In this document: in pieces, positions 1-64,000 of the stretch
Position numbering within the stretch: the stretch's first letter is position 1
Layout of the letters: the number at the start of each line of letters is the position of its first letter
Source of the DNA: Alistipes sp.
Lineage (GTDB): Bacteria > Bacteroidota > Bacteroidia > Bacteroidales > Rikenellaceae
DNA: 64,000 nucleotides
Direction of reading: 5' to 3'
Assembly: GCA_017399485.1 (NCBI GenBank)
Contig: JAFQCA010000023.1
Location: forward strand, 62,001-126,000
Notes under the pieces: model-generated
Database searches by the model: none
What the model saw: the letters and a program-made list of their open reading frames with translations, nothing else
Told to the model about the DNA's origin: nothing
Position numbers and translations under genes: made by a program

Positions 1-2
1 TG

Positions 3-113
3 GTGAGTGATGTGCCTAAGCAGATGTCTGAATGTGTAGAGTTAGAGATAGAACAGATGCAGGAATTGTATAGGCTGCTACAAGAATTGTTGCAACGATT
101 TTATAATAAATAA
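3..113 (+). CDS. C-terminal end of an unidentified protein (truncated by window edge)
   Basis: An open frame enters from the left edge and ends at TAA 111-113. The 36 visible residues are rich in Glu, Gln and Leu with regular hydrophobic spacing, which suggests a terminal helix or coiled coil. The next gene starts 12 nt later on the same strand, so it is probably the first visible member of a small operon running to about 580. Too little is visible to name a family. Confidence 0.55.
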   Translation: MSDVPKQMSECVELEIEQMQELYRLLQELLQRFYNK

Positions 114-125
114 CTTATATTGACT

Positions 126-317
126 ATGGCGACTAATTACAAGTGTGAAGGTTGTGCGATGAGGGCTAAGTATGAGAATAGTCCCAAATCATTTATTGGC
201 AAATTTTGGCGTTGGCATATTAACTTCTGTCCTGGATGGAAGGCCTATTTTATGCAGTTGCCTGACGAAGAGAAGACTGCGTTGCGAGAGAAGTATAAGT
301 TTGTGAAGTATAAATAA
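126..317 (+). CDS. Small Cys-rich conserved hypothetical protein (63 aa)
   Basis: This is a 63-residue basic protein starting at ATG 126; an in-frame TTG six bases earlier is less likely. It has a CxxC pair near the N-terminus (CEGC) and a later HINFCPGWK segment, so three Cys and a His could bind a metal, although there is no second CxxC. It is rich in aromatic and Lys residues and has no signal peptide or membrane segment. I have the impression of similar short proteins in other Bacteroidales but cannot name the family. Its stop overlaps the next start by one base (TAATG), which implies translational coupling with the small membrane protein. Function unknown. Confidence 0.7.
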   Translation: MATNYKCEGCAMRAKYENSPKSFIGKFWRWHINFCPGWKAYFMQLPDEEKTALREKYKFVKYK

Positions 318-580
318 TGACGGAGCATCTGAAGAATATACTTCAGTCGATTAAACAGTGGCTTGCGGGGCTTTCGTTCCGCACGGGCGTTATTGTACTT
401 TCGTCTTGCGTAATCTTTTATCTGCTTTCGTTCGTAGTGCTGGTGTTACCTATAGGTGCAGGCTTGAGGGGAGCCTTGTGGTTTGTACTATTTGGATGTG
501 CCAAGACTACGCAATATGGCGGACTGCTTATTTTGGGTGTTGAGGGTGTACGACGGGTAAAGAAGTTTTTTGGCCGATAA
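317..580 (+). CDS. Small two-helix membrane protein (87 aa), unknown function
   Basis: The N-terminal ~20 residues are polar. Two hydrophobic stretches follow (about residues 22-48 and 52-76), and the C-terminus is strongly basic (RRVKKFFGR), so an inner-membrane hairpin with cytoplasmic ends is likely. Its ATG overlaps the stop of the 63-aa Cys-rich protein by one base, so the two are probably co-translated and may work together. It converges on ruvC, whose stop is only 2 nt away on the other strand. No family recognised. Confidence 0.65.
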   Translation: MTEHLKNILQSIKQWLAGLSFRTGVIVLSSCVIFYLLSFVVLVLPIGAGLRGALWFVLFGCAKTTQYGGLLILGVEGVRRVKKFFGR

Positions 581-582
581 CT

Positions 583-1197
583 CTATTTTATCTCGCGTTT
601 GGGATTTTTCCTCAGGAATGCCTCCCACGATGAAGAGCCTTTGGCTGCTTTTTTACCTCCTCCGAGCCCCTTTACACGCTCCTCACCCATCGCCTGCGAT
701 ATGGGTGTGCGGGCAGTGAAATAGTGGCACATAGCAACAGCCATACCATCTGTAGCATCCAATCTGCGGGGCATATATTCCAACTTCAGCAGACGTTTTA
801 CGATGGCAGCCACCTGCTCTTTAGATGCTGCGCCAGAGCCTGTTATGGCTTGTTTGACACGTGTGGGAGCATATTCAAAGACCTGTTTGTCGTGGCTTAA
901 TGCTGCTGCCATTGCTACACCTTGTGCACGTCCCAATTTTAGCATACTCTGAACGTTGGTGCCAAAGAATGGAGATTCCAATGCTACCTCTTGCGGGTCA
1001 TAGTCCTCGATGAGTTTGCCGACACGCTTGAATATATAGTTTAATTTACGATATGGGTCACTCATCGTATGCAGGTCGATGTCGCCCATCACAACCGAGC
1101 GCAGGGTATTGCCTTCAACCTCGACAATGCCGTAACCCATATAGTTGGTTCCGGGGTCTATGCCCATAATTCGGTATTTGCTTACGCTATTTTTCAT
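583..1197 (-). CDS. ruvC: Holliday junction endodeoxyribonuclease RuvC
   Basis: RuvC resolves Holliday junctions with RuvAB during recombinational repair. The 204-residue protein has the RNase H-like fold signature. The four catalytic acidic positions are visible: Asp14 (GIDPGT), Glu74 (LESPFF), and Asp147 and Asp150 (DATDGMAVA), spaced as in Escherichia coli RuvC (Asp7, Glu66, Asp138/His, Asp141). The C-terminal tail beyond about residue 165 is basic and longer than in the E. coli enzyme. It lies 2 nt downstream of the secreted-protein gene at 1200-2156, so it is probably co-transcribed with it, although no functional link is obvious. Confidence 0.95.
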   Translation of the reverse strand: MKNSVSKYRIMGIDPGTNYMGYGIVEVEGNTLRSVVMGDIDLHTMSDPYRKLNYIFKRVGKLIEDYDPQEVALESPFFGTNVQSMLKLGRAQGVAMAAALSHDKQVFEYAPTRVKQAITGSGAASKEQVAAIVKRLLKLEYMPRRLDATDGMAVAMCHYFTARTPISQAMGEERVKGLGGGKKAAKGSSSWEAFLRKNPKREIK

Positions 1198-1199
1198 CT

Positions 1200-2156
1200 C
1201 TAATGGGTATCTTTACCCAACTTCTTGTTAATCTTATATATCTCCTTTCGCATCTGCTCCAGCGTGCCGATAACAAGATAATATTCATATTCCATTACGG
1301 AGTCCTTCATCAAGGACTCATAACGTGCAGGTGCAATGTATGACGATGCTACGTGATGCTCATCTCCTTCAGTGAACGAATCGTATCGCCCTGCCAAGAA
1401 CCCGATTGCTGATGGTGAAAATACAGCAATGCCCCATTGTGAATCATCGACAAAAGCCATCCACTTCTCAGGGACATTTTGGTACACCCCCCAAAAGTGG
1501 TCGGGGTCATTCATAATGAGTTGCTTTACTTCGGTTGATGTAACGGGTTGATTTGTGAAAGGCTCATCTCCAAAATATGCATAAAGATTCTTAAGTGCAG
1601 ATATAAGCCATACGGCAGGAATCTCTTGAGCACAAGATACACCCTCACCATATAGGTCATCTGTGCGGCTGCATATCAATCGATTTCGTACTTTTATCAC
1701 ATTGCCTTTGATTGTGGTCCACTGTTCCATAGTAGCCTCTGCTGGACGATTGGTCATATCCCACTGCATAGGAATACATTTAACGTATGTTTTGTTACCT
1801 TTTTGCCAATGCTCTAAAATCTCTGCGCGGTTATATACATTGTCTCCTACTTGTATAGGATTCCAATTCCAGGGACTCCATACTTCGGCCTGACCTTCTG
1901 CTCTGCGGTCTAGATGCTTGCCTGCATAATATGATTGTTGAATGTAGCGCCCTTCGTCATATATATTTACTATATTACGGTCACTGTCTGCTTTCGATAT
2001 ATAGCATATTGCGCCACCTCTTATTAGGTCTTGTTTTAGGTAAATCTCTTTATTTTTTATTTCAAGAGTTTTGTCGGTAGTATTCTTGGGTTTTGTTGAT
2101 TGTGCAATAGCCGTTGTGGCCCACATACAAACTATTAGTAATATTAGTCTTTTCAT
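1200..2156 (-). CDS. Secreted protein of unknown function (about 318 aa)
   Basis: An N-terminal signal peptide (about residues 1-18, ending near AIAQ) predicts export. The mature part is aromatic-rich, with an early segment IYDEGRYIQQSYYAG and then WSPWNWNPIQ, which reads like a beta-rich extracellular domain. I believe similar segments occur in secreted hypothetical proteins but cannot assign a Pfam family. ATG 2156 is preferred over an adjacent upstream GTG. It has its own promoter (CAAAGATA on the plus strand at 2187-2194) and is followed by ruvC with only 2 nt between. It shows no catalytic motif that I recognise. Confidence 0.7.
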   Translation of the reverse strand: MKRLILLIVCMWATTAIAQSTKPKNTTDKTLEIKNKEIYLKQDLIRGGAICYISKADSDRNIVNIYDEGRYIQQSYYAGKHLDRRAEGQAEVWSPWNWNPIQVGDNVYNRAEILEHWQKGNKTYVKCIPMQWDMTNRPAEATMEQWTTIKGNVIKVRNRLICSRTDDLYGEGVSCAQEIPAVWLISALKNLYAYFGDEPFTNQPVTSTEVKQLIMNDPDHFWGVYQNVPEKWMAFVDDSQWGIAVFSPSAIGFLAGRYDSFTEGDEHHVASSYIAPARYESLMKDSVMEYEYYLVIGTLEQMRKEIYKINKKLGKDTH

Positions 2157-2186
2157 CACTCTGAAATTTTATCGTGTAACTACATA

Positions 2187-2216
2187 CAAAGATACGCTTT
2201 AATTATGAAAAACAAA
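2187..2216 (-). promoter_or_regulatory. Bacteroidetes-type promoter for the secreted-protein/ruvC unit
   Basis: Read on the minus strand, TTTG (2213-2216) and TATCTTTG (2187-2194) are 18 nt apart, close to the phylum consensus of 19-21. The upstream element lies in the T-run of the preceding terminator, so the terminator and promoter are interleaved. Confidence 0.6.
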
Positions 2217-2247
2217 AAACCGCTCAACTCTTTAGTCAAGCGGTTTT
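2209..2247 (-). terminator. Rho-independent terminator after the thioredoxin lipoprotein gene
   Basis: AAAACCGCT (2216-2224) pairs with AGCGGTTTT (2239-2247). On the minus strand the hairpin is followed by a T-run (TTTTTTGTTTTT). It ends the transcript leaving the gene at 2268-3347. Confidence 0.8.
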
Positions 2248-2267
2248 AGCCCGTGGTATGATATGTT

Positions 2268-3347
2268 TTATTTCAACAATTCACTTAATTTATTTTCCAA
2301 ATTATCGCCACGCAGATTTTTGGCTATGATTTTACCTGTTGAGCAATCTATCAAGAAGTTGGAGGGAATAGCAGTGATGGCATATTGTTTAGGGGCAGGT
2401 GATTCAGCAACCTTCAATCCACTTACATTAATCCAATTCATTTCCATCTTATCCATTGCATCTATCCAATCTTCACGGTTGCTATCAAGTGATGAGGCGT
2501 AAACTTCAAATCCTTTGTTGTGATACTTCTCGTATGTGGCTTTAAGATTGGGCATCTCGTGCATACAAGGGCCACACCACGAAGCCCAGAACTCCAATAA
2601 TACATATTTATTGCCTTGTTTCTCAACTATGCTTTTCAGTGAAATCTGCTCTCCTTGTTTTGAGGGTTCGCTCACATCTGTATACACCGCACCAATCTCA
2701 AATTGCGAGGCCTTTTTTGCATCGGCAATTTGCTGGGCGAAATACTCTTGTTTGTCAGGTAAAAGAGCATATAACTCCAAATCTTCTTTAGGAGAGAACT
2801 CGCCCGATATATTATCTACGACAAATACTCCAAACTCATTGTTACAATTATCCTGAACAATATTTTTTACATATTCAAAACCTTGTCGAAGAGTCTCATC
2901 TTCGCTTAAATTCTGTTGCTCGGCATTTTGTAGCAAAGAGATAAGGCCGTTGAAAAATGCACTTATTTTGTCGTTTAGAGGTGTTCCTGACGGGCAGTGT
3001 ACATCATCCTTAAAAGCGGTCTGTATTTGACCTTTCTCCAATATAAAACTGTGAACTACAGCCGGCTTTGCTAATCTTAATGAATCGTTATAGGCACGCG
3101 TCATAATATGTGCAATCGTGGGTGTCTGTATCTCACCTTCGAAGTGGAAACTATTGTTTTCAATCTGTACAGAGTCGATATAGTGAAAATCGCCAGGATT
3201 CTCCTTTTGTAGGCATAAGTATGCCCACTCTCCGTCGGGGCATCGGCCTGTCGTGTCCTTGCCTGTTACAATATATTCGTTTGAAGTTGCACAACCAATC
3301 ATCATTGTAATGATGGCAAATGCCGTAAAATTAAAAAAGTGTTTCAT
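2268..3347 (-). CDS. TlpA/ResA-like thioredoxin-fold lipoprotein with N-terminal DUF4369-type domain
   Basis: This is a predicted periplasmic disulfide reductase or related redox protein. A lipoprotein signal is visible (hydrophobic residues 5-18, then IGC as the lipobox, Cys19). Residues ~25-130 resemble the DUF4369 domain common in Bacteroidetes. The C-terminal ~130 residues form an AhpC/TSA-TlpA thioredoxin domain with WCGPC (Cys258, Cys261) and the cis-Pro loop (AIPSNF). It is a tandem paralogue of the gene at 3480-4547, with the same length, layout and distance from CGPC to the C-terminus. The 132-bp gap upstream carries a 10-C tract and no clear promoter, so it may be read from the upstream paralogue. 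The substrate is unknown. Confidence 0.88.
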   Translation of the reverse strand: MKHFFNFTAFAIITMMIGCATSNEYIVTGKDTTGRCPDGEWAYLCLQKENPGDFHYIDSVQIENNSFHFEGEIQTPTIAHIMTRAYNDSLRLAKPAVVHSFILEKGQIQTAFKDDVHCPSGTPLNDKISAFFNGLISLLQNAEQQNLSEDETLRQGFEYVKNIVQDNCNNEFGVFVVDNISGEFSPKEDLELYALLPDKQEYFAQQIADAKKASQFEIGAVYTDVSEPSKQGEQISLKSIVEKQGNKYVLLEFWASWCGPCMHEMPNLKATYEKYHNKGFEVYASSLDSNREDWIDAMDKMEMNWINVSGLKVAESPAPKQYAITAIPSNFLIDCSTGKIIAKNLRGDNLENKLSELLK

Positions 3348-3410
3348 TTTTTATCGATTTTTATTAATTAATCTAGTATGTTTATTGGGTGGTTGTAATG
3401 AGATGGATAT

Positions 3411-3462
3411 TAATGAATTACCCCCCCCCCGCAAAATGGCGAGGAGGGGCAATTTTTTACTA
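3411..3462. repeat. Poly-C tract repeat (10 C), copy 1
   Basis: Ten consecutive C (3421-3430) are preceded by TGAATTA and followed about 30 nt later by TTACTAAA. A second copy near 38993-39025 has TGAATTTA, nine C, then TTACTAAA. The shared flanks suggest a dispersed repeat family. This copy lies 74-83 nt upstream of the start codon of the 2268-3347 gene, where tract slippage could affect its mRNA leader. Confidence 0.5.
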
Positions 3463-3479
3463 AACTATCTGGTCGAAAA

Positions 3480-4547
3480 TTACTTCAACAACTCTTCCAT
3501 CTTCTTCTCAACCTCCTCGCCGCGCAACTGTGTAGCGATAATCTTGCCTGTTGAGCAATCAACAAGGAAGTTAGCAGGGATAGAGTTTACTGCGTAGTCG
3601 TGACGTGCCTTGTTATCCCAATAGTTTACAGCGCTTACGTGCAACCAGTTGAGGCCCTTCTCGTCGATAGCCTTCAACCAAGGCTCACGGTCGCGGTCAA
3701 ACGATACTCCGTAAATCTCGAAACCTTTCTTGTGATACTTGTCGTATGCAGCCTTCAAGTGGGGTACCTCGCGCATACAAGGACCGCACCACGAAGCCCA
3801 GAAGTCGATAAGTACATACTTGTTAGCCTTGTTCTCTACAACGCTCTTCAAAGTGAGTACCTTGCCGTCGGGTGTAAGAGTTTTGGGCTGCTCACCCTCG
3901 CCAACCTCAGTGATGTCGATATAAGGATTGCCGGGCAACACCTTCAAAGCCTGCTCTGAAGACTCCTTGATTGACTTGAACTCCTCCTGCTGTGCTGCGG
4001 GCATAGCAGCGATAGCGTCGATTACCTGCTGGGGCTCATAGTAGTAGTAAGTCTGCTTGAACAAATCCCAGCCAATCATATTGTCGGCATTAGCCAAGAT
4101 ATTTTCGTAGTACAACTTCGACATAGCATCCTCGGCAGCATTCTCATCCTTCTGCAACTCCCACTGCTTAACGAACAACTCCGCCTTCTTGTCATTGAGG
4201 GGTGTACCTACTGCATTTGCAGAGGGGTGCTCCTCGTTGAGTTTCTTAATCTCGATATTACCGGGCTCGATATACAACTGTGCAACCATCTTTGGACGAG
4301 CCTCCTCGCCCTCTTTAGTTACGAGATATGCCGAGTAGGGAGCCTCAGCGTTACCCTCGAATGTATAAGCATTGGCTGCAACTGCTACCGAGTCGATGTA
4401 GTTGAGTTCACGTCCCTCCTCTGTAGCGATGTATACCAACTTGCCATCCTCTGCCTCATCCAATGTGCCAGAGATGGTAAACTTTGTAGCGTTACCGCAA
4501 CCTACAAAAGTCGCAGCCGCCATAGCAAACATAAAAATCTTCTTCAT
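3480..4547 (-). CDS. TlpA/ResA-like thioredoxin-fold lipoprotein with N-terminal DUF4369-type domain (paralogue 2)
   Basis: This 355-aa predicted lipoprotein has a hydrophobic signal and lipobox (FVGCGN, Cys17), an N-terminal DUF4369-like domain (FTISGTLDEAEDGKLVYI and after) and a C-terminal thioredoxin domain with WCGPC (Cys254, Cys257) and cis-Pro loop SIPANF. It is closely related to the next gene downstream; even the tail (DCSTGKIIA..LRG) is shared. It is more acidic than its neighbour and uses more of the codons typical of highly expressed genes here. It is probably anchored in the membrane facing the periplasm and acts as a thiol-disulfide oxidoreductase. The substrate cannot be inferred from the context. 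Confidence 0.9.
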   Translation of the reverse strand: MKKIFMFAMAAATFVGCGNATKFTISGTLDEAEDGKLVYIATEEGRELNYIDSVAVAANAYTFEGNAEAPYSAYLVTKEGEEARPKMVAQLYIEPGNIEIKKLNEEHPSANAVGTPLNDKKAELFVKQWELQKDENAAEDAMSKLYYENILANADNMIGWDLFKQTYYYYEPQQVIDAIAAMPAAQQEEFKSIKESSEQALKVLPGNPYIDITEVGEGEQPKTLTPDGKVLTLKSVVENKANKYVLIDFWASWCGPCMREVPHLKAAYDKYHKKGFEIYGVSFDRDREPWLKAIDEKGLNWLHVSAVNYWDNKARHDYAVNSIPANFLVDCSTGKIIATQLRGEEVEKKMEELLK

Positions 4548-4624
4548 AAATGTTATTTGTTATAATTTTGAGTTTTTATTAATTATTCGGACTATATTCT
4601 CTAATTAACCTGCCTTTATTAGGT

Positions 4625-5653
4625 TTATTCCTTATCCTTTGCGGCTCGCTCCAATGCCGATACTCTGCGTTGCAACTCGGGCAGAGTCTTAAATACGGCA
4701 AATGAGCGGTGGTAATTAATACCCGCTAAGGCTGGTGAGCCAAAACGAATCTCGCCATCGGGAACATCCTTATCCAAGCCCGACTTAGAGCCAATCTTCA
4801 CGTAGTTGCCTACCGTCACGTGGTCGGCAATACCTACCTGACCTGCCAAGAAACAGTTGTGACCAATCTTCGATGTTCCAGCGATACCTGTCTGTGCCGA
4901 TGATACGGTATTCTCGCCAATCTCGACATTGTGGCCAATCTGAATCAAATTATCCAACTTCACACCCTTGCGGATAATCGTAGAGTCGGTCTTTGCGCGG
5001 TCAATACAAGTGTTGGCGCCAATCTCAACATTATCCTCAATGATTACATTGCCTAATTGAGGAATCTTGTCGAATGTGCCATCGGGCTTTGGCAGGAATC
5101 CGAAACCGTCGGCTCCAATTACGGCTCCTGCGTGTAGAATACAGTTGGCTCCAATGCGGCAACCCTCATATATCTTCACTCCGGGATAGAGCGTTGTGCC
5201 AGTGCCAATCTTAACTCCGTCACCTACATAACACTGCGGATATATCTTTGCACCATCACCGATTACAGCCCCAGCCTCTATTACGGCGAAGTCGCCAATA
5301 TAGCAATTCTCGCCGATAGTTGCCTTCTCCGAGATTGATGCCATCTTTGAGATGCCCTGTTTTTGAGGTTTCATAGCGTTGTACATCTCCAACAACTTGA
5401 GTACCGCTGCTCCTACGTCGGGTAACTTGATAAGCGTTGCCTTTACATTCTCCTTAGGCTCAAAGTCATTGTTTACCAATATAATCGAGGCTTCAGTTGT
5501 GTAAACGAATTGCTCATATTTCGGATTTGTAAGATAGGCAAGTGCGCCCTTTTTGCCACCTTCGATAGACGATACGGTGTGTACGGCTACGCTCTTGTCG
5601 CCTACTACAGTGCCACCCAGCAGGCCGGCAATCATCTCCGCAGTAAATTCCAT
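4625..5653 (-). CDS. lpxD: UDP-3-O-(3-hydroxyacyl)glucosamine N-acyltransferase LpxD
   Basis: LpxD adds the second 3-hydroxyacyl chain in lipid A synthesis, in the cytoplasm. The 342 residues show the N-terminal uridine-binding domain (about 1-100), then a left-handed beta-helix of hexapeptide repeats ([20 protein letters not shown] and on). The catalytic His lies in [10 protein letters not shown], the GFGF loop is present, and the C-terminal helix ([16 protein letters not shown]) is typical. It has its own promoter inside the end of coaD and follows coaD by 55 nt. The lpxD-coaD pairing probably reflects operon drift rather than shared pathway. Confidence 0.95.
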
Positions 5654-5693
5654 ATTGAATATTGTTTAATAGTTATTTCAATTAATTAAGTTG

Positions 5694-5725
5694 CAAATAT
5701 ATAAACTATTAATCTTTCTTGCAAC
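5694..5725 (-). promoter_or_regulatory. Promoter for lpxD
   Basis: On the minus strand TATATTTG (5694-5701) matches the -7 element. A GTTG (5722-5725) 20 nt upstream is one base off the TTTG -33 element. The expected start site leaves a leader of about 35 nt before the lpxD ATG. Confidence 0.5.
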
Positions 5726-6182
5726 TTTGCAGGTCAATCCCCTCTGGGAGCATATCGCTTACGTCGTGACCAAACGCCAATAATTCGCGCACTGCAGATG
5801 ACGATACATCGGCCAAGTCGGCAGGTGTGAGCAATATGATTGTCTCTATTTCGGGATATAAGCGTTTGTTGGTTTGGGCCATTGTACGCTCGTTCTCAAA
5901 ATCTATAGTGTTGCGCACCCCTCGTACTATGGCTTTTGCTCCAACTTTGCGGGCCAAATCGCCTGTCAATGTAGAGTATGCCATAACCTCCACGCGCTTA
6001 TCGTCGGAGTATAGTTGCTCGATTAATCTTTTTCGCTCTTGAGGCGTGAGTAACGAACTTTTACCCACATTCTCGCCAATGGCAATAATCACCTTGTCGA
6101 AGAGTGCAAGGGCTTGACCTACGATGGCTTCGTGACCTTTGGTGAAGGGGTCAAACGAGCCGGGGAAGATTACAGTTTTCAT
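5709..6182 (-). CDS. coaD: Phosphopantetheine adenylyltransferase CoaD
   Basis: CoaD catalyses the ATP-dependent adenylylation of 4'-phosphopantetheine in coenzyme A synthesis. The 157-residue protein has the nucleotidyltransferase motif GSFDPFTKGH near the N-terminus (GxxDP and the GH of the HxGH-type motif), the conserved RG(V/L)R segment (IVRGVRN), and the C-terminal SSSAVREL motif. The length is normal for the family. It is 20 nt downstream of the DUF3822 gene, in the tricorn-murB-tilS-holA-DUF3822-coaD cluster. Confidence 0.95.
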   Translation of the reverse strand: MKTVIFPGSFDPFTKGHEAIVGQALALFDKVIIAIGENVGKSSLLTPQERKRLIEQLYSDDKRVEVMAYSTLTGDLARKVGAKAIVRGVRNTIDFENERTMAQTNKRLYPEIETIILLTPADLADVSSSAVRELLAFGHDVSDMLPEGIDLQSCKKD

Positions 6183-6202
6183 TATATCGGTATATTCTTG
6201 TT

Positions 6203-6985
6203 TTACATTTTGAATAACTTCTCCATAGCGTTCGCAATATTTGCCGCTATGATATCCATATAAGCGTGGCGGCCTATTTTTGAGAAGGCTGTGATGCCTT
6301 GATAATTAACATATAGCAATTCGTCAGCCTGCATAGCATCATCTATGGTAAAATGGTCGAACTTACACTCCAGATTTATATGTCGGCAGGCTTCAACGGC
6401 CAATTTACTCTCAACGGAGTGCTGTGTTGTTGGCGAGAATGTTGCGGTATATTCCCGAATCAATATCAACGGCTTTGTGGCATCTGATGTGATTCGGCCT
6501 TGCGAATCGGTTAATAACGCTTCGTGTATATCTCGTTGCTGAGCAATCGCGTCCGCCAGTTGCTTTGTTTGCAGGAGCGCCGATGTGGGGAATGCAGGCC
6601 AAGGTACGTCGCTCGCTATACATAATGCCGTAGGGCGCAGGAGGCGCAATACGTAACCCGAATATATAGTTGCCTCATAATCCTCCAAACGATAGTTGCC
6701 GTCGGAGTCGAGTGACAATCTTACGCCTATCGTATAGTTGAGTAAAGCACGATTTGCCTTAAGTAATTCTCTGATATGGAGTTCTATGGTCTCGGCGCTC
6801 GCATTCAGTTTTTTCCCGAATAGGTTGTTACCTGCAATATTCAGAAAATCAATATGTCGCTGTGTGTATCGGCATTGAAGACCGAGAGTGTGTATATCTT
6901 GGTAAACAAAGGGCTCAGTGGCGGGTTGCCAGAGTGTCAACTCGCCATTTAGAATCATATATTTATCCCTCTTTGCCTGATGCAT
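6203..6985 (-). CDS. DUF3822 family protein
   Basis: This 260-aa cytoplasmic protein matches the DUF3822 family, which is restricted to Bacteroidetes, is predicted to have an actin/ASKHA-like fold, and has no proven function. It lacks a signal peptide and membrane segments. The start at 6985 leaves 9 nt to the holA stop; a later in-frame ATG at 6958 (MILNGEL) is also possible. Its position between holA and coaD is, as far as I recall, common in Bacteroidales; this suggests a housekeeping role but not which one. Confidence 0.75.
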   Translation of the reverse strand: MHQAKRDKYMILNGELTLWQPATEPFVYQDIHTLGLQCRYTQRHIDFLNIAGNNLFGKKLNASAETIELHIRELLKANRALLNYTIGVRLSLDSDGNYRLEDYEATIYSGYVLRLLRPTALCIASDVPWPAFPTSALLQTKQLADAIAQQRDIHEALLTDSQGRITSDATKPLILIREYTATFSPTTQHSVESKLAVEACRHINLECKFDHFTIDDAMQADELLYVNYQGITAFSKIGRHAYMDIIAANIANAMEKLFKM

Positions 6986-6994
6986 TGTTTATCT

Positions 6995-8065
6995 CTATTC
7001 CATAAAAATCTTCAACAGCAACTCGCGCAGTAGTTCGCCGTCGTTGCTTGCACCTGCGTCGATGCCTTTGCTCTTGCCGTCGTATTGGCGTAACAGCCCC
7101 AAGATATTAAAGACCTTGCGGTTGTTCCATTGTGCAGAGAGTTGCTTTATCTCTTTGATGACAAAAACGTTGCTCTTTTTGAGTGTACGCATCAACTCCA
7201 TATCATCGGGGAATGGAACTCCCTTATGCTTATTTAGCCAACGCAGATAATTGACAATAAAGATGTCGCGGAATTGCCCAAATAGAGCCATTATTGTAAG
7301 CAACAATGGGTTATCTTTGGGATTACGGGCAAAGTGGTCGGCTATGCGCATTGCTCGTGCCACGTCCTTTGTCGCTACGGCGTTACACAATTCGAAATTG
7401 TTGAACTCTTTGGAAATTCCCACCTTCATCTCGACTTCGACATCGGTGACTTCGGTTGTGCCTTGAGGCAGCGAAACTATCAACTTATCCAATTCGTTGG
7501 ATATCTTCGATATATCGCATCCCAAATGGTCGGTCAGCATCTGACGTGCTTTGTCGTTAATTCTAAGTCCTTTTTGCGCTACGAATTGCGTCAGCCAACT
7601 TCCAATCTCATAATCGCGAGGGCGTATTGACTCAAACACTACACCTGCCGAAGCGCATTGTTTGTAGAATGCCGAGCGTTTGTCTACATTCTTCTCCTTG
7701 TGGCAGATGATTAGGATGGTCGATGCTTGTGGCTTTGATGTGTAGTGAGATAACTTCTCGATATTACGCAGTTGTTGAGCCTCTTTTAAGATAATAACCT
7801 CATAGGAGCCCATCATCGGCATCTGTCGGCATAGATTTACTATCTGTCCGGCGTCGCTATCCTTGCCGTAGACGGTAATCTGGTTGAAGGCCTGCTCGGC
7901 GGGTGAGAGTATGCTCGATGAGAGAGCGTCGCACAATACGTCGATAAAGTAACTCTCTTCGCCCATCAATAAATATATCGGAGCAAACTTTCTGGCGGCT
8001 ATCTGTGCCTTGAGTTGCTCGAATGCGGCTACGCTATCTTTGAATTTCAGAGTCGATTTTGCCAT
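6995..8065 (-). CDS. holA: DNA polymerase III subunit delta HolA
   Basis: HolA is the clamp-loader subunit that opens the beta sliding clamp. The 356-aa protein begins with a domain I AAA+-like fold (FAPIYLLMGEESYFIDVLCDAL) that lacks a Walker A site, as expected for delta. It continues with the conserved segment around LLIICHKEKNVDKRSAFYKQ and the C-terminal collar domain. It starts 4 nt after tilS and 9 nt before the DUF3822 gene, so the three are likely one transcript. Confidence 0.92.
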   Translation of the reverse strand: MAKSTLKFKDSVAAFEQLKAQIAARKFAPIYLLMGEESYFIDVLCDALSSSILSPAEQAFNQITVYGKDSDAGQIVNLCRQMPMMGSYEVIILKEAQQLRNIEKLSHYTSKPQASTILIICHKEKNVDKRSAFYKQCASAGVVFESIRPRDYEIGSWLTQFVAQKGLRINDKARQMLTDHLGCDISKISNELDKLIVSLPQGTTEVTDVEVEMKVGISKEFNNFELCNAVATKDVARAMRIADHFARNPKDNPLLLTIMALFGQFRDIFIVNYLRWLNKHKGVPFPDDMELMRTLKKSNVFVIKEIKQLSAQWNNRKVFNILGLLRQYDGKSKGIDAGASNDGELLRELLLKIFME

Positions 8066-8069
8066 AATG

Positions 8070-9413
8070 TTATGATATGCTCTCGCAAGTGATACGAAGT
8101 ACCATATCGGTCTTTTTGGTTATACGGTTATTGTCATTTATACGTCGGCCCACGAGCCATACAATCTCATCGTTGGAGAGTAGTACGAATTGTCGAGCCT
8201 TCTCGGCCATCGATACTTTGTTGTCAATCAGGAAGTCGCTAACCTTTTTACGGCCTGACATCCCGAATGGCGTAAACGAATCGCCCTCCTGCCAGCGACG
8301 CAGGGTGAGAGGGTAGGTCAGGGTATCGGCATCAATCAAGGCAACATTGTCGGGGGTGTTGAATGAGGTAAGCATATCAACATCGCATAACTCAAAATAG
8401 AGTACATTGCCACCACAATAAGCGCGGTGCTGTCCTGCCTGTACTGTAACCTCGCAGGGGTCATTGTCTGCGATGCGTGTGATTACGATATTGCCTCGGT
8501 CAGTGTAGGCAACAAAGTTGCGCGAATAGAATCTCTTGCCCGATGTTTCGCTGGCTAATGTTTTACATAGACCATCGACTGTATCCCCCTTGAATCCGAA
8601 ACGAGAGTTCAGTATCTCATAGATGACAAATTCGCGAGAAGCAACGTGCTCGATACCGTCAATATGCAACGTATAGATGCCCCCTTTTTCTTCGATGATA
8701 TTCTTATAAATATTGTCAATTGCTCCGTCAATAAATTGCTGGGCGGCTGTCAGTCGGGCAATATTCTGGTGCATAATAAACGGGAAACGTGGGTTAATCT
8801 CCCTTATACGTGGAATAAGTCCCAGACGTATCTTATTGCGCAGATATTTGGTGGTGAGATTTGAAGAGTCTTCGCGAAAACTTATATGCTTGCGTTGGGC
8901 ATACTCCAAAATCTCTTTACGTGTGGCAAACATCAGCGGGCGAACAATACGGCCCACCTGATTGCTTATGCCCGTAAGGCCGCGCAGGCCCGTGCCTCGC
9001 AACATATTGATAAAGAATGTCTCGATGGAGTCATCAATATGATGTGCTATGGCTATGACCGTATATCCCTGCTCCTCGCAAAGTTGATGAAACCATTCGT
9101 AACGCAGACGACGGGCAGCCATCTCCATAGATTCGCCCGTGCGAGCCATCTCTCCCGTAGTGTCGAAGTGGCGGTTAAAGCACTCTATGCCATAGCGACG
9201 GGCGGTCTCCTGAACCATTATTTCGTCTTCGTCGCTCTCCTTGCCTCGCAAGCAGAAGTTACAGTGTGCCACACCTACGTTATAACCACTGTTTACGCAT
9301 AACGACATCAGTACCATAGAATCCACTCCGCCTGATACGGTGAGTAGAATCTTGTCCTGATGCGTAAAAAGCGCGTTGCGCGTTACATATTCTTGAAATC
9401 TGTCGATTAACAT
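8070..9413 (-). CDS. tilS: tRNA(Ile)-lysidine synthetase TilS
   Basis: TilS converts C34 of tRNA-Ile(CAU) to lysidine using ATP and lysine, so that AUA is read as Ile. The 447 residues include the PP-loop (LLTVSGGVDSMVL, SGGxDS near residue 28), the N-type domain with HHIDDSIETFFINMLRG, and C-terminal TilS substrate-binding domains (RRWQEGDSFTPFGMSGRKKVSDFLID). The length is typical. It is 15 nt downstream of murB in a tight minus-strand operon. Confidence 0.95.
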   Translation of the reverse strand: MLIDRFQEYVTRNALFTHQDKILLTVSGGVDSMVLMSLCVNSGYNVGVAHCNFCLRGKESDEDEIMVQETARRYGIECFNRHFDTTGEMARTGESMEMAARRLRYEWFHQLCEEQGYTVIAIAHHIDDSIETFFINMLRGTGLRGLTGISNQVGRIVRPLMFATRKEILEYAQRKHISFREDSSNLTTKYLRNKIRLGLIPRIREINPRFPFIMHQNIARLTAAQQFIDGAIDNIYKNIIEEKGGIYTLHIDGIEHVASREFVIYEILNSRFGFKGDTVDGLCKTLASETSGKRFYSRNFVAYTDRGNIVITRIADNDPCEVTVQAGQHRAYCGGNVLYFELCDVDMLTSFNTPDNVALIDADTLTYPLTLRRWQEGDSFTPFGMSGRKKVSDFLIDNKVSMAEKARQFVLLSNDEIVWLVGRRINDNNRITKKTDMVLRITCESIS

Positions 9414-9428
9414 AATCGCTGATGTTTG

Positions 9429-10442
9429 CTATAAAATGTTTACTTCAGGTTCAATCGCAATGCCGAATTTTTCCTTGACGCGATGCTGTACTTCTTTTGC
9501 CAAATTTATCACTTCGTGGCCTGTTGCGCCTCCGTAGTTTACCAGAACTAAGGCCTGTTTGGTATGTACGCCCACGTTGCCATTACGATAGCCCTTCATT
9601 CCTGATTGGTCGATAAGCCATCCTGCTGCCAATTTCCGATAATCGGAATCGGCTGCGGGGTATATGGGCATATTCTCGTATTGTGCTTGCAACGCTTCGG
9701 CATCTTCTAAAGGGATAATAGGATTCTTGAAGAAACTGCCTGCGTTGCCTAATATGGCTGTGTCGGGTAGTTTGCTACGGCGTATTGAACATACAACTTC
9801 TCGTATATTCTCTAACGTAGCCTCGCCTTTGGCCTCTACCTCCTTTTTCAGGTCGCCATACAAAAGACGTGCACACGCGTTTTTTTGCAGTGTGAACTCC
9901 ACCGAAGTGATGATAGCCCGACCTCGCAGTTCCTGCTTGAAAATACTGTCGCGATAAGCAAAACGACACTCCGCATTTAAGAGCGTACGATGCTCGCGCA
10001 GTTGTGTGTCGAAATAGTGTACGGCGTGGATTATATCTTTAGCCTCAGAGCCGTATGCTCCGATATTCTGAACAGGAGCCGCTCCCACCGTGCCGGGAAT
10101 GAGCGAGAGATTCTCAGCACCCCACACTCCTCGCTCTACGCACCAACATACAAATTCATCCCAATCCATACCTGCCTCGACTTCAACCGTCATAAGCGAC
10201 GAATCCTCGTTCAGGATTTGTATCTTATTGCCTACGGGATGTATGAGAGTGCCGTTGTAGCGCTGGGTAAATAGTATGTTGTTTCCTCCGCCCAGAATAT
10301 ACCACTCTTCAGGGGCATTACCCTCAGCAAAGAGTACGTCGAGGTCGTTCTTGTTGTCAAACTCAACAAGGCGGGCCACACTCTCCTCAACGTGAAAACT
10401 ATTGCGCTCGCGGAGCGGATGCTCAAAATATTCGGTAATCAT
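9429..10442 (-). CDS. murB: UDP-N-acetylmuramate dehydrogenase MurB
   Basis: MurB is the FAD-dependent enzyme that reduces UDP-GlcNAc-enolpyruvate to UDP-MurNAc in peptidoglycan synthesis. The FAD-binding loop (LGGGNNILFT), the catalytic Ser in GNAGSFFKNP, the active-site Arg in AYRDSIF and the C-terminal Glu (EPEVNIL) are all visible. ATG 10442 (MITEYFEHPLRERNSFHV) is chosen over an upstream in-frame start. It leaves one base after the tricorn stop and matches the usual N-terminus; the longer version would overlap the tricorn gene by 26 nt. Confidence 0.95.
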   Translation of the reverse strand: MITEYFEHPLRERNSFHVEESVARLVEFDNKNDLDVLFAEGNAPEEWYILGGGNNILFTQRYNGTLIHPVGNKIQILNEDSSLMTVEVEAGMDWDEFVCWCVERGVWGAENLSLIPGTVGAAPVQNIGAYGSEAKDIIHAVHYFDTQLREHRTLLNAECRFAYRDSIFKQELRGRAIITSVEFTLQKNACARLLYGDLKKEVEAKGEATLENIREVVCSIRRSKLPDTAILGNAGSFFKNPIIPLEDAEALQAQYENMPIYPAADSDYRKLAAGWLIDQSGMKGYRNGNVGVHTKQALVLVNYGGATGHEVINLAKEVQHRVKEKFGIAIEPEVNIL

Positions 10443-10443
10443 C

Positions 10444-13400
10444 TTATTTGTTTTTCTTCTTGGCGTCAATATCCTCTAACAAGGTCTTAACAGCGGCTTC
10501 GAGTTGCTCGTCGCGGCCTGTGATAACCACCGAAGGAGAGTTGGCGACTTTTACATCTGGCTCTAATTGGCAGTTCTCAAGATAGTTGCCATCCTCCATA
10601 CGATAACCTACTACGGGTATGCCAAATGTGAGTGAACTATCCTGCAGACGCTCCCACGAAACGCTTGTCATAGTACCCGGAACGGGCATACCAACAACCT
10701 TGCCTATGCCGCGATGTTTGTAAACCCAAGGTGTACCGTGAGCGTTAGAGTAGTTGGCCTCGCCTGTAATCATAATCGAAGCCTTGTTCCAACGACGGCT
10801 CGGCATATCGCACGCCTCTTTGCCACGAACAACCTGTGTGAGATACTTCTCTCCGCTGAATAATATTTCAATATCTTCGTGCATACGACCTCCTCCGTTG
10901 AAACGAGTGTCGATGACGATTCCTTCGCAGTGGTTGTATTTACCCAGTATGTCGGCATAGATGGTACGGAAACTGCCGTCAGCCATCGACTCGATGTGAA
11001 CATAGCCCAAGCGACCACCCGATAGGCGCTCTACGTCGGCTGCGCGTTGCTTAACCCAACGCTTGTATAGAAGGGTGTTGAATGTGCCTTGCGATATGAG
11101 TGATACAACCTCCTCCCAACGCTCGCCGCTTTCGGGGCGATAGAGTGATATGAGGGTACGTGAACTGCTTGTCTTACGATTAAGCAGCGGGAAATAGTCC
11201 TCGCCGTCGAGTATATCTTTGCCATCGATTTTTTCGATGATATCACCCGCCTTCACCTTTGATGATGCTTTGTCAAATGGGCCTCCTGCAACGACCTCTG
11301 TAATGAGCAGACCATCGCCCTTGCGGTTGAAGTCGTAGAATACGCCCAAGTTGGCGGTAATGTCGGCACTTGAATCACCGGGGCGAGAGTATGAACAACC
11401 TGTATGTGATACGTTCAATTCGCCCAACCACTCACTTGTCATCTCGGCGAAGTCGAAGTTGTTATTAATGTGGGGCAGGAAGCGAGCGTAGTTGTCACGT
11501 AAAGCCTCCCAATTAACGCCGTGCATATCTTTATGATAGAAACGTTCCTTCTCTTGACGATAGATGCGGTCAAACATATATGCGCGCTCTGCCTCAAGGT
11601 CTAAACGCATCTCGCAACGTGCGCTGATAGATGTGGGTGAGCCTGTACCGCCCTTGAATTTACGCATCGAACCACCTAATAAGAATAGGTTTTCACGCTT
11701 TTTATCCCAAGCGAATGAGCCGCTGCCGATACCCTTTTGGATGACTTTGTTGCTACGGTCACGCAGATTGAGTTGCCACATATCGTAACCGCTCTCGTAA
11801 GAGATAATGTAGTAGAGTGATGTTCCCTCCTTGTCGAGAGTGTAGCCACTCATAGAGCCAGAGTAGGGTGTAAGGCGTACAATGCGCTCGTCGATATTGT
11901 CCAATTCGATTACAATATCGTTGCTCTTGGGCTCCTCTTTCTTATCCTCTTTGCCTTCGGCCTTATCATCCTTCTTATCCTTTTTAGCCTCTTCATCCTG
12001 CTTCTTCTGTTCCTCTTTAGCCTTCTTCTCGGCCTCCTTGTATATCTCGTACTGCTCCTTGCTCATACGATACTCCTCGTAAGATTTACGGTTGAGGAAT
12101 ACAATCATAACATCCTCCAAAGAACCCCACGATGCGTGGCTACGCATACCGTAACGGTCTGTGCAGAATAGTAGGGCATTACCGTCCAATACCCATTCAG
12201 GGTCGCTGTCGAAATAACCTGTGTTGGTCAGGTTGACAACCTCTCCGCCCTGAGCGCTGACAAGACCTATATCAGAATATGGGTCGTGCTTGTTGCCTGT
12301 ATATGATAGAGCAAACCACTTGCCATCGGGTGACCACTTATAAGAGAGACCTCCTGATGTGTTGTAGTGCTGGCTGCCATCTGTTATCTGGCGCACCTTG
12401 CCTGATTCGATATTCAGTACCATCAATCGGCAACGACCTTCGACGAATGCCAACTCCTTGCCATCGGGAGAGTATGCCGGATAGGTACGGTCTGTGTTAT
12501 CATCTTTGAATAATGGCTTTTCGTTAATGAGTGTCGCATTGGGGAAATTGGGGTCGTCGTCACGTGCAATCGTGGCGGTGTAGATGTTCCAATATCCGTT
12601 ACGCTCCGAAGCGTAGGTGAGTGTACGATTGTCGGCTCCGAATGTGGGTGAGGCTTCGGCGGCGGCTGTCGAAGTAATCTGCTTGGTAGTGGTGTAATCT
12701 ACCGATGTTACGAATACCTCACCGCGTGCAACGAATGCAATCTGTTTGCCATCGGGTGATACGGTAGAGTAACTGCCTCCGCTGACGCTCAAAATCGAGG
12801 TCTTGTCGGCGGGAGAGAGGTCAGTAATCTCAATATTGACCTTCTTGGGAGTGCCTGTCGCTGATTTTGTGTATATCTCGCCATTGTAGCCGAAACAGAG
12901 TGTGCCATCGTTGGCGGCGCTCAAGAAACGTACGGGGTGAGTCTTGAACGATGTTACCTGCTTTGGCTCTGCGTTGTTGTCGAGTGACATCTGCCATACG
13001 TTAAATGTGCCACCACGCTCGCTCAAATAGTAGAAACTATTCTCTTTGTCAGCGAATATGGGGTTACGGTCCTCGCCTTGCCAATCGACAATTTTACGAT
13101 GCTCGCCCGATGATGTGTCGTAGAGCCAGATGTCGCGTGTGATTGACGAGGTATGATGTTTGCGCCATTCATTCTCGCCACCCTTGCGGTCTTGGTATAA
13201 AAATGAGCCTCCGTCTTGGCTGAAGTCGATGTATTGCGCGGGGGTTGCCAGAACCTGCTCATAGCGTCCTCCTTTGCTGGGAATAGCATACAACTCGGTC
13301 ATCGAGCCTTTTGGAAAAAGTGCGCTCGTCGAGGGGTCGGTGATGTTGGCACCGAAATAAATCTTGCTACCGTCGGGTGAGAAGGTGTAAGGTATCTCAT

Positions 13401-13722
13401 TTGCCGAGTGGGTGGTTACGCGCTGCGGTGTACCTCCATCTGTCGAGATAGTGAACACGTCGAAATTGCCATAACGGTCAGAAGAGTAGGCTATACTTTT
13501 TGAATCGGGTGCCCATATAGGGTTGTAGTCATAGTTCTCGGAGGGGGTTAGACGCTGTGCCTGACCTCCTGTGGCAGGAACGATATAGATACAACCTTTG
13601 TATGTAAAGGCTATTGATTTACCGTCGGGAGAGATAGCGGGATAGCGCATCCATAAAGGTGCAGAAGCTGCCGTAAGCGAAGCAAATATTATTGCTACAA
13701 AAGAAAAAAATAGTTTTTTCAT
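10444..13722 (-). CDS. Tricorn protease homologue (S41 peptidase, secreted)
   Basis: This 1092-aa protein has a cleavable signal peptide (about residues 1-20), so it is likely periplasmic, unlike the cytosolic archaeal tricorn. In order it carries an N-terminal WD40/TolB-like beta-propeller with repeated SPDGKxIAF motifs (about 25-320), a second propeller (~320-540), a very Lys/Glu-rich linker (~550-595), more beta structure, a tricorn C1 domain, a PDZ domain (~770-850, VVAGGPFDKASSKVKAGDIIEKIDG) and the S41 tail-specific protease core. In the core, DTRFNGGG and the nucleophile region GEANYSNAHG are visible. It probably degrades peptides exported to or taken up in the envelope. It is first in the operon that continues to murB one base later. 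Confidence 0.92.
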   Translation of the reverse strand: MKKLFFSFVAIIFASLTAASAPLWMRYPAISPDGKSIAFTYKGCIYIVPATGGQAQRLTPSENYDYNPIWAPDSKSIAYSSDRYGNFDVFTISTDGGTPQRVTTHSANEIPYTFSPDGSKIYFGANITDPSTSALFPKGSMTELYAIPSKGGRYEQVLATPAQYIDFSQDGGSFLYQDRKGGENEWRKHHTSSITRDIWLYDTSSGEHRKIVDWQGEDRNPIFADKENSFYYLSERGGTFNVWQMSLDNNAEPKQVTSFKTHPVRFLSAANDGTLCFGYNGEIYTKSATGTPKKVNIEITDLSPADKTSILSVSGGSYSTVSPDGKQIAFVARGEVFVTSVDYTTTKQITSTAAAEASPTFGADNRTLTYASERNGYWNIYTATIARDDDPNFPNATLINEKPLFKDDNTDRTYPAYSPDGKELAFVEGRCRLMVLNIESGKVRQITDGSQHYNTSGGLSYKWSPDGKWFALSYTGNKHDPYSDIGLVSAQGGEVVNLTNTGYFDSDPEWVLDGNALLFCTDRYGMRSHASWGSLEDVMIVFLNRKSYEEYRMSKEQYEIYKEAEKKAKEEQKKQDEEAKKDKKDDKAEGKEDKKEEPKSNDIVIELDNIDERIVRLTPYSGSMSGYTLDKEGTSLYYIISYESGYDMWQLNLRDRSNKVIQKGIGSGSFAWDKKRENLFLLGGSMRKFKGGTGSPTSISARCEMRLDLEAERAYMFDRIYRQEKERFYHKDMHGVNWEALRDNYARFLPHINNNFDFAEMTSEWLGELNVSHTGCSYSRPGDSSADITANLGVFYDFNRKGDGLLITEVVAGGPFDKASSKVKAGDIIEKIDGKDILDGEDYFPLLNRKTSSSRTLISLYRPESGERWEEVVSLISQGTFNTLLYKRWVKQRAADVERLSGGRLGYVHIESMADGSFRTIYADILGKYNHCEGIVIDTRFNGGGRMHEDIEILFSGEKYLTQVVRGKEACDMPSRRWNKASIMITGEANYSNAHGTPWVYKHRGIGKVVGMPVPGTMTSVSWERLQDSSLTFGIPVVGYRMEDGNYLENCQLEPDVKVANSPSVVITGRDEQLEAAVKTLLEDIDAKKKNK

Positions 13723-13769
13723 AATATCTAAGTTTTTACTACTGCGAAATAAATTGACAACTATGTTGG

Positions 13770-13797
13770 CAAAGTTAGAAAATATTTCGTAAATTTG
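13770..13797. promoter_or_regulatory. Divergent promoter pair, tricorn operon / DUF4301 gene
   Basis: CAAAGTTA (13770-13777) read on the minus strand is TAACTTTG, a -7 box about 50 nt before the tricorn start. TAAATTTG (13790-13797) on the plus strand is a -7 box about 80 nt before the DUF4301 start. The -33 elements are weak for both. Confidence 0.45.
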
Positions 13798-13879
13798 GAT
13801 GATTTTTGATATACTGTCGCTATTATGGTGGTAGTTTTTATTGATAGAGAGCAGAAAATATAAATAAAATCCGAGAATT

Positions 13880-15313
13880 ATGTTTAACGAAAAGGACTTA
13901 CAACAAATTACCTCACACGGTTTAACCGTTGAGCAGGTAGAACAACAGATTGAAAATTTTAAGCAGGGATTTCCATTCTTGAATGTTGTTCGTGCCGCAG
14001 CGGCAGGTGACGGCGTTTGCGTATTGGATGAAGAGGTTATTCGTCACGCTGAGGCTTGTTATGATGCTGCTGCCGAGCATTTGGGTATTGTGAAATTTGT
14101 ACCGGCATCGGGTGCTGCAACGCGAATGTTCAAGGAGTTGTTCGAGTTTGTCAATGACGGCAAACGCGGTAAAGGTATCGACGTGTTGTTAGATAATATC
14201 CAGAAGTTTGCCTTTTGGCCTGAATTAGAGCGATTTGTCACTCCCGATTCGGCAGAGGAGGAGATTGTAGAGGCTATAGTGAAGACAGGGCTTTGCTATG
14301 GTTCAAAACCTAAAGGTCTGGTTACATTCCACTCATATCCAGACGGTAGTCGTAAAGCCGTTGAGGAGCATTTGGTAGAGGGTGCACAGTATGCACGTTC
14401 TGGCGATAATGTACGTATACATTTTACAGTATCTCCCGAGCATATGGGCGGTTTCTGGGACGTGTTGGGCGCATCGCAACCCCATTATGAGGAGGCTTAT
14501 GGCGTGAAGTACGATGTGTCGTTCTCGGTGCAGAAACCATCGACAGATACGGTAGCCGTAAATCCCGATAATACACCATTCCGTACCGATGACGGCGGGT
14601 TGCTGTTCCGTCCTGCGGGTCACGGTGCTTTGATTGAGAATTTGAACGATATTGATGCCGATATAATCTTTGTTAAGAATATTGATAATGTAACAACCGA
14701 CGCACGTCGTGGAGATACGGTGAAGTATAAGAAGGCGTTGGCGGGTATGTTGCTGGAGTTGCAGGCCAAAACTTTTGGATATTTGCGTTCTCTGGAGTCT
14801 GGCGAGGCGGATTTGGATGCAACTCGCAATTTTATCGAGAAGGAATTGTGTGTTAAGTTGCCTGCAGAGTGTGATGCCGAGATGATGAAGGCTGTGCTGA
14901 ATCGCCCGATTCGAGTATGTGGTGTTGTGCGTAATCAGGGTGAGCCCGGAGGTGGTCCATTCTGGGTGGCAGCAGAAGATGGTACCGAGTCGTTGCAGAT
15001 TGCCGAGTCGAGCCAGATATCGCCCGACGATATGCATTTGATGAAGTCGGCAACACACTTCAATCCCGTAGATTTGGTTTGTGGTGTGAAGAATTATAAG
15101 GGCGAAAAGTTTGATTTGACACAATACACCGACCCTGCAACGGGCTTTATTTCGTCAAAGTCAAGCGGAGGTCGTGAGTTGCGTGCGCAGGAGTTGCCTG
15201 GCTTGTGGAATGGTGCTATGGCTAAGTGGAATACGGTGTTAGTCGAGGTGCCAATCACAACATTCTCGCCTGTTAAGGTTGTGCAGGATTTGTTGCGTCC
15301 CGAACATCAGTAG
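13880..15313 (+). CDS. DUF4301 family protein
   Basis: This 477-aa protein matches DUF4301, a family found mainly in Bacteroidetes with no assigned biochemical role. It is soluble, acidic and without a signal peptide. A glycine-containing segment near the N-terminus (VPASGAATRMFKEL, about residues 75-90) resembles nucleotide-sugar or phosphate-binding loops, and the later NQGEPGGGPFWV segment is also distinctive; a nucleotidyltransferase-like activity is only a guess. It is a single-gene unit between a divergent promoter and a strong terminator at 15339-15386. Confidence 0.85.
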   Translation: MFNEKDLQQITSHGLTVEQVEQQIENFKQGFPFLNVVRAAAAGDGVCVLDEEVIRHAEACYDAAAEHLGIVKFVPASGAATRMFKELFEFVNDGKRGKGIDVLLDNIQKFAFWPELERFVTPDSAEEEIVEAIVKTGLCYGSKPKGLVTFHSYPDGSRKAVEEHLVEGAQYARSGDNVRIHFTVSPEHMGGFWDVLGASQPHYEEAYGVKYDVSFSVQKPSTDTVAVNPDNTPFRTDDGGLLFRPAGHGALIENLNDIDADIIFVKNIDNVTTDARRGDTVKYKKALAGMLLELQAKTFGYLRSLESGEADLDATRNFIEKELCVKLPAECDAEMMKAVLNRPIRVCGVVRNQGEPGGGPFWVAAEDGTESLQIAESSQISPDDMHLMKSATHFNPVDLVCGVKNYKGEKFDLTQYTDPATGFISSKSSGGRELRAQELPGLWNGAMAKWNTVLVEVPITTFSPVKVVQDLLRPEHQ

Positions 15314-15338
15314 GAAGAATATTCGCGCAATAGGTAAT

Positions 15339-15386
15339 AAATAGAAAATGAGGCTGTCACATAACGGACAGCCTCATTTTCTATTT
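15339..15386. terminator. Strong bidirectional terminator
   Basis: A 20-bp perfect stem (15339-15358 with 15367-15386) and an 8-nt loop lie between the convergent DUF4301 and GH16 genes. A-rich and T-rich flanks allow termination from both sides. Confidence 0.9.
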
Positions 15387-15395
15387 GTGTGTGTT

Positions 15396-16217
15396 TTATT
15401 TCTTTGGGAGATAGAATCTCACATAATCAATCTCCATCTTGACGGGAAGGTCGTCAGGATTTACCTCGCCAACCCAACTGCCGCCCAACTGCGCTGAAAG
15501 TATAACGTAGAAGGGATGACCTGCGAATGGGAATTGAGAATCACCAAATGGCTCCCTCTTGTACGTAAATGTATGTTTGCCGTTGATGTAGAATACTATA
15601 GCATCCTGCTCGATGACAACTGAATAGGTGTTGAATACGGTACGGTCTATGGGCGAATTGCTACCATTCTCTGTTTTAGGCTCGTATTGCTTTACCGTAT
15701 ATTGTGAGTGCACGGTCTGATATGCCTTGTCTTCGGAGTTAAGGTGTTCCATAATATCAATTTCGCCACCTGTCGCCCAAGGAACTCTGATGTCGGGCAT
15801 AAGCCATATCGCGGGCCAGAAGCCTTGAGCACAATCAAAACGTGCGCGTACATCGACACGTCCCAACTGCAATGAGCGGCGATTGCGGCTTTGTACACCT
15901 CCCGTCAGGAATGGTACATTATCCTTTACCTCGGCAGGGCGATTCACGGCAAAGAGTTTCAATACTCCATCCTCTACTTTGACAAGTGTGTCGAGGTAGG
16001 ACATATGACGGCCCCAATCGGCTGTGTTACGAGGGCAACGCTCCCAAGATGAGGTGTCTAATTTGCGTCCGTTGAATTCATCGGCCCAAACAAGTTTCCA
16101 GCCTTCGTAGGCTCGTTTGGGATTCTTGATTGGGTCTGTTGACTGCTGCTTTTGTGCAAATGCAACAGATGATGCAAGAAACGTTACAAGAAGTAAAATA
16201 GCGGAAAAGCGTCTCAT
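15396..16217 (-). CDS. Secreted glycoside hydrolase family 16 enzyme (paralogue A)
   Basis: This 273-aa predicted endo-beta-glucanase has a signal peptide ending near AFAQ (about residue 22). The GH16 beta-jelly-roll is recognisable from WKLVWADEFNG, WPAIWLMPD, the catalytic ExDxxE motif in GGEIDIMEHLN (nucleophile and acid/base Glu), and the terminal DYVRFYLPKK. GH16 enzymes cleave beta-1,3/1,4-glucans, porphyran, agarose or similar; the sequence resembles the laminarinase-like subfamily, but the substrate is not certain. A paralogue lies 20 nt upstream on the same strand, so the two are probably co-expressed. No SusC/SusD genes are adjacent. Confidence 0.9.
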   Translation of the reverse strand: MRRFSAILLLVTFLASSVAFAQKQQSTDPIKNPKRAYEGWKLVWADEFNGRKLDTSSWERCPRNTADWGRHMSYLDTLVKVEDGVLKLFAVNRPAEVKDNVPFLTGGVQSRNRRSLQLGRVDVRARFDCAQGFWPAIWLMPDIRVPWATGGEIDIMEHLNSEDKAYQTVHSQYTVKQYEPKTENGSNSPIDRTVFNTYSVVIEQDAIVFYINGKHTFTYKREPFGDSQFPFAGHPFYVILSAQLGGSWVGEVNPDDLPVKMEIDYVRFYLPKK

Positions 16218-16237
16218 AATCTTTCTGTTTTTAACGG

Positions 16238-17104
16238 TTATTTTTTATTAGTTTTATTCTTTTTTGGAAGATAAAATCTTACGTAATCAATCTCCATCTT
16301 GACGGGTAGTTGAGATGCTTCAATTGGTCCTATCCAATGGCCGCCCAACTGTGCCGACAGAATCATATAATAGTCGTAGTCATCGAAGGGGTATTGGTCT
16401 TTGGGCTCGGGGTCAAGACGATTGTAGGTGAAGGTTTTTTGTCCGTTGATGTAATAGGTTATCACAGAGTCGTTTACCTCGACAGAGTAGATGTTGAATT
16501 GTGTAAGGTCAACCTTCTCCTTATGGTCGTGTTGTGTCTTTGGCTGATGGCCTCCTTCGATGTGGTAAGAGTGTACGGTTTGATAGATGTAATCATCGAA
16601 ATTAAGATGCTCCATTATGTCTATCTCACCGGCATTGGGCCAAGGCTTTTCGCTTTCGGGCATCATCCATATCGCGGGCCAGAACCCTTGAGCGCAATCG
16701 TAGCGGGCACGGACATCAATACGCCCATTGCGAATATAACGTTTTCCGCGACTCTCAAGTCCGCCTGTCAAAAACTTAAGCGAGTCTTGATACCCTTCGG
16801 GGGTGTTCACTCCCCATAATTCGACAACGCCATTGCGTACTCTGACAAGAGTATCCAAAAGCGACATATGGCGATTCCACGGTGAACCGTAACGCAAGCA
16901 ACGACGCCAAGATGATTCGTCTACCTTATCTCCGTTAAACTCATCGGCCCACACCATACGCCAACCTTTGTGAGCGTATTTCGGATTTGTTTTTTGCGCT
17001 TTTTGCGTTTTCTGCGCTGACACATTATTTTGAGCCGACAAGGTGTGCATACCCGTTGCCGCAGTAGCAAATATGATTATGGTCGAGATTATGAGTTTTT
17101 TCAT
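16238..17104 (-). CDS. Secreted glycoside hydrolase family 16 enzyme (paralogue B)
   Basis: It has the same layout as the downstream paralogue: signal peptide (to about residue 24, TLSAQ), then a GH16 domain with WRMVWADEFNG, WPAIWMMPE, catalytic GEIDIMEHLN and C-terminal DYVRFYLPKK. ATG 17104 is chosen because it starts a canonical signal peptide; upstream in-frame codons would add 23 residues that spoil it. The two proteins clearly arose by tandem duplication, and they differ most in loops around the active-site cleft. This may mean different linkages or chain lengths of one beta-glucan. A CAAATATA (-7 box, minus) lies at 17145-17152. Confidence 0.9.
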   Translation of the reverse strand: MKKLIISTIIIFATAATGMHTLSAQNNVSAQKTQKAQKTNPKYAHKGWRMVWADEFNGDKVDESSWRRCLRYGSPWNRHMSLLDTLVRVRNGVVELWGVNTPEGYQDSLKFLTGGLESRGKRYIRNGRIDVRARYDCAQGFWPAIWMMPESEKPWPNAGEIDIMEHLNFDDYIYQTVHSYHIEGGHQPKTQHDHKEKVDLTQFNIYSVEVNDSVITYYINGQKTFTYNRLDPEPKDQYPFDDYDYYMILSAQLGGHWIGPIEASQLPVKMEIDYVRFYLPKKNKTNKK

Positions 17105-17308
17105 ATTAAATCTGGGTTTTATCTTGCAAAGTAGGATGATAGCACAAATATACGAAAAATAATTAAAATACATAAACAGTATCTTTGTTTTGGTAAGAAT
17201 GTGCTATAAATTAGACTGTTAGGTGATGGTGGGAGATGCCGTTTTCTCTAAAATGTGTATAAAAATGTTCTGTGCGTAGGAGCAAAAGTCTAAAAAGTGA
17301 AATGAAAT

Positions 17309-17339
17309 TTTGTTAGAGAGGATAATTTGAGTAACTTTG
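17309..17339 (+). promoter_or_regulatory. Promoter of the V-type ATPase operon
   Basis: TTTG (17309-17312), 19 nt, then TAACTTTG (17332-17339) is an exact Bacteroidetes sigma-ABfr promoter. Transcription should start near 17346, giving a leader of about 95 nt before the first ATG. The rest of the 335-bp gap (17105-17439) holds only the minus-strand GH16 promoter. Confidence 0.75.
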
Positions 17340-17439
17340 CGGCGCTTTATAAATAGGTAACGCGTGCGTAAGCGATGGGCAAGCCGCGTGAAAAGCAAAG
17401 ATGGAGACGAAATAACAATAATCAAATAACAAAATAATT

Positions 17440-18051
17440 ATGGGAAATACTAAACTTCAGCAATTGACCGACAAACTCTATCAGGAGGGTTTGGAGAAGG
17501 GTCGTGCAGAGGCTGACAACCTTGTTGCCACTGCCAAGAGCGAGGCTCAGAAAATCGTAGCCGAGGCCGAGGCTCGCGCTGCTAAGATTGTAGCAGATGC
17601 CGAGGATAAGGCGGCAGATATCGAGAAGAATGCAATGACCGAGATTTCGCTCGCAGGTAAGCAGGCCGTAGCCAAAATCAAGGCAGAGATTGAGACTTTG
17701 ATTGTAGCAAAGACTACAGCCGAGGGTGTAAAGAGTGCAAACCTCGATGCGACATTTATCAAGGATATGTTGCTTGCAGTAGCCAAGAATTGGAATAATG
17801 GCGCAAAGGCTGAGTTGAAGGCTCTCTTGCCTGAGGCACAGAAGGCTGCGTTGGGTGAGGCATTTGATGCTGCAGCGAAGGCTTTGTTGGCTGAGGGTGT
17901 TGAAGTAGGTTTCTCTTCTGATGTAAAGAGCGGATTCAAGGTTGGCGAGAAGAATGGCGGATACTACATCTCATTCTCGGATGAGAGTTTTGAGGCTCTT
18001 TTGAGTGGTTATTTGCGTGAAAAGGTGGCTCAACTTCTCTTTAAGGCGTAA
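17440..18051 (+). CDS. V-type ATPase subunit E
   Basis: This is the peripheral-stalk subunit. The 203-aa protein starts with a long Ala/Glu/Lys coiled coil (about residues 8-90; repeated EAEARAAKIVADAED-like heptads) and ends with a compact C-terminal domain, as in NtpE/AtpE of archaeal-type ATPases. It is the first gene of the operon and lies 6 nt from the DUF2764 gene. In this family E normally pairs with a G/H subunit, for which no gene is seen here. Confidence 0.85.
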   Translation: MGNTKLQQLTDKLYQEGLEKGRAEADNLVATAKSEAQKIVAEAEARAAKIVADAEDKAADIEKNAMTEISLAGKQAVAKIKAEIETLIVAKTTAEGVKSANLDATFIKDMLLAVAKNWNNGAKAELKALLPEAQKAALGEAFDAAAKALLAEGVEVGFSSDVKSGFKVGEKNGGYYISFSDESFEALLSGYLREKVAQLLFKA

Positions 18052-18057
18052 GGATTT

Positions 18058-18885
18058 ATGTTCGATAAAAATTATTACTGTTTAGTAGCCGGACTCCGCG
18101 AGTATACGCTCGATGCCGATACAAAAGGCTTCGATGCCAAGGAGATTGTCGGGGAGATTCTTGAAGAACTCTCTTCGGGTGATGCTGCGTTGGTTAGTCT
18201 GCTCTACGGTTATTACGACTGCGAGAATCTTATAGCCTTGCGTGCAGGCCGTGCGGCTTATAATCCGTTGGGTAATCTCTCTCGCGAAGAGTTGGAGAGT
18301 GAACTCAAGCGCCCTACATTGTTGCCCGAATCGGTGGCTTGCGTTATTCGTGCATATAATGAGCCGGAGAGCGAGTGGGCCGAAGGTTTGGATATGACGC
18401 AGAGTTTCGAGAAGGCTCTTTTGACGGCTTATTATGCCGAGTGTGCTGCATCGAAGAGTCGTTTCTTGCGCGAGTGGGCCGAGTTTGACCGTACGTTGCG
18501 CAATGTAGCCGCAGCCGCCGTAGCCCGTACGTTGGATAGAACAATCGATAGCGTTACGGTAGGTGGTGGCGATGTGGTTGAGCAGTTGCATCGTTCATCG
18601 GCGGCTGATTTTGGTTTGCGTGGCGAATTGGCTTACATCGATGCTGTGATTGCAGCAGTAAACGATGAGCAGAATATCGTAGAGAAGGAGCATAAGATTG
18701 ACCTCGTGCGTTGGGAGTATGCTGGCGAGTTGGCATCGTTTGACTATTTTAATATCAATGCCGTATTGTCTTATCTGGTTAAGATTAACATCGTGGCTCG
18801 CTGGAGTATATTGGATGTTAAACGTGGCCGCGAGATGTTGGAGCGCTTGATGGCAGAGTTGGACGGCAAAGAATTGGTAAAATAA
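18058..18885 (+). CDS. DUF2764 protein of the V-type ATPase operon
   Basis: This 275-aa soluble, largely alpha-helical protein matches DUF2764, found in Bacteroidetes/Chlorobi and other V-ATPase operons at the place where subunit C is expected. It probably acts as the subunit C/d-like connector between the central rotor and the membrane ring; that role is inferred from position, size and helical character. Conserved-looking segments include YYCLVAGLREY and the C-terminal LDVKRGREMLERLM. It lies 6 nt after subunit E and 18 nt before subunit A. Confidence 0.8.
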   Translation: MFDKNYYCLVAGLREYTLDADTKGFDAKEIVGEILEELSSGDAALVSLLYGYYDCENLIALRAGRAAYNPLGNLSREELESELKRPTLLPESVACVIRAYNEPESEWAEGLDMTQSFEKALLTAYYAECAASKSRFLREWAEFDRTLRNVAAAAVARTLDRTIDSVTVGGGDVVEQLHRSSAADFGLRGELAYIDAVIAAVNDEQNIVEKEHKIDLVRWEYAGELASFDYFNINAVLSYLVKINIVARWSILDVKRGREMLERLMAELDGKELVK

Positions 18886-18903
18886 ACAATAAAAACAAGA
18901 TAA

Positions 18904-20661
18904 ATGAAAACTTTAGGACGAGTAAACGGTATCATCTCAAACATCGTAATCGTAAAGGCTGACGGTGCGGTGGGACAGAACGAAATCTGTTATGTCTATT
19001 GCGGTGATACACGAATGATGGCCGAGGTCATCAAGGTCGTAGGCGATGATGCTTATGTGCAGGTGTACGATAGTACCCGAGGCTTGAAGATTGGCGACAA
19101 GGTGGAGTTTGTAGGCCATATGTTGGAGGCTACGCTGGCGCCGGGACTTTTGTCGCGTAACTACGACGGATTGCAGAACGATTTGGAGAAGATGGACGGT
19201 TTGTTCATCAATCGTGGTTCTATCACCGAGCCCATAGACTTTGAAAAGACGTGGGAGTTCTCTCCGTTGGCTAAGGCGGGTGACAAGGTTACAGCCGGTG
19301 ATTGGTTGGGCCAGGTTAAGGAGCAGTGGGTGGACCATAAGATTATGGTGCCGTTCATTATGCAGGGTGCATATACCGTAAAGAGCGTTGTTGCGCAGGG
19401 TGAGTATAAAGTAACTGACACGATTGCCGTTGTTACAGATAAGGATGGTAACGAGTATAATATTACGATGGTACAAAAGTGGCCCGTAAAGCAGGCTATT
19501 CGTTGCTATACCGAGAAGCCTCGTCCTTCTCGAGTAATGGAGACAGGTGTGCGTGCTATCGATACTTTCAACCCGTTGGCTGAGGGTGGTACAGGTTTTA
19601 TTCCCGGTCCGTTTGGTGCCGGTAAGACCGTGCTCCAGCACGCTATTTCAAAGCAGGCTGACGCCGATGTGATTATCATCGTTGCTTGTGGTGAGCGTGC
19701 AAATGAGGTTGTGGAGATTTTCGCAGAGTTCCCCGAATTGATAGACTCTCGTACAGGCCATAAGTTGATGGAGCGTACAATCATTATCTGTAATACGTCA
19801 AATATGCCCGTTGCGGCTCGTGAGGCGTCGGTATATACAGGTATGACTATCGGCGAGTATTATCGTGCTATGGGCCTCAAGGTATTGGTTATGGCTGACT
19901 CTACATCTCGTTGGGCGCAGGCTTTGCGTGAGATGTCAAACCGTTTGGAGGAGTTGCCCGGACAGGATGCCTTCCCTATGGACTTGTCGGCTATCATCTC
20001 AAACTTCTACGCTCGCGCAGGTTTGGTAAAACTTAACAATGGCCAGACGGGCTCTGTAACATTCCTCGGTACAGTGTCGCCTGCGGGTGGTAACCTTAAG
20101 GAGCCTGTTACTGAATCAACAAAGAAGGCTGCGCGTTGCTTCTATGCGCTTTCGCAGGGCCGTGCCGATTCAAAGCGCTATCCCGCTATTGACCCGCTGG
20201 ATTCTTATTCAAAGTATTTGGAGTATCCTGAGGTTGCCTCATATTTGGATGAGCATATCGGTAAGAATTGGGTGAATACAGTCTATGAGGGTAAGACCAT
20301 CGTGCAGCGTGGTAAGGAGGCTAATGACCAGATTAACATCTTGGGTGATGACGGTGTACCCGTAGCATACCACGAGCGTTTCTGGAAGTCGGAACTCATC
20401 GACTTTGTGATTTTGCAGCAGGATGCATTCGATGATATCGATGCCAACTGTCCTATCGAGCGTCAGAAGATGATGTATGAGATGGTGTTGGATGTATGCC
20501 GCAAGTCATTCGACTTTGCAGACTTCGAGACTTGCTCTCGTTTCTTCAAAGGCCTTATCAACCTCTTCCGCCAGATGAACTATGCAGAGTGGCAGAGCGA
20601 GAAGTTCTTTGACTACAAGAATCAGATTGAGCAGGCGGTTAATAATCAACTCTCTAAATAA
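18904..20661 (+). CDS. V-type ATPase catalytic subunit A
   Basis: This is the catalytic nucleotide-binding subunit of the A/V-type rotary ATPase. The 585 residues contain the P-loop GPFGAGKT (about residues 235-242), the catalytic Glu segment CGERANEVVE, and the DSTSRWAQALREMS motif. The non-homologous insert typical of A subunits (~110-190) precedes the P-loop. The length fits the family (about 580-590). It is followed by subunit B after 8 nt. It hydrolyses ATP, or makes it, according to the ion gradient. Confidence 0.97.
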   Translation: MKTLGRVNGIISNIVIVKADGAVGQNEICYVYCGDTRMMAEVIKVVGDDAYVQVYDSTRGLKIGDKVEFVGHMLEATLAPGLLSRNYDGLQNDLEKMDGLFINRGSITEPIDFEKTWEFSPLAKAGDKVTAGDWLGQVKEQWVDHKIMVPFIMQGAYTVKSVVAQGEYKVTDTIAVVTDKDGNEYNITMVQKWPVKQAIRCYTEKPRPSRVMETGVRAIDTFNPLAEGGTGFIPGPFGAGKTVLQHAISKQADADVIIIVACGERANEVVEIFAEFPELIDSRTGHKLMERTIIICNTSNMPVAAREASVYTGMTIGEYYRAMGLKVLVMADSTSRWAQALREMSNRLEELPGQDAFPMDLSAIISNFYARAGLVKLNNGQTGSVTFLGTVSPAGGNLKEPVTESTKKAARCFYALSQGRADSKRYPAIDPLDSYSKYLEYPEVASYLDEHIGKNWVNTVYEGKTIVQRGKEANDQINILGDDGVPVAYHERFWKSELIDFVILQQDAFDDIDANCPIERQKMMYEMVLDVCRKSFDFADFETCSRFFKGLINLFRQMNYAEWQSEKFFDYKNQIEQAVNNQLSK

Positions 20662-20669
20662 AGGCAGAT

Positions 20670-21989
20670 ATGACAACACGAGCATTTCAAAAAGTATATA
20701 CAAAGATTGATAACATCACCAAGGCAACAATTACACTTCGTGCTACGGGTGTAGGTAATGACGAGTTGGCTACCGTAGGCGGTAAGTTGGCGCAGGTGGT
20801 GAAGATTATGGGCGAGAACGTTACATTGCAGGTTTTCGCAGGTACAGAGGGCTTGGCCACCGATTCTGAGGTGGTATTCCACGGTGAGGCCCCCAAGTTG
20901 CGTGTATCGGATAATTTGGCAGGTCGTTTCTTTAACGCTTATGGTGAGCCTCTTGAGGGCGGTGAGCCTATCGAGGGTGAGGAGCGTGAGATTGGTGGTC
21001 CTACAGTGAATCCTTTCCGCCGTATTCAGCCTTCGGAGTTGATTGCTACGGGTATTGCAGGTATCGACCTTAACAATACTATCGTATCAGGTCAGAAGAT
21101 TCCCTTCTTTGCCGACCCCGACCAGCCTTACAACGCAGTAATGGCAAACGTGGCATTGCGTGCAAAAGCCGATAAGATTATTTTGGGAGGTATGGGTCTT
21201 ACCAATGACGACTTCCTATACTTTAAGCAGGTGTTTGAGAACGCAGGTGCTTTGGACCGTATCGTGTCATTCGTGAACACTACAGAGAATCCTCCCGTAG
21301 AGCGTCTGTTGGTTCCCGATATGGCTTTGACTGCAGCCGAGTATTTCGCAGTAGACAAGGGTGAGAAGGTATTGGTGCTTTTGACCGATATGACCTTGTA
21401 TGCCGATGCATTGGCTATTGTGTCAAACCGTATGGATCAGATTCCTTCGAAGGACTCTATGCCCGGTTCGCTCTACTCGGATTTGGCAAAGATTTACGAG
21501 AAGGCCGTGCAGTTGCCTAACGGTGGTTCAATCACAATCATAGCCGTTACAACTCTTTCTGGTGGTGATATTACTCACGCTATTCCCGATAATACAGGTT
21601 ATATTACCGAGGGTCAGTTGTTCTTGCGTAACGACTCTGATACAGGTAAGGTTATCGTTGACCCGTTCCGTTCGTTGTCACGTTTGAAGCAGTTGGTAAT
21701 CGGTAAGAAGACTCGCGAGGACCACCCGCAGGTGATGAACGCTTGTGTGCGTTTGTATGCTGATGCTGCCAATGCAAAGACAAAGTTGGAGAACGGTTTC
21801 GATTTGTCGGACTACGACGAGCGTGCGCTTAAGTTTGCTCACGACTATTCGGAGAAGTTGTTGGCTATCGATGTAAATATCGATATCGAGCAGATGCTTG
21901 ATACAGCGTGGACACTCTTTGCAGAGTACTTCTCGAAGGAGGAGGTTGCCATCAAGGCCGAATTGATTGAGAAGTACTGGAAGGCTTAA
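20670..21989 (+). CDS. V-type ATPase regulatory subunit B
   Basis: This 439-aa non-catalytic subunit alternates with A in the hexameric head. It resembles A/F-type beta-barrel and nucleotide-binding domains but lacks a Walker A motif, as expected. Typical segments include GEPLEGGEPI, PIPFFADPDQPYNAV-like residues, TNDDFLYFKQVFENAG and MPGSLYSDLAKIYE. It lies 8 nt after subunit A. The 51-nt gap to subunit D is the longest within the operon's first half. Confidence 0.97.
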   Translation: MTTRAFQKVYTKIDNITKATITLRATGVGNDELATVGGKLAQVVKIMGENVTLQVFAGTEGLATDSEVVFHGEAPKLRVSDNLAGRFFNAYGEPLEGGEPIEGEEREIGGPTVNPFRRIQPSELIATGIAGIDLNNTIVSGQKIPFFADPDQPYNAVMANVALRAKADKIILGGMGLTNDDFLYFKQVFENAGALDRIVSFVNTTENPPVERLLVPDMALTAAEYFAVDKGEKVLVLLTDMTLYADALAIVSNRMDQIPSKDSMPGSLYSDLAKIYEKAVQLPNGGSITIIAVTTLSGGDITHAIPDNTGYITEGQLFLRNDSDTGKVIVDPFRSLSRLKQLVIGKKTREDHPQVMNACVRLYADAANAKTKLENGFDLSDYDERALKFAHDYSEKLLAIDVNIDIEQMLDTAWTLFAEYFSKEEVAIKAELIEKYWKA

Positions 21990-22040
21990 TTTCGTCAATC
22001 AATAAGAGGATAATAAGCCAAAAGGAATTAATAAAACACT

Positions 22041-22649
22041 ATGGCAATTAAATTTCAATATAATAAAACTTCGCTCGGTGAACTTGGCAAGCAACTAAAG
22101 ATGCGCCAAACGGCTCTCCCTACCATTAAGAGTAAGGAGTCTGCGTTGCGTTCCGAGGTCAAAAAGGCGAAGGATACGGCTCGCGACTACCAGCGTCGTT
22201 TGGAGGCTTTGACAGCCCAGTACGACTATATGGTGGCTCTGTGGGGAGAGTTCGATTTGACACTGTTGAAGGTGGCTGATGTGGAACTCTCGATGCAGAA
22301 AATCGCGGGTGTACGTACGCCGGTGCTTGAGGATGTACGTTTCGATGAGAAGCAGTACGACCTCTTCTCCTCGCCGGTATGGTATGCCGATGGCGTCGAA
22401 CTGCTGAAAAAGTTGGCGCGTCTGGGTATCGAGTGTGAGGTATATAACCGTAAGATGGAGTTGTTGGACTATGCACGTCGTAAGACAACCCAGAAGGTAA
22501 ACCTCTACGAGAAGGTGCAGATTCCCGGTTATGAGGATGCCATACGCAAGATTAAGCGATTTATGGAGGATGAGGAGAATCTTTCAAAATCGGCACAGAA
22601 GATTGTAAAAACACGTCAACAACAGGCTGCGGAGGGGTCTATGCTATGA
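22041..22649 (+). CDS. V-type ATPase central-stalk subunit D
   Basis: Subunit D is the rotor shaft. This 202-aa protein is two long helices of an antiparallel coiled coil at the N- and C-termini (about residues 5-60 and 120-195), with a short central domain. It begins with YNKTSLGELGKQLKMRQTALPTIKSKE, here quoted only in part as the family marker KTSLxxL...R...ALPxLKxKE. It overlaps the next gene by 4 nt (ATGA), so translation of subunit I is probably coupled. Confidence 0.9.
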   Translation: MAIKFQYNKTSLGELGKQLKMRQTALPTIKSKESALRSEVKKAKDTARDYQRRLEALTAQYDYMVALWGEFDLTLLKVADVELSMQKIAGVRTPVLEDVRFDEKQYDLFSSPVWYADGVELLKKLARLGIECEVYNRKMELLDYARRKTTQKVNLYEKVQIPGYEDAIRKIKRFMEDEENLSKSAQKIVKTRQQQAAEGSML

Positions 22650-24508
22650 TAGTTAAGATGTCACGATATGACTTTGTGTTGATGGCAACACAGAGCGAAG
22701 ATTTTGTAGCCCGTTTGCGCGAGTTGGGCTTGGTGGATATCACTACCACAGGCTGGGAGCCGCGTGAGCAGGACCGTCAGTTGGTTGTGGATATTGACCA
22801 CTATGCAAAGGCGATAGAAAAGTTAAAAGACTTTGCCGAGTCGGAGTCTATGCTGAAGGGTGCTGAGGCTTACGCTACGGGCGAGGAGGCTTTCGAGGCT
22901 TATACTTTCACTCAACAGCGCAAGGCGACTCTCGCGGGCGAGTTGGCTCGCTTGGAGAAGATGTCGGAGGATTTGCTCCCGTGGGGCGAGTTCACTGTCG
23001 AGTCTCGCGAGAAATTGCTTGAGCAGGGCGTGGTGTTGCGTTACTTTGTTGCATCGAAGGGCGTTTTCGATGAGGAGTCAGCAGCGTGGGGCGAGAATTA
23101 TACACTTGCCGAGATTAACCGTGATGCCACTTCGGTTTATTTTGTAGTGGTGACTGCTCCCGAAGAGGATGTGGTAATCGATGCCCAGGAGTTGAAGATG
23201 CCTGCAATGGATTATCGTGCTGCAGCGGCTGATGCTGAACGTACGCGAGAGGAGATAGAGTCGTTGAATGGCGAATTCGCGCGTTGCGCAGTGAGCCTGG
23301 AGTTGATTGAGGCTGAGTTGGAGAGCCTCTCTCGTCAGTTGCAGAATGTAAAGATTAAGGGTACGGCTCAAGAGGCAGCCGACGGCTCGTTGGTAGTTTT
23401 GGAGGGCTGGGCCGAAGAGGATAAGTCGAAGGAGGTTGACGCTTTATTGGAGGAGTATGATGGTGTTGTGTATTTGAAGTCGCAGCCTACTCCTGAGGAT
23501 GATACCCCGGTGAAGTTGCAGAATAATCGTTTTGCGCGCTTGTTCGAACTTATTGGTGGTATGTATGCCTTGCCTAAGTATGGTACTTTGGATTTGACTC
23601 CGTTCTTTGCACCTTTCTATATGTTGTTCTTCGCAATCTGTTTGAACGACGCTGGTTATGGAGCAATTCTCTTCTCATTGGGTGTCGCACTCTACTTGAA
23701 GGGTGGTCAGGCAATGCGTCAGCCCTCAATGCTGACGATGATTTGTGGTGGTGCGACAACTCTGTTTGGCCTGTACACAGGTTCATTGTTCGGATTGAGC
23801 ATTCCCGATATGCTGGGCTATGAGAACATTGCTGAGTCTCCGTTCCTTGACTTCCAGAATGACTTCTTCTCGTTGGCTTTGGCATTGGGAGTTGTGCAGA
23901 TTCTGTTCGGTATGTTCCTTAATATCTGCTTTAAGGCGCGTTATTTCGGTATCACTACTGTATTTGCGCAGTTGGGATGGTTTATCGTGTTGCTGTCGGC
24001 TTGTGTGGCTGGTGGTCTGCCGATGTTGAACCCCGATTGGGTTATACCATTCTTTACACTTTCATCGCCGGCATTCTATGCAGCGTTGGGTGTAGGTGCA
24101 GTATTGATGTTGTTCTTGAGCGATATTAAGCGTAATCCGTTGGTTAATTTTGCAGGCGGATTATGGGATACCTATAATAATATTACAGGCTTGTTGAGCG
24201 ATGTGTTGTCATACATCCGTCTGTTCGCAATCGGATTGTCGGGCGGTGTATTGGCACAGGTATTCAACTCGTTGGCTTTGGGCTTGACGGGCTTGGATGC
24301 AGGTATCGGCGAGTTTGGCGTGGGTACGATATTTCAGATTCTGGGTGCTACGGCTATCTTGCTCATAGGTCACGGTATTAACCTCTTTATGTCGTCGATA
24401 TCGTCATTCGTACACCCTATGCGACTCACCTTTGTAGAGTTTTATAAAAATGCAGGCTTTGAGATGGGTACACGCTCATTCGAGCCTTTGACTAATGAAA
24501 AGAAATAA
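22646..24508 (+). CDS. V-type ATPase membrane subunit I (a)
   Basis: This is the stator subunit, which holds the ion half-channels. The 620 residues split into a cytoplasmic N-terminal half (~1-305) with coiled-coil arms and a membrane half (~310-605) with about seven or eight transmembrane helices. Helix motifs typical of this subunit are visible: FFAPFYMLFFAICLNDAGYG, LLSDVLSYIRLFAIGLSGG (with the essential Arg) and FVHPMRLTFVEFYKNAGF. Its start overlaps the subunit D stop by 4 nt. Confidence 0.95.
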   Translation: MIVKMSRYDFVLMATQSEDFVARLRELGLVDITTTGWEPREQDRQLVVDIDHYAKAIEKLKDFAESESMLKGAEAYATGEEAFEAYTFTQQRKATLAGELARLEKMSEDLLPWGEFTVESREKLLEQGVVLRYFVASKGVFDEESAAWGENYTLAEINRDATSVYFVVVTAPEEDVVIDAQELKMPAMDYRAAAADAERTREEIESLNGEFARCAVSLELIEAELESLSRQLQNVKIKGTAQEAADGSLVVLEGWAEEDKSKEVDALLEEYDGVVYLKSQPTPEDDTPVKLQNNRFARLFELIGGMYALPKYGTLDLTPFFAPFYMLFFAICLNDAGYGAILFSLGVALYLKGGQAMRQPSMLTMICGGATTLFGLYTGSLFGLSIPDMLGYENIAESPFLDFQNDFFSLALALGVVQILFGMFLNICFKARYFGITTVFAQLGWFIVLLSACVAGGLPMLNPDWVIPFFTLSSPAFYAALGVGAVLMLFLSDIKRNPLVNFAGGLWDTYNNITGLLSDVLSYIRLFAIGLSGGVLAQVFNSLALGLTGLDAGIGEFGVGTIFQILGATAILLIGHGINLFMSSISSFVHPMRLTFVEFYKNAGFEMGTRSFEPLTNEKK

Positions 24509-24533
24509 TCAAACGAAAATTAAAATTTAATAA

Positions 24534-25004
<471 letters not shown>

Positions 25005-25053
25005 TTGATAAGAGTGGAGTTTTAATAGAGGTTGCAATAGGCCTCGTTTAAGT

Positions 25054-25085
25054 AAAAAGGTTGCCCTGCGGGGTAACCTTTTTTT
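25054..25085 (+). terminator. Rho-independent terminator of the V-ATPase operon
   Basis: AAAAAGGTTGCC pairs with GGTAACCTTTTT, with loop CTGCGG, and the hairpin runs into a T-run. A smaller hairpin (GAGG/CCTC, 25028-25045) precedes it. Confidence 0.85.
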
Positions 25086-25189
25086 GTTGAGATAGTATAA
25101 TTGTGACGAAGAGTGAAATATAATGGCATAGAAAACGAATAATGTTTGCGGAATTTTTGTTATATTTGTTTCCAAATATAGTTGTGAAT

Positions 25190-25975
25190 ATGAAAAGATT
25201 ATTGTTTGCCATATTTTTGTCAATATTTGCTATGGCTTGCTCGTCGCAACCAAAACGTACGACTTCCGTGCCGCAGATTGTCGAGCCTGTGAAATATACC
25301 TATAACATCAAGGCTGTCTATCCTCACGATACGAATAGTTATACGCAGGGTTTGCAGTTTGTAGATGGCGTGCTGTGGGAAGGTACGGGCGAATGGGGTA
25401 AGTCGGCCCTGCAGAAGGTCGATTTGAAGAGTGGTCGGGCAGAGGTGTTAGCGACTCTTCCCAAGAGTGAATTTGGCGAAGGAATTACGGTTTTGGGTGA
25501 TAAGGTTTATCAACTTACCTGGACCAATAATAAAGTCCACGTATATGATTTGCAGGGTAATCACTTGAAGGATATGCGATATGTGGGCGAAGGATGGGGC
25601 TTGACGAGTGATGGAGAGAGCCTCTATATGTCGAATGGTACTACCGATATATATAAGATGAATCCCGAAACATTCAAGCGCGAGGGTAAGATAACGGTTA
25701 CTATGCGTGGTGAGGCGGTCAACTTCATTAACGAATTGGAGTGGATTGATGGAAAGATATGGGCCAACGTCTATACTACGGATTATGTGGTTATAATTAA
25801 TCCACAGACGGGTATCGTTGAGGGCTTGATTGACTTTACGGGCCTGTTAAAGCCAGAGGATGTGACCGAACGTACCGATGTGTTGAACGGTATAGCCTAT
25901 GATGCCGAGGGTAAGCGTATATTCGTGACGGGTAAGTTGTGGAATAAACTCTTTGAGATTGAAATTAATAAATAG
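25190..25975 (+). CDS. Glutaminyl-peptide cyclotransferase (glutamine cyclotransferase), lipoprotein
   Basis: The enzyme cyclises N-terminal Gln of peptides to pyroglutamate. ATG 25190 is chosen because it starts a lipoprotein signal (MKRLLFAIFL..MACSS, Cys at about residue 17); an in-frame ATG 48 nt upstream would put 16 extra residues before it. The mature part is the five-bladed beta-propeller of the plant/bacterial glutamine cyclotransferase family, with HDTNSYTQGL, GKSALQKVDL, GEGITVLGDKVYQLTW and GWGLTSDG. It is probably anchored in the envelope. It stands 6 nt ahead of the homocysteine methyltransferase gene, so the operon may continue. Confidence 0.9.
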   Translation: MKRLLFAIFLSIFAMACSSQPKRTTSVPQIVEPVKYTYNIKAVYPHDTNSYTQGLQFVDGVLWEGTGEWGKSALQKVDLKSGRAEVLATLPKSEFGEGITVLGDKVYQLTWTNNKVHVYDLQGNHLKDMRYVGEGWGLTSDGESLYMSNGTTDIYKMNPETFKREGKITVTMRGEAVNFINELEWIDGKIWANVYTTDYVVIINPQTGIVEGLIDFTGLLKPEDVTERTDVLNGIAYDAEGKRIFVTGKLWNKLFEIEINK

Positions 25976-25981
25976 TTAGTT

Positions 25982-26869
25982 ATGGCCTTTATAGAGGATT
26001 TGCGACGACGGATATTGTTGCTTGACGGAGCGATGGGTACAATGCTGCTGTCGGGTGGCATCAAGGGATGTCTGGAGTTGGCTAATGTGGAGCAGGCTGA
26101 TGTTGTTGCCGATGTTCATAGAGCCTATTTGCAGGCGGGAGCCGATATAATAACCACTAATACAACGTGTGCCGATGCTCTTTGTTTGAAGCAGTATGGC
26201 CTTCAGTCGCGTTCACGCGAATTGGCCAAGGCGGGTGCCGAGGTGGCACGACGTGTGGCCGATGAGTTCTCTACAACCCTGCAACCGCGATATGTGGCAG
26301 GCTCGGTTGGGCCTACTACCCGAAATCTTACGCTTGCCAATGATATTAAGGCTGAAGAGTTGTCGGCAGCGTATGCCGATGTCGTAGGTGGATTGATAGA
26401 GGGCGGTGTCGATTTTATACTCATTGAGACGGCTATGGATGCGATGAATGTGAAGATTGCCGTCGAAGAGTGTCGCAAGATAGATGGCGAGATTCCAATT
26501 ATTGTTTCAGCCGTATTGTCACGCATTGAGGGACGTGTGGCAAGTGGTGCCACGATATCGAAATTTTTGGAGGATATACCGCTTGAGGAGGTTTCAGTTG
26601 TCGGATTCAACTGCTCGAATGGTGTAAAGACGGCTGAGGCATCGTTGAAGATGTTGGCAGCACAGAGCGATAAGCCGATTGTGTTTTATCCTTCGGCAGG
26701 GCAACCTATGGTAGCCGTAAATCATTTTGCCAAAGATATGGAGGCTTTGTGTCGTGCAGGGTTGCTGAATATTATCGGAGGCTGCTGCGGTACAACGCCT
26801 GCATATATCGAATCTATGGCAAAGGTGGCTCAATGTTGGCGTCCTCGTAAAACAGGAAAGAAGAATTAA
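25982..26869 (+). CDS. Stand-alone homocysteine S-methyltransferase domain protein (MetH N-terminal-like)
   Basis: The 295-aa protein is a (beta/alpha)8 homocysteine-binding domain: LLDGAMGTML at the start, one Zn-ligand Cys in VGFNCSNG, and the other two in the C-terminal GGCCGTTP. It looks like the first module of cobalamin-dependent methionine synthase, but the pterin, cobalamin and activation modules are absent and no such genes are adjacent. It could be part of a split MetH, or use S-methylmethionine or betaine-type donors. It sits between a glutaminyl cyclase gene and an M20 amidohydrolase gene, with 6-11 nt gaps. Confidence 0.85.
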   Translation: MAFIEDLRRRILLLDGAMGTMLLSGGIKGCLELANVEQADVVADVHRAYLQAGADIITTNTTCADALCLKQYGLQSRSRELAKAGAEVARRVADEFSTTLQPRYVAGSVGPTTRNLTLANDIKAEELSAAYADVVGGLIEGGVDFILIETAMDAMNVKIAVEECRKIDGEIPIIVSAVLSRIEGRVASGATISKFLEDIPLEEVSVVGFNCSNGVKTAEASLKMLAAQSDKPIVFYPSAGQPMVAVNHFAKDMEALCRAGLLNIIGGCCGTTPAYIESMAKVAQCWRPRKTGKKN

Positions 26870-26880
26870 ACAAAGATATT

Positions 26881-27987
26881 ATGGATATAAAGGATTTTCG
26901 TCATCATTTGCATTGCCATCCCGAACTCTCGTTCGAGGAGCATCAAACAGCGGCTTTTATATCGGAGCGGTTGTCGGAGATGGGCGTTGAATATCGCCCT
27001 ATTGCGGGTACAGGTATATTGGCCCGCATAGAGGGCCGTAGGGGTAATCTGGAGCGGTGCGTTGTCTTAAGAGCCGATATTGACGCTTTGCCTATTAAGG
27101 AGATGACAGGTGTGGATTATGCCTCGCAGAGTGAGGGTGTGATGCACGCTTGTGGTCACGATTGTCACGCGGCAATGTTGTACGGAGTCGTGAAACGATT
27201 GCAGATGGAGCGCGACTTTGAGGGTACAGTGTTGGCATTGTTTCAACCCGGTGAGGAGCAGTTCCCCGGTGGAGCATCGTTGGTGCTAAAAGATAATCCT
27301 TTTGATAAATATAAAGTGGCGGCAGTCATAGGTCAGCACGTTGATGCCGATATGGAGGTTGGTGAGATAGGTTTCTGCCCCGGTAAGTTTATGGCATCGG
27401 TAGATGATTTACACTTCAAGATTAAGGGTATAGGTGGATACGCCAACGTCAGGAGTAAAGTCAAAGATGCAGTTGTGGCAGCCGCAGACTTGATATTGCG
27501 CCTCAATATGCTCAATAGCGATGTGTGTGTAGTGTCGGTGGGCAATGTCGAGGCAAAGGGTACGACGAATGTTATACCTGAGAGAGTTACGTGTGACGGT
27601 ACGATGCGGGCGTTTAGCGAGAAGTTGCGTCAGCGAGTAAAGGATATGATAACCAATATTGTCGAGGAGATAGAGTATAAACACGATGTTGAGGTGCAGT
27701 TGGACGTGCGAGAGGGGTATCCTTGTGTCGAGAATGATATGCAACTGACTTATGAGGCTATGTTGCTGTCGGATAGTTTGGGTTATCAGACTAAGGATTT
27801 GGAGATGCGTACTACGTCTGAGGATTTTGGATATTATACGCAGTTGTATCCGTCGTTGTTCTACCGTTTGGGTGTAGGACGCAATGTGGGTCGTGCGCAT
27901 ACAGCCACCTTCCTGCCTGATGATAAGGCGCTGAAGATAGGCGAAGAGTTTATGTATAGATTGGCATTAAGTATATTGAACAAATGA
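26881..27987 (+). CDS. M20 family amidohydrolase
   Basis: This 368-aa metallopeptidase-like amidohydrolase belongs to the hippurate hydrolase/aminoacylase group. Visible metal-site motifs are HACGHDCHAAML (conserved in M20D), FQPGEE, and later HVDADMEVG-type segments with a second His. It has no signal peptide, so it is cytoplasmic. It probably hydrolyses N-acyl or carbobenzoxy-like amino acids or peptides; the exact substrate cannot be read from the sequence. Its stop overlaps the RNase R start by 4 nt (ATGA). Confidence 0.88.
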   Translation: MDIKDFRHHLHCHPELSFEEHQTAAFISERLSEMGVEYRPIAGTGILARIEGRRGNLERCVVLRADIDALPIKEMTGVDYASQSEGVMHACGHDCHAAMLYGVVKRLQMERDFEGTVLALFQPGEEQFPGGASLVLKDNPFDKYKVAAVIGQHVDADMEVGEIGFCPGKFMASVDDLHFKIKGIGGYANVRSKVKDAVVAAADLILRLNMLNSDVCVVSVGNVEAKGTTNVIPERVTCDGTMRAFSEKLRQRVKDMITNIVEEIEYKHDVEVQLDVREGYPCVENDMQLTYEAMLLSDSLGYQTKDLEMRTTSEDFGYYTQLYPSLFYRLGVGRNVGRAHTATFLPDDKALKIGEEFMYRLALSILNK

Positions 27988-30173
27988 AACAGTCAAAAAA
28001 GAGAGAGTCGCGTCGGGAGCGTGCTGCCGCAGCACGTGTAGATGCCAAGAGTGTTCGTCAGGCCTTTGTGGTGAATATGTTTCGGGAGTTTCCAGAGAGA
28101 GTGTTTACGCTGAAACAGTTGGTGTCGGCCTCAGGCGGTAATTCGCGTGAGGCACGCTATATTGTGCGTGATGTTATAGAGGCTTTGATTGCCGAGGGGG
28201 TAGTCGAGAGTCACGGACGAGATAAGTATCAACTCTCGATGGCTCAATTACCGCACTATGAGGGCGTGGTTGATATGATTGGCTCAGGCGCGGCGTATGT
28301 CAAAGTCGAGGAGTTGGAGAATGAGATATATGTCAATCAACGTAATATGCGCAATGCTTTGGATGGTGACCGTGTAGAGGTAGTTTTACAGCGTCAGGCA
28401 CATCGCGAGGGTGACCATCCCGAAGGTGCTATCGTTGCAGTATTGGAGCGTAGCCGTAAGCAATATGTTGGTGTGGCTGAGGTAAGTCGCTCGGCTATCT
28501 TTGTTCACTCCGATTCGCGCAAGTTGCCTATGGACATATTTTTTCCACGTAAGGAGTATCCCAATGTCTCGGATGGTGACAAAGTGGTGTTCCGTATAAC
28601 CGATTGGCTGGAGAGAGATAAATCGCCACGAGGCGAAATTATAGATGTATTGGGTAAGGTCGGTGATAACGATACCGAGATGCACGCGATATTGGCAGAG
28701 TTCGATTTGCCTTATAAGTTTGAGCAAGAGATTCTGGATGCGGCAGAGGCTATCGATGGGCGTATTACGGAGGCCGATTATGCCGAGCGAAGAGATTTTC
28801 GTGATGTGACAACCTTTACGGTAGACCCCGCCGATGCCAAAGATTTTGACGATGCTTTGTCGATTAGGCTCATAGAGAAGGGCGTTTGGGAAATAGGTGT
28901 GCATATAGCCGATGTTACGCATTATGTGCGTCCCGGCTCGGTGCTGGATTGTGAGGCTCAGGAACGAGGAACATCGGTATATCTGGTCGATAGAACAGTG
29001 CCGATGTTGCCCGAAAGATTGTCAAATGAGTTGTGTTCGTTGCGTCCTGATGAGGAGAGCCTATGTTTTTCGGCTGTCTTTAAGATGAACGAGGATGCCG
29101 AAGTGCTGGAGGAGTGGTTTGGTCGTACAGTGATTTATTCTGACCGTCGTTTTACCTATGCCGAGGCGCAGGCTCGTATCGAAACAGGTGTAGGCGATTA
29201 TGCCGAAGAGATAGGAGTGATGAATCGTATGGCGCAAACGATGCGTCAGCGTAGGTTCAAGAACGGAGCCGTCAGTTTTGAGAGGGCTGAGTTTAAGTTT
29301 ATACTCGATGAGAAGGGTAAGCCACTGGGTGTATATACCAAAGAGCAGAAAGAGGCTAACCAGATGATTGAGGAGTTTATGTTGTTGGCAAATCGTCGTG
29401 TGGCGGAGTATTGCGCTTACCGTGAGGAGCGAGGCCGTAAGGTGCAGCGAGCAATGGTGTATCGTGTCCACGATGAACCCAACGAGGAGAAATTGATACG
29501 TTTTCGTGATTTTGTGATGCGCTTCGGTTATCAGTTCCGCCCGACGAAGGGGCGCGCAGTCGCTAAAGCGATAAATAAACTTGTCGGAGAGGTTAAAGGA
29601 CGTCCGGAGGAGAATGCTATACAGACGTTGGCTGTTAGAAGTATGGCTAAAGCATTATATACGACTGATAATGTAGGACACTATGGTTTGGCGTTTAAGT
29701 ATTATACACATTTTACATCGCCCATACGTCGCTATCCCGATATGATGGTGCATCGTTTGTTGGCACGTTATCTTGCCGAGGGTAAATCGGTTGATAAACG
29801 AGCATTAGAGTCGCAGTGTGTTAATGCATCAGAGCGAGAGGTTATTGCTTCGGATGCAGAACGCGCTTCCATCAAGTATAAGATGGTGGAGTTTATGAAG
29901 GACAAAATCGGCGAGATGTTCAAGGGCCACGTATCGGGTATGAGCGAGTGGGGTATATACGTCGAATTGAATGATACTCATATTGAGGGAATGGCATTCC
30001 TGCGTGATATCGAGGGCGACTATTATACTTTCGATGAGGCTCGTTTCGAGGTGGTGGGACGTATGTCGGGCCGCCGTATAGCCTTTGGTGATGAGGTGTG
30101 GATTCGAGTAAAGGGTGTCGATATGCGTCGTCGTACTCTCGATTTTGAGTTGATAGTAGGTAAAGGCCGCTAA
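27984..30173 (+). CDS. rnr: Ribonuclease R
   Basis: This is a 3'-5' exoribonuclease (RNB family) that degrades structured RNA. The 729 residues contain a basic N-terminus with a winged-helix HTH (about 25-80), cold-shock domains, the RNB catalytic core with the acidic cluster DPADAKDFDDALS (about residues 281-293), and a C-terminal S1 domain (GHVSGMSEWGIYVEL). The length is typical for the phylum. Start ATG 27984 overlaps the preceding stop, and mqnC follows 2 nt after its stop, so the three genes are tightly linked. Confidence 0.95.
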   Translation: MKQSKKRESRRERAAAARVDAKSVRQAFVVNMFREFPERVFTLKQLVSASGGNSREARYIVRDVIEALIAEGVVESHGRDKYQLSMAQLPHYEGVVDMIGSGAAYVKVEELENEIYVNQRNMRNALDGDRVEVVLQRQAHREGDHPEGAIVAVLERSRKQYVGVAEVSRSAIFVHSDSRKLPMDIFFPRKEYPNVSDGDKVVFRITDWLERDKSPRGEIIDVLGKVGDNDTEMHAILAEFDLPYKFEQEILDAAEAIDGRITEADYAERRDFRDVTTFTVDPADAKDFDDALSIRLIEKGVWEIGVHIADVTHYVRPGSVLDCEAQERGTSVYLVDRTVPMLPERLSNELCSLRPDEESLCFSAVFKMNEDAEVLEEWFGRTVIYSDRRFTYAEAQARIETGVGDYAEEIGVMNRMAQTMRQRRFKNGAVSFERAEFKFILDEKGKPLGVYTKEQKEANQMIEEFMLLANRRVAEYCAYREERGRKVQRAMVYRVHDEPNEEKLIRFRDFVMRFGYQFRPTKGRAVAKAINKLVGEVKGRPEENAIQTLAVRSMAKALYTTDNVGHYGLAFKYYTHFTSPIRRYPDMMVHRLLARYLAEGKSVDKRALESQCVNASEREVIASDAERASIKYKMVEFMKDKIGEMFKGHVSGMSEWGIYVELNDTHIEGMAFLRDIEGDYYTFDEARFEVVGRMSGRRIAFGDEVWIRVKGVDMRRRTLDFELIVGKGR

Positions 30174-30175
30174 AG

Positions 30176-31288
30176 ATGAGGGGTGAGGAGATATTTGCAA
30201 AGGCCCGTGATAGGGTTACCCTCTCAACAGAGGAGGCGTATTGGCTGTGGGAGCAGGCCCCGTTAGAGAGGTTGGCTGCAACGGCTGATGAGGTACGTCG
30301 CCGAGTGGTTGATGATGAGCGAGTTGTGACGTGGCAGATAGACCGTAATGTAAATATCACCAATGTATGTATCTCGGGTTGTAAATTCTGTAATTTCCAT
30401 TGTAAGCCACATCAAGCGGAGCGAGCGTTTATAACAACGATTGAGGAGTATAAACAGAAGATAGAGCAGATGTTGGCATTGGGTGGCGACCAACTGCTGT
30501 TGCAGGGCGGTCTGCATCCTAAGTTGGGAGTTGAGTTTTATGAGGAGTTATTTTCGGAACTTAAACGCCTCTATCCGTCGGTGCGCCTGCACGCCTTGGG
30601 TGCACCCGAAGTTGCACATATTGCAAAAGTTAGTAAAATAACGACGCGTGAGGCGTTGGAGCGATTGGTGCGCGCAGGTTTGGATTCATTGCCTGGTGCG
30701 GGTGCTGAGATACTTAACGCCGAGGTGCGTAAGGCTATATCTCCTGCCAAGCCGAGTGTTGAGGAGTGGTTGGAGGTGATGCACGAAGCACATTTGATGA
30801 ATCTGCCAACGTCGGCAACAATGATGTACGGCCACGTGGAGAGTGCGCGTCAGCGAGTGGAACATCTGCTTGCGATACGCGATTTGCAGGCGCGTTGCCC
30901 CGAGGGTAATTGGGGCTTTATAGCCTTTATTCCGTGGATTTTTCGTTCGATGGGAACTCAACTTGAAAAGGAGGGCGTAGTGAGCCATTTCTCACCGTTG
31001 GAGTATATTCGTGTTATCGCGGTCAGCCGTCTGATATTGAATAATATAAAGAATATTCAGGCGTCGTGGCTGACGGTGGGTAAGCCTACGGCGCAGTTGG
31101 CTCTGCATAGCGGGGCCAATGATATGGGCTCGATAATGATTGAGGAGAATGTGGTTTCGAGTGCCGGCGCGCATAACGAATTCGATGCTGAAGGTATCCA
31201 AAAAGCCATTCGAGAGGTCGGTTTTGAGCCGCAGTTACGCGACCAACTCTATCGAAAGCGAGAGTATAGTGCAATATCGAGAGAATAA
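30176..31288 (+). CDS. mqnC: Cyclic dehypoxanthinyl futalosine synthase MqnC (radical SAM)
   Basis: MqnC is the radical SAM enzyme of the futalosine route to menaquinone; it cyclises dehypoxanthine futalosine. The 370-aa protein has the 4Fe-4S motif CISGCKFC (CxxxCxxC, about residue 62), the FeS-pathway motif TNVC, and the family tail GANDMGSIMIEENVVSSAGA, which separates MqnC from MqnE. The assignment implies menaquinone is made by the futalosine and not the classical Men pathway. No other mqn gene is in the window. It follows rnr by 2 nt. Confidence 0.85.
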   Translation: MRGEEIFAKARDRVTLSTEEAYWLWEQAPLERLAATADEVRRRVVDDERVVTWQIDRNVNITNVCISGCKFCNFHCKPHQAERAFITTIEEYKQKIEQMLALGGDQLLLQGGLHPKLGVEFYEELFSELKRLYPSVRLHALGAPEVAHIAKVSKITTREALERLVRAGLDSLPGAGAEILNAEVRKAISPAKPSVEEWLEVMHEAHLMNLPTSATMMYGHVESARQRVEHLLAIRDLQARCPEGNWGFIAFIPWIFRSMGTQLEKEGVVSHFSPLEYIRVIAVSRLILNNIKNIQASWLTVGKPTAQLALHSGANDMGSIMIEENVVSSAGAHNEFDAEGIQKAIREVGFEPQLRDQLYRKREYSAISRE

Positions 31289-31325
31289 AAAATCGAATTA
31301 TGCCGATTAATTAATATAAATTAAT

Positions 31326-31333
31326 TACCTTTG
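31326..31333 (+). promoter_or_regulatory. Promoter (-7 element) of tig
   Basis: TACCTTTG fits the TAnnTTTG consensus and lies 57 nt before the tig ATG. The region upstream is AT-rich with no exact TTTG at -33. Confidence 0.5.
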
Positions 31334-31389
31334 CACTCCGAAAAGTGAAGATAAAGAACAAAATAAGATAAAAGTTAGAAGTAAAAATT

Positions 31390-32715
31390 ATGAAAATTAC
31401 CAGAGAACAGCGTGAATTGGGCACCTCGTTATTGAAGGTTGTCGTTACAGAGGCAGATTACGGTGAGGCCGTAGATAAGATGTTGCGCGACTATAAGCGT
31501 AAGGCTAACATTCCTGGATTCCGTCCGGGTATGGTGCCTATGGGCGTAGTACGTAAGATGTATGGCAAAGGTGCCGTAGCAGAGCAGTCATATCGCGTGG
31601 CTTCAAACTCTGTATTCGAGTATTTGCAGAAGGAGGGTATCGACTATGTAGGCGATGTAATTCCTTCAGATGAGCAGGGCGACTTCGATTTCGAGAATAA
31701 TACCGAGCACGAGTTTATGTTCGAGATTGGTGAGGCTCCCAAGGTGGAGGTTGAACTCTCGGCAAAGGATAAATTGACTTACAACACTATCAAGGTTGAT
31801 AAGAAGATGCTTGCGGCTTATAAGGATAACTATTTGCGTCGTTATGGCCGTTTGGTAGATGTTGCCAAGGTAAAGAAGGATGAGGCTTTGACAGTTGTTC
31901 TCGATAACGGTGATATTCGTATTGAGGATGCTTACGTTGGTCTTATCTCAATGGACGACGAGGAGCGCAAGCCTTTCGTAGGCAAGAAGGTTGGTGCCAA
32001 GATGGAGATTGATATCAACGAACTCTATAAGTCTGCTTCACAGCGTGCTGCTATCCTTCAGGTTAAGGAGGATGAGTTGGAGGGCATTAATCCCAAGTTT
32101 ACATTGGAGATTACTCAGATTCGCCAGTTCGCTAACCCAGAACTCAATGAGGAGTTCTTCAAGATGGCATTCCCCGCAGGTAATGTTACAAACGAGGAGG
32201 AGTTGAATGCATTCTTGTCAGCAGAGATTGAGAATGAACTCTCTCGTGAGGCTGATTACCTCTTTACAATCCGCGTTCGCAACTTCTTGATGGAGAAGGC
32301 TGCATTGCAGATGCCTAAGGAGTTCTTGAAGCGTTGGTTGTATGTAATCAACGAGGGTAAGTTCTCAAAGGAGGATATCGAGAAGGACTTTGACGGATTC
32401 TTGATGATGTTTACGTGGAACTATATCCAGAAGCACTTCATCCAGACTGCCGAGTTGACTGTAAGCAAGGAGGAGGCTGAGGCTGAGGCTAAGGAGTTTG
32501 CTAAGGCTCAGTTTGCACAGTACGGTATGCCGTCAGCACCCGAAGAGATGGTTGCCAATTTCTCAAAGCAGATTCTTGAGAATAAGGAGCAGGCTCAGAA
32601 GATTTACGAGAAACTCTATGAGTTGAAGGTTGTAGAGTACGTTAAGTCTAAGGTTAAGGTAACTACAAAGGCCGTTTCTTCGGAGGAGTTCGCAAAGATG
32701 GCGCAGGAGGGTTAA
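31390..32715 (+). CDS. tig: Trigger factor
   Basis: Trigger factor is a ribosome-associated chaperone that meets nascent chains at the exit tunnel. The 441 residues contain the N-terminal ribosome-binding domain with the signature FRPGMVP (canonical GFRxGxxP), a divergent middle PPIase-like domain (about 150-240), and the helical C-terminal substrate-binding arms. Codon use is highly biased, consistent with strong expression. It is upstream of clpP-clpX, the widespread tig-clpP-clpX arrangement. A hairpin at 32812-32848 separates it from clpP. Confidence 0.93.
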   Translation: MKITREQRELGTSLLKVVVTEADYGEAVDKMLRDYKRKANIPGFRPGMVPMGVVRKMYGKGAVAEQSYRVASNSVFEYLQKEGIDYVGDVIPSDEQGDFDFENNTEHEFMFEIGEAPKVEVELSAKDKLTYNTIKVDKKMLAAYKDNYLRRYGRLVDVAKVKKDEALTVVLDNGDIRIEDAYVGLISMDDEERKPFVGKKVGAKMEIDINELYKSASQRAAILQVKEDELEGINPKFTLEITQIRQFANPELNEEFFKMAFPAGNVTNEEELNAFLSAEIENELSREADYLFTIRVRNFLMEKAALQMPKEFLKRWLYVINEGKFSKEDIEKDFDGFLMMFTWNYIQKHFIQTAELTVSKEEAEAEAKEFAKAQFAQYGMPSAPEEMVANFSKQILENKEQAQKIYEKLYELKVVEYVKSKVKVTTKAVSSEEFAKMAQEG

Positions 32716-32811
32716 TCCCCTAAAGGTGTCGGGGCGTGGCGCGCTGTTGTTAGGTGTGCTTTGTCTGACATAAATTGCCTTTTACGGTCAAATAGTATAA
32801 AATAATTTAAG

Positions 32812-32848
32812 ATTTGGACTCTGGGCTTAATGTTTGCAGAGTCCAAAT
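32812..32848 (+). terminator. Hairpin terminator between tig and clpP
   Basis: ATTTGGACTCTG (32812-32823) pairs perfectly with CAGAGTCCAAAT (32837-32848) and is followed by TTTGATTTA. The T-run is short, so partial read-through into clpPX is possible. Confidence 0.65.
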
Positions 32849-32868
32849 TTTGATTTAATCATAAAGTT

Positions 32869-33537
32869 ATGAATGAGTTTGAAAAGTTTGCTCGCGGTTA
32901 TTGCGGCATAAGCAGTTTGAAGTTGCACGACTTTCATTCGGTGCAAGCGGCCTATGTGTCACCTACGATTATCGAGGAACGTCAATTGAACGTGGCGACG
33001 ATGGATGTCTTCTCGCGCTTGATGATGGACCGTATAATATTCCTCGGTGCGCCTATCTATGATGACGCGGCAAATATTATTCAGGCGCAACTATTGTTCT
33101 TGGAGTCGGTAGACCCTGCAAAAGATATTCAGATATACATCAATTCTCCCGGTGGTTCTGTGTCGGCAGGTTTGGGTATATATGATACTATGCAGTTGGT
33201 ATCGTGTGATGTGGCAACAATATGTACAGGCTTGGCTGCATCTATGGGTGCGGTGCTGCTGACGGCAGGAGCCAATGGAAAGCGCTCGGCATTACCTCAT
33301 TCGCGCGTTATGATTCATCAGCCGTTAGGAGGTGCGCAAGGTCAGGCCTCTGATATTGAGATTACGGCTCGCGAGATACTTAAGACCAAGCAGGAGTTAT
33401 ATGAAATTTTGTCAGCACATTCGGGCGTGGATATCGAGAAGATTGAGCGTGATGCTGACCGAGATTATTGGATGTCGGCTATCGAGGCTAAAGAGTATGG
33501 CTTGATAGACGAGGTGCTGGGTAAAAGAGTAAAATAG
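32869..33537 (+). CDS. clpP: ATP-dependent Clp protease proteolytic subunit ClpP
   Basis: ClpP is the serine protease chamber that works with ClpX. The 222-aa protein has the catalytic Ser125 in AASMGAVLL, His150 in RVMIHQP, and the Asp in the [10 protein letters not shown] segment. The GGSVSAG oxyanion loop is intact. The N-terminal ~25 residues may be a propeptide. clpX follows 6 nt later, so the complex is co-expressed. Confidence 0.97.
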
Positions 33538-33543
33538 GAGATT

Positions 33544-34824
33544 ATGGCACAAAAACATAAGGGTGCAGGTCACGGCAATGAAGATTGTTGTGCATTTTGT
33601 GGCGCTAAGCGTAGCGATGTGGCTTTGATGTTTCAAGGCACGGGAGGTGTGAATATATGTAACACCTGCGTGGAGCGTGGTTATATGATGCTTGTGGAGA
33701 GCGAACTGACGGAGGATAAACGCTCAAAGCGTGGCGGCGATAAATTCAAGATGGAGGAGTTGCTGCGTCCTCATCAAATCAAGGCATTCTTGGATGAGTA
33801 TGTTATTGGTCAGGATGATGCCAAGCGATATATGTCGGTTGCTGTTTATAATCACTATAAGCGTCTGCTGAGTCGTGGCGATAAGATGGCGAAGGATGAT
33901 GTCGAGATTGATAAGTCGAATATCGTGCTTGTAGGCCCGACGGGTACGGGTAAGACGTTGATGGCCCGTACGATAGCACGAGTGCTCAATGTGCCGTTTA
34001 CTATTGTCGATGCCACTGTTTTGACTGAGGCCGGTTATGTGGGCGAGGATGTGGAGAGTATCCTCTCGCGTTTGTTGCAGGTGGCCGATTATAATGTTGA
34101 GGCTGCCGAGAGAGGTATCGTGTTTATTGATGAGATAGATAAGATTGCTCGCAAGAGTGATAATCCGAGCATTACACGTGATGTGTCAGGAGAGGGCGTA
34201 CAGCAGGCTCTGTTGAAGATTCTGGAGGGTACGGTAGTGAATGTTCCACCTCAGGGAGGTCGTAAGCATCCCGACCAGAAATTTATTCAGGTCAATACAA
34301 AAGATATTTTGTTTATTTGCGGAGGTGCATTTGATGGCATTGAGAAGAAAATTGCACAACGTTTGAATACTCGCGCAATAGGCTATGGTCTTCGTGATAG
34401 CCAGAGGGTTGATAACGAGAACCTGATGAAATATATTATGCCGCAGGACTTGAAGTCATTTGGCCTTATACCCGAATTGGTGGGCCGTCTGCCTGTTCTT
34501 ACATATATGCAACCTCTGACTCGAGAGGCCCTGCGCTCGATATTGACCGAGCCGAAAAATGCTATTGTGAAACAGTATGAGCGTCTGTTTGCGATGGATG
34601 GTGTGGAGTTACGATTTGAGGATGAAGTTTTGGATTACGTTGTGGCAAAAGCCGATGAATATAAGTTGGGTGCACGTGGTCTGCGTTCGATTTGTGAGGC
34701 TATAATGATTGATGCAATGTATGAAGTGCCATCTTCTGGACAAACGCAATATGTTGTTACTCTGCCATATGCACAAAAGAAGTTGGAAAACTCGAATTTT
34801 TTGGAGTTAAAACAAGTGGGATAA
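33544..34824 (+). CDS. clpX: ATP-dependent Clp protease ATP-binding subunit ClpX
   Basis: ClpX is the AAA+ unfoldase that feeds ClpP. The 426 residues include the N-terminal zinc-binding domain (CCAFCG ... NICNTC), Walker A GPTGTGKT, Walker [11 protein letters not shown], and the pore and sensor motifs ([18 protein letters not shown]). The C-terminal domain is complete ([13 protein letters not shown]). It is 6 nt downstream of clpP. The length matches the family. Confidence 0.97.
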
Positions 34825-34836
34825 CAATATTATTAC

Positions 34837-34844
34837 TATCTTTG
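34837..34844 (+). promoter_or_regulatory. Promoter (-7 element) of the transketolase gene
   Basis: TATCTTTG matches TAnnTTTG and lies 27 nt before the ATG at 34872; there is no clear TTTG -33 element, which would fall inside the clpX end. Confidence 0.45.
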
Positions 34845-34871
34845 TAAAAAGGAAATAAATACATAAAATAT

Positions 34872-36908
34872 ATGTTCTCAAACTCTAAACTCAATAAGGC
34901 AGCCGATAATATCCGTATCTTGGCTGCCGCAATGGTGGAAAAGGCTAAATCGGGCCATCCCGGCGGTGCTATGGGTGGTGCCGACTTTATCAATTTGCTC
35001 TATACGGAGTTTATCAATTTTGACCCGGAGAATCCGGCGTATCCGTTCCGTGACAGATTCTTCCTCGACCCTGGACATATGTCTCCGATGTTGTATTCGG
35101 TGCTGATGTTGTCGGGCTTCTACAAGATGGAGGATTTGCAGAATTTCCGTCAGTGGGGTAGTATCACACCTGGTCACCCTGAGGTAGATGTTATGCACGG
35201 CGTGGAGAATACGTCGGGTCCGCTTGGTCAGGGACACGCTATGGCGTTGGGTGCTGCTATCGCAGAGCGCTTTATGGTAGCCCGCTTTGGCGAGTGGATG
35301 GCTCACAAGACCTATACATTCATCTCGGATGGTGCTATTCAGGAGGAGATTTCTCAGGGCGTAGGTCGTGTGGCTGGTCACTTGGGCTTGGCTAACCTTA
35401 TTATGTACTATGATGCTAACAACGTTCAACTCTCGACCAAAGTTGATGAGATTGATTCGGAGGATGTTGCAGCAAAGTATCGTGCTTGGGGTTGGTTCGT
35501 GCAGGAGGTCGATGGCCATAATGTCGATGAGTTGCGTGCTGCATTGAAGGCTGCTAACGAGCAGACCGAGATGCCGTCACTCATTATCGGCCATTCAATT
35601 ATGGCTAAGGGTGCGATGGGTGCCGAGGGCCAGAGTTTTGAGGGCGCTGTATCTACACACGGTCAGCCATTGTCAGGCGCAGGTGCAGATTTGGCGGCTA
35701 CGGTTAAGAACCTTGGCGGCGATGCCGAGAATCCGTTTACGTTGTTCGATGAGACACGCGAAGTGTATGAGGCTCGTCGTGAGGAGTTGAAAGCAATAAT
35801 GGTTGAGCGCAAGGCCGTTGAGGCCGAGTGGCGTCAGCAGAATAAGGAGTTGTCGCGCAAGTTGAACCGTTTCCTCTCGCTTGAGATTCCTGAAATTGAT
35901 TATCACAAAGTTGAGGTTAAGTCGGATACGGCTACACGTGTGGCGTCGGCAACGATGTTGGGCGTATATGCCGAGAAGATTGAAAATATGATTGTGTCGT
36001 CAGCCGATTTGTCAAACTCGGATAAGACTGACGGTTTCTTGAAGAAGACAAAGGCCTTTACGAAGGGCGATTTCTCTGGCCAGTTCTTCCAGGCGGGTGT
36101 TGCCGAACTTACTATGGCTTGTGTGATGAATGGTATGGCCTTGCACGGTGGTGTGATACCTGCGTGTGGTACGTTCTTCGTCTTCTCTGATTATATGAAG
36201 CCTGCAATTCGTATGTCGGCATTGATGCGCTTGAAGGTTATTTATGTATGGTCTCACGACTCATTCCGCGTGGGTGAGGATGGACCTACTCACCAGCCTA
36301 TTGAGCAGGAGATGCAGATACGTTTGATGGAGCAGGTGCATAACCATCAGGGTGAGCGTTCGATGCTTGTTATGCGTCCCGCTGATGCTGAGGAGACCGT
36401 TGTTGCTTGGCAATGTGCGATGAATGAGAAGCGTCCTGTAGCCTTGATTTTCTCACGTCAGAATATTAAATCGTTGCCTGCACTTAGTTGCAGTCGTCGC
36501 GACGAGGCTAAGCAGGCCACAAAGGGTGCCTATATTGTGATGGATTCAGCAAAGGCCAAAGTGGTTATGTTGGCATCGGGCTCTGAGGTTGCTACTTTGA
36601 TTGAGGGTGCCGAGTTGTTGCAGAAGGAGGGTATCGCAGTGCGTGTAGTAAGCGTACCGAGCGAAGGCTTGTTCCGCGACCAGCCTAAGTCTTATCAGGA
36701 TAGTATCCTTCCTAAAGATATTGTACGCTACGGTATGACATCAGGTTTGTCTATCAACCTGCGAGGCTTGGTTGGTGAGAATGGTGTAATACACGGTTGC
36801 GACCACTTCGGATACTCCGCTCCGTTCAAAGTGCTGGACGAGAAGTTCGGTTACAATGGACAAACGGTTTACGAAGAGGTGAAGGCTCTGCTTAACAAGA
36901 ATAATTAA
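34872..36908 (+). CDS. tkt: Transketolase
   Basis: This is the thiamine-diphosphate enzyme that moves two-carbon units in the non-oxidative pentose phosphate pathway. The single-chain 678-aa form has the N-terminal ThDP-binding domain (SGHPGGAMG, GPLGQGHAMALG, and GDG replaced by SDGAIQEE), the pyrimidine-binding domain (AELTMACVMNGMALHGG; SHDSFRVGEDGPTHQP) and the C-terminal domain. It has strong codon bias like tig. It is followed by a hairpin at 36919-36945 and then hpt. Confidence 0.95.
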   Translation: MFSNSKLNKAADNIRILAAAMVEKAKSGHPGGAMGGADFINLLYTEFINFDPENPAYPFRDRFFLDPGHMSPMLYSVLMLSGFYKMEDLQNFRQWGSITPGHPEVDVMHGVENTSGPLGQGHAMALGAAIAERFMVARFGEWMAHKTYTFISDGAIQEEISQGVGRVAGHLGLANLIMYYDANNVQLSTKVDEIDSEDVAAKYRAWGWFVQEVDGHNVDELRAALKAANEQTEMPSLIIGHSIMAKGAMGAEGQSFEGAVSTHGQPLSGAGADLAATVKNLGGDAENPFTLFDETREVYEARREELKAIMVERKAVEAEWRQQNKELSRKLNRFLSLEIPEIDYHKVEVKSDTATRVASATMLGVYAEKIENMIVSSADLSNSDKTDGFLKKTKAFTKGDFSGQFFQAGVAELTMACVMNGMALHGGVIPACGTFFVFSDYMKPAIRMSALMRLKVIYVWSHDSFRVGEDGPTHQPIEQEMQIRLMEQVHNHQGERSMLVMRPADAEETVVAWQCAMNEKRPVALIFSRQNIKSLPALSCSRRDEAKQATKGAYIVMDSAKAKVVMLASGSEVATLIEGAELLQKEGIAVRVVSVPSEGLFRDQPKSYQDSILPKDIVRYGMTSGLSINLRGLVGENGVIHGCDHFGYSAPFKVLDEKFGYNGQTVYEEVKALLNKNN

Positions 36909-36918
36909 GATATATTGG

Positions 36919-36945
36919 CGAGCGGGTTGCAGTGCGGCCCGCTCG
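36919..36945 (+). terminator. Hairpin after transketolase
   Basis: CGAGCGGG (36919-36926) pairs with CCCGCTCG (36938-36945). The T-tail is poor. A second GC hairpin (CCTCGC/GCGAGG, 36962-36979) lies between it and the hpt start, so the hpt leader is structured. Confidence 0.55.
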
Positions 36946-37001
36946 TTTAAGTATATGGTTTCCTCGCTGCGGTGCGAGGTACAATAACCCTAACTGCTAT
37001 A

Positions 37002-37541
37002 ATGGAGAATAAAATAAAACTTTTGGATAAGACCTTTCGTGTGATGATTCCCGCTGAGGATATAGACAAGGCGGTGAGTCGTATTGCAGACAAACTCAAC
37101 GAGCAGTTCGCAGGTCATACTCCTATCTTTTTAGGTGTATTGAGTGGCTCATTTCTGTTCTTGAGTGATTTGGTTCGTAAGGTGGCTTTCCATAATCAGG
37201 TGGCATTTGTCAAACTCTCATCTTATGAGGGAACATATTCGACAGGTAATGTAAAGATGAAGTTGGGTGTTGATTTCGATATCGAAGGCCGTGATGTAAT
37301 CATAGTGGAGGATATCGTTGAGACGGGCCATAGTATGAACTATCTGCTTCAATATCTGCGCGAGAAGAATCCTGCAAGCATAACAATATGTACACTCTTT
37401 TTCAAGCCTAATAAGTTTTTGTACGATTATAAAGTCGATTATGCGGCTTTGTCGATAGGCGATGAATTTATCGTGGGCTATGGTTTGGATTATAACCAGT
37501 TGGGACGAAATCTAAAGGATATATATGTCGTTGAAGAGTAG
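37002..37541 (+). CDS. hpt: Hypoxanthine phosphoribosyltransferase
   Basis: This purine-salvage enzyme converts hypoxanthine/guanine and PRPP to IMP/GMP. The 179-residue protein (from ATG 37002, MENKIKLLDKTF) has the PRPP-binding motif VIIVEDIVETGHSM, the flexible loop LSSYEG, and a C-terminal base-binding FIVGYGLDYN. An upstream in-frame codon at 36972 is rejected because it lies inside the leader hairpin. It overlaps queE by 17 nt. Confidence 0.93.
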   Translation: MENKIKLLDKTFRVMIPAEDIDKAVSRIADKLNEQFAGHTPIFLGVLSGSFLFLSDLVRKVAFHNQVAFVKLSSYEGTYSTGNVKMKLGVDFDIEGRDVIIVEDIVETGHSMNYLLQYLREKNPASITICTLFFKPNKFLYDYKVDYAALSIGDEFIVGYGLDYNQLGRNLKDIYVVEE

Positions 37542-38163
37542 CGATATAGAATTGTTGGAGGGAGGTCGTCGTCTGCCATTGGTCGAGGACTTCTATACCA
37601 TTCAGGGCGAAGGTTTTCACGCGGGTAAACCTGCATATTTCATTCGTCTGGGTGGATGCGATGTGGGGTGTCGTTGGTGTGATGCAAAATATACTTGGAA
37701 TCCTCGAATCTTCCCACCCACAGATGTCGATGTCGTTGTCGATAGGGCCAAGCAGTGTGCTGCGCAGGCGATTGTGATTACAGGTGGCGAGCCGTTGCTC
37801 TATCCGTTGGGTGTGCTGACATCGAGTTTGAGGGATGCAGGCCTTGAGATATTTTTGGAGACTTCGGGCACTCATCCCTTTAGTGGAGAGTTTGATTGGG
37901 TGTGCCTTTCTCCGAAGCGCCAGATGCCTCCGTTGGCTGAAGCCTATGGCCGTGCGCACGAGTTGAAGGTGATAATCCAAAGCGAGGATGACTTTGCGTG
38001 GGCTGAGGAGAATGCTCGCAAGGTTGGTCGTTATTGTCGGTTGTATTTGCAGCCTGAATGGAGTGTGTTTGAGAATATTATGCCCGCTATTGTGGAGTAT
38101 GCTAAGCAGAATCCCAAGTGGAGTATATCGACGCAGACGCACAAATTTATGAAGATTCCTTAA
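37525..38163 (+). CDS. queE: 7-carboxy-7-deazaguanine synthase QueE (radical SAM)
   Basis: QueE makes 7-carboxy-7-deazaguanine in queuosine synthesis. This 212-aa protein starts with the substrate-binding EDFYTIQGEGFHAGKPA and then the radical SAM cluster motif CDVGCRWCD (CxxxCxxC), followed by TGGEPLLYP. It overlaps the hpt gene by 17 nt, which favours a start at 37525. Queuosine partners (queC, queD, queF) are not in the window. Confidence 0.9.
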   Translation: MSLKSSDIELLEGGRRLPLVEDFYTIQGEGFHAGKPAYFIRLGGCDVGCRWCDAKYTWNPRIFPPTDVDVVVDRAKQCAAQAIVITGGEPLLYPLGVLTSSLRDAGLEIFLETSGTHPFSGEFDWVCLSPKRQMPPLAEAYGRAHELKVIIQSEDDFAWAEENARKVGRYCRLYLQPEWSVFENIMPAIVEYAKQNPKWSISTQTHKFMKIP

Positions 38164-38193
38164 TCGCGTAAGGGGCGAGTAAACTATAAATTA

Positions 38194-38469
38194 GTGATGG
38201 GCAAATTTAGCAAATGGATATGGCGAGGGGTGACGGTTGTAATATTTATATATACGGCTGTGCTTACTGTGCGCAATCTTATTACGGTAGTTAAAGTGCA
38301 CCATCGCATAGCGCGCCTTGAGGAACAGCGTGACCACTTTAGGGAGCGTATAGCCGAGGATAGTACAATGTTGTCGCGCCTTAAGTATGACGAATATTTG
38401 GAGCAATATGCTCGTGAAAAATATCATATGCAACGCCCAAACGAGTATATCTATATTATAGAGGATTAG
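38194..38469 (+). CDS. FtsB/DivIC-like septum formation initiator
   Basis: This 91-aa bitopic membrane protein has a basic N-terminus, one transmembrane helix (about 12-32), a coiled coil (~35-65) and the family tail YLEQYAREKYHMQRPNEYIY. Such proteins bridge FtsL and FtsQ (DivIB) in the divisome. It is the last gene of the tig-to-here run and is followed by about 0.9 kb without a recognised protein gene. Confidence 0.85.
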   Translation: MMGKFSKWIWRGVTVVIFIYTAVLTVRNLITVVKVHHRIARLEEQRDHFRERIAEDSTMLSRLKYDEYLEQYAREKYHMQRPNEYIYIIED

Positions 38470-38640
38470 ATTCCTCGATAGCCAATCTCTGTTTTCAAAA
38501 TCGTAGTAGCGTGAAACCTTCTTTGGCGGACTATTCTCCCGCGTTAAGGACTGAAGGTGATTACCAGGTCGGACTAAACTCCTCCTCGTAATGAAATTAC
38601 AACGAAAAAGTTGATAATTTCGATTTTTTGCAAATTTTTG
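38470..38640. other. Unassigned intergenic sequence, possibly an interspersed repeat
   Basis: No protein gene is evident. The TAGTCCG-type heptamer occurs twice on the minus strand (reverse complement of CGGACTA near 38534 and 38569). A stem ACCTTC/GAAGGT (about 38516-38557) encloses a GCGG/CCGC hairpin. On the minus strand one frame stays open through this stretch (containing RYYDFENRDW), which resembles short recurrent peptides in Bacteroidales intergenic repeats; that resemblance is from memory only. It could also be a decayed mobile-element end or a structured RNA. Confidence 0.35.
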
Positions 38641-38649
38641 GTACTTTGT

Positions 38650-38680
38650 TTTGCATAGTAGTAATAATTGTATATATTTG
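38650..38680 (+). promoter_or_regulatory. Strong Bacteroidetes promoter in the 0.9-kb gap
   Basis: TTTG (38650-38653), exactly 19 nt, then TATATTTG (38673-38680). Transcription should start near 38687. No known protein gene follows for 700 nt; the transcript would first run into the hairpin cluster at 38729-38835. Confidence 0.7.
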
Positions 38681-38686
38681 TAGTGC

Positions 38687-38921
38687 CGCTGGCAAGGATT
38701 ATTACAAGAAAATTATATACTAAATTACACAACCGTAGGTTGTACCTCATTCGGAGCCTTGAAAAGGCGACCAAAGCCCCTGCCTGAGGCGGGGGTTGGG
38801 GGTGGGTCAGACTTGTAAATGCGGCTAAAAGCCGCAACGTATGCTTAAAGAAGCAAAACGACTTAACAGAAGTGTAATATAGTATGTAAGCACCTATTAC
38901 AATTACCAAATTAAAACTATT
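38687..38921 (+). ncRNA. Candidate structured RNA or long structured leader with four hairpins
   Basis: Downstream of the promoter, four perfect hairpins follow in 107 nt: ACAACC/GGTTGT (38729-38743), GCCTT/AAGGC (38756-38768), an 8-bp stem CCCCTGCC/GGCGGGGG with one wobble (38777-38795), and GCGGCT/AGCCGC (38821-38835). G-runs after the third stem could also form a quadruplex. No Rfam family is recognised. It could be a small RNA, a leader of the 37-codon ORF at 38922, or REP-like hairpins caught behind a promoter. Confidence 0.45.
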
Positions 38922-39035
38922 ATGAAACAATTATCTTTATCGCTACCATCTGTTGCATTATGTGATGCACGGGTCGCATCTATCGCTATTTTTGAATTTA
39001 CCCCCCCCCTTGAAAAATTACTAAAGGGTTATTAA
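38922..39035 (+). CDS. Short ORF (37 codons) containing the poly-C repeat, doubtful
   Basis: ATG 38922 opens a 37-codon frame that runs through nine C (39001-39009) as Thr-Pro-Pro-Leu and stops at 39033-39035. The 15 bases around its start (AAAACTATTATGAAA, 38913-38927) are identical to those around the start of the transglutaminase-like gene (39378-39392). It may be the fossil start of a duplicated or interrupted secreted-protein gene; its hydrophobic N-terminus MKQLSLSLPSVAL is signal-like. With one C more or fewer the frame changes, so the length of the peptide depends on tract length. Confidence 0.3.
   Translation: MKQLSLSLPSVALCDARVASIAIFEFTPPLEKLLKGY
38993..39025. repeat. Poly-C tract repeat (9 C), copy 2
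   Basis: TGAATTTA, nine C (39001-39009), TTGAAAAA, TTACTAAA. It shares both flanks with the tract at 3411-3462, so the two probably belong to one dispersed repeat family. Confidence 0.5.
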
Positions 39036-39151
39036 TCAGTGATTTTTAGTCCTATTATGCTTTTTTGTATGCATCTGTCTATGACGTGATGTACAGACTT
39101 GTTTATATCATTTGTTACGGAATTATCTATTTAAGGTGTGTAACGAAAGAA

Positions 39152-39321
39152 TGTCATTCCGAGCGAGTGCAACGAGCGTGGGAACGCGGCGATTAAGGCG
39201 AGATAGAGGTTGCTTGCAAACTATACCGAGCCGCAGCCGTGAAAAGCCACGAAGTGGATTAATCTCCTACCTTATTTGATGAGGGAGATTGCCACGGCTT
39301 GTACCAAGCCTCGCAATGACA
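39152..39321. repeat. Inverted-repeat intergenic element (170 bp, REP/MITE-like)
   Basis: The element begins TGTCATTCCGAGCGAG and ends CTCGCAATGACA, imperfect terminal inverted repeats. Inside are hairpins such as CCAC/GTGG and AATCTCC/GGGAGATT. This layout matches a kind of dispersed non-coding repeat I know from Bacteroidetes genomes. It ends 65 nt before the transglutaminase-like gene and thus may carry or disturb its leader. Confidence 0.6.
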
Positions 39322-39386
39322 CCAATGAGTACAATACTCCTAAAGTGGATAATCCCAATTTGTTAAATAAAAAACTCAAAACTATT

Positions 39387-40637
39387 ATGAAAAAATTTTT
39401 TATGCTTGCCATTGCATTAATGGCATCAATCTCTATCTATGCCCAGACACCCGAGTGGCAGCAACAACTTGAACAACTCGATAAAGAGTTTAACGAACTT
39501 CGCGAACAACGTCAATGGAAAGGTGTTGTCGCTAATCGTAAACAATATCGCAAGATATTTATGGCGCAACCTGACTCAGCGCGTATGAAATTTTCGCAGG
39601 GTACAGATTTGAATCTTAATTTCTATTACAATTATACCTGTTATCTCTCGCTCGCTGGTGACAAAAAGGAGGCACTCTCGACTTTTGAATATTTTACCAA
39701 TCGCGTCACTAAAGAGTTAGACTTGATAGATGTGCTGTCTATTAACAACGACAGCGACCTCGATGCCATACGCGAGGAGCCACGCTTCAAGGCTTGTATG
39801 GAGCGATTGGAGAAGTGGGGCGATTATAAGCAGAAACTCAAAAACGCCAAAGGGTATCATCGTGGGACATTACCCGAAGGAATGAGGTTTAGTTATATGT
39901 CACCCAATCATCCCGACTTGGTCCGCTTGCGTGAAAAATTCAATTTGGATAGCGTAGCGGGGGCTGGCAACGAGATTTCGAAGATTAAGAATCTGTTGCA
40001 TTGGGTGCATAACATTGTCCCTCACGATGGAGGTTCTTTTAATCCAGAAGTTAAGAATACGATTGCTATGATTGAACTCTGTCAGAAGGAGAATCGTGGA
40101 GTAAATTGCCGTATGCTGGCACAGATGCTGACGGAGGTGTATTTGGCTATGGGTTTCAAGGCAAGATTTGTTACTTGTATGCCGCGTGATCATGTGAGTG
40201 ATTGCCACGTTATCACCACCGTTTACAGCAATACTTTGAATAAATGGTTGTGGGTGGACCCGACTTTCGAGGCCTATGTTATGGATGAAAACGGAGTTAT
40301 GTTGTCGATTGCCGAAGTGCGCGAGCGTCTGCGTAACGACCAGCCGTTGCAACTTAACGAGAATGCGAATTGGAATAACCGCCAGAAGACCTACAAAGAG
40401 TATTATCTCGACCGCTATATGGCCAAGAATCTCTATTATTTGATTTGTATGGATTACGCTCGCTTTGATGCCGAGACAGTTAAAGAGGGGCGGATTTATC
40501 GTTATATCGCCCTGATGCCTTACGATGAGATTAATTCTCAAACAAACTCAATTGGTTGGTCCATTCTGCGAGTGTCGGACGATGAGTGGTTTTGGCAGTC
40601 GCCGTATTTAACTAAGTTAATTATAGAAGGAAGATAA
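39387..40637 (+). CDS. Secreted transglutaminase-like superfamily protein
   Basis: ATG 39387 starts a clear signal peptide (MKKFFMLAIALMASI..YAQ, about 20 residues); in-frame codons upstream lie in the repeat element. The 416-aa protein has an N-terminal TPR-like helical part (~25-150) and a transglutaminase-core domain with the Cys-His-Asp triad: NCRMLA (Cys about 241), DCHVIT (His about 273) and VDPTFEAY (Asp about 289). Such domains in Bacteroidetes are usually proteases or amidases. It is a single gene; a terminator follows at 40657-40686. The substrate is unknown. Confidence 0.85.
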   Translation: MKKFFMLAIALMASISIYAQTPEWQQQLEQLDKEFNELREQRQWKGVVANRKQYRKIFMAQPDSARMKFSQGTDLNLNFYYNYTCYLSLAGDKKEALSTFEYFTNRVTKELDLIDVLSINNDSDLDAIREEPRFKACMERLEKWGDYKQKLKNAKGYHRGTLPEGMRFSYMSPNHPDLVRLREKFNLDSVAGAGNEISKIKNLLHWVHNIVPHDGGSFNPEVKNTIAMIELCQKENRGVNCRMLAQMLTEVYLAMGFKARFVTCMPRDHVSDCHVITTVYSNTLNKWLWVDPTFEAYVMDENGVMLSIAEVRERLRNDQPLQLNENANWNNRQKTYKEYYLDRYMAKNLYYLICMDYARFDAETVKEGRIYRYIALMPYDEINSQTNSIGWSILRVSDDEWFWQSPYLTKLIIEGR

Positions 40638-40656
40638 TTATATAAGAATAAATATG

Positions 40657-40686
40657 CAGGGCGGTCAATTTTAGTTGGCCGCCCTG
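40657..40686. terminator. Bidirectional terminator between transglutaminase-like gene and argR
   Basis: CAGGGCGGTCAA pairs with TTGGCCGCCCTG (one wobble). ATTGTTTTGTGTTTTT follows on the plus strand; argR ends 23 nt further on the opposite strand. Confidence 0.85.
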
Positions 40687-40709
40687 ATTGTTTTGTGTTT
40701 TTAGAGTCT

Positions 40710-41177
40710 TTACAATATGTTGTTTATCATCGGGAAAATGCGAACTAAAGACTCTATGATTTGGCCACGATTGGCATCCTCGCGAAGAATCAAAAGCACT
40801 GTATTGTCACCGGCGATAGTTCCTAAAATGTCGGGACTGTCGAGATTGTCAATCGGTACAGATATGGCGCTCGCATAACCTGATTTGGTCTTGAGGACTC
40901 CTAAGTTGCCTGAAAATGTGAGACTTGTGATGTTGTCTGATATGTTTGACGATACATTGGCATCGTGCTGTACCGTATTGGGCAGAACATATATATAACC
41001 TTTGTCTTTGTGCGGAACTTTTGCTACGTTCATAAATTTCAAATCGCGCGAGAGAGTACTTTGGGTAATCTCTACGCCACATTCACGCAAACGAGCGATT
41101 AACTCCTCTTGCGAAGAGATAAGTTCGTTGCGTATGATTTTACGAATCGTGGCAAAACGTTGAGTTTTTTGATTCAT
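40710..41177 (-). CDS. argR: Arginine repressor ArgR
   Basis: ArgR is the arginine-sensing hexameric regulator of arginine synthesis. This 155-aa protein (from ATG 41177, MNQKTQRFATIRKIIRN) has the winged helix-turn-helix with SSQEELIARL and TQSTLSRDLKFMNV (the SR motif), and the C-terminal oligomerisation/arginine-binding domain with GTIAGDNTVLLI. It is divergent from the arg operon, and its own promoter carries the same operator type, so both directions are probably repressed by ArgR-arginine. An in-frame start 14 codons upstream is unlikely. Confidence 0.95.
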   Translation of the reverse strand: MNQKTQRFATIRKIIRNELISSQEELIARLRECGVEITQSTLSRDLKFMNVAKVPHKDKGYIYVLPNTVQHDANVSSNISDNITSLTFSGNLGVLKTKSGYASAISVPIDNLDSPDILGTIAGDNTVLLILREDANRGQIIESLVRIFPMINNIL

Positions 41178-41212
41178 ATTGGTTGGTTGTTTTAGTTTTT
41201 TGGTTATTTGCT

Positions 41213-41265
41213 TATGCAAGTTGCATATTTATACAAATATAGCGCGAAAAAATGTAAAAAACAAC
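41213..41265 (-). promoter_or_regulatory. argR promoter with ArgR operator
   Basis: On the minus strand TATATTTG (41234-41241) is a -7 box with GTTG 20 nt upstream (41262-41265). Directly downstream lies the perfect palindrome TATGCAAGTTGCATA (41213-41227), continued by TGCATATTTATACA (41222-41235). These look like ArgR boxes at the transcription start, which implies autoregulation. Confidence 0.6.
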
Positions 41266-41383
41266 TTATTTATTGAGTTTTTTGTGTGTAATATGCAGGA
41301 TACCTAATGAAATAGTAGTTGCTATGAGTCGAAACGAGGAGCGGGGAGTGCTGAATAAAAATAGTGTCAAATTATAAATAGTT

Positions 41384-41410
41384 TTGCATAAATATTCTTT
41401 TATTATGCAA
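41384..41410 (+). promoter_or_regulatory. Upstream ArgR-type operator of the arg operon
   Basis: TTGCATAA (41384-41391) and TTATGCAA (41403-41410) are inverted half-sites 11 nt apart. The left part also reads TGCATAAATATTC, close to the enterobacterial ARG-box core. It is about 46 bp upstream of the promoter-overlapping site, suitable for looping or cooperative binding. Confidence 0.55.
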
Positions 41411-41455
41411 TTATGCGGATATTTTCCCTTATATATAAATATAGGGTGAGAATTA

Positions 41456-41487
41456 TTTGCATATTGCGTATTAATATGCAATATTTG
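41456..41487 (+). promoter_or_regulatory. arg operon promoter overlapped by ArgR-type operator
   Basis: TTTG (41456-41459), 20 nt, AATATTTG (41480-41487; one base off TAnnTTTG). The palindrome TTGCATAT/ATATGCAA (41457-41464 and 41474-41481) covers both promoter elements, so bound repressor would block RNA polymerase. The predicted start is about 40 nt before the first arg gene. Confidence 0.6.
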
Positions 41488-41534
41488 CAGTTCGAAAATG
41501 AAAATTATAATATAACAAATAAAATACTTAAGTA

Positions 41535-42152
41535 ATGAAGATTGATGTAATGGTTGCTGGTGAGGCACATTTGCGTTTTGTAACGCAGATAAATGATGCT
41601 ATCGATGAGGCAGCCAAGCAGCGTGGAACGGGTATTGCCCGTCGTACCGACGAATATATCGCCGATAAAATAAATTCAGGTAAGGCCATTATTGCCGTAA
41701 ATCGTGATGAGTTTGTGGGCTTCTGCTATATTGAGTCGTGGGGACACGATGAGTTTGTGGCAAACTCGGGCTTGATTGTTCGTCCGCAGTATCGTGGTAT
41801 GGGCGTGGCAAAGCGAATCAAGCAGGCGGCGTTTGACCTCTCGCGCAAGCGTTTTCCTAATGCAAAGTTGTTTGGTTTGACTACGGGCGAGGCCGTTATG
41901 CGTATCAATACCGATTTGGGTTATGAGCCTGTGACCTTTGCAAAATTGACCGATGACGAGGAGTTCTGGCAGGGCTGCCAATCGTGTGTGAACTACGATG
42001 TGCTGCAACGTACCAATTTGACAAAGTGTTTGTGTACGGGAATGATTTATGACCCCGTTAAGGTAGCAAAGAAGAAGGCTGCTGAGGCTGAAGCTGCTGC
42101 AGAGGCTAAAAAGAAGAGTGGTTCGTTCTGGAGCCGTTTGTTTGGTAAATAG
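41535..42152 (+). CDS. GNAT acetyltransferase, probable N-acetylglutamate synthase (first step of arginine synthesis)
   Basis: This 205-aa GNAT-fold protein has the acetyl-CoA-binding motif VRPQYRGMGVAKRI (R/QxxGxG/A). It is the first gene of the arginine operon and lacks the kinase-like domain of classical ArgA, so it resembles short GNAT-only synthases. It ends with KCLCTGMIYDP and a Lys/Ala-rich tail. Its role in making N-acetylglutamate (or N-succinylglutamate, as some Bacteroides use succinylated intermediates) is inferred from operon position. Confidence 0.75.
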   Translation: MKIDVMVAGEAHLRFVTQINDAIDEAAKQRGTGIARRTDEYIADKINSGKAIIAVNRDEFVGFCYIESWGHDEFVANSGLIVRPQYRGMGVAKRIKQAAFDLSRKRFPNAKLFGLTTGEAVMRINTDLGYEPVTFAKLTDDEEFWQGCQSCVNYDVLQRTNLTKCLCTGMIYDPVKVAKKKAAEAEAAAEAKKKSGSFWSRLFGK

Positions 42153-42195
42153 TTTTACTGAATATTAAGTGTAAATAATAAAAACGAAATAGAAG

Positions 42196-43386
42196 ATGAA
42201 AAAAGTAGTATTGGCTTATAGTGGAGGTTTGGATACCTCGTTTTGTGTAAAATATCTTACCAAGGAGTTGGGTTATGAGGTATATACCGCTCTTGCAAAT
42301 ACAGGCGGTTTCTCGGCAGAGGAATTAAAGGCTGTTGAGGAGCGTGCCTATCAGTTGGGAGCCAAGCAACACGTAAATTTGGATGTTACGGGAGACTATT
42401 ATTCGAAGTGCATCAAGTATATGGTTATGGGTAATGTGTTGCGTAATAAGACATACCCCATCTCGGTAAGTTCAGAGCGTACGTTCCAGGCATTGGCGAT
42501 TGTGGCCTATGCAAACTCTATCGGTGCTGATGCTATTGCTCACGGCTCAACGGGTGCAGGTAACGACCAGGTACGTTTTGACCTTACATTCGAGGTGTTT
42601 GCTCCGCAGGTGGAGATTATTACTCCGACACGCGATATGAAACTGACACGCGAGTATGAGATTAATTACTTGAAGGAGAATGGTTTCGAGGCTGATTTTA
42701 CCAAGATGGAGTATTCTATCAACAAGGGTGTTTGGGGTACGTCGGTAGGCGGTAAGGAGACTCTTTGCTCGGCTACCAATCTGCCAGAAAAAGCATATCC
42801 TTCGCAGTTGCAGAAGCAGGGTGAGGAGGCCTTGGAGATTGAGTTCAAGTGTGGCGAGGTTGTAGGCGTCAATGGTGAGGCGGTTAGTGGTGTTGCTGCC
42901 ATTAATAAGTTGGAGGCTATTGGCTCGGCTTGGGCTATTGGTCGTGACACTCACGTTGGTGATACTATTGTCGGCATTAAGGGCCGTGTAGGTTTTGAGG
43001 CTGCGGCGCCGATGCTTATCATCAAGGCCCACGAACTTTTGGAGAAGCACACGCTCACCAAGTGGCAGCAGTATTGGAAGGACCAGTTGGGCACTTGGTA
43101 CGGAATGTTTATGCACGAGGCTATGTATTCGGAGCCTGTGATGCGCGATATTGAGAGTTTCTTGGATAACAGTCAGCGTAATGTGTCGGGTAAGGTATTT
43201 ATTACGTTGCGTCCTTATACATTCACATTGGTCGGTATTGAGTCTGAGCACGACTTGATGAATGCCAAGTTTGCCGAGTATGGTGAGATGAATAATGCGT
43301 GGACAGCAGACGATGTTAAGGGCTTCACGAAGATTACCTCAATGCCTTTGAAGATTTATCACGCAGTTAATCCCGACGAAGAGTAA
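42196..43386 (+). CDS. argG: Argininosuccinate synthase
   Basis: ArgG joins citrulline and aspartate using ATP. The 396-aa protein opens with the PP-loop motif VVLAYSGGLDTSFCV and contains the conserved GSTGAGNDQVRF and SINKGVWGTSVGG segments. The length is normal. It lies 43 nt downstream of the acetyltransferase gene. The 141-nt gap before argC holds an inverted-repeat element. Confidence 0.97.
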   Translation: MKKVVLAYSGGLDTSFCVKYLTKELGYEVYTALANTGGFSAEELKAVEERAYQLGAKQHVNLDVTGDYYSKCIKYMVMGNVLRNKTYPISVSSERTFQALAIVAYANSIGADAIAHGSTGAGNDQVRFDLTFEVFAPQVEIITPTRDMKLTREYEINYLKENGFEADFTKMEYSINKGVWGTSVGGKETLCSATNLPEKAYPSQLQKQGEEALEIEFKCGEVVGVNGEAVSGVAAINKLEAIGSAWAIGRDTHVGDTIVGIKGRVGFEAAAPMLIIKAHELLEKHTLTKWQQYWKDQLGTWYGMFMHEAMYSEPVMRDIESFLDNSQRNVSGKVFITLRPYTFTLVGIESEHDLMNAKFAEYGEMNNAWTADDVKGFTKITSMPLKIYHAVNPDEE

Positions 43387-43504
43387 GTATTTGAATAAAT
43401 GGTAATTTCTGCGTTACGCTCGTTCTTAAATCCTCATTTACGCCTTAGTAAACTGCGGTTTTAGAAACTTTGCAAGCCTTGAAATTCCTCATTTATACAA
43501 ATAC
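43387..43504. repeat. 118-bp inverted-repeat element inside the arg operon
   Basis: The left arm GTATTTGAATAAATG..AATTTC (43387-43409) is the near-perfect reverse complement of the right arm (43481-43504), with one substitution and a short mismatch. The interior contains GCGTTACGC and two direct TCCTCATTTA copies. It starts at the base after the argG stop codon and ends 23 nt before the argC start. In mRNA it would form a long hairpin. Confidence 0.65.
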
Positions 43505-43527
43505 TATCAAAGATAAAGAGTAACAAG

Positions 43528-44490
43528 ATGATTAGAGTAGGTATAGCAGGTGGTGCCGGTTATGTGGCAGGCGAGTTGTTGAGGGTATTGATAAATCACC
43601 CTGAGGCAGAGGTTAAATATATCCAGAGTGAGTCGCATAAGGGCGAGCCTATTTATTCGGTACATAGCGATTTGTTATATTGCGATTTGCAGTTTGCTGA
43701 TATTGATTTTAATGATATCGATGTTCTGTTCGTGTGTATGGGACACGGCAACTCTGCCAAGTTCCTTTCGGAGAACACCGTTCCGCAGAGTGTCAAGATT
43801 ATCGATATGAGTAACGACTTCCGTTTGAAGGCTGATGCGGGAGAGTTCGTATATGGTGCGCCGGAGTTGAATCGTGAGCAGATTCGAGGAGCGCGTTGTG
43901 TTGCAAATCCGGGATGTTTCGCTACGTCTATCAATCTGGCTTTGTTGCCATTGGCAGCAGCAGGTATTCTTCCACAGGAGGTGACTGTTACAGGAATTAC
44001 AGGCTCTACGGGTGCTGGTCAAAAGCCGACACCAGATACACATTTTAGTAATCGAAGCGCCAATTTGTCGAATTATAAGGTTTTTACTCACCAGCATTTG
44101 GGCGAGATAGGTGAAACTTTGGTGGCGGCAGGTGCAGCAGAAGATACCGATATAGCGTTTGTTCCGGTCAGAGGCTGTCATACTCGCGGAATTATGAGCG
44201 ATGTGGTGGTCCGCCTGGATGAGTCGTTGGAGCAGATTACCGAAATATTCAAGAGGTATTATGCCGAGCATCCTTTTGTGTGTGTTAGCGACAAGCCCGT
44301 ATATATGAAACAGGTGGTAAATACCAATTATTGTTTTATATCACTGCAAAAGAGTGGTCGTAAATTGCTTGTTACCGCAGTGGTTGATAATATGATGAAG
44401 GGTGCTTCGGGACAGGCAGTTCAGAATATGAACCTGATGTTTGGACTTGATGAAATGACGGGGTTGCGCCTTAAGGCCAACTATTTTTAA
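43528..44490 (+). CDS. argC: N-acetyl-gamma-glutamyl-phosphate reductase
   Basis: ArgC reduces the acylphosphate made by ArgB, using NADPH. The 320-aa protein has the Rossmann motif VGIAGGAGYVAGELLR at the N-terminus and the catalytic Cys in NPGCFATSINLALLPL. The histidine region RGCHTRGIMSDV is conserved. It is preceded by the 118-bp repeat element and may be expressed differently from argG if that hairpin stops or cleaves the transcript. Confidence 0.95.
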   Translation: MIRVGIAGGAGYVAGELLRVLINHPEAEVKYIQSESHKGEPIYSVHSDLLYCDLQFADIDFNDIDVLFVCMGHGNSAKFLSENTVPQSVKIIDMSNDFRLKADAGEFVYGAPELNREQIRGARCVANPGCFATSINLALLPLAAAGILPQEVTVTGITGSTGAGQKPTPDTHFSNRSANLSNYKVFTHQHLGEIGETLVAAGAAEDTDIAFVPVRGCHTRGIMSDVVVRLDESLEQITEIFKRYYAEHPFVCVSDKPVYMKQVVNTNYCFISLQKSGRKLLVTAVVDNMMKGASGQAVQNMNLMFGLDEMTGLRLKANYF

Positions 44491-44542
44491 CTTTCATTGT
44501 TGCGATTGGTGTTTAGACCTCGCAGATGATTTATAGTAGGAG

Positions 44543-45682
44543 ATGATGAAACTATTTGATGTATATTCGTTGCTCGATATGGAACCTGTAAAGGCTCAAG
44601 GAGCATATTTGTGGGATAAAGCAGGACAGGAGTATTTGGATTTTTATGGTGGACACGCCGTAATATCTATTGGCCACACCCATCCCCATTATGTTGAAAA
44701 GATTTCGGAGCAACTTTCAAAAATAGGCTTTTACTCTAATGCGGTAATCAACTCGCTGCAGGTGGAATTGGCCGAGAAGTTGGGCGCATTGTCGGGTTAC
44801 GATGACTATTCGCTCTTCTTGTGTAATAGTGGTGCCGAGGCTAATGAGAATGCCTTGAAGTTGGCATCTTTTACAACAGGTAGAGAGCGCGTGCTGGCTA
44901 TGCGTAGTGCTTTTCACGGACGCACAAGTCTGGCTGTGACGGTGACCGATAACCCCAATATTCAGGCCCCTGTAAATAAGACTGATAAAGTTTCGTTTAT
45001 TCCGTTTAATGATGCCGATGCCTTACGCAAGGAGTTGAGTAGCGGTGAGTATGCAGCCGTTATTGTTGAGCCTATTCAGGGCGTTGGCGGTATTCAGGTT
45101 GCAACAGATGAATTTATGCTTGCGGCACGTGAGGCGTGCGATGCATCGGGTACGATGCTTATTGCAGATGAGATACAAGCGGGATATGGCCGTAGCGGTA
45201 AATTCTTCTCGCATCAGTGGTCGGGCGTAAAGGCCGATATTATCACCTTGGCAAAGGGTATTGGTAACGGATTTCCTATAGGTGCAGTGATGATTTCACC
45301 ATCGATACCTGCTAAAAAGGGTATGCTTGGAACCACTTTCGGAGGTAGTCATTTGGCTTGTGCTGCGGCGATTGCAGTGGCCGATGTGGTTAAGGATGAG
45401 AATCTGGTAGAGAATGCTCGTGTTATGGGTGAGAAGATTATGGAGGGTATCGCAGGAGTGAGCGGAGTAAAAGATATCAGAGGTCGAGGTTTGATTATCG
45501 GTATCGATTTGAGTGTTCCGCAGGCCGATTTCCGTAAGGTTTTGCGCGAGAAACATCATATTATGACAGGACTCACGGGACAATATACACTGCGATTGTT
45601 GCCACCATTGATGATTGGCCAGACGGAGGTCGATAGATTTGTAGAGGCGTTCCGCGCTACTGCTCAAGAGATGGGTATGTAG
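44543..45682 (+). CDS. argD: Acetylornithine aminotransferase
   Basis: This PLP enzyme makes N-acetylornithine from the semialdehyde and glutamate. The 379-aa class-III aminotransferase has SNSGAEANENALKLA-type substrate loop (here LCNSGAEANENALK), AVIVEPIQGVGG, the DEIQAGYGRSG motif and the PLP lysine in TLAKGIGNGFPIG. Two ATG codons are adjacent at the start (44543 and 44546). It could also accept succinylornithine. It sits between argC and argB in the operon. Confidence 0.9.
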   Translation: MMKLFDVYSLLDMEPVKAQGAYLWDKAGQEYLDFYGGHAVISIGHTHPHYVEKISEQLSKIGFYSNAVINSLQVELAEKLGALSGYDDYSLFLCNSGAEANENALKLASFTTGRERVLAMRSAFHGRTSLAVTVTDNPNIQAPVNKTDKVSFIPFNDADALRKELSSGEYAAVIVEPIQGVGGIQVATDEFMLAAREACDASGTMLIADEIQAGYGRSGKFFSHQWSGVKADIITLAKGIGNGFPIGAVMISPSIPAKKGMLGTTFGGSHLACAAAIAVADVVKDENLVENARVMGEKIMEGIAGVSGVKDIRGRGLIIGIDLSVPQADFRKVLREKHHIMTGLTGQYTLRLLPPLMIGQTEVDRFVEAFRATAQEMGM

Positions 45683-45746
45683 CATTTATAGCCGAAGAAG
45701 AGTAATGGGTAAATCGTTTCGTGAGACTTTTGAAGCCGAGATTAAA

Positions 45747-46508
45747 ATGAAGATAAAAGTAATAAAGATAGGCGGTAAACTGATTGAAGATGATGCAGTG
45801 TTGCAACCTCTATGCGATTCACTCGCCAAGTTGGATTATCCGTTTGTGCTGGTACACGGCGGAGGTGTTATGGGCTCACATCTGGCCGAGAAGTTGGGTG
45901 TCGAGGTCAAGATGCACGAGGGCCGTCGTATAACCGATGCCGCTACGTTGGATATTACGGTTATGGCCTATGCAGGCTTGGCCAATAAGCGTGTAGTCGC
46001 TGCTTTGCAGGCGCGAGGCGTGAATGCTTGCGGCTTGTCGGGATGCGATATGGCGGTTGTCAAGTCGTGTCGTCGTGCCGTAAAGGATATCGATTGGGGC
46101 TTTGTGGGCGATGTCGATAAGGCCGATGGCAGAGTGTTGGCTATGTTGCTCGATGCAGGTATAACACCTGTCGTGTCGCCTATTACGATGTCGGAACAGG
46201 GCGAGTTGCTTAATACCAATGCCGATAGCGTGGCCTCAGCCGTTGCTATGGGATTGGCCGACAGATACGACGTGGAGTTGGTGTTTACGTTGGATAAGGC
46301 AGGTGTGTTGCTTGATGTAAATGATTCCTCGTCGCTAATTGAGACCATCACTCCTGCGTTGTATGCTCAATTACGAGCCGACGAGAAGATACATTCGGGA
46401 ATGATTCCCAAGATTGATAATGCTTATAAGACTATTGAGTCGGGTGTCGATTCGGTGCGTATCACCTCTCCTTACGACCTTTCGGGCGGAACATTGGTGG
46501 TAAAGTAA
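45747..46508 (+). CDS. argB: Acetylglutamate kinase
   Basis: ArgB phosphorylates N-acetylglutamate. From ATG 45747 the 253-aa protein begins MKIKVIKIGGKLIEDD, the usual kinase start, and includes the phosphate loop LVHGGGVMGSHLAEKLG and the C-terminal GMIPKIDNAYKTIESGV. An in-frame start 14 codons upstream (45705) is possible but adds residues not expected in the family. The gap to argE is 10 nt. Confidence 0.92.
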   Translation: MKIKVIKIGGKLIEDDAVLQPLCDSLAKLDYPFVLVHGGGVMGSHLAEKLGVEVKMHEGRRITDAATLDITVMAYAGLANKRVVAALQARGVNACGLSGCDMAVVKSCRRAVKDIDWGFVGDVDKADGRVLAMLLDAGITPVVSPITMSEQGELLNTNADSVASAVAMGLADRYDVELVFTLDKAGVLLDVNDSSSLIETITPALYAQLRADEKIHSGMIPKIDNAYKTIESGVDSVRITSPYDLSGGTLVVK

Positions 46509-46518
46509 ATTGCGGAAT

Positions 46519-47601
46519 ATGAACTTTGAAAAGGCCATAGAGTTATTGCAACGATTGATTGCGACACCTTCGGTGAGTAGAGTGGAGGGTGATGCTGCCG
46601 ATATTGTCGAGGCGACGTTGGCATCTCTTGGCTTTGCGACTCATCGAAAGTGTAATAACGTTTGGGTCGAGGCACGTCAGCATAATTCTGCATTGCCAAC
46701 CATTTTGCTTGATGCTCATATCGATACGGTTAAACCCAATGCGTCGTGGCAACGTAATCCCTATTGCCCGACAATTGAGGGTGGTCGTCTGTATGGATTG
46801 GGCAGTAACGATACGGGAGGTAGCCTTGTTGCAATGATTGTTGCCTTTTGTCGTCTTGCTCGGCGCGAGCAACCCTATAATCTGATTCTTTTGGCCTCAG
46901 CCGAAGAGGAGGTTACGGGAGTAAATGGAGTGAGGGCTGTATTGTCGGAGTTGGGCGATGTGGATTTTGCTATTGTTGGAGAGCCTACATCGTTGCAACC
47001 TGCGGTGGCAGAAAAGGGTCTTATGGTGTTGGACTGTGTAGCACGGGGTAAGGCAGGACACGCTGCTCGCGAAGAGGGAGTAAATGCCATATATGAAGCA
47101 TTGAGTGATATAGAGTGGTTTAGAACTCACCAAATGGAGCGAGTGTCGCCGCTATTGGGTGCTGTAAAGATGACTGTTACGGGCATTGAGGCGGGTACGC
47201 AGCATAATGTTATTCCCGATGAGTGCCGTTTTATGGTCGATATACGAGTTAATGAGTGTTATCAGAATGAGGAGTTGTTGGCCAAGATACGTCAATCGGT
47301 GAGATGTGAGGTTACACCCCGCTCGACACACCTAAATTCTTCGGCTATTGAGGCGGAGCATCCTGCCGTTAAGCGATTGGTTGATATGGGAAAAGTGCCT
47401 TTTGGCTCCCCGACCTTGTCGAATCAGGCTGTGATGCCATTCCCGACTCTGAAGTTGGGTCCTGGAGATAGTGCGCGTTCACATACTGCTGACGAGTATA
47501 TTATGTTGGATGAGATTCGTGAGGCAATAGATATTTATGAAAAGGTATTGGATAATTTGATTATAGAAAAAATAACAAGACGAGATGAAACTGTGGGATA
47601 A
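46519..47601 (+). CDS. argE: Acetylornithine deacetylase (M20 family)
   Basis: This enzyme releases ornithine from the N-acyl intermediate. The 360-aa protein has M20 metal motifs LLDAHIDTV, GLGSNDTGGSL and SAEEEVTG, and a final metal-binding His in SARSHTADEYI. Because several Bacteroidetes use succinyl in place of acetyl groups, the acyl specificity is open. ATG 46519 (MNFEKAIEL) is favoured over a TTG at 46510. It overlaps argH by 17 nt. Confidence 0.88.
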   Translation: MNFEKAIELLQRLIATPSVSRVEGDAADIVEATLASLGFATHRKCNNVWVEARQHNSALPTILLDAHIDTVKPNASWQRNPYCPTIEGGRLYGLGSNDTGGSLVAMIVAFCRLARREQPYNLILLASAEEEVTGVNGVRAVLSELGDVDFAIVGEPTSLQPAVAEKGLMVLDCVARGKAGHAAREEGVNAIYEALSDIEWFRTHQMERVSPLLGAVKMTVTGIEAGTQHNVIPDECRFMVDIRVNECYQNEELLAKIRQSVRCEVTPRSTHLNSSAIEAEHPAVKRLVDMGKVPFGSPTLSNQAVMPFPTLKLGPGDSARSHTADEYIMLDEIREAIDIYEKVLDNLIIEKITRRDETVG

Positions 47602-48913
47602 AGGATATTCGACTGATGCATTTGTTGAGGAGTTTACTGTTGGCCGTGATAGAGAGTTAGACCTCTATCTTGCTGAGGCCGATGTGTTGGGAAATATGGC
47701 TCATATGAAGATGCTCAATTCTATTGGTTTAATTTCTGATGAGGATAGAGTGGCTTTGGAGCAGGGCCTGAAAGATATTTACGCATCGGTGCAACGTGGT
47801 GAATTTCGGATAGATGAGGGTGTAGAGGATGTACACTCACAGGTGGAGTTTATCCTTACCGAGAAGTGCGGCGATGCAGGTAAACGTATCCATACAGGTC
47901 GCTCGCGCAATGACCAGGTGATGGTCGATTTGAAACTCTTCTCACGTGCTGCACTTATTGAACTTCAGTCGGGGGTGAAATCTCTGTTCGATGTGTTGAT
48001 GCAACGCGCAGAAGAGTTGAAGGATGTGCTGATGCCCGGTTATACCCATATGCAGGTGGCTATGCCTTCATCGTTTGGTATGTGGCTCAGTGCCTATGCC
48101 GAGGCGTTGGCCGATGATTTGTTGCAGTTGAATGCTGCGTATAGGTTGGTTAATACCAATCCTTTGGGCTCAGGTGCGGGATATGGCTCTTCGGTACCTT
48201 TGAATCGCGAGATGACCACGCGTTTGTTGGGATTTGAGGATTTGGCCTATAACTCTATGTATGCGCAGATGCAGCGTGGAAAGACTGAGCGTACAGTGCT
48301 TACGGCTATTGCGGCTGTTGCTGCTACGGTAGGTCGTTTGGCGCAGGATGTATGCCTGTATTCGTGTGCAAACTTCGGCTTTGTTAAGTTGCCTGATGCT
48401 TTTACTACGGGCTCAAGCATTATGCCTCATAAGAAGAATCCCGATATCTTTGAGTTGATACGTGCAAAGTGTAACCGATTGCAGGCTTTGCCTATGGAGA
48501 TTACATTGACGATGACCAATCTGCCGGCGGGTTACTTCCGCGATATGCAATTGACTAAAGAGGTATATGTGCCTGCGTTTAAGGAGATTGCCGATGTGTT
48601 GCGTATGGCGGCAGCAGGGTTGGAGCAGATGTGGATTAACCGTGATATTTTGGCCGATGATAAGTATAAATATCTCTTCACCGTTGAGGATGTGAACGAT
48701 GCTGTAGCCAAGGGTGTTCCTTTCCGTGATGCATATCGTGAGGTGGGAATGAGAGTCCAGAATGGGACATATCAGCACGATGGCCGAGAGTTGAATCATA
48801 CTCACGAGGGTAGTATCGGCAACCTATGCTTAGAGAATATAAAGGCGAAGTTTGAGCGTAATATGTTTGATTGCTCTGCTGCACAAAAGGCCGAGGCAGA
48901 GTTGATGAAGTAG
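47585..48913 (+). CDS. argH: Argininosuccinate lyase
   Basis: ArgH makes arginine and fumarate, the last step of the pathway. This 442-aa member of the fumarase/aspartase superfamily has the signature GSSIMPHKKNPD and HTGRSRNDQVM, and the catalytic Ser loop is intact. The start at 47585 lies inside the argE end (17-nt overlap). thiL follows 11 nt after the stop, so it is probably read on the arg transcript. argF (ornithine carbamoyltransferase) is missing from this cluster. Confidence 0.96.
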   Translation: MKLWDKGYSTDAFVEEFTVGRDRELDLYLAEADVLGNMAHMKMLNSIGLISDEDRVALEQGLKDIYASVQRGEFRIDEGVEDVHSQVEFILTEKCGDAGKRIHTGRSRNDQVMVDLKLFSRAALIELQSGVKSLFDVLMQRAEELKDVLMPGYTHMQVAMPSSFGMWLSAYAEALADDLLQLNAAYRLVNTNPLGSGAGYGSSVPLNREMTTRLLGFEDLAYNSMYAQMQRGKTERTVLTAIAAVAATVGRLAQDVCLYSCANFGFVKLPDAFTTGSSIMPHKKNPDIFELIRAKCNRLQALPMEITLTMTNLPAGYFRDMQLTKEVYVPAFKEIADVLRMAAAGLEQMWINRDILADDKYKYLFTVEDVNDAVAKGVPFRDAYREVGMRVQNGTYQHDGRELNHTHEGSIGNLCLENIKAKFERNMFDCSAAQKAEAELMK

Positions 48914-48924
48914 TTTGAGCAGCA

Positions 48925-49866
48925 GTGTCGGAATTTGGACTCATAGAGCATATCGCACGATTATTTGTCGATATTGACCATCGAGGTTGGGAGACTATTG
49001 GCGACGATTGTACTCTGTTGCCGATAGGAGGTGACGAGGCTTTGGTCGTAACCACCGATATGCTTGTCGAGGATGTACACTTCGTGCGAGAAGCGACATC
49101 AGCCGAAGAGTTGGGGCGCAAAGCGTTGGCCGTCAATTTGAGTGATGTGGCGGCTATGGGCTTGCCTGCCGTTGCGACGTTACTGTCTGTGGCTCTGCCT
49201 TCAAATGCAGGCGAAGAGTGGGCTCGAGAGTTTATAAAGGGTTATCATACTCTATCTAAGGAGCAAGGAGTGGCACTTGTGGGGGGTGATACCACTGCGT
49301 CAAAAGATAAAATCGTAATTAATGTTGTGGCGGTGGGTCGAGGGCCTTTGTCTAATGTGAAACGTCGTTCTGCGGCTAAAATCGGTGATGCTATATATGT
49401 CGGGGGACAGTTGGGTGCATCGGCTCTGGGTCTAAAGGATATTCTTGCAGGAGAGTATGATACTCCTAATGCCGCGCGACATCGTCTGCCTGTGGCACAG
49501 AGCCAAGAGGGAGTGTGGTTAGGTGGTAGAGCCGAGGTACACGCTATGATGGACTTGTCGGATGGGTTAGCGTCGGACTTATGTCATATATTGCACGCTT
49601 CGCATTGTGCAGCCGAGATTTTTGTTGAGAATATTCCGGCGGTAGAGGGAGATGTTGAGTCTGCTGTATGTGGAGGTGAGGATTATAAATTACTCTTTAC
49701 GGTAGATGCTGATAATACAGAGTGTTTTGAAAGCGATTTTGAGGCACAATTTGGATTCCGCCCATATCTCATAGGACAAATTGTCGAGTCTGCTAAAAGT
49801 GAGATTATTTGGACAGAGCAGGGAAGGCGTGTAAATCCTCAATGGCACGGATTTACTCATTTTTAG
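48925..49866 (+). CDS. thiL: Thiamine-monophosphate kinase
   Basis: ThiL phosphorylates thiamine monophosphate to the diphosphate cofactor. The 313-aa protein uses a GTG start at 48925, 11 nt after argH. It has the PurM-like fold motifs TIGDDCTLL, VTTDMLVEDVHF, NLSDVAAMG, GGDTTASKD and MDLSDGLASDL. It has no functional relation to arginine synthesis and appears appended to the operon. The next gene is convergent. Confidence 0.9.
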   Translation: MSEFGLIEHIARLFVDIDHRGWETIGDDCTLLPIGGDEALVVTTDMLVEDVHFVREATSAEELGRKALAVNLSDVAAMGLPAVATLLSVALPSNAGEEWAREFIKGYHTLSKEQGVALVGGDTTASKDKIVINVVAVGRGPLSNVKRRSAAKIGDAIYVGGQLGASALGLKDILAGEYDTPNAARHRLPVAQSQEGVWLGGRAEVHAMMDLSDGLASDLCHILHASHCAAEIFVENIPAVEGDVESAVCGGEDYKLLFTVDADNTECFESDFEAQFGFRPYLIGQIVESAKSEIIWTEQGRRVNPQWHGFTHF

Positions 49867-49902
49867 GCTGTTTGTTCTCCTTTTGCTACATTATAGACAC
49901 CG

Positions 49903-51366
49903 TTACTTCCCCCTTTTAATAAAAAATCCTTTTACGATAGATAGTGCTTCGGCGAATGCTTCGGAGCGTGATATAAACGACAGCGATACGTATGTTATGA
50001 CGCCTGTCAAAATCTTGACCGCAAGACGCAATGCCACGTGCCACGAGGTTATGTAGGTGGCCTCTACCATTATAACTACATACATCACGGCTGTAATCAC
50101 CGCAATAGGGAGTATTGTCCGAATGAATTGTGCCACAGAGAGTGTCGTATATTTCAATGTAGACGAGAAATTAAGCACCATCTCTATGGCTGCCGCTACG
50201 ACCAAACCCCACGCTATGGCAGTAACGCTACGAGGAATAGTTACGATTAGGATTACAGTCATTATTAACTTCTTGATAATCTCCAACCGCAGAATTATAC
50301 CTCCGTTGCTTTTAACCTTTAGTATGTTGTATGCAACAACGGCTATGGGGTAGAAGAATCCCACAACGCATAGTATGCGGAAGTAGGGTATCGCAGGATG
50401 CCAGCGAGGCCTTAGAAGAAGGGTGTAGATATCTTCTGCTGTAGCGATAAGTCCCGCCATAATAGGGAATATCATAAATGCCGTAAGCATAACCACCCGT
50501 CTATATCCTTCCGAAAATTTTGTTTCGTTATCGCCAATCTTTGATAGTGCGGGGAATGTTACACTCTGCACGGATTGCATCGTAGAGTTTACGGGCATAT
50601 CCTTTAATTTCTGTGCCTGATTGAAATATCCGAGTACACTACCTGAATAGATATCGCCTATAAAGAGTTGTGCTATATTGTTGTATAGGGCATTGATAAT
50701 GTCTGTTGTCATCAAGCGCAGACTGTAAGGAGCCATTTCGCTAAGTGATGAAGCCTTTGTTGTCGGGCGAGGTCGCCAACTACTCTTCCACCATAACATT
50801 AAGGCTCTTATGGCCATCATACTTACTCGCTGGCCGACCAAACTCCAAATGCCGAAACCTGTAAGCGCCATCACGATTGCTATCAGACCGCTTATCAGTG
50901 ATGCTGTGAATGTGATGGTGGATAGTTGCGCAAAACGAAACTCGCGCACCATAATAGTGTTTTGAATTACACATAGTGCATTAAGCGGTAATAGCAAAAA
51001 CAATACGGGAGCTACGGTTGCCAACATCGGCCAGCCGTAATAACGCGATACGAGAGGTGAGAGTATGCTTAGTAATGCATATAGTATGAGCGAGGAGAGT
51101 ATGTTAAAACGAAATACGGCACGATACTCCTCATCTGTAGGTTGTGCTTTGCGAATTAGTGTTTGTGAGAATCCGCTATCTACAACAACTTGTGCCAATG
51201 TGGTGAAGACGGTCAGAACAGCCATTATACCCATATCCATAGGCATAATGGAGTTGGCTACAACAATGCTTACAACGGCTTGCAATAGGGCCGAACCTAT
51301 CTTCTCGGCGACGCTCCACGCAACGCCCGTTGTTACATTGTGACTTAATTGTGTATCTGCCGCCAT
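49903..51366 (-). CDS. Polysaccharide flippase (Wzx/PST family)
   Basis: This 487-aa integral membrane protein has about 12-14 hydrophobic helices and resembles the PST/MVF family of lipid-linked oligosaccharide translocases (WzxC-like). Typical features are the N-terminal TGVAWSVAEKIGSALLQ, GIMAVLTVFTTLAQVVVDSGFSQTLI (quoted only in pieces as family markers) and a basic C-terminus. It stands alone, without glycosyltransferases nearby, so its substrate (O-antigen, capsule or other) is unknown. aroQ lies 32 nt upstream on the same strand. Confidence 0.88.
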   Translation of the reverse strand: MAADTQLSHNVTTGVAWSVAEKIGSALLQAVVSIVVANSIMPMDMGIMAVLTVFTTLAQVVVDSGFSQTLIRKAQPTDEEYRAVFRFNILSSLILYALLSILSPLVSRYYGWPMLATVAPVLFLLLPLNALCVIQNTIMVREFRFAQLSTITFTASLISGLIAIVMALTGFGIWSLVGQRVSMMAIRALMLWWKSSWRPRPTTKASSLSEMAPYSLRLMTTDIINALYNNIAQLFIGDIYSGSVLGYFNQAQKLKDMPVNSTMQSVQSVTFPALSKIGDNETKFSEGYRRVVMLTAFMIFPIMAGLIATAEDIYTLLLRPRWHPAIPYFRILCVVGFFYPIAVVAYNILKVKSNGGIILRLEIIKKLIMTVILIVTIPRSVTAIAWGLVVAAAIEMVLNFSSTLKYTTLSVAQFIRTILPIAVITAVMYVVIMVEATYITSWHVALRLAVKILTGVITYVSLSFISRSEAFAEALSIVKGFFIKRGK

Positions 51367-51398
51367 ATGGATATTACTAAAGTAGGGTTCTGTTAGTC

Positions 51399-51821
51399 CT
51401 ATTCAAGCAGAGCCTCAATACCTAAACGATAAGAATCCAATCCGAATCCCATAATAGAGCCTTTGGCAACAGGGGCAATCATCGAGATGTGACGAAACTC
51501 CTCGCGGGCCAAGATTGACGAGATGTGTACCTCTATGACGGGTGTCGAGACAGCCGCAATGGCATCGCGTATGGCAACCGATGTGTGGGTGTAACCACCT
51601 GCATTGAGTACTATGCCGTCGTAAACGCCTACACTTTGATGAATAGCATTGATTAACTCGCCCTCGATGTTTGATTGAAAGTAGTCTATCTCAGCCTTGT
51701 CGGCATAGCGTTGCTTGAGTGATGATGTGTACTCCTCAAAGGTCGTAGTGCCGTAAATCTCTACATCACGTTTGCCTTGTAGATTGAGGTTAGGGCCATT
51801 GAGAATCAAGAATTTCTTCAT
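51399..51821 (-). CDS. aroQ: 3-dehydroquinate dehydratase, type II
   Basis: AroQ performs the third step of the shikimate pathway. The 140-aa protein has the start LNGPNLNLQGKRDVEIYG with the catalytic Tyr, EVHISS with the catalytic His, and the AREEFRH lid-arginine segment. A Ser replaces the usual Asn after EVHIS, a change I regard as tolerated. Length and architecture are normal. It follows the ptb terminator, so it needs its own promoter or read-through. Confidence 0.92.
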   Translation of the reverse strand: MKKFLILNGPNLNLQGKRDVEIYGTTTFEEYTSSLKQRYADKAEIDYFQSNIEGELINAIHQSVGVYDGIVLNAGGYTHTSVAIRDAIAAVSTPVIEVHISSILAREEFRHISMIAPVAKGSIMGFGLDSYRLGIEALLE

Positions 51822-51839
51822 AAATACAATCTAAAAAAT

Positions 51840-51866
51840 CCCTCTCGGCATTATGCACCGAGAGGG
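51840..51866 (-). terminator. Terminator after ptb
   Basis: CCCTCTCGG (51840-51848) and CCGAGAGGG (51858-51866) form a 9-bp stem. On the minus strand ATTTTTTAG follows. Confidence 0.88.
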
Positions 51867-51887
51867 TATGTGAAAAATGTATTGCGA

Positions 51888-52793
51888 TTAGCGTGCTGCC
51901 AAGCAAGCCAATGCAATAGAGTACTTTTTCGAGAGAGCCGAGTCACCACGCGATGTGAGTACGCAAGGAACCTTTGTACCCATAACCATAGCAGCCAACT
52001 CTGCACCTGCCATATGAGTCACAGCCTTGAAGAATACGTTTGCAGACTCAATGTTGGGGAAGAGCAAGCAGTCGGGGTCGCCGGCAACGCTTGAACCTGT
52101 AACCTTCTTGTGCTCTGCAACCTCCTTGTAAAGAGCAACATCCAATGAGAGCGGACCATCGACAATAACCTTACCCAACTGACCTCTGTCGCCCATCTTT
52201 GCCAAAATGGCACCCTCTGTAGATGAAGGTACTGCGGGCAATACCTGCTCCGATGCAGTAATGCAGGCAATCTTGGGAGTCTCTACACCCAAAACATTCG
52301 CAGTTGATGCCAAATAGCCGATAAGTTTCTGTTTCTGCTTAAAGTCGGGAGCGGGAATAACGGCGATATCAGATATTGAGAGCAACTTCTCAAATCCAGG
52401 AATCTCAAGTACGGCAACGTGACTCAATACACCCTTGGGAGGGAACAAGCCTGCCTCTTTGTTGAGGATGCCGCGCATATACTTGTCAGTTGATACCAAA
52501 CCCTTCATCAAAACATCTGCCTGACCATTAACTACAGCCTGTACAGCCAACTTAACGCAAGTTACGTCGCTTGCCTCGTTTACGATGTTGAAGATGTTGT
52601 GGTCGATATTGAGTTCAGCGCATACCTTCTCGATAGTGGCCTTGTCACCAAAGAGTGTGGCATCAACCAAACCCTCCTGCCAAGCATTGTAAACAGCCTC
52701 AATAGTGTGAGAATCCTGTCCATAAGCAACAGCCAAGCGCTTTCTACCACGCGCTGCAGCGGCTGTAACTATCTCATTCAAACGTGTAATCAT
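51888..52793 (-). CDS. ptb: Phosphate butyryltransferase-like phosphotransacylase
   Basis: The 301-aa enzyme belongs to the PTA/PTB family and is closer in length and motifs to Ptb than to the longer Pta. Such enzymes swap CoA for phosphate on short acyl groups. Visible segments include GKVIVDGPLSLDVALYKEVAEHK, quoted only as VDGPLSLDVAL, and AGDPDCLLFPNIESAN. It lies 31 nt downstream of an acetate kinase gene, so together they can make ATP and a short-chain fatty acid from acyl-CoA. Acyl specificity (acetyl, propionyl, butyryl) is not certain. Confidence 0.85.
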   Translation of the reverse strand: MITRLNEIVTAAAARGRKRLAVAYGQDSHTIEAVYNAWQEGLVDATLFGDKATIEKVCAELNIDHNIFNIVNEASDVTCVKLAVQAVVNGQADVLMKGLVSTDKYMRGILNKEAGLFPPKGVLSHVAVLEIPGFEKLLSISDIAVIPAPDFKQKQKLIGYLASTANVLGVETPKIACITASEQVLPAVPSSTEGAILAKMGDRGQLGKVIVDGPLSLDVALYKEVAEHKKVTGSSVAGDPDCLLFPNIESANVFFKAVTHMAGAELAAMVMGTKVPCVLTSRGDSALSKKYSIALACLAAR

Positions 52794-52824
52794 ATCTGTA
52801 TTAGATAATTTTATTGTGTTAGAT

Positions 52825-54033
52825 TTATAAATTCTTTGTCAATTGATATGTATCGGTAGCGATAACCAACTCCTCGTTTGTTGCTATAACGGCAACCTTA
52901 ACCTTTGCATCTGCGGTAGAGATGATTGCGTTATCGCCGTGAGTAGCGTCGTTGATGCTATCCTCAATCTTGATACCCATAAACTCCATATCCTTACATA
53001 CCCAGCGGCGCAAATCGGAAGAGTTCTCGCCTACACCTCCTGTGAAGATTACCAAGTCAACACCGCCCATCTCGGCTGCGTACTCGGCAACAAACTTCTT
53101 TACGCGGTTGTAGTACATATCGCGTGCTACGATTGCCTTCTCGTTGCCTGCATCGTAAGCAGCATCAATGTCACGCATATCGCTTGATAGGCCTGTCATA
53201 CCATAGACTCCCGACTTCTTGTTCATCATAGAGTTCAACTCGGCATAACTCATACCCTCACGCTCACCGATGTAGGTTACGGCACTTGCGTCAACCTGTC
53301 CGCAACGTGTACCCATTACAAGGCCATCAAGCGGAGAGAATCCCATAGATGTGTCGTATGACTTACCATTGAGAACAGCAGTTATAGAGCCTCCGTTACC
53401 GATGTGGCAAGTGATAATCTTCGAATTTTCAAAATCCAAACCTGTCAATTCAGCACCAACTTTGGCTACATACTTATGGCTTGTACCGTGGAAACCATAT
53501 TTACGTACACGGTATTTGTCATAATACTCATAAGGCAGTGCATAGAGGTAGTTGATAGCAGGGATTGTCTGGTGGAATGAAGTGTCAAATACGGCAACCT
53601 GAGGAATACCCGGCAATACCTTCTCAATAGAGAGAATACCCTCCAAATTGGCTGGGTTGTGCAAGGGGGCAATCTCAAAGAGTGAGCGGATATTCTCCTT
53701 CGCCTGCTCGTCAACAACAACGCTGCTCTTGAAGAACTCACCACCGTGTGCTACGCGATGACCTACAGCCTTTACCTCTGCGAGGTTGGCAATTACACCG
53801 TGTGTAGCATCTGTCAATGCCTCTAATACAAGGCTGATACCTGTAGTGTGGTCAGCGATAGGCATATGCTTTTCAAATTTCTCCTTACCCGTAGGCTTGT
53901 GGGTAAGGCTACCTTCTGCGAGGCCGATACGGTCTACAAGACCTTTAGCCAATAATGCGTTGCTCTGCTCGTTGATATCAATCACCTGATACTTGATTGA
54001 AGAAGAGCCGCAATTGAGTACTAATACAATCAT
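52825..54033 (-). CDS. ackA: Acetate kinase (short-chain acyl kinase)
   Basis: It transfers phosphate from acyl phosphate to ADP. The 402-aa length and motifs VLNCGSSSIKY, VFDTSFHQT, HIGNGGSITAV and DTSMGFSPLDGL are those of acetate kinase; butyrate kinases are about 355 aa. It is paired with a Ptb-type transacylase rather than a Pta, which leaves the physiological acyl group open. ATG 54033 is preceded by a -7 box CAAAGGTA (plus-strand 54088-54095). Confidence 0.9.
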   Translation of the reverse strand: MIVLVLNCGSSSIKYQVIDINEQSNALLAKGLVDRIGLAEGSLTHKPTGKEKFEKHMPIADHTTGISLVLEALTDATHGVIANLAEVKAVGHRVAHGGEFFKSSVVVDEQAKENIRSLFEIAPLHNPANLEGILSIEKVLPGIPQVAVFDTSFHQTIPAINYLYALPYEYYDKYRVRKYGFHGTSHKYVAKVGAELTGLDFENSKIITCHIGNGGSITAVLNGKSYDTSMGFSPLDGLVMGTRCGQVDASAVTYIGEREGMSYAELNSMMNKKSGVYGMTGLSSDMRDIDAAYDAGNEKAIVARDMYYNRVKKFVAEYAAEMGGVDLVIFTGGVGENSSDLRRWVCKDMEFMGIKIEDSINDATHGDNAIISTADAKVKVAVIATNEELVIATDTYQLTKNL

Positions 54034-54087
54034 AATTGGTTTATTTTAAGTTTTATCTGATTTTTTGTTATTTCGCATTTAATTAAA

Positions 54088-54095
54088 CAAAGGTA
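54088..54095 (-). promoter_or_regulatory. Promoter (-7 element) of ackA-ptb
   Basis: Read on the minus strand this is TACCTTTG, about 55 nt before the ackA ATG. The -33 region (around 54115-54118) is TTTC-like. Confidence 0.5.
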
Positions 54096-54120
54096 CAAAA
54101 TAAACTTTAAGAAAACGAAA

Positions 54121-54150
54121 CGAGGTGAAAAAATATTTACTTTCACCTCG
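54121..54150 (-). terminator. Terminator after the M64 peptidase gene
   Basis: CGAGGTGAAA (54121-54130) and TTTCACCTCG (54141-54150) form a 10-bp stem followed on the minus strand by TTTCGTTTTC. Confidence 0.75.
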
Positions 54151-54177
54151 TATGGAATAAAAAAAGGGCATTTCTTG

Positions 54178-55473
54178 TTATTTTGTTGGCTGTGTATTGT
54201 AGCGAATTATTCGCTCGATAGCGCGTTGGCATACGGGGCAGAACTGCGTAGCCTCGTTATCGCGCATACGGCAGACTACAGCAGGACGATACATTCCCTT
54301 TGTCATATATCCACCACCCTCATATACTCCTACGGTGTAATTCTTTTCTCGTTTTTCGGTAGGCTCGGTGGGTATCTCTTTTTTGTTTTTTATCATATCG
54401 GCCCACTTGGATTCGAAATCGACCAATGATGTGATGTTCTGCTCCCACGGCTCGTAATTGAGTTTGTAAGTGCCGGCGGTGTGGTCGGGCTCATCGTAGA
54501 AATATTCGTCAGCCAATGCACCGAATGAGTGGCCAAATTCGTGAACAACGACAGGCTTGAATTGGGGGTGATGGGCTGTGGTGAGGGTATAAGAGTTGTA
54601 TATGCCTCCGCCACCGTAAGTGCCTGTATTTGCCAATATTATAAGATGCTCGTACGCAATTCCCGAAAGGTGGTCGTGTATCAGATGTACGCTGTTTGTT
54701 GTGAGGTAACGGGGCGAATAAAATGTCATAAAATTGGAGTTTATGGCTGTCGTGCGCCACTCGTTATCTTGCGGCACACTAACACCACTATCTGTCGATT
54801 CTATCATTACAGCAACTACGTTGAAACGATTTTTGTATTTCGCAAAAGGCTCATAGCGGAAAATTTCGTCGCAAGCAGTCTGGGCGTCCTCTAAAAATAT
54901 TGTCATCTCCTCCGCAGTATAACCTTCGGCTACAATAGCAATGTCGATGCACTCCTCGCTTGGCCCGCTTTGAAGCAGGTATTTGTGCTGCGCAGTTGGT
55001 AAATCTGCTCGTTGTCGGATTAATTTGTCGTTGGGATTAATCGTGTGACGCATAGATGTTTGCTTGTGTCCTTCGTTGTCGAGCAATGTTATCTCTACCT
55101 CCACACTTTTTCGAGGCATAGGCAAAAGAAATGTCGCTTCGAAACTCTTGGACAGTCGGCTCGCCTCCTCGGTCACCAACCATTCCTGAAATAGGCTTGA
55201 GAAGGTTTGACGATAGAGCGATTTGTTGCTTTCAGGGTCGATAATGCGTATTTCACCGTTGCCGCGTACGGGAACTTCATCGAGATTGATTCTACGTCCG
55301 GCCCAACCTTCGAATGCTGACAACTCGTCGAGTGCCACCATCTGTTGTGTGGCATTACCCGAAAAGATATAATCTACGCGTAGCGTCTCATTGCTAAAAT
55401 GGTCGCTAAATGTTTGAGCGTAAGAGTGTAGCGTTGTGAAAATTATTGTCGCTAAAAATAAAATGTGTTTCAT
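54178..55473 (-). CDS. Secreted M64 family (IgA-peptidase-like) metallopeptidase
   Basis: This 431-aa exported protein has a signal peptide (about residues 1-19, ending SYAQ), an N-terminal beta-rich M64 domain (~20-150), and the zinc protease core with HEFGHSFGALADEYFY (HExxH, His about 311). The preceding GGGGIYNSYTLT segment is typical of M64. The family includes an IgA-cleaving enzyme from Clostridium ramosum, but most Bacteroidetes members are uncharacterised. It lies 14 nt after the response regulator gene on the same strand, so their expression may be linked. Confidence 0.88.
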   Translation of the reverse strand: MKHILFLATIIFTTLHSYAQTFSDHFSNETLRVDYIFSGNATQQMVALDELSAFEGWAGRRINLDEVPVRGNGEIRIIDPESNKSLYRQTFSSLFQEWLVTEEASRLSKSFEATFLLPMPRKSVEVEITLLDNEGHKQTSMRHTINPNDKLIRQRADLPTAQHKYLLQSGPSEECIDIAIVAEGYTAEEMTIFLEDAQTACDEIFRYEPFAKYKNRFNVVAVMIESTDSGVSVPQDNEWRTTAINSNFMTFYSPRYLTTNSVHLIHDHLSGIAYEHLIILANTGTYGGGGIYNSYTLTTAHHPQFKPVVVHEFGHSFGALADEYFYDEPDHTAGTYKLNYEPWEQNITSLVDFESKWADMIKNKKEIPTEPTEKREKNYTVGVYEGGGYMTKGMYRPAVVCRMRDNEATQFCPVCQRAIERIIRYNTQPTK

Positions 55474-55487
55474 CTGTGATTGTCTGT

Positions 55488-56165
55488 TTACTCCTCCTCT
55501 GCAGGCTGGTTTTCTTCGTATTTGTAACCCACTCCCTTCACGGTTACAATGTGGTTGTCGCCAATCTTTTGACGTAATTTCCGAATATGTACATCGATGG
55601 TTCTGTCGCCGACTATGACCTTGTTTCCCCAGACGTTTTGATAAATCTCTTCGCGCGTGAATAGTTTGCCGGGATTGGAGTATAATAGTGTGAGTAACTG
55701 AAACTCCTTGCGAGGCAGGATGAATGTTTCACCGCCTTTGCGTACCTCGTAATGCTCGGTGTCGATATGTAGTTTGTCGTTATTTTCAGGCAATGAGATG
55801 CGCTTTAGAATAGCCTGCACTCGACTGCGCAAGATATTCATCTTGATGGGTTTGTTTATATAGTCATCAGCCCCTGCATCATAACCTTGCAGTTGCGTCT
55901 CCTCGTTGCCTACAGCAGATAGGAATACTATCATAACATTCTTAAGCACAGGTGAATTGCGAAGCGCACGACAAGTGTCGATACCATCCAACACAGGCAT
56001 CATCATATCGAGCAAAATAAGATGCGGTTTGACCTTCAAGGCTTGTTGTATGCCTTCGGCTCCGTTGGATGCAGTAAAGACCTCATATCCATCGCGTTCA
56101 AGGTTGTATTTGACGAATTCCAGAATATCATCCTCATCGTCAATAAGCAGTATTCGGTATCCCAT
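55488..56165 (-). CDS. OmpR/PhoB-family response regulator
   Basis: This 225-aa two-domain regulator has a receiver domain (~1-120) with acidic pocket DDEDD, phosphoacceptor Asp in LILLDMMMP, Ser in VFLSAVG and Lys in NKPIKM, and a C-terminal winged-helix DNA-binding domain (~130-220). No histidine kinase gene is adjacent, so it is an orphan in this window. It lies upstream of the M64 gene and has a -7 box CAAATGTA (56193-56200). Confidence 0.93.
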   Translation of the reverse strand: MGYRILLIDDEDDILEFVKYNLERDGYEVFTASNGAEGIQQALKVKPHLILLDMMMPVLDGIDTCRALRNSPVLKNVMIVFLSAVGNEETQLQGYDAGADDYINKPIKMNILRSRVQAILKRISLPENNDKLHIDTEHYEVRKGGETFILPRKEFQLLTLLYSNPGKLFTREEIYQNVWGNKVIVGDRTIDVHIRKLRQKIGDNHIVTVKGVGYKYEENQPAEEE

Positions 56166-56192
56166 AAAACAAATGTTTAGAAGAAATTTCTA

Positions 56193-56200
56193 CAAATGTA
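56193..56200 (-). promoter_or_regulatory. Promoter (-7 element) of the response regulator gene
   Basis: Read on the minus strand as TACATTTG, 28 nt before the ATG. The -33 element is not obvious. Confidence 0.45.
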
Positions 56201-56244
56201 TAAAATTCCGTGCAAAAAAACTACGACAGAAGAGATAAATTGCT

Positions 56245-56252
56245 TATATTTG
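56245..56252 (+). promoter_or_regulatory. Promoter (-7 element) of the DUF349 gene
   Basis: TATATTTG matches the -7 consensus and lies about 48 nt before ATG 56300. It is divergent from the response-regulator promoter. Confidence 0.5.
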
Positions 56253-56299
56253 CACGACTCTATACAATAGTATAAGGGTAACTTATAAAACGTAAAGTG

Positions 56300-58270
56300 A
56301 TGGCTACTGAAAATTCTAACCTTGCAACTCCCGTGGAGTTGGTCGGCAATGCCGAAGATGTGCAAAATGTAACTGTTGTAGATGCTCAAGCGGAACAAAC
56401 AGCCGCAGAGCCGATTGTTGATGTCGCAGCGAGCGAGGTCGAGGTCTCTTTTGCTGAAGAGGATGCCGCGCTGGATGCCGAAAAGGCGGGCTTGGCTCTC
56501 GATGAAGAGATTGCCGAGGAGAGCAATGCGGAGGATGTCGACAAAAACAATTTGAATGGCAAAAGTAAGCAGGACTTGGTTGATATGTTTGCCGAGTTGT
56601 TGGAGACGGAGCCTGTGCAGACTTTGCGTAAGAGCGTTGAGGCTATTAAGATTGCATTCTACAAGCAACATCGTGCAGAGGTTGATGCAGCCCGTAAGGC
56701 GTTTGAGGCAGAGCAGGGTGAGGGTGCCGAGTTTGTGCCTGCGGTAGATGCTCTGGAGGTTAGATTGAAGGATTTATTCAAGGAGTATCGTCGTCGTCGC
56801 GATGAATATATCGCCGATTTGGATAACCATAAGGAGGAGAATCTCAAAACCAAGTTGGCTATTATCGAGGAGTTGAAGGAGTTGGTCAATTCTGACGAGA
56901 CGCTAAATAATACGTTTGCCAAGTTCCGCGAACTGCAGCAGCGCTGGAAGGATACGGGTATTGTCCCACAAGCAAAAGTTAAGGATTTGTGGGAGACATA
57001 TAACCTGCACGTCGAAAACTTCTATAATTTCATTAAGATAAACAAGGAGTTGCGTGACCTCGATTTGAAGAAGAATTATGAGCAGAAGATTCTTCTATGC
57101 GAGCAGGCTGAGGCTTTGGCTGTAGAGCCTTCGATTGTTGAGGCATTCCATAAGTTGCAGAAGTTGCACGACGAGTGGCGTGAAATAGGCCCTGTGGCAA
57201 ACGAATATAAGGAGTTGTTGTGGGAGCGTTTCAAGGCGGCTTCAAGTAGAATCAATAAACAACATCAGGAGTATTTTGAAACAATCAAGCAGGAGCAGGT
57301 AAAGAACCTTGAACTTAAGACCGAATTGTGTCAAACTACCGAGTCTTTGGCCGAGCAACCATATACTTCGCGCAAAGAGTGGAATAAGGCGAGCGATAAG
57401 TTGTTGGAGATTCAGAAGGTATGGCGTACGATAGGTTTTGCTCCCAAGAAGGATAATACTCGTATTTATGAGCGTTTCCGTGCAGCGTGTGATAGATTCT
57501 TTGAGGCTAAACGTGAGTTCTATGCAGGCGTTAAGACCGAGATGGAACATAATCTGCAACTCAAGAATGAGATATGTGAGGCTGCCGAGGCGCTGCAAAA
57601 TAGTGACGATTGGAAGCACGCAACCGATGAACTCATTGCGTTGCAGGCCAAGTGGAAGGAGGTTGGTGCTGTATCACGCCGCTACTCAGACCAAGTGTGG
57701 AAACGTTTCCGTGCAGCGTGTGATAAGTTCTTTGAGCGTAAGTCGCAGCATTTTGCAGGTGTGGAGAATGAGTATGAGGCTAATCTGCAAAAGAAGTTGG
57801 CGTTGATAGAGGAGATGAAGACGGCTGATATCAAGACTGGCGGATATGAAATGATTAAGGAGTTCCAGCGCCGTTGGAGCGAGGTCGGTTATGTGCCTAT
57901 TAAGCAGAAGGAGGCTATTCAGAAGAAATACAAGGAGGCGGTTGATGTAATGTTCGGTATTTTGCGAGGTTCAGAGCGTGACCGTTCTATGAATCGTTTC
58001 AAGGAGCGTCTTCAGGGTATTAAGGGTGCAGGTGACAAACGCTTGCGTTCAGAGCGTGAACGTCTGTATAATAAAGTTCGCCAGATGGAGCAGGATATTG
58101 CGTTGCTGGAGAATAATATTGGTTTCTTCTCAAAGTCGAAGAATGCTGATGCTATGGTTGCCGACATCAAAGAGAAGATTGTCAAAGCAAAGCGAGAGTT
58201 GCAGGATACGATTGAAAAGGTACGCTTGATAGATAGCCATAATGCCGAGGCGGCAGAGAATCAAGAGTAA
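56300..58270 (+). CDS. DUF349 domain protein
   Basis: This 656-aa acidic, helical protein has an N-terminal low-complexity Ala/Glu/Val region (~1-95) and then a series of DUF349 repeats, each with a W-K-x-x-G or similar core (RWKDTGIVPQAKVKDLWETY; EWREIGPVANEYKELLWERF; VWRTIGFAPKKDNTRIYERF; KWKEVGAVSRRYSDQVWKRF; RWSEVGYVPIKQKE), each cited as the repeat marker. The C-terminus is coiled coil. Proteins of this kind are common in Bacteroidetes; their function is unknown, perhaps nucleic-acid or ribosome related. ATG 56300 is preferred over the adjacent GTG. Confidence 0.85.
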   Translation: MATENSNLATPVELVGNAEDVQNVTVVDAQAEQTAAEPIVDVAASEVEVSFAEEDAALDAEKAGLALDEEIAEESNAEDVDKNNLNGKSKQDLVDMFAELLETEPVQTLRKSVEAIKIAFYKQHRAEVDAARKAFEAEQGEGAEFVPAVDALEVRLKDLFKEYRRRRDEYIADLDNHKEENLKTKLAIIEELKELVNSDETLNNTFAKFRELQQRWKDTGIVPQAKVKDLWETYNLHVENFYNFIKINKELRDLDLKKNYEQKILLCEQAEALAVEPSIVEAFHKLQKLHDEWREIGPVANEYKELLWERFKAASSRINKQHQEYFETIKQEQVKNLELKTELCQTTESLAEQPYTSRKEWNKASDKLLEIQKVWRTIGFAPKKDNTRIYERFRAACDRFFEAKREFYAGVKTEMEHNLQLKNEICEAAEALQNSDDWKHATDELIALQAKWKEVGAVSRRYSDQVWKRFRAACDKFFERKSQHFAGVENEYEANLQKKLALIEEMKTADIKTGGYEMIKEFQRRWSEVGYVPIKQKEAIQKKYKEAVDVMFGILRGSERDRSMNRFKERLQGIKGAGDKRLRSERERLYNKVRQMEQDIALLENNIGFFSKSKNADAMVADIKEKIVKAKRELQDTIEKVRLIDSHNAEAAENQE

Positions 58271-58293
58271 CCCACATTGATATAATGCGAGTT

Positions 58294-58327
58294 GGTCGGA
58301 TTTGTAGCGTTGGCTGCAATTCCGACC
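58294..58327 (+). promoter_or_regulatory. Hairpin in the pyrG leader
   Basis: GGTCGGA (58294-58300) and TCCGACC (58321-58327) enclose a second stem (TTGTAGC with GCTGCAA). There is no T-run, so it is not a plain terminator; it lies 43 nt before the pyrG ATG. Confidence 0.5.
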
Positions 58328-58369
58328 GTTGCAATGAATGTAGTAAACAATAGTTAATTTGTATATATT

Positions 58370-60015
58370 ATGAAACTCAGTAAACCAAAGTACATCTTCG
58401 TTACGGGAGGTGTAGCATCGTCATTAGGCAAAGGTATTATTTCAGCGACGGTAGCACGTCTGTTGCAGGCAAGAGGTTATTCTGTTAGGTACAGAAGTTC
58501 GACCCATATATTAATGCCGACCCGGGTCGTTTGAATCCTTATGAGCACGGTGAAAGTTATGTAACGGAGGATGGTACAGAGTGTGACCTCGACTTGGGTC
58601 ACTATGAGCGTTTCACATCGATTACTACAACGAAGAATAATACAGTTACCACAGGTAAGATTTATCATAGCATTCTTGAGAAGGAGCGTCGTGGCGAGTT
58701 CTTGGGTAAGACTATTCAGGTAATTCCTCATATCACAGACGAGATTAAGCGTCGTATTCAGTTGTTGGGTGCAACGAAGAAGTATGACGTTATTATTTCG
58801 GAAATTGGAGGTACGGTAGGCGATATCGAGTCGTTACCTTATATCGAGTCAGTACGTCAGTTGCGTAATGAGTTGGGTTATCAGAATTCGTTGCTTATCC
58901 ACTTGGCGTGGGTGCCTTATATGGCTGCAGCGTGTGAGATGAAGACCAAGCCGACACAACACTCGGTTAAGGAGTTGCAGTCGGAGGGAGTGCAACCCGA
59001 TGTATTGGTATTGCGTGCCGAGCATAGTCTGGCTGAGGATGTTCGCCGTAAGGTGGCTCTGTTCTGTAACGTGACACCCGATGCTGTTGTTGAGTCTATC
59101 GACGTGCCTACAATATATGAGGTGCCGTTGCGTATGCACGACCAGCATTTGGATGATGTTATCCTGCGTAAGTTGGGTATTGAGGATAGCGAGGAGCCCA
59201 ATTTGAAGGCTTGGAGTGAGTTTGTTGAGAAGATTAAGAATCCTAATCATAAGGTACAGGTTGCTTTGGTAGGTAAGTATACCGAGTTGCCCGATGCTTA
59301 TAAATCTATTAATGAGTCATTCATCCACGCAGGCGCCGCCAACCATTGCAAGGTTAAGGTTCTTTATGTGCCTGCTGAGGAGGTTACAGCCGAGAATGCT
59401 GCAGAAAAGTTGGGTGGCGTGTCGGGTATCTTCGTAGCGCCCGGTTCTGGCGTAAGAGGCTTCGACGGTAAGGTTGAGGCTGCTCGTTATGCAAGAGAGA
59501 ACAATATTCCGTTCTTCGGTATCGGATTGGGTATGCAGGCTGCTACTATAGAGTTCGCTCGCAATGTATTGGGCATTAAGGATGCTTATTCTCGCGAGTT
59601 GGAGCCAAAGAGTAAGAATGCCGTGATAGACCTTATGGAGGATGTGAAGAAAGTTAGCGAGAAGGGTGGTACAATGCGTTTGGGCGGTTATGCCTGTACG
59701 CTTAATAAGGGCTCAAAGGCTTATGCTGCTTATGGTACTGAGTCTATTGTCGAGCGTCACCGTCATCGCTATGAGTTCAATGGTGCATATTTGGCACAAT
59801 ACGAGGCTGCCGGTATGGAGGCTACGGGTATCAATCCAGAGACAGGATTGGTTGAGGTTATGGAGTTGAAGAACCATCCGTGGTATGTGTGCGTACAGTA
59901 CAATCCTGAGTACAAGAGTACGGTTGCTACTCCTGCACCTTTGTTTGTGGCGTTTGTAGGTGCAGCGTTGGAGTATCAGAGTAAATGTGAGGCGGAGAAG
60001 AGTGCCGCGAAGTAA
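58370..60015 (+). pseudogene. pyrG: CTP synthase pyrG with a -1 frameshift near codon 40 and degenerate glutaminase site
   Basis: PyrG makes CTP from UTP, ATP and glutamine or ammonia. ATG 58370 reads [23 protein letters not shown] through the synthase P-loop to residue 39, then runs out of frame and stops at 58532-58534. The rest ([13 protein letters not shown]... onward to 60015) is in the next frame. GTTAGGTACAG (58484-58494) is one base short of the expected Val-x-x-Gln-Lys. Restoring one base gives a normal 548-aa protein. The synthase half looks intact. In the C-terminal glutaminase domain the nucleophile Cys is Gly (59524-59526), the catalytic His is Asn (59902-59904) and the GFG-loop Phe is Ser (59446-59448); the catalytic Glu (59908-59910) remains. 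The frameshift may be a sequence error; the active-site changes are not explained by it. Confidence 0.85.
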
Positions 60016-60034
60016 TAACGTATAAAACCGAGAA

Positions 60035-61972
60035 ATGGATAAGAAAACAATTATTGGAGTTGTACTTATGTCGCTGATTTTTATCGGCTATATGTTGTAC
60101 AGTTCCAAACAACAAGCAGAGTATCAACAATATTTGGAGCAGGTGCAGGCCGAAGAGGCTGCTACGGCTCAAGCGAATGAGGATATAGAGGCCGAGCAGG
60201 CTCAAGCAGCGGCTTCAGACGAGCAGGATGCCGAGTCGGCATTAGAGCGCGAGAAGAGTATATATGGTGATTATCTGGTTGCAGCACGCAATGCTCAAGC
60301 GCAAGAGTTTACGATGTCGAATGATTATTTGACCGTAGATTTCTCAACTCTAGGCGGTGTGATGTCGAAGGTGACACTTGAGGAGTACACCAAGTTTGCG
60401 CCTAAGGGTGAGCGAAACGAGAAAGTTGTTTTGTATGACCCCTCGACTGCCAAGTTTGATATGACATTCTATATCAAGCAGGGCCTTAACAATCTGCCTA
60501 TAAATACTTCGGAGTACGTATTTACATCGGAGGGTGTGCGCCGTGAGGGCGATGCACAACGCCTGGTAATGCAGTTGGAGGTTGCAGCAGGTGCCTTCTT
60601 GCAGTATGAGTATGTGTTGTATGATGAGAAGAATCCGTCACGTGATTATATGCTCGATTTCAATATCAAGTTGGTGAATCTCTCGCCGATAATGGCACAG
60701 CAATCGACTCTGGGAATCGAGTGGGCTAACCGCACATATCAGAATGAGCGTAGTTTCAAGACTGAGAATATGTACACTACACTCTCATACCACTTGCCGG
60801 GAGAGGAGTCTGTTGAGGATTTGGGTATGAGCGAGGATGCAAAGTCGAAGCAGGTGCAGTCGGAGGTTAATTGGGTAGCCTTCCGTCAGCAGTTCTTCTC
60901 GCAGGCTTTCATTGCACATAACAACTTTGCATATTCCGATATGGGCTTTACTACTGATGTGAAGGATTCAGGCTTTATCAAGAACTATTCTGCACGTTTG
61001 GGCTTGCCCTATAATGCGCAGACTACAGAGTATAACTTCTCGTTCTATTGTGGTCCTAATAAGTATGCCGTGTTATCGAATGTCGTTGGCCCCGATGGCG
61101 AGAAGATTGCTATGGAGCGTCTGATACCGTTGGGTGGCTGGCTTGTAGGCTGGTTTAACCGTTGGATAGTTATTCCTGTGTTTGACTTCTTGAGCAAGTA
61201 CATCGGCAGTTTTGGTGTAATTATCTTGATATTGACCATTTTGGTTAAGTTGCTCATCTTCCCGCTTACGTATAAGAGTTATCTCTCGACAGCAAAGATG
61301 CGTGTTATCAAGCCCGAAATGGATGCCTTGAATGAGAAGTATCCTCGCGAGGAGGATGCTATGAAGAAGCAACAGGCAATGATGAATCTTTATAAGAAGG
61401 CGGGGATTAATCCGTTGGGCGGATGTTTGCCAATGTTGATTCAGTTACCATTGTTGTGGGCGTTGTTCCGTTTCTTCCCCGTAAGTATTGAGTTGCGTGC
61501 GCAACCTTTCTTGTGGGCAGATGACCTATCGTCATACGATAGCATCTTGAATTTGCCATTCACGATTCCTTTCTATGGTGACCATATCAGTCTGTTCTGT
61601 CTGTTGATGTGTGTGACTATGATAGGTTTCTCTATGATAAACTATCAGCAGCAACCTTCGCAGCCCCAGATGGCAGGTATGAAGTTTATGATGGTATATA
61701 TGATGCCCGTGATGATGCTCTTCTGGTTTAATGACTATGCATCGGGCTTGTGCTACTACTATCTGTTGTCGCAACTTATTACGATGATTCAGATGACTGC
61801 AATACGCCGTTTTGTTGATGATGATAAGATTCACGCAATGATGGAGCGTAATGCCGCCAAGCAGAAGAATAAGAAGAAGTCTAAGTTCCAACTTCGTTAC
61901 GAGGAGTTGATGCGTCAGCAGGAGGAGATGATGCGTCAACAGGAGAAGGCTAAAGGCGGAAAGCGCAGATAG
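60035..61972 (+). CDS. yidC: Membrane protein insertase YidC
   Basis: YidC inserts and folds inner-membrane proteins. The 645-aa protein has an N-terminal anchor helix (~5-22), a large periplasmic beta-domain (~60-350) and the conserved C-terminal membrane core (~365-600) with LIFPLTYKSYLSTAKMR, the QQAMMNLYKKAGINPLGGCLPMLIQLPLL segment (partly quoted) and a Lys-rich tail for ribosome contact. It follows pyrG by 19 nt. Confidence 0.95.
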   Translation: MDKKTIIGVVLMSLIFIGYMLYSSKQQAEYQQYLEQVQAEEAATAQANEDIEAEQAQAAASDEQDAESALEREKSIYGDYLVAARNAQAQEFTMSNDYLTVDFSTLGGVMSKVTLEEYTKFAPKGERNEKVVLYDPSTAKFDMTFYIKQGLNNLPINTSEYVFTSEGVRREGDAQRLVMQLEVAAGAFLQYEYVLYDEKNPSRDYMLDFNIKLVNLSPIMAQQSTLGIEWANRTYQNERSFKTENMYTTLSYHLPGEESVEDLGMSEDAKSKQVQSEVNWVAFRQQFFSQAFIAHNNFAYSDMGFTTDVKDSGFIKNYSARLGLPYNAQTTEYNFSFYCGPNKYAVLSNVVGPDGEKIAMERLIPLGGWLVGWFNRWIVIPVFDFLSKYIGSFGVIILILTILVKLLIFPLTYKSYLSTAKMRVIKPEMDALNEKYPREEDAMKKQQAMMNLYKKAGINPLGGCLPMLIQLPLLWALFRFFPVSIELRAQPFLWADDLSSYDSILNLPFTIPFYGDHISLFCLLMCVTMIGFSMINYQQQPSQPQMAGMKFMMVYMMPVMMLFWFNDYASGLCYYYLLSQLITMIQMTAIRRFVDDDKIHAMMERNAAKQKNKKKSKFQLRYEELMRQQEEMMRQQEKAKGGKRR

Positions 61973-61996
61973 CGCACATTTAATAATTTGATATGC

Positions 61997-62034
61997 AATA
62001 ACTCCCGCGATAATCAAATATTGCGGGAGTTATT
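61997..62034. terminator. Bidirectional terminator between yidC and the LytTR gene
   Basis: AATAACTCCCGC (61997-62008) and GCGGGAGTTATT (62023-62034) pair perfectly over 12 bp; a T-rich tail follows on the plus strand and an A/T tail on the minus strand. Confidence 0.9.
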
Positions 62035-62769
62035 TTATTTTGTGGCCTCTATATTAATTGTGGGCTGAATGAGCGGTGCAAAATGTTGTTGTACGCTCTC
62101 TTTGTATTTGCGGGATATTGGCAGTGAGATATTTGATATATGTATGCAATTTGCATCGAGACGTTCAACATAGAGTCTGTTTACGAGATATGAGCGGTGT
62201 ATTCTTATGAAATTGCCATTGTCTAAAATCGACACCCATTGTGAAATGGATGTTTTCGTGCGGTAGGTCTCTTGGTTGGCAAGGTGTATCCATACCTCTG
62301 AATCGTTGCTCTCGACGTAGGCAATATCATTCATTACGACCTTCACTTTGCGGCGGTCAGAGATAAACTCTATGCTTTGAGGATGGAGTTGTTGGCGTTT
62401 GTCGAACCAACGCTCTAATGCGAATTGCGGAATAGCGATGGCAAAAAGGATGATGATAACAAATGCGGGATTAATTATTGTTGACGGAACGTTGCAACCT
62501 GCATAAATCGAACAGTCTATATTTGCTATTAGCATCAATAGTATGGTCAGGATTGTCACACCCGAAATGATAAGCGTTGTGTCTCGGATAGCCTCTTTGG
62601 GACGATTGAAATCTATTTGAGGAATCATCAGTCGTAAACATAACAGTGCAGGCAGATATAGCGAGCCAAGAAACATAGCCTGCGAGAGCGAGTAGTCGAA
62701 ACTCACCATAATAAGAGCAATGATAAACATTGCTATAATCCAATATCCTACAATTGCCAAATATCGCAT
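62035..62769 (-). CDS. Membrane-anchored LytTR-domain transcription regulator
   Basis: This 244-aa protein has four predicted transmembrane helices in the N-terminal half (~5-25, 28-50, 66-88, 98-118) and a LytTR DNA-binding domain in the C-terminal half (IAYVESNDSEVWIHLANQETYRTK and FIRIHRSYLVN, LPISRKYKE). It has no receiver domain, so signal input probably comes through the membrane part. No partner kinase is nearby. A divergent small ExbB-like membrane protein lies about 215 nt away. Confidence 0.88.
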   Translation of the reverse strand: MRYLAIVGYWIIAMFIIALIMVSFDYSLSQAMFLGSLYLPALLCLRLMIPQIDFNRPKEAIRDTTLIISGVTILTILLMLIANIDCSIYAGCNVPSTIINPAFVIIILFAIAIPQFALERWFDKRQQLHPQSIEFISDRRKVKVVMNDIAYVESNDSEVWIHLANQETYRTKTSISQWVSILDNGNFIRIHRSYLVNRLYVERLDANCIHISNISLPISRKYKESVQQHFAPLIQPTINIEATK

Positions 62770-62927
62770 ACGGAGTTGTTGTTTTGAGTGTAAAATTATA
62801 AAAAAAACTCCAATTATGTGTAATAGATGCTTTTGCCGAAACCCTCTTTTGTCGCAATATGGGGTTTCTACACGTTGATAATGGGTTTTGACAGGCTTAA
62901 AATTTCTCTAAAACCTCTATTTGACTC

Positions 62928-62935
62928 TATCTTTG
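62928..62935 (+). promoter_or_regulatory. Promoter (-7 element) of the ExbB-like gene
   Basis: TATCTTTG matches the -7 consensus with a TTTC 21 nt upstream (62903-62906). It lies about 50 nt before ATG 62984. Confidence 0.5.
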
Positions 62936-62983
62936 TAGTGGATATCCAAAGTTTAGTTTTGTTTAATCTAATGCAAGAAATTT

Positions 62984-63415
62984 ATGTTGTCGAATTTATT
63001 AAGTACTGATGTGGTAATGCAACCCATCGTGGCAGAAGGAGCAACTACGGCTCCGATTATTATGGAGGCGCCTGCTAATACATTCAGTATCGTTGATGCG
63101 TTTATGGCTGGAGGCTGGTGGGGTATGGCTGCAATAACACTCACGTTGGTGTGTGCGTTGTTTGCAGCGTGGAAAGCCCCTGCGTGGGTTCAGAGTCTGG
63201 GAAAGGTTGCTATTGCAATTGGTGTTATAAGTTTTCTTCTTGGAATTAGCGACATCGCTCAGGTAATACAGGAGAATGGTGACCGGTTTCCTTTCTCGGT
63301 ATATATAGGTGGCGTGAAGGTAGCGCTAATTGCTCCCATATACGGTATCATAGTATATGTTATCATTACGCTTGTCGATTTGGTCCGAAGACCGAGAATA
63401 AGTGAAATCGTATAG
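62984..63415 (+). CDS. Small MotA/TolQ/ExbB-like membrane protein (143 aa)
   Basis: It has three hydrophobic segments (about 42-62, 70-90, 110-132) separated by short polar loops, with a GGWWGMAAITLTLVCALFA helix and IAPIYGIIVYVIITLV near the end. The spacing and Gly pattern resemble the proton-channel family TolQ/ExbB, but the protein is shorter than a standard ExbB and no ExbD/TolR partner gene follows, so the channel assignment is tentative. It could also be read from an internal ATG (63017). Confidence 0.6.
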   Translation: MLSNLLSTDVVMQPIVAEGATTAPIIMEAPANTFSIVDAFMAGGWWGMAAITLTLVCALFAAWKAPAWVQSLGKVAIAIGVISFLLGISDIAQVIQENGDRFPFSVYIGGVKVALIAPIYGIIVYVIITLVDLVRRPRISEIV

Positions 63416-63491
63416 CAGCCCCGTTGTGGCAATTTCTATATGTTGTTCTATTTAAGACACCTCTCTCTGTAATACAATTATCTAATAGCAA

Positions 63492-63525
63492 ATGGGCTGT
63501 TCAACAAACGTGTTGGACAGCCCAT
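63492..63525. terminator. Bidirectional terminator between ExbB-like gene and ribF
   Basis: ATGGGCTGTTCAAC (63492-63505) and GTTGGACAGCCCAT (63512-63525) pair over 14 positions with one mismatch. CTGTCTATTTTATTA follows on the plus strand. Confidence 0.85.
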
Positions 63526-63537
63526 CTGTCTATTTTA

Positions 63538-63897
63538 TTATTCCCTCTTGCACTCTTCGGCATCTTGTAGCAGTTGTTGCTTGAGTGCATCAATGTTCTC
63601 GAATCGGTGTTCGTCGCGAATCTTCTTGAGGAGATTTATTTTAACGTATTGGCCATAGAGTGAGCCACGATAATTAAATATATGTATCTCCAAAAGTCTT
63701 GTCTGACCATCAACCGAAGGACGTGTACCAATATTAGCCATTGCCTTGTAGTTCTGTCCTGCGATTTTGATACGAGCGGCATATACGCCATTTGCTATAT
63801 CTGTCAGCCTGCTTGCATCGAGATTGGCTGTTGGAAAACCTATTTGTCGTCCTAACTTTGCCCCGTGAATGACTTTACCCTTTATGATTTTGTTCAT
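63538..63897 (-). CDS. Stand-alone riboflavin kinase domain protein
   Basis: The 119-aa protein consists only of the flavokinase domain usually found at the C-terminus of bifunctional RibF (about 300 aa). The nucleotide/flavin-binding GRQIGFPTANL, MANIGTRPSV and LLEIHIFNY motifs are intact. ATG 63897 is chosen; an in-frame TTG lies three codons upstream. The N-terminal FMN adenylyltransferase domain is absent, so either a second gene supplies it or this is a truncated copy. The domain is complete by motif. Confidence 0.85.
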   Translation of the reverse strand: MNKIIKGKVIHGAKLGRQIGFPTANLDASRLTDIANGVYAARIKIAGQNYKAMANIGTRPSVDGQTRLLEIHIFNYRGSLYGQYVKINLLKKIRDEHRFENIDALKQQLLQDAEECKRE

Positions 63898-63940
63898 AAT
63901 CCTCAACTTCGTAGTTCGTTCTATTTGCTCGGCCTATGGG

Positions 63941-64000
63941 TTAGATGTTCTGTGTCAGTTTCTGTACAAGCGAGAACTCCGAGAAGAACTCTTTGGCCAA
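63941..64000 (-). CDS. C-terminal end of an unidentified protein (truncated by window edge)
   Basis: A minus-strand frame enters from the right edge and stops at 63941-63943. Only 19 residues (LAKEFFSEFSLVQKLTQNI) are visible, a probable helix. The gene is upstream of the flavokinase gene, with a 43-nt gap. No family can be assigned. Confidence 0.4.
   Translation of the reverse strand: MAKEFFSEFSLVQKLTQNI

Follow-up and report, generated by a model that had tools for sequence, protein, structure and literature searches.

Within the 64,000-nucleotide stretch of Alistipes sp. DNA that was analysed (the window), a cluster of short hairpins behind a promoter is very likely the result of the insertion of a roughly 187-bp MITE in the 5' leader of a gene, today decayed, for an outer-membrane protein, with a transposase that we propose to act in trans and with a persistence that would be based on the fold. 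As judged from alignments, the hairpins make up a single copy, 187 bases long, of a very small non-coding element spread through Alistipes-type gut bacteria, in which the fold is kept. Both the hairpins and the promoter are real, yet they are parts of two separate things joined by insertion. The first-pass annotation of this DNA had described a good promoter followed by four perfect hairpins in a non-coding stretch, and had offered a small RNA, a structured leader or REP-type hairpins as possible readings.

When 38650-38921 was searched against the own genome, 17 matches were obtained, nearly all confined to 38711-38895, and about 15 copies of the element were found in this genome, the full-length ones being 84-97% identical. 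Alignment of the copies with their flanks delimits a unit of about 187 bp, starting with GGTAATTATATACCAAATTACAC and ending with GTGTAATATTGTATGTAAGCACC, which contains all four hairpins and a fifth one and excludes the promoter. Imperfect terminal inverted repeats of about 24 bp (GGTAATTATATAC.../...GTATGTAAGCACC) bound this unit, and the corresponding features of the window are the following:

38700..38707, + strand: target duplication, left copy TATTACAA, an exact direct repeat of 38895-38902, present as a single copy at the empty site of locus L022
38708..38894, + strand: MITE copy of 187 bp, with 16 further matches in the own genome and ends mapped by alignment
38708..38731, + strand: left terminal inverted repeat GAAAATTATATACTAAATTACACA (consensus GGTAATTATATACCAAATTACACA), 17 of 24 bases matching the reverse complement of the right end, with pattern matches in the own genome
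38871..38894, + strand: right terminal inverted repeat AGTGTAATATAGTATGTAAGCACC, from the end alignment
38895..38902, + strand: target duplication, right copy TATTACAA, an exact 8-bp direct repeat of the left copy

The 18-nt terminal arms of the window copy are 89% complementary. Ungapped complementarity of the ends reaches 15-19 of 24 bases in 12 of the 17 end-mapped copies and 9-14 in the remainder, some of which have indels. An exact 8-bp duplication was observed for 8 of these 17 copies, and at least 7 of the 8 positions agree in 11 of them, the ends being mapped by motif and the copies coming from three genomes (G000, G078 and G002). When 272 flank pairs from different copies were taken as a control, no exact duplication was observed and the level of at least 7 of 8 was reached in 3 pairs. 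Because it is dispersed, non-coding, bounded by terminal inverted repeats, associated with an 8-bp target duplication and matched by an empty-site paralogue, 38708-38894 is assigned to the MITEs, and these sequence features make it very likely that this copy of a dispersed non-coding mobile element has a MITE origin. The membership tests found all the sequence features of a MITE, a proven transposase partner excepted, with the caveat that, in other species, the ends of many copies are decayed or unrecognised. The non-coding character claimed at first pass is confirmed, the sole open reading frame of at least 40 aa across the element being a spurious antisense one of 118 aa.

The promoter and the remains of the gene that it precedes lie on either side of this unit:

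38650..38680, + strand: Bacteroidetes-type promoter TTTG-N19-TATATTTG, an exact pattern match, outside the element and conserved in the intact relative L022 (G000:C47)
38922..39035, + strand: stub of 37 codons (start and region of the signal peptide) left from a decayed gene for an outer-membrane beta-barrel, aligning with the first part of the gene for 786 aa at G000:C47

The window contains 3 occurrences of TTTG-N19-TATATTTG, where shuffles predict 0.25, and 3 occurrences were reached in 0 of 100 shuffles. The promoter call is thus upheld by the exact pattern at 38650-38680, by its frequency above chance in the window and by the presence of the same promoter in the intact relative of the downstream gene. 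At L022 (G000:C47), the same promoter, leader and start codon are followed by an intact protein of 786 aa, with CarboxypepD_reg-like and OMP_b-brl_3 domains. The leader of L022, CTATTACAATTATTTAATAC, contains one TATTACAA and lacks the element. When the window flanks were joined with one copy of the duplication, they aligned through to L022 with a score of 197, compared with 109 when the element was present. This alignment identifies L022 as a related gene copy showing the site without the insertion (an empty-site paralogue) and, together with the stub, it indicates that the promoter and the hairpins became neighbours through insertion. The promoter at 38650-38680 is the native promoter of the decayed downstream outer-membrane beta-barrel gene.

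The hairpins and the conserved core of the window copy are the following:

38729..38743, + strand: hairpin 1, ACAACC-GTA-GGTTGT, read from the sequence
38753..38841, + strand: conserved structured core (model R1, 89 positions), 105.1 bits and E 9e-23 in the window, family-wide
38756..38768, + strand: stem A, GCCTT-GAA-AAGGC, with compensatory variants across copies
38777..38795, + strand: stem B, CCCCTGCC-TGA-GGCGGGGG, with one T.G wobble and, in the set chosen independently of stem B, compensatory variants
38796..38819, + strand: conserved single-stranded G-rich stretch TTGGGGGTGGGTCAGACTTGTAAA, near-invariant in the 60-copy alignment, its GGGGGTGGGT part being fixed by the search pattern
38820..38836, + strand: stem C, TGCGGCT-AAA-AGCCGCA, unselected by the search, with 42 distinct 5' arms
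38843..38854, + strand: fifth small hairpin GCTT-AAAG-AAGC, read from the sequence and recurring in copies

All four hairpins described as perfect are thus present, but stem B is not strictly so owing to its T.G wobble, and the fifth hairpin is to be added. The strand folds at -70.3 kcal/mol, compared with a shuffled mean of -51.2 (z -4.87), and 0 of 200 dinucleotide shuffles were as good. A search of the element for an intrinsic terminator (a G+C-rich stem followed by a U run) gave no match on the + strand and one weak match on the - strand, at 38745-38727. The Rfam comparison proposed at first pass came back empty, Rfam 15 giving no family-model match over the window at gathering score, nor over 38600-39000 at E up to 10. 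Two copies of the distant congener G002 (L179 and L188) have the same ends and an extra hairpin-rich stretch between stem B and the G-rich strand, which could be a nested insertion or the gain of a module. The core is also found in tandem, with a spacing of about 95-160 bp, in several species (L042, L051, L127, L144, L157 and L158).

Since stems A and C lie outside the search pattern, their variation is a fair test of pairing. In an anchored and unselected set, the own arms of stem C were paired at 0.748, compared with 0.602 when the arms were swapped between copies (maximum of 0.649 among 500 swaps). In an alignment made with MAFFT, without fitting to the structure, 27 double-changed cells were counted against 2.5 after shuffling, with 0 of 500 shuffles as high. 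Two model-fitted sets, which lean towards the model, gave 178 against 48.8 and 44 against 3.3; sliding the partners by 1-3 columns in the model-fitted sets abolished the signal. Stem B is invariant in the pattern-selected set and shows compensated variants in the wider set (CCCCTGCC/GGCGGGG, CCCCTCCC/GGGAGGGG and CCCCCTTT/AAAGGGGG). The covariation search recommended earlier is therefore positive, the stem arms changing together far above the shuffled controls in related genomes, and these alignments establish, at the level of sequence, that Alistipes-type bacteria share a conserved three-stem core whose arms vary in concert. A further GACC/GGTC pairing closing stem B was dropped on inspection, its changes not being compensated.

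The pattern made of stem B and the G-rich stretch was found in at least 110 stretches of a public genome collection, and those listed all belong to Alistipes, to Rikenellaceae or (twice) to a Bacteroidales isolate. With the covariance model R1, the core was detected in 24 of the 37 genomes searched within the genus. Across the family, 75 of 200 genomes had it; these represent 5 of the 22 genera, and some of them contain 21 copies or more. Among the 24 genomes taken from other families of the Bacteroidales, 0 had the core. The genomes compared are mostly metagenome assemblies. The distant congener G002 has the same ends and core as the window element. Neither the element nor the core was found in plasmids, phages and viral contigs; five viral contigs that matched the end pattern were rejected, as no hairpin core is found in their sequence.

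Two other origins have to be weighed against that of a MITE. A stand-alone small RNA, or a regulatory leader, transcribed from the 38650-38680 promoter would be suggested by the good promoter just upstream and by a strand that folds better than all shuffles; the promoter, however, lies outside the repeated unit and is common to a relative without the hairpins, other copies of the element have the hairpins without TTTG-N19-TATATTTG, and the downstream gene is a stub, all of which make such an RNA highly improbable. Scattered copies of the hairpin set, which the first-pass annotation had itself set against its reading, are precisely what the 17 matches in the own genome revealed. The small-RNA and structured-leader readings are consequently abandoned as explanations of the origin, the same hairpin set being dispersed in the genome and joined to a separate promoter by insertion. 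If this promoter still fires, the insertion puts the hairpins into a transcribed leader, so that effects on RNA stability are still possible. The REP-type reading was the nearest of those offered, in that the hairpins do form a dispersed repeat, but the repeat, with its terminal inverted repeats and its target duplication of 8 bp, is of the MITE type and not of the REP/BIME type. To our knowledge, Y1 enzymes make no target duplication. The element shares with REP/BIME sequences its palindromic and extragenic nature, its many copies and its sometimes tandem arrangement, and differs from them by its inverted repeats and 8-bp duplications, which point to a DDE-type and not to a Y1-type mechanism. 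With 187 bp and five hairpins, it is also longer than the REPs, which are extragenic palindromes of 20-40 bp with RAYT partners that are Y1 enzymes (PMC3733652). Mobilisation of a REP/BIME-type repeat by a RAYT (Y1 tyrosine) transposase is therefore scarcely credible, and for full-length copies it is refuted by the target duplications.

For the MITE, we propose that a transposase supplied in trans would recognise the GG...CC ends and cut with an 8-bp stagger. IS1595-family insertion sequences make 8-bp target duplications and have ends starting with GG; the element resembles them in both features and differs by having no transposase. An IS1595-type enzyme would be the best candidate. A congener (G064) encodes an IS1595-type transposase of 301 aa (DDE_Tnp_IS1595 at 1.7e-38), and about 690 bp upstream of it, in the right orientation, lies GGCACTTATATAGCAGATTACACA, which agrees at 20 of 24 positions with the left end of the element. 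This motif occurs once in the G064 genome, and reversed controls gave none. A second end of this candidate was not found, and the contig stops about 520 bp after the gene; the G064 transposase may be regarded as a lead to the mobiliser. Transposases of the IS1595, ISL3, IS1 and IS256 families were searched in 61 genomes of the genus, and no match to any of the four was obtained in the own genome. End-pair scans of the collected loci revealed no convincing full insertion sequence and no autonomous partner with both ends. At L183 (1501-2000; G000:C13:8560), GTCATTCC repeats bracket a small ORF which, judged from the sequence by eye, resembles a GIY-YIG (URI-type) endonuclease and could form a mobile nuclease-repeat pair.

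Once inserted, copies would persist between genes, the transcribed element folding into compact hairpins tolerated by the neighbouring operons; alternatively, the hairpins would tune the stability or the processing of the joint transcript. Selection on the transcribed fold would keep the stems. One orthologous pair of copies (G201 L371 and G198 L355) is identical at 84 of 84 core positions, compared with 23 mismatches at 160 positions in the flanks (14%; Fisher p 4e-5; one locus). Taken together with the stems that change on both sides, this frozen copy suggests that the fold matters, or that it is re-made by palindrome correction. We lean towards the maintenance of the fold by selection rather than by mutation bias. 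Selection at the DNA level, for instance for transposition, is one of the three readings of the persistence of the fold that remain.

Palindrome correction would explain the paired changes by template switching at quasipalindromes during replication, with no selection acting on the fold, and in agreement with it the changes are nearly always two-sided and the double changes far outnumber the wobble intermediates. The mechanism is established in E. coli (PMC7202029). Correction should, however, remove the T.G wobble of stem B, which 69 of 74 ruminant-clade copies retain, and it leaves inexplicable the conservation of the unpaired stretch, of which the GGGGGTGGGT part is fixed by the search pattern; we hold it to be doubtful, though a serious contender. 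A mobile origin after which the host would have recruited the core as a BOX-like regulatory RNA in operon gaps, with individual copies under selection, seems to us rather unlikely. The covarying stems and the orthologous copy frozen over 84 bases with diverged flanks are in agreement with such a role, as are the sense bias and the tight spacing to start codons: in co-directional gaps the element is in sense orientation 46 times and antisense 25 times (p 0.017; 110 independent loci), a modest bias based on heuristic longest-ORF gene calls and on loci that are not fully independent within one genome, and most sense copies end 42-69 nt before a start codon. Against it, the frozen copy is located between convergent genes, apparently beyond a terminator hairpin, and need not be in either mRNA, so that this locus does not speak for the operon reading; the genomes compared have few orthologous copies in common (2 pairs); and a wobble-pair strand signature is lacking, GT and AC mispairs in stem C being equal (8 and 8), which gives no sign that the RNA strand rather than the DNA folds. 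An action of the element at the RNA level in operons is plausible without being what we expect. A further and, in our opinion, improbable reading is that of a Rikenellaceae-wide structured element spreading as a MITE, of which individual copies would be host regulatory elements, the C-rich/G-rich stem and the GGGGGTGGGTCAGA single strand being read by an RNA- or ssDNA-binding factor. If true, this would represent a mobile regulatory RNA class absent from Rfam.

Among described systems, the closest in its way of working is that of the Streptococcus pneumoniae BOX elements, which are interspersed and non-coding, have a strong secondary structure, lie next to genes and are co-transcribed with operons, and for which a mobilisation by an IS transposase with similar ends has been proposed (PMC3049150). 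The likeness is one of kind: BOX elements are modular (boxA-boxB-boxC; PMC3049150), whereas the Rikenellaceae element combines one fixed three-stem core with a single-stranded G-rich stretch, ends of the GG...CC type and a duplication of 8 bp. The nearest described MITE of the same order (Bacteroidales) is BrickBuilt of Porphyromonas gingivalis, which is likewise intergenic with predicted stem-loops and is present in 19 copies, with a 23-nt minisatellite, ends like those of ISPg1/ISPg9 and irregular target duplications (PMC4596501); none of these last three features was seen in the Alistipes element. A human-microbiome survey of structured RNAs mentions one Alistipes candidate (PMC8040213), which is a different thing from the window element, being located upstream of ribosomal protein L20. 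No description of an Alistipes MITE was found in the literature, a weak evidence of novelty as most subscription journals were outside the scope of the search. The element accounts for 'mystery hairpins' that recur as a class in Alistipes-type gut genomes, and it calls for caution, since arrangements of a promoter and hairpins can be accidents of insertion. Its many natural copies in known orientations could serve to test selection on the fold against palindrome correction in bacterial hairpin repeats, and the same family could be used to test the tuning of operon expression by MITE hairpins in Bacteroidales.

Other repeats are found around the insertion. A second dispersed palindromic repeat, of the GTGATTACCAGGTCGGACTAAACTCCTCCTCGTAATGA type, lies at 38521-38600 of the window, with many partial copies in G000, G014, G035, G069 and G078. 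Within the stub gene, a C homopolymer of about 9 bases (39000-39010) is a possible slippage site. Beside the stub, 39152-39322 forms a third repeat-like inverted unit, TGTCATTCCGAGCGAGTGCAACGAGCG...CGCAATGACA, and the hairpin element has similar GTCATT-type units next to it at some of its copies (for example L280 and C33).
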